DNA of 10,161 nt from Candidatus Aenigmatarchaeota archaeon (GTDB lineage Archaea; EX4484-52; GLR71), in the NCBI GenBank assembly GCA_023134675.1, contig JAGLUQ010000019.1:1-10161 (forward strand), read 5' to 3'. This document shows, one piece after another, positions 1 to 10,161 of the stretch. A program made the position numbers and the translations under genes. The notes under the pieces are model-generated. The model made no database searches. It was not told the DNA's origin and saw only the letters and a program-made list of their open reading frames with translations. How positions within the stretch are numbered: position 1 is the first letter of the stretch; each line of letters opens with the position of its first letter.

Positions 1-2457
1 ATGGGCGATTTCTATGAGATGTTTTTTGATGACGCAAAGACTGCGGCAAGGGAGCTTGACATTACGCTTACATCACGCGGCGGGAAGCACAGACAGGTGC
101 CTCTTGCAGGGATACCATACCATGCGATTGATTCCTATATAGCGAAGCTTGTGAAGAAAGGATACAAGGTCACAATATGCGAGCAGATAGAGGATCCGAA
201 GAAGGCTGTCGGGCTTGTCAAGAGAGCTGTGGTCAAGACTATAACTCCCGGCTCTGTGGTTGAGTCCAATATGCTTGACTCCAAGTCCAATAACTATATC
301 ATATCTATTTTTAGAGATGGGGATTCTTTCGGTATAAGTCTGGCAGATGTATCTACAGGCAGTTTTCTGACCACATCGTTTAAAGGCCGCGGAAAGTTTT
401 TTGCTGAGATGTCCAGGTTCTCGCCCAAGGAATGCGTGATGCCGAAGACTCTTCAGCTTGATAAGATGTTTGTTGATGAGATAAAGAAGCAGGGCATATA
501 TGTGAATTATCTTGATGATGACCTGTTCAGGACCGATGCGGCAAGAGATGCTCTTGAGAAGCATTTCAGGACAAAGTATCTTGAGGGTTTCGGGATAAAA
601 GAGATGCCTCTTTCCATAAAGTCTTCCGGGGCGCTTGTCAGATACCTGTCTGATACGCAGATGAAAGAGCTGTCGCATCTGAACCGTATCCACACATATT
701 CTACAGATGACTATATGATTCTTGACAGGCAGACGCAGAGGAATCTTGAGATATGTGTCAATATTTCTGACGGGTCTGAGAAAGGGACGCTGTTTGAACT
801 TTTTGATCATGCGAAGACGCCTATGGGCGCAAGGACTGTTAAGAACTGGCTTCTTCATCCGCTTCTTGATGCAGGAAAGATTTCAGGAAGGCATGATGCT
901 GTTGCCGAGCTTTCAGCCAATGTCATACTTCGCAAGGATTTGAGAGACCATCTTGATAATGTGTATGATATTGAGAGGATACTTTCCCGGATTGTCTGTG
1001 GCAGTGCGAACGCCCGCGACCTTATAGCTATGAAGATGTCTATGCTTGAGATACCTCACATAAAAAAGCTTTTGTCTTCTGTTAAATCTTCCATGCTTTC
1101 GGATATATCAAGAATTGACAGCCTTGCCGATGCGGCAGGATGCATTTTGGAATCTATAGCTGATGAGCCGCCTGCTACAATGAGGGACGGTGGTGTCATA
1201 AAAGACGGGCACAATACGGAGCTTGATAATCTGAGGTCTGTCACTCGCGACGGCAAGTCCTGGATAGCGAAGATTGAGGATGATGAGAGGAAGCGCACCG
1301 GAATAAATTCTTTAAGGGTCAGGTTCAATAAGGTGTTCGGGTATTATATAGAAGTTACAAAGGCTAATCTTGATCGTGTGCCTTCTGATTATATACGGAA
1401 GCAGACAACTGTGAACGGCGAGAGATTTATCACAGCGGATCTCAAGGAGAAGGAGTCGCTCATCCTTGGGGCTGAAGAGAAGATAAAGGCGCTTGAGTTA
1501 AACCTTTTTGTTGAAGTGCTTACAAAGCTTATGGAGCATCTTGATAAGATGAAAGATGCTGCTTTTAAGATAGGTGTACTTGATGCGCTTTCGTCTTTCT
1601 CTGATGTTGCAGTGCAGAATAATTATGTGAAGCCTGTTGTCAGTGATTCTGATACTATTCGAATATCTGACGGCAGGCATCCGACAGTTGAGCTTATTTC
1701 TGATTCTGGGCGGTTTGTTCCCAACAGCACATATCTTGACTGCTCCTCTGATATGATGGCTGTCATAACAGGGCCTAACATGGCGGGGAAATCCACTTAT
1801 ATGAGGCAGGTGGCATTGATTGTTCTTATGGCGCAGGCAGGTAGTTTTGTTCCCGCATCGTCTGCATCTGTCGGGATTGTGGACAGGATATTTACAAGGG
1901 TCGGTGCACATGATGACCTTGCTACAGGGCAGAGTACATTTATGGTGGAGATGAATGAGACTGCGAATATATTGAACAATGCGACATCCAAAAGCCTTGT
2001 GATACTTGATGAGATCGGCCGGGGAACCAGCACATATGACGGGCTTAGCATTGCCTGGTCTGTGGCTGAATATATACTTTTGAGGATTGGTGCGAAGACG
2101 CTTTTTGCTACGCATTATCATGTCATGAACAAGCTTAAGGACAATCTTTCCGGAGTGAAGAACTATCATGTCTCTGTCAGAGAGGATGGGGACAACATAA
2201 TATTTTTAAGGAAGATTGAGGAAGGCGGAGTGGACAGGAGCTATGGTGTTGAGGTGGCGAGGCTTGCAGGGCTTCCTTCAGAAGTTATTGACAGGGCAAA
2301 AGCTATGCAGTCTATGTTTGAGTCTGAGGACGGTTCGGGTGTTGCGGCTTTTCCTGTAGATGAAGATACGAAGAAAAAGATTGATGAGCTGGGCTCTGCA
2401 GTTGATGCTCCTTCTAAAGGCAGGGACGGGTCGATGCAGAAGAAGCTTTTCGGGTGA
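1..2457 (+). CDS. mutS: DNA mismatch repair protein MutS (5' end missing)
   Basis: MutS binds mismatches and small loops, then recruits MutL in an ATP-dependent way. The window opens inside the gene: its first residues, MGDFYEMFF, match the internal 'RMGDFYE' segment of the family, so about 30 N-terminal residues lie upstream and the ATG at base 1 is not the start. The mismatch-reading Phe-x-Glu is F4 and E6 (window numbering). The ATPase domain is intact: Walker A GPNMAGKST at 591-599, STFMVEM at 645-651, Walker B LVILDEIGRGTSTYDG at 666-681 and the H of FATHYH at 705. With the missing part the protein would be near 850 aa, normal for MutS1. It ends in QKKLF-G (813-818), resembling the bacterial sliding-clamp motif QxxLF. 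Sampled lines have near 47% G+C, higher than in the three genes that follow. The family call is certain; the exact start lies outside the window. Confidence 0.98.
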   Translation: MGDFYEMFFDDAKTAARELDITLTSRGGKHRQVPLAGIPYHAIDSYIAKLVKKGYKVTICEQIEDPKKAVGLVKRAVVKTITPGSVVESNMLDSKSNNYIISIFRDGDSFGISLADVSTGSFLTTSFKGRGKFFAEMSRFSPKECVMPKTLQLDKMFVDEIKKQGIYVNYLDDDLFRTDAARDALEKHFRTKYLEGFGIKEMPLSIKSSGALVRYLSDTQMKELSHLNRIHTYSTDDYMILDRQTQRNLEICVNISDGSEKGTLFELFDHAKTPMGARTVKNWLLHPLLDAGKISGRHDAVAELSANVILRKDLRDHLDNVYDIERILSRIVCGSANARDLIAMKMSMLEIPHIKKLLSSVKSSMLSDISRIDSLADAAGCILESIADEPPATMRDGGVIKDGHNTELDNLRSVTRDGKSWIAKIEDDERKRTGINSLRVRFNKVFGYYIEVTKANLDRVPSDYIRKQTTVNGERFITADLKEKESLILGAEEKIKALELNLFVEVLTKLMEHLDKMKDAAFKIGVLDALSSFSDVAVQNNYVKPVVSDSDTIRISDGRHPTVELISDSGRFVPNSTYLDCSSDMMAVITGPNMAGKSTYMRQVALIVLMAQAGSFVPASSASVGIVDRIFTRVGAHDDLATGQSTFMVEMNETANILNNATSKSLVILDEIGRGTSTYDGLSIAWSVAEYILLRIGAKTLFATHYHVMNKLKDNLSGVKNYHVSVREDGDNIIFLRKIEEGGVDRSYGVEVARLAGLPSEVIDRAKAMQSMFESEDGSGVAAFPVDEDTKKKIDELGSAVDAPSKGRDGSMQKKLFG

Positions 2458-2511
2458 TTCTTTGCGATAGGTTTTTAAGGTTTTGCATGTCTATTTTCTT
2501 CTGTTGATTTT

Positions 2512-2862
2512 ATGGCAGCTGATGGAATTTTTTTAAAATTGAGCGATGATGCTCTTGAAACATACAAGAATATTACCCTGTCATTGATTGCTAATTTTGA
2601 TGGTGCTGAATATACTCTTTTTCATCTTTATCGTGATATTGAATTTACAGCAACCCAAAAATATTATCCAGAACTTAAATATTGTAAATCACCTTTTGAT
2701 TTGGCTTTTGTTTCCGGTATTATTGATTCTTTTAAGGATAAGGGACTTGTTAATATTTTAGAGAATGGAAATAAGATAGATATATACAGTATAACTGATT
2801 CCGGCCTGAGGAAGTATGAGAAATTATCTCGTACATGTAAAATCGGTGTAAGATGTGTTTGA
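2512..2862 (+). CDS. Small winged-helix-like protein, function unknown
   Basis: I do not recognise the family of this 116-aa protein. Its second half reads like a winged helix-turn-helix: a possible recognition helix (SGIIDSFKDKGLVNI, about 68-82), a polar turn (ENGNK), then a beta strand and helix of the usual 'Y-x-I/L-T-x-x-G' wing type (IDIYSITDSGLRKYEKL, about 89-105). No signal peptide or membrane segment is visible. It starts 54 bases after mutS without a Shine-Dalgarno sequence; a TATA-like tttttaagg at 2472-2480 would give a short leader. Its base composition is AT-rich like the next two genes and unlike mutS. A small DNA-binding regulator of the downstream pair is a reasonable inference, since a palindrome covers their promoter, but it is not shown. 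Confidence 0.7.
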   Translation: MAADGIFLKLSDDALETYKNITLSLIANFDGAEYTLFHLYRDIEFTATQKYYPELKYCKSPFDLAFVSGIIDSFKDKGLVNILENGNKIDIYSITDSGLRKYEKLSRTCKIGVRCV

Positions 2863-2928
2863 CTTCCTGTGTATCTTTATCCTTGCTGTATAATCTTTCT
2901 TTGAAGTTGCCTTTTTGTCCATTGTTTT

Positions 2929-2955
2929 GTAGCAACATTTAAAATGCTTTGCTAC
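2929..2955 (+). promoter_or_regulatory. TATA-like promoter inside an inverted repeat, possible operator
   Basis: The arms gtagcaa (2929-2935) and ttgctac (2949-2955) are perfect inverted complements. The 13-base spacer contains the AT-rich TATA-like element tttaaaat (2938-2945), itself close to palindromic. The element lies about 48 bases before the ATG at 2989, so initiation some 26 bases downstream would leave a leader of about 22 bases. A dimeric repressor bound here would block TBP. The arms could instead form a weak hairpin behind the preceding gene; no T-run follows the right arm directly, which makes a terminator less likely. Confidence 0.4.
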
Positions 2956-2988
2956 CTATTTCTCTTGTTTTGATTTGGGGTCTTTCGG

Positions 2989-4566
2989 ATGGATACAGTG
3001 TATTTTGAAATTGATGATCTGATAAATGCGCTTGCCTATGATTTCATGACTACTGGAAGATATATTGATGATGCTTTGACACATATAACTGGATATATTG
3101 ATCCTGAAGAATACACAGATGATTTTGAAGTTTATATGTTCAATAATTTTCGGCATTTGTCAAAACTGCTTGATTCTTTTAATTATATTAATCTTGAAGA
3201 AGAAACAAGAAATTTTTATCTGGATTTAATTAGTCAGTTATGGGAATATCAAGATAATCCTGAAAACAATCAAGCTTTTAAGGATGTGATATATGCGTCT
3301 GTACGGGAAAATCCGCAGATTGCTGCTTTTGCGATATATAATGGTGATACAGAGGGTATAATCGAAAAAGAGATAATAAGCAGATTCATAGCTTTCAGTG
3401 AGGATACATCAGATTTCAGTTATACTGTATTTAACAGAGCGATAAATGATTTTATTAGTGATAATTCATGGAGAGATTACCGCAATTTTGACTGGCGTGA
3501 TTTTAATCTTCAGGAAAAGCTGGAGCAGATGAGAAGCTATGGTCTTTTAGAATATGAGGATATATTTTCTAAGAATGGAATCACTGTGACTTATTTGGGA
3601 AAGTCTGTATCTGGTCTGCTGGATAGTTTTTATTCTAATGGATATGCTTTTAAGCCATTGGAATATCTTGGAAGAATAGATAGTTTAATAATTAATCCTA
3701 TAGATACTGAAACCGTGGCAAAAACAGAAGATATACAACCATCTGTGGATGATGTTGATGTTGAACCTTTGCTTGAGCCTTCTGAAATGGATGTAATGTA
3801 TCCTGCCATTGAACAGTTGTTGATAGAAGGGTCTGAACCTCTTGGATTTATTCAACCTTCTGATTATTTAAGTAGTCTTTTAGTTTTCAGTGTTTTACAT
3901 AAGTATGAAGATACTGAACCTGCATTGGAACTGCCAGATGCTGCCAAGTTATTAATGTATTTTAAGCTTTCAGAGACTGAAGAATCGGAATCTCTGAAAC
4001 TTCTGCCGCCTTCGGCTGGTGTCAGTAATTTTTTAGCTGTCAGTGATTTGAGTGAGGATGAAGAGGTAAAATCTGAGGTGGGACTGTCAGATGTTGCCAA
4101 GATACTTATGCATTCTAAACTTTCTGCGACTCCTAAACCTTGGTTTACAAAATTTGAAGGTCGTGAGTTTCCTTATGGTATCCAGGTTAATGGCAATCTT
4201 GAGATTGCTCTTGATGAAGAGAGAAAAAATGTTGTTGAGATATTGAATCGCGACGGCAGGGTATCAAATGAATACTTATCTTTCTTGTGCACTTTTTTTG
4301 CTTCTGATTATAATGTTATTGCAGGGAAGGTTTGTCAGAATGGAAATGGTAAGGTTTTTTATGATGCTATGTCTTCTTTGCAGGATAAAGGATTAATATT
4401 GAAAGATATATCTGGATTTGTTCCCGGCCATAACTCAGATTATGCATTGAATTATGGGATTAATTCACTGATAGTTTCTAATCCTGAGTATACAGACAGT
4501 GAGAGAAAAATTATAAATGCTATATCTTCGCATGATTATGTTATGGCCAAGATAGAATATATGTGA
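2989..4566 (+). CDS. Large acidic multi-domain protein with winged-helix-like segments and an internal repeat
   Basis: I do not recognise the family of this 525-aa protein. Visible parts in order: an acidic, aromatic-rich N-terminal region (1-170), mostly helical in appearance; a winged-helix-like segment (about 174-214, ending in ITVTYLGKSVSGLLDSF); an Asp/Glu/Pro-rich linker with SVDDVD at 252-257; two tandem copies of a 50-residue unit (283-332 and 334-383) each ending in D-A/V-A-K-L/I-L-M-x-x-KLS; and a second helix-turn-helix-like region (about 415-498, with VFYDAMSSLQDKGLILKD). There is no signal peptide, membrane segment or catalytic motif that I can see. The next gene begins 16 bases after the stop and has a similar domains-plus-acidic-linker build, so the two probably share a transcript and a task. 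The start ATG has no Shine-Dalgarno sequence. G+C in a sampled line is 33%. A DNA-binding scaffold is an inference only. Confidence 0.85.
   Translation: MDTVYFEIDDLINALAYDFMTTGRYIDDALTHITGYIDPEEYTDDFEVYMFNNFRHLSKLLDSFNYINLEEETRNFYLDLISQLWEYQDNPENNQAFKDVIYASVRENPQIAAFAIYNGDTEGIIEKEIISRFIAFSEDTSDFSYTVFNRAINDFISDNSWRDYRNFDWRDFNLQEKLEQMRSYGLLEYEDIFSKNGITVTYLGKSVSGLLDSFYSNGYAFKPLEYLGRIDSLIINPIDTETVAKTEDIQPSVDDVDVEPLLEPSEMDVMYPAIEQLLIEGSEPLGFIQPSDYLSSLLVFSVLHKYEDTEPALELPDAAKLLMYFKLSETEESESLKLLPPSAGVSNFLAVSDLSEDEEVKSEVGLSDVAKILMHSKLSATPKPWFTKFEGREFPYGIQVNGNLEIALDEERKNVVEILNRDGRVSNEYLSFLCTFFASDYNVIAGKVCQNGNGKVFYDAMSSLQDKGLILKDISGFVPGHNSDYALNYGINSLIVSNPEYTDSERKIINAISSHDYVMAKIEYM
3835..4137 (+). repeat. 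Tandem 51-codon protein repeat, two units
   Basis: Residues 283-332 (EPLGFIQPSD...) and 334-383 (ESLKLLPPSA...) of the 525-aa protein align without gaps over 50 positions, with 18 identities by eye, giving a 51-codon period. The best conserved stretch is LPDAAKLLMYFKLS against LSDVAKILMHSKLS. The DNA of the units has diverged well beyond the protein signal, so this is an old duplication within the gene, not a recent slippage event. Confidence 0.6.
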
Positions 4567-4582
4567 TATTTGAGTGGGTGTT

Positions 4583-6448
4583 ATGGATAAGGTAGATATA
4601 TGCAAGGGAGTTGAACTTTGTTTTGATGCCAGTAATATTTATATTTTGAATGAAGGAAAAAGAAAAGATTTGACCAACAAAGGAGGCAAAGTATTAAACA
4701 GTCTTTATTATCTCTTTGGCCAATATCTTGAAGAACATGAAATCTCTTTTGATTTTAAAGATAATTTGGATATGATTGGGATAAGTAATATAAATGTCAT
4801 GAGTAAACAATTCATGAATCTGCATCTTCTTGAAAATAACCATGACGGCCGTGTCTTATCTGATTGCGGCAATAATCTTGTTAAAAAAATAATTAATTAT
4901 ATATCAGAAAATTCGGGTGTTTATGATTCAATAAAGAACCTACGTTATCTGGGCCTTTTTGATAAATGTCAGAATCTTATTGGTGATGGTGAGTGTGAGG
5001 ACTTAAATCTAGATACAAAGATATTTGATACATATCCTGAAGATACTATTGATCCTGTACCTGTTTCACCTGTTGCTGAAATGTTAACAGATGAATCTGT
5101 TGTGCCGGATTCTGTAGATGATGTTGACCCTTTACCTGTTGATCAGACAGGAGCTGAAGATGTTGTGATGCCTGATCAAGGTGAGACTGATGCTTCTGCA
5201 TATCCTTTGTCTCACGAGGAGATAAAATTAGCTATAGGAAGGGATATTCTGGTTTGGGATGGTGACAGGTTGGCTGTTACAGATAAGGGCAAGGAAAATG
5301 AGACTTTTATGTATATTTATGGCAATAGGATTGAGGCGGTGAATATGCAAGCAGTTTCTGATGTGCCTGAAGAAGATCTGTCTGGTACGGAGGAAGATCC
5401 TGCTGAGACTTATTTTAAGATTCTTGAGAAGTATGATATTGTTAAAAGGACAGATGGTTTTAATGGCTATAAAATCATGTCTGGTGATATAGATGTTCCG
5501 CTGACCGATACTAAATCTAATAAACATGGAGGTCTCTCAGCATTTGCAACACCTGAAATATATACTCTTGAAGTAATATATGAAGCGCATAAGAATAAAT
5601 TATATCTTGATGAGAACAGGCTTGATAAGATACTTCAATCTCTTCTTAAAAAAGCTGCAAAATATGGAAAGAATGTGTTAGGTAACCAATCACTTGTTCT
5701 TTTTGATGAAAATAAAAGTATACATCCTGGTGAATATACGGAAAGCCTGATCTCAATCGTTTCTGATTTTTTCCAGAACGGATATGAAGACATACAAAAA
5801 CTGGAAGGTATTGATTTCGCTCTAAGGCGTTTAAACTCTATTGAAGAACATCTGAATATGTTTTATGATTCGTGGCCGTATAAAGAATTTGTTGAGTTCA
5901 ATCTTTCTGATAGTGAGCCTGAAGTTGCTGCTCCTGTTTCTTCTGATGTTGCTGTTCCTCAAAAGGCTGTTAAGAAACCTGAGCCTAAAAAACCGGATTT
6001 TGGGAGATATTCCTGGAGAGAGAATCAGTCTGAGGCAGGGCAGAGTCAGGTAATTAAAAAAATACCACACAATAGAGAAATAGATGAGCAATTGGATAAT
6101 AGAGTGAAATTTAATGATGGAATAGTTTCTGATGCTTCATTAGGCACTCCTGTTGAAGTTGTTGATTTAAATGGTGTTATTTCAATCATATATGGCTCTG
6201 GAAATGGTAACGGCACATCTCCTCAAAGGAAAGTAATCAAGACCGGTGCAGGACTTACAGAATTAGGCAAGAGATATATTCCAGGAGAAGATATATCTTT
6301 GCGGGATACGGAATTAGTAACTGATTTGGAGAAAGGCCTGTCTGAATTGAATCTTTTTGACTATTCCGGAAAACTGAATGAATTTGGACTGCAATTAGTT
6401 GAAGCATTAGGTATTGAATCAAATGTAATCTCGCATTTGAAATCATGA
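4583..6448 (+). CDS. Large acidic multi-domain protein with several winged-helix-like segments
   Basis: I do not recognise the family of this 621-aa protein. I take ATG 4583 as the start; GTG 4574 in the same frame would add three residues with no support. Visible parts: an N-terminal mixed region (1-150); an acidic, Pro-rich linker with SVDDVDPLPVD at 177-187; a wing-like strand pair (LVWDGDRLAVTDKGKE, about 223-237); a second segment with EKYDIVKRTDGFNGYKI; a helical middle (about 320-450); a Pro/Lys linker (PQKAVKKPEPKKPD, 459-472); and a C-terminal pair of winged-helix-like pieces (GLTELGKRY at about 557-565, then LEKGLSELNLFDYSGKLNEFG). No membrane segment, signal peptide or catalytic motif is seen. 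It starts 16 bases after the previous stop, and an AT-rich gaatatatg at 4555-4563 could also give it its own leaderless promoter. The likely partner is the 525-aa protein. Multi-domain nucleic-acid binding is inferred from the repeated wing patterns and needs a structure prediction. Confidence 0.85.
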   Translation: MDKVDICKGVELCFDASNIYILNEGKRKDLTNKGGKVLNSLYYLFGQYLEEHEISFDFKDNLDMIGISNINVMSKQFMNLHLLENNHDGRVLSDCGNNLVKKIINYISENSGVYDSIKNLRYLGLFDKCQNLIGDGECEDLNLDTKIFDTYPEDTIDPVPVSPVAEMLTDESVVPDSVDDVDPLPVDQTGAEDVVMPDQGETDASAYPLSHEEIKLAIGRDILVWDGDRLAVTDKGKENETFMYIYGNRIEAVNMQAVSDVPEEDLSGTEEDPAETYFKILEKYDIVKRTDGFNGYKIMSGDIDVPLTDTKSNKHGGLSAFATPEIYTLEVIYEAHKNKLYLDENRLDKILQSLLKKAAKYGKNVLGNQSLVLFDENKSIHPGEYTESLISIVSDFFQNGYEDIQKLEGIDFALRRLNSIEEHLNMFYDSWPYKEFVEFNLSDSEPEVAAPVSSDVAVPQKAVKKPEPKKPDFGRYSWRENQSEAGQSQVIKKIPHNREIDEQLDNRVKFNDGIVSDASLGTPVEVVDLNGVISIIYGSGNGNGTSPQRKVIKTGAGLTELGKRYIPGEDISLRDTELVTDLEKGLSELNLFDYSGKLNEFGLQLVEALGIESNVISHLKS

Positions 6449-6517
6449 TATTTTATTTATCTTCATGCAAAAGCAAAAGACTGTTAAATCTTCTTCTTCA
6501 ATATTTTTTTGATTGAG

Positions 6518-8317
6518 ATGGAAAAGAAGATAAAAAAGCTTGATGATACTTTGATAAGTAAGATTGCAGCAGGAGAGGTCATAGAGAGGCCGGCATCTGT
6601 TGTCAAAGAGCTTGTGGAGAATTCTATTGACGCTGATGCTATACAGATAACTGTAGATGTTTCTAAGGCAGGGAAAAAGCTGGTAGCTGTTACAGATAAC
6701 GGTTACGGTATGACATATGATGATGCTATGCTCTCTTTTGAGAGGCATGCGACAAGTAAGATACAGGATGTTGATGATCTTTTCTCTATACATACTTTGG
6801 GTTTCAGGGGTGAGGCTCTGGCCAGTATCTCATCTGTATCCAAGGTTGAGATGATTACAAATGCCGGCGGTTCTGAGGCAGTTCGGATAAATGTTGACGG
6901 CGGAAAGGCTGCTGATATATCTTCCTGCGGCGCTCCCCGAGGTACTGAGATTAAGGTGTCTGATCTTTTCTTCAACACGCCTGCACGGAAGAAATATATG
7001 AAGTCGGATGCTGTCGAGCTTGAGCATATTGTTGATATTGTCACAAGGTATGCTTTAATAAATCCTAAGATACATTTCAGGTTGCTTAATGATGGCCGTC
7101 CTGTACTTTCAACTCCGGGAACTGACGATATGCTTGCGAACATCCGGAACATTTACGGCAGGGAGACCGAGAAGAATGTTGTGTCTCTGAAGTATTCTTC
7201 TGAGGGTATAGAGGTTTCAGGATATATATCAAAGCCGGCTTTGACAAGGGGGGGCAGGGATCAGCAGTCTGTCTTTATCAACGGGAGATATATCCGGAGT
7301 AGAATTGTGACTGATGCTGTATACAATGCTTACAAGACGCTTCTTCCAAAGCACAGGCATCCGTTCTTTGTCCTTGCGATAAATATAGATCCCAAGACGA
7401 TCGATGTCAATATTCATCCGTCAAAGAGAGAGATCAAGGTGAGAAATGATATAGAGTCTGCGCTTTCAGATGCTGTGTTCTCTGCTGCTGACAGGGCGCT
7501 TAAGGAGAATGTGCTTATCCCTGAAGCTGTAATATCTGTCAGGGACAATATAGTTCCATCTTCAAAGCCGAAAAATGTCTATCAATCATCACCCGGGATG
7601 CAGGCGACATTGAGGCCTTCTTTGTCTTCTGTTTCTTCGGATACCTGTATTGAGGTTGTTAATGATGTTTCTGAAATATCTGATGATAATGTGGTCTTGG
7701 ATGAGGTGCTGCCTGAAGATGAAGCGATATCAAAACTTCCTGAGATGAGGATTGTCGGCCAGGTCAACAAGACATATATCATTGCTGAGACTTCTGACGG
7801 GATGATGATTATTGACCAGCATGCTGCTCATGAAAGGGTGCTTTATGAGAGATTTATGAAGATGCATTCTACAGGTGATATCAAGACGCAGGATCTTATC
7901 AATGTCCAGATAATTGAGCTTCCGCCTAAAGAGTCTATTCTTCTTTTGTCAAACCTTGAGGAATTTGCGAAGTACGGGTTTACTATAGAGACTTTCGGTA
8001 AAGATACATTTGTCGTCAGGACAATACCTGTTATTTTAGGCCGGCTGAAGTCTAAGGATCTTATAAAAGATTTAATTGAGGACTTTATCAATCTGGGCAG
8101 GTCTGATAAGATTTCTGACATGAGGGAGAAGATTATAATTACTATGGCCTGCAGGAGCGCTATCAAAGGCGGTGAGGAGCTTACGATGCCTGTGGTTAAG
8201 AAGCTGATTGATGATCTTTCTCGCGCTGATAATCCTTTCACCTGCCCGCATGGGAGGCCGACGATGATAAGTATGGGTGTCTCTGAGCTTGAGAAGAAGT
8301 TTAAGAGGGTTGTTTGA
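6518..8317 (+). CDS. mutL: DNA mismatch repair protein MutL, endonuclease type
   Basis: MutL couples MutS mismatch recognition to strand incision. I start it at ATG 6518 (599 aa) because MEKKIKKLDDTLISKIAAGEV aligns with normal MutL N-termini; TTG 6509 would add three residues. GHKL ATPase motifs: KELVEN with catalytic E31 and Mg-binding N35, DNGYGM at 60-65, LGFRGEAL at 94-101 and FNTPARKK from 152. The acidic, Ser-rich linker (about 345-410) leads to the C-terminal dimerisation domain, which has the full metal-nuclease set: DQHAAHERVLYE (433-444), ACRSAIKGG (544-552), CPHGRP (576-581) and FKR (595-597). This is the Bacillus/PMS2-type enzyme that nicks DNA itself, not the nuclease-lacking E. 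coli type. QDLINV at 458-463 sits where bacterial MutL has the clamp motif QxxLxP, with the Pro replaced. No clear Shine-Dalgarno sequence is visible. The gene lies 69 bases after the preceding gene. Its last 35 or so codons occur again at 9160. Confidence 0.98.
   Translation: MEKKIKKLDDTLISKIAAGEVIERPASVVKELVENSIDADAIQITVDVSKAGKKLVAVTDNGYGMTYDDAMLSFERHATSKIQDVDDLFSIHTLGFRGEALASISSVSKVEMITNAGGSEAVRINVDGGKAADISSCGAPRGTEIKVSDLFFNTPARKKYMKSDAVELEHIVDIVTRYALINPKIHFRLLNDGRPVLSTPGTDDMLANIRNIYGRETEKNVVSLKYSSEGIEVSGYISKPALTRGGRDQQSVFINGRYIRSRIVTDAVYNAYKTLLPKHRHPFFVLAINIDPKTIDVNIHPSKREIKVRNDIESALSDAVFSAADRALKENVLIPEAVISVRDNIVPSSKPKNVYQSSPGMQATLRPSLSSVSSDTCIEVVNDVSEISDDNVVLDEVLPEDEAISKLPEMRIVGQVNKTYIIAETSDGMMIIDQHAAHERVLYERFMKMHSTGDIKTQDLINVQIIELPPKESILLLSNLEEFAKYGFTIETFGKDTFVVRTIPVILGRLKSKDLIKDLIEDFINLGRSDKISDMREKIIITMACRSAIKGGEELTMPVVKKLIDDLSRADNPFTCPHGRPTMISMGVSELEKKFKRVV
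8204..8308 (+). repeat. mutL 3'-end direct repeat, copy 1 (inside intact mutL)
   Basis: These are codons 563-597 of mutL. They align without gaps to 9160-9264, with 93 of 105 bases identical by eye. Ten of the 12 differences are silent; the two replacements are Asp to Asn and Met to Ile. The longest shared run is the 19 bases atctttctcgcgctgataa, beginning at 8214. Similarity stops at the stop codon: the sequences after the two copies are unrelated. Confidence 0.95.
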
Positions 8318-8328
8318 CGGGGATTAGA

Positions 8329-8337
8329 ATATATTAA
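8329..8337 (+). promoter_or_regulatory. TATA-like promoter element for the TraB-like gene
   Basis: The AT-rich stretch atatattaa, preceded by the purine-rich ggattaga that could serve as a TFB recognition element, ends about 34 bases before ATG 8372. With archaeal spacing of 26-27 bases to the start point it would give a leader of about 12 bases. It lies entirely in the 54 bases after the mutL stop, so this gene appears to bring its own promoter. Confidence 0.4.
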
Positions 8338-8371
8338 TAAAGTTTTGTAACCTCTGAGTAATTGTATATTT

Positions 8372-9115
8372 ATGAAAATGGTAGGATCTAATCATCTTGA
8401 AATTAGAGGCAGTCTTTTGCTGGAAAGTCTTCTAAATAAACACGAACCAGAAAGTATAACAATAGAATTTCCCAGTAACTACTCAATAAATGAGATAGAA
8501 GAATTAATTTTATCTTCACATAAAGTTGATTATTTACAACTATTAGAGATGCCTGATAATTTGAAAAAACTTCTTGTTGAGTTCCATTTGAATAGAGGAT
8601 ATGATGCATTGGTACCAATAAGATATGCTCAAAGTAGAGGTATGGATGTTTATCCTGTTGACTATCCTGATGTTGCAAAAATACTTATGTCTCAAAAAAA
8701 CAAAGAGATAACTCAGGAAAAATTTAATGCTAAACTAAAAGATATGCCTCTGCAAATATGGCAAATGACCTATGATGAGTTTAGGGAACAGTTTATTCGT
8801 GAAACTGACAATGTATATTTCAACCGTGAATTGTTTGATGTCCAAGTATACTCTGCGCTTATTGTTCTTCTATTTTTTGACAAACAAATACAAAATATTC
8901 AAAAAATATTTGAACCTGAATTTGCAGAAAAAAGAGAGGAGTATATGGCACAAAAGATTTTAGATATAAATCCGGATATGCATATCGGTGGAGCTGCGCA
9001 CATTTTCGAGTCTCACTCACAAGATTTTCCTGTCAAACAGTTGTATAGACGGTTAGAGGAAAAAAACATTCTTCTTGAAAAAATACGGTTATGTGAAGCT
9101 GTAAAATACTGCTAG
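8372..9115 (+). CDS. TraB/PrgY-like (TIKI/GumN/EreA-ChaN superfamily) protein
   Basis: This 247-aa protein shows the two signature histidine motifs of the TraB/PrgY-type superfamily: MVGSNHLE near the start (G5, H8) and GGAAHIFE near the end (G206, H210). After the first motif comes a helix and a strand ending in Glu (ESITIEF, E32), as in the 'VxVEL' element of the family. The later ARxxG-like YAQSRGMDVYPVD (84-97) matches the 'A..G..V..VD' strand. The usual Asp/Arg after the Glu is absent. Family members include TIKI metalloproteases and pheromone-shutdown proteins; the reaction here is unknown. No signal peptide or membrane helix is seen, so it is probably cytosolic, whereas many archaeal TraB proteins have C-terminal membrane helices. 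ATG 8372 is used; ATG 8378 is an alternative that would shorten it by two residues. Base composition is near 35% G+C in a sampled line, well below mutL. It stands between two copies of the mutL 3' end and is likely acquired. Confidence 0.7.
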   Translation: MKMVGSNHLEIRGSLLLESLLNKHEPESITIEFPSNYSINEIEELILSSHKVDYLQLLEMPDNLKKLLVEFHLNRGYDALVPIRYAQSRGMDVYPVDYPDVAKILMSQKNKEITQEKFNAKLKDMPLQIWQMTYDEFREQFIRETDNVYFNRELFDVQVYSALIVLLFFDKQIQNIQKIFEPEFAEKREEYMAQKILDINPDMHIGGAAHIFESHSQDFPVKQLYRRLEEKNILLEKIRLCEAVKYC

Positions 9116-9138
9116 AACTTATTATCTCTTTTTAGTTT

Positions 9139-9273
9139 ATGATGTCTGTAATAATGAGCCTGATTGATAATCTTTCTCGCGCTGATAACCCTTTTACCTG
9201 CCCGCACGGAAGGCCTACTATTATAAGCATGGGCGTCTCTGAGCTTGAAAAGAAGTTTAAGCGGGCTCAGTAG
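9139..9273 (+). pseudogene. Detached mutL 3' end, 44-codon open frame
   Basis: The frame from ATG 9139 (a second ATG follows at 9142) to TAG 9271-9273 encodes 44 residues: [12 protein letters not shown], then [20 protein letters not shown], then [12 protein letters not shown]. It matches mutL from M557 to the end, differing at the last two residues (AQ for VV). CPHGRP and FKR are intact; the ATPase, DQHAxxE and ACR motifs are absent. An in-frame TAG at 9133 closes the frame upstream, and homology to mutL fades just before the ATG codons. Most likely this is a displaced gene end left by an insertion or recombination at mutL. The frame has no damage and starts with ATG, so translation into a small MutL tail peptide cannot be excluded. 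Confidence 0.85.
9160..9264 (+). repeat. mutL 3'-end direct repeat, copy 2
   Basis: This is the partner of 8204-8308, 956 bases downstream in the same orientation, with 12 differences in 105 bases. Beyond it, at the last two codons, stop and downstream DNA, the copies no longer match. The mostly silent differences mean the copies separated long ago under protein-level constraint, so this copy was not made by a recent local duplication. Confidence 0.95.
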
Positions 9274-9334
9274 CAATCGTTCATACGGTTAATTGATATT
9301 GCCGAATTTTGCTTTATTTTGGCTGTAATTACCT

Positions 9335-9348
9335 AAATAAATTTAAAG
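9335..9348 (+). promoter_or_regulatory. TATA-like promoter for the 113-aa gene
   Basis: The AT-rich aaataaatttaaag is centred about 28 bases upstream of ATG 9371, the archaeal distance from TATA box to start point. The transcript would therefore be leaderless or nearly so, which fits the lack of a Shine-Dalgarno sequence. Confidence 0.45.
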
Positions 9349-9370
9349 TTTTTATCATATCTTTATAATT

Positions 9371-9712
9371 ATGATTTACCATCTTTCATGGAACGATAAT
9401 GCTAAGATACATCTTGGAGATAATGTAAGGACTGGTACTGAGAGCTATGATTCTTTTGAAACATTGCTAAAAAATATGCCGAGTGCTTGTGGCGGATTAG
9501 AGATGGGATTGTCTGGTAACGGGATATTAACACCATTGATTTTGGATACTGAGGTTTATTCTGATAAGGATATAGAATTTTGGATTAGTGATTGTGGGCT
9601 TAAGGAACTTCCGCTTTTTGCCAAAGATATGGATTTTTTATCGTATCAAGACATAAGGGCTGGAGGATATCGTTCTGTTGAAGTTGCGAAAGTCAAGATA
9701 GAATGCAATTAA
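9371..9712 (+). CDS. Hypothetical protein, 113 aa
   Basis: I do not recognise this protein. It is short, acidic and probably soluble, with alternating short strands and loops: IYHLSWNDNAKIHLGD at the N-terminus, a Gly-rich centre (ACGGLEMGLSGNGILTPLIL, about 39-58), then DIEFWISDCGLKELPLF and a closing strand EVAKVKIE. Four cysteines or fewer are present and they do not form a clear metal site. There is no signal peptide, membrane helix or helix-turn-helix. It follows the detached mutL end after 97 bases and has its own promoter-like element. G+C is low, like other accessory genes here. If the detached mutL end is the native one, this gene may be the original neighbour of mutL. Confidence 0.75.
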   Translation: MIYHLSWNDNAKIHLGDNVRTGTESYDSFETLLKNMPSACGGLEMGLSGNGILTPLILDTEVYSDKDIEFWISDCGLKELPLFAKDMDFLSYQDIRAGGYRSVEVAKVKIECN

Positions 9713-9733
9713 ACTGTTTAAGTTTAGTTTAAT
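9708..9733 (+). terminator. Weak AT-rich inverted repeat after the 113-aa gene
   Basis: Arms attaaac (9708-9714, overlapping the TAA stop) and gtttaat (9727-9733) are perfect complements around a 12-base loop, followed by a T-rich stretch (cttttattt). The stem has only one G-C pair, so it would be unstable. It could mark transcript termination but could equally be chance in AT-rich DNA. Confidence 0.2.
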
Positions 9734-9802
9734 ATCTGTAATCTTTTATTTAAGGTGATTTGGGTTTAGCGGAAGCAATTTGTTCGCGTGGCAGGTTTGG
9801 GG

Positions 9803-10003
9803 TTATGTTTTGATAACTATTGGTATTTCTTTGAATATTTCGTAATATTCTCTTCTATATTTTAAGGGTATCATAGTTTTTTCAACATATTCTTTTCCAG
9901 ATTTAGTAAGACTATAGTAACAGTATTCTTCATTAAAGTGATTCTGACTCAAAAATGAATGCAACTTTTATAAAAATTAACTTTAAATTTAGGATATTCT
10001 TTT
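9803..10003 (-). pseudogene. Decayed 3' end of a winged-helix-like gene
   Basis: On the minus strand, 9967 down to 9803 is open for 54 codons before TAA and reads like the end of a winged-helix protein: NEEYCYYSLTKSGKEYVEKT, then MIPLKYRREYYEIFKEIPIV and IKT. The Y-x-L-T-x-x-G-x-x-Y pattern is the classic wing followed by a helix. An in-frame stop lies just upstream (9968-9970). The preceding protein-like sequence (ILGKKEYPKFKVNFYKSCIHF, about 10003-9941) continues in another frame, which suggests a frameshift. No ATG is placed to make a full domain; TTG 9964 could start a 53-aa peptide. It resembles in kind, not in clear sequence, the 116-aa protein at 2512. A relic of an accessory gene is the likeliest reading. 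Confidence 0.45.
9982..9990 (+). promoter_or_regulatory. TATA-like element for the last gene
   Basis: The element tttaaattt lies about 38 bases before ATG 10024, giving a predicted leader of around 12 bases. A second AT-rich run (tttataaaaatt, 9967-9978) lies just upstream. No Shine-Dalgarno sequence precedes the ATG. Confidence 0.35.
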
Positions 10004-10023
10004 TTACCTAAAATAGTGGTATT

Positions 10024-10161
10024 ATGGGCAAAAAATCAGTCATATGCGACACAAAAACCAAAACTGATCCGTTGATTATGGCTTCCTGTTCTTTTTCGAT
10101 TAATGAGTATCGTAACTTAATTGGCAGATTTCCTGAAGAAATTCAAAATTTTTTGAATACT
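10024..10161 (+). CDS. Start of an unrecognised gene, cut by the window end
   Basis: From ATG 10024 the frame stays open for 46 codons to the last base: MGKKSVICDTKTKTDPLIMA, then SCSFSINEYRNLIGRFPEEI and QNFLNT. It has a basic N-terminus and a helical-looking stretch (SINEYRNLIGRFPEEIQNFL). No family is recognisable from this much. The TATA-like element upstream and the leaderless-type start match the other genes here, which supports a real gene. Confidence 0.55.
   Translation, partial: MGKKSVICDTKTKTDPLIMASCSFSINEYRNLIGRFPEEIQNFLNT

Follow-up and report, generated by a model that had tools for sequence, protein, structure and literature searches.

Gene Order of the mutL Locus

The window (the whole 10,161-nt stretch of DNA that was analyzed) corresponds to contig C101 in an archaeal draft genome of 1.12 Mb, a metagenome-type assembly of 218 contigs that is 84.78% complete. 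Its gene order is mutS (truncated by the start of the contig), three genes of 116, 525, and 624 aa, mutL, a 247-aa gene, a detached second mutL end, and a 113-aa gene. The mutL gene is complete and lies on the plus strand at 6527–8317 (open frame from 6509); it matches the Pfam families MutL_C, DNA_mis_repair, and HATPase, and no second full copy was detected in the genome. GLR71 is named as a family of phylum EX4484-52 in one passage of the cited source, and a second passage lists it in a sentence on another phylum (PMC12590107); we infer that the window belongs to family GLR71. The comparison set comprises 34 genomes, the same number at the order and phylum levels.

The three genes between mutS and mutL (2512–6448) match no family above the cut-off. 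Their proteins are 59–77% identical to those of the closest relative in the comparison set, G001, the corresponding values being 97% for mutS and 91–92% for mutL. In G002, mutS adjoins mutL directly, and the mutS–mutL interval is therefore a second variable slot. The 525-aa gene contains an internal tandem duplication (153 nt, 69%, 3826–4131), and its counterpart in G001 has a 77-nt repeat at 91% (L029 4228–4412). In G018, a stretch of approximately 155 nt lies just upstream of mutL and again, 77% identical, upstream of mutS (L044 1436–1589 and 7116–7273), and looks like a small repeat family.

The Repeated mutL 3′ End

The 3′ end of mutL occurs twice in the same direction, at 8178–8309 and 9134–9265. 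The two copies of 132 nt (approximately 45 codons) are 84% identical, and their starts are 956 nt apart, a figure that denotes spacing and not the length of a gap. The first copy is attached and provides the last approximately 46 codons of mutL (8178–8317, plus strand), including the CPHGRP motif. The second copy is detached (9134–9273, plus strand) and is the second of the two MutL matches in the genome; a stop (TAG at 9133–9135) severs it from mutL and leaves an ATG frame of 44 aa at 9139–9273. A first-pass annotation of this DNA had described the last 35 or so codons of mutL as occurring twice in one orientation, and the repeat proves to be somewhat longer than that. Identity between the copies is 6/25 to the left of 8178, 17/26 at 8178–8203, 93/105 at 8204–8308, and 3/9 beyond, and the left edge at 8178 is sharp in this profile. 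The 17/26 part represents true homology, given that the best score at 1652 other downstream positions is 14/26. The longest exact run common to both ends is 19 nt.

The 35-codon core carries 12 changed codons, 10 silent and 2 non-silent; nine of the silent changes are at the third position and one is at the first (AGG to CGG). A recount thus reproduces the match of 93 in 105 and the 10 silent differences claimed previously. Under neutrality, 22 to 27% of changes are expected to be silent, and the probability of at least 10 silent changes in 12 is 1e-5 to 7e-5. By contrast, seven of the first nine codons of the downstream copy are changed in sense, including GAG to TAG in frame. This combination of a largely silent core and a mostly altered beginning indicates, as judged from the codon changes, that most of the divergence between the two ends arose within working mutL genes and that the severing is younger. 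Two earlier readings are upheld: the copies diverged mostly under coding constraint, and they do not stem from a recent duplication. An inverted match between 3348–3380 and 9118–9150 was judged to be of low complexity.

Comparison with the closest relative bears on whether a mutL end was replaced. In the 3′ part of mutL, the window and G001 agree at 410/450 positions before the repeated end and at 114/138 inside it (p = 0.0075). Among the 15 pairs of six genomes, a drop with p < 0.05 at the repeated end is seen only for the window and G001, which are also closer to each other than any other pair. Between these two, similarity is equally low in two blocks of 60 nt within the 5′ part of mutL (44/60 and 47/60). 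The comparison is suggestive of a replaced mutL end, either in the window or in G001. Core identities are 93/105 between the attached and detached ends, 92/105 between the attached end and G001, and 85/105 between the detached end and G001. In the core, the attached end lies close to the ancestor, the detached end has the longer branch, and so neither copy is plainly native. Three codons (CGC at codon 15, GGY at codon 33, and GTR at codon 5) are common to both window ends and are not found in five other genus members, one of which lacks the first codons. These codons join the attached and detached ends, whereas the tree of mutL ends, which holds too little signal, places the detached end with G001 in its best version (support 44). 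With these two lines in disagreement, the earlier statement that the native copy cannot be told from the window stands.

The codons in common would suit a mutL end that was duplicated in tandem long ago in this lineage, with the enclosed gene inserted between the copies afterwards. A free duplicate would, however, have gathered non-silent changes, and the core did not; furthermore, two events would be needed, and the ftsY–mutL joint of G029 described below would be left unexplained. Such a duplication is considered quite improbable.

The Enclosed Gene and Its Downstream Neighbor

The sole gene-sized frame between the two mutL ends encodes a protein of 247 aa (8372–9115, plus strand), referred to here as the cargo gene. 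Its GC content is 32% against 43% in mutL, in agreement with its earlier description as AT-rich. The protein matches no Pfam family at E ≤ 5 and no NCBIfam family at E ≤ 1. It had been labeled TraB-like, and only two GxxH-like motifs, GSNH and GAAH, of a kind linked to TraB, can be recognized by eye; the label is not supported by the profile searches, in which PF01963 (TraB/PrgY/GumN family) also had no match at E ≤ 10 in the whole window genome. The cargo gene is found in 1 of the 34 genomes, that of the window itself. No relative was found in phages or plasmids, and five pattern matches in viral contigs yielded none that was confirmed. No integrase or recombinase is recognized in the interval by Pfam and NCBIfam profile searches of its one gene-sized frame, in agreement with the first-pass annotation, which saw no integrase there. 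The 113-aa gene that follows the detached end (9371–9712, plus strand) belongs to no Pfam or NCBIfam family and is likewise confined to the window genome among the 34. The empty site that had been proposed, with mutL followed directly by this gene, was not found in that set.

The Region Downstream of mutL in Related Genomes

In the genus, mutL is followed by a variable interval and then by a conserved BacA-family gene, uppP (PF02673; E 2.9e-50 for G001). Both ends of this slot are visible in five members, with four kinds of content: those of G001, G003, and G006 each differ, and G002 and G005 are alike. The interval holds frames of 86, 403, and 93 aa in G001, a 170-aa frame and an opposite-strand 286-aa frame in G003, two opposite-strand frames in G006, a GH15-family gene in G002, and a GH15-family gene with a mutL piece in G005. 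The interval is occupied in all five members in which uppP is reached. This pattern suggests, as read from gene content, that the region downstream of mutL is a gene-turnover slot, and the scars in two relatives described below suggest that genes have been swapped there repeatedly. In the window, no uppP was found in the draft genome and the contig ends before any such gene, and the slot is therefore without a visible far edge. In a minus-strand frame of G002, near-perfect tandem repeats are present with a spacing of 60 nt (L030 3046–3288).

A profile search of slot proteins from the relatives, in which the slot frames of G007 and G008 were covered at most in part, recognized no integrase or transposase family. 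Weak phage-type matches below the cut-off were obtained for G003 (Zot, E 0.003), G001 (Terminase_3C, E 0.16), and G026 (tail collar, E 0.0009), and a mobile origin of some slot cargo is possible in view of these matches. The frame concerned in G026 lies opposite the downstream side of mutL (L040 1216–2058) and also has a weak Gp10_C match below the cut-off.

Second mutL Pieces in Related Genomes

MutL matches occur in 18 of the 61 genomes searched, and mutL 3′ ends occur at 14 places in 12 of the 34 phylum genomes. A second, partial mutL piece is present in 3 of these 12, namely the window genome, G005, and G029, or in 2 of 11 when the window, which was chosen for its second mutL end, is left out. 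The pieces in G005 and G029 sit near the usual downstream neighbor of mutL. Among the matches listed, none of 79 other mutL-end loci (75 with at least 2 kb downstream) has a second piece; these control loci are bacterial by title, except for one labeled Micrarchaeota. Four weak second matches in three control loci (L064, L081, and L089) were rejected: the one checked in each locus was AT-rich (0.76, 0.76, and 0.88), with a best tblastn E of 0.079, and no mutL piece was present. A short mutL end in G003 that resembled an orphan was also set aside; it sits at a contig end and is thus probably a cut mutL. On the Micrarchaeota-titled contig (L053 8001–8108), a MutL end is 69% identical to the 44-aa frame and ranks among bacterial ones, possibly owing to transfer or a binning error.

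The piece in G005 (105 nt, 80%) is an internal part of mutL that ends at GGCGGTGAG, approximately 140 nt before uppP. It has seven silent and seven non-silent codon changes, and constraint is less clear in this case. The position in mutL at which it stops and the position at which the window copy begins agree within 2 nt. On these edges rests the proposal that the ACR-to-CPHGRP stretch contains a site (GGTGAG|GAGCTT) that is preferred for breakage or joining and where the phylum repeatedly captures foreign DNA; G005 would have kept the left half, and the window the right half, of a mutL copy broken there. The proposal is highly unlikely to hold; if true, each gain of a gene would go together with a renewed mismatch-repair nuclease end, perhaps via an unseen nuclease targeting this stretch.

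The piece in G029 (81 nt, 80%) is a mutL end with the motif CPHRRP, and lies near an SRP54-type GTPase gene (Pfam), presumably ftsY. On contig C70, positions 692–742 match the resident ftsY end at 48/51 and mutL at 10/51, and positions 757–823 match the genome’s own mutL at 54/67 and ftsY at 20/67. An extra ftsY end thus meets an extra mutL end over 7 nt common to both, CCTGCCC, and the joint is an illegitimate (microhomology) one, unlike the product of site-specific integration. Compared with the genome’s own mutL, the extra end has 10 silent and 4 non-silent codon changes, a coding-type divergence. The mutL of G029 has 301 nt of contig C10 after it before the contig stops, and this gene is presumably linked to the piece on C70.

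These pieces bear on the possibility that the 44-aa frame of the window is a small gene in use, encoding a stand-alone MutL C-terminal peptide under selection. The frame has an intact ATG start, retains CPHGRP, and has diverged mainly by silent changes, and the G029 piece likewise stands in an open frame (41 aa) in which 10 of 14 codon changes are silent. The silent bias is explained equally well if the sequence was formerly part of a functional mutL, and most of the C-terminal domain is missing from the frame, among it the metal-site motifs DQHA and ACR. Furthermore, the G029 frame begins in antisense ftsY and has CPHRRP, and the G005 piece comes from another region of mutL. No ribosome-binding site is obvious by eye, and the RNA fold at the detached end is ordinary (z 0.46), with no sign of a structured RNA. 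A gene in use is very improbable.

Comparable scars in two other genomes also argue against an assembly or library chimera of two strains. The type, fragmentation, and incompleteness of the assembly would permit such an error, and the mutL and scar of G029 are on separate contigs. Nevertheless, the exact runs shared by the window copies, at 19 nt or less, are presumably short for an assembler to cross, and a chimera through a repeat would leave one hybrid end instead of two diverged ends. A chimera is regarded as quite unlikely.

Origin of the Arrangement

The layout of one attached and one displaced end with cargo between them, together with the sharp left edge, is also what site-specific integration would produce: an element bringing its own mutL 3′ end would have inserted itself, rebuilt the gene, and pushed the old end aside, like integrases that target tRNA genes. 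The coincidence of the G005 and window edges and the phage-type matches in G003, G001, and G026 are consistent with such an element. Against it, neither the interval nor the searched slot proteins of relatives show a recognizable integrase or recombinase, no identical run exceeds 19 nt and the homology is spread over the full 132 nt, and the edge in G029 lies approximately 60 nt away from that of the window and G005, at a microhomology joint. In addition, viral contigs gave 10 pattern matches to a mutL end, of which none was confirmed. Site-specific integration is disfavored and rather unlikely. The insertion pattern put forward in the first-pass annotation is thus retained in part: a spare mutL end left by an insertion fits the data, but an element aimed specifically at the mutL 3′ end is not supported. 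Homologous recombination with mutL and its neighbor from a related strain, which had been given equal weight, is now the better supported of the two.

The explanation that we prefer, and hold to be moderately probable, is a one-sided capture by homology. DNA of a related strain, carrying a mutL end and the cargo gene, would have entered the gene-turnover slot by one homologous crossover, located within the mutL end or farther upstream, and its far end would have been sealed by an illegitimate (microhomology) joint inside the resident mutL 3′ region. The gene would have remained intact, as an equivalent end came with the incoming DNA, and the other end, severed and approximately 132 nt long, would have been left as a scar. 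The same two-sided event presumably lies behind the window arrangement, and the assignment of one copy to an outside source is likewise tentative.

Capture by homology explains the whole mutL, the diverged spare end, the cargo with no recognized integrase, and the G029 joint. The support comprises the coding-type divergence, the sharp left edge, the variable slot in relatives, and two parallel scars, one with a readable microhomology joint. Neither a donor nor an empty site for the window is present among the 34 genomes, and the right-hand joint of the window is not readable for this reason. Against the explanation, the drop between the window and G001 is one of 15 comparisons and is accompanied by low 5′ blocks, and the end of G001 may itself be the replaced one; moreover, the scar and mutL of G029 are on two contigs, and the G005 scar is internal with evenly divided codon changes.

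Relation to Known Systems and Significance

Integration into gene 3′ ends, as in tRNA genes and by casposons, leaves a restored gene end and a displaced old end, and the layout in the window is alike. The window differs in having no recognized integrase and no identical core longer than 19 nt, and the edges do not appear to be constant among the scars, that of G029 lying apart although those of G005 and the window coincide within 2 nt. The SpyCI islands of Streptococcus pyogenes are also foreign DNA at mutL, and are described in the passages cited as entering the mutL 5′ end site-specifically and switching mutL (PMC3430984; PMC4689407), whereas the window is affected at the 3′ end, with no integrase recognized and mutL whole.

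The capture proposed here resembles homology-facilitated illegitimate recombination (HFIR), in which one end is homologous and the other illegitimate, with a microhomology of 3 to 10 bp in most cases; the cited passages report it in S. pneumoniae, A. baylyi, P. stutzeri, and E. coli (PMC3240628). The 7-nt CCTGCCC is within this range, and is seen in G029 and not in the window. In general, HFIR removes a similar length of resident DNA, whereas the window keeps a gene end as a scar, and the reports cited are bacterial and experimental, whereas the present case is deduced from archaeal draft genomes. Recombination-driven gene-turnover hotspots similarly feature a variable interval between core genes with no recognizable mobile element; the present locus differs in that part of the flanking gene is present a second time as a mark of the event and in that it belongs to an archaeon with a small genome.

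The event in the window is of a known kind; it offers a readable example and introduces no new principle. Gene-end scars of this type record the entry of accessory genes into genomes with no recognizable mobile elements. That three such scars occur at a single repair gene, in an archaeal phylum that has been little studied, suggests that one-sided capture by homology takes place in natural archaeal populations and drives gene turnover beside mutL.
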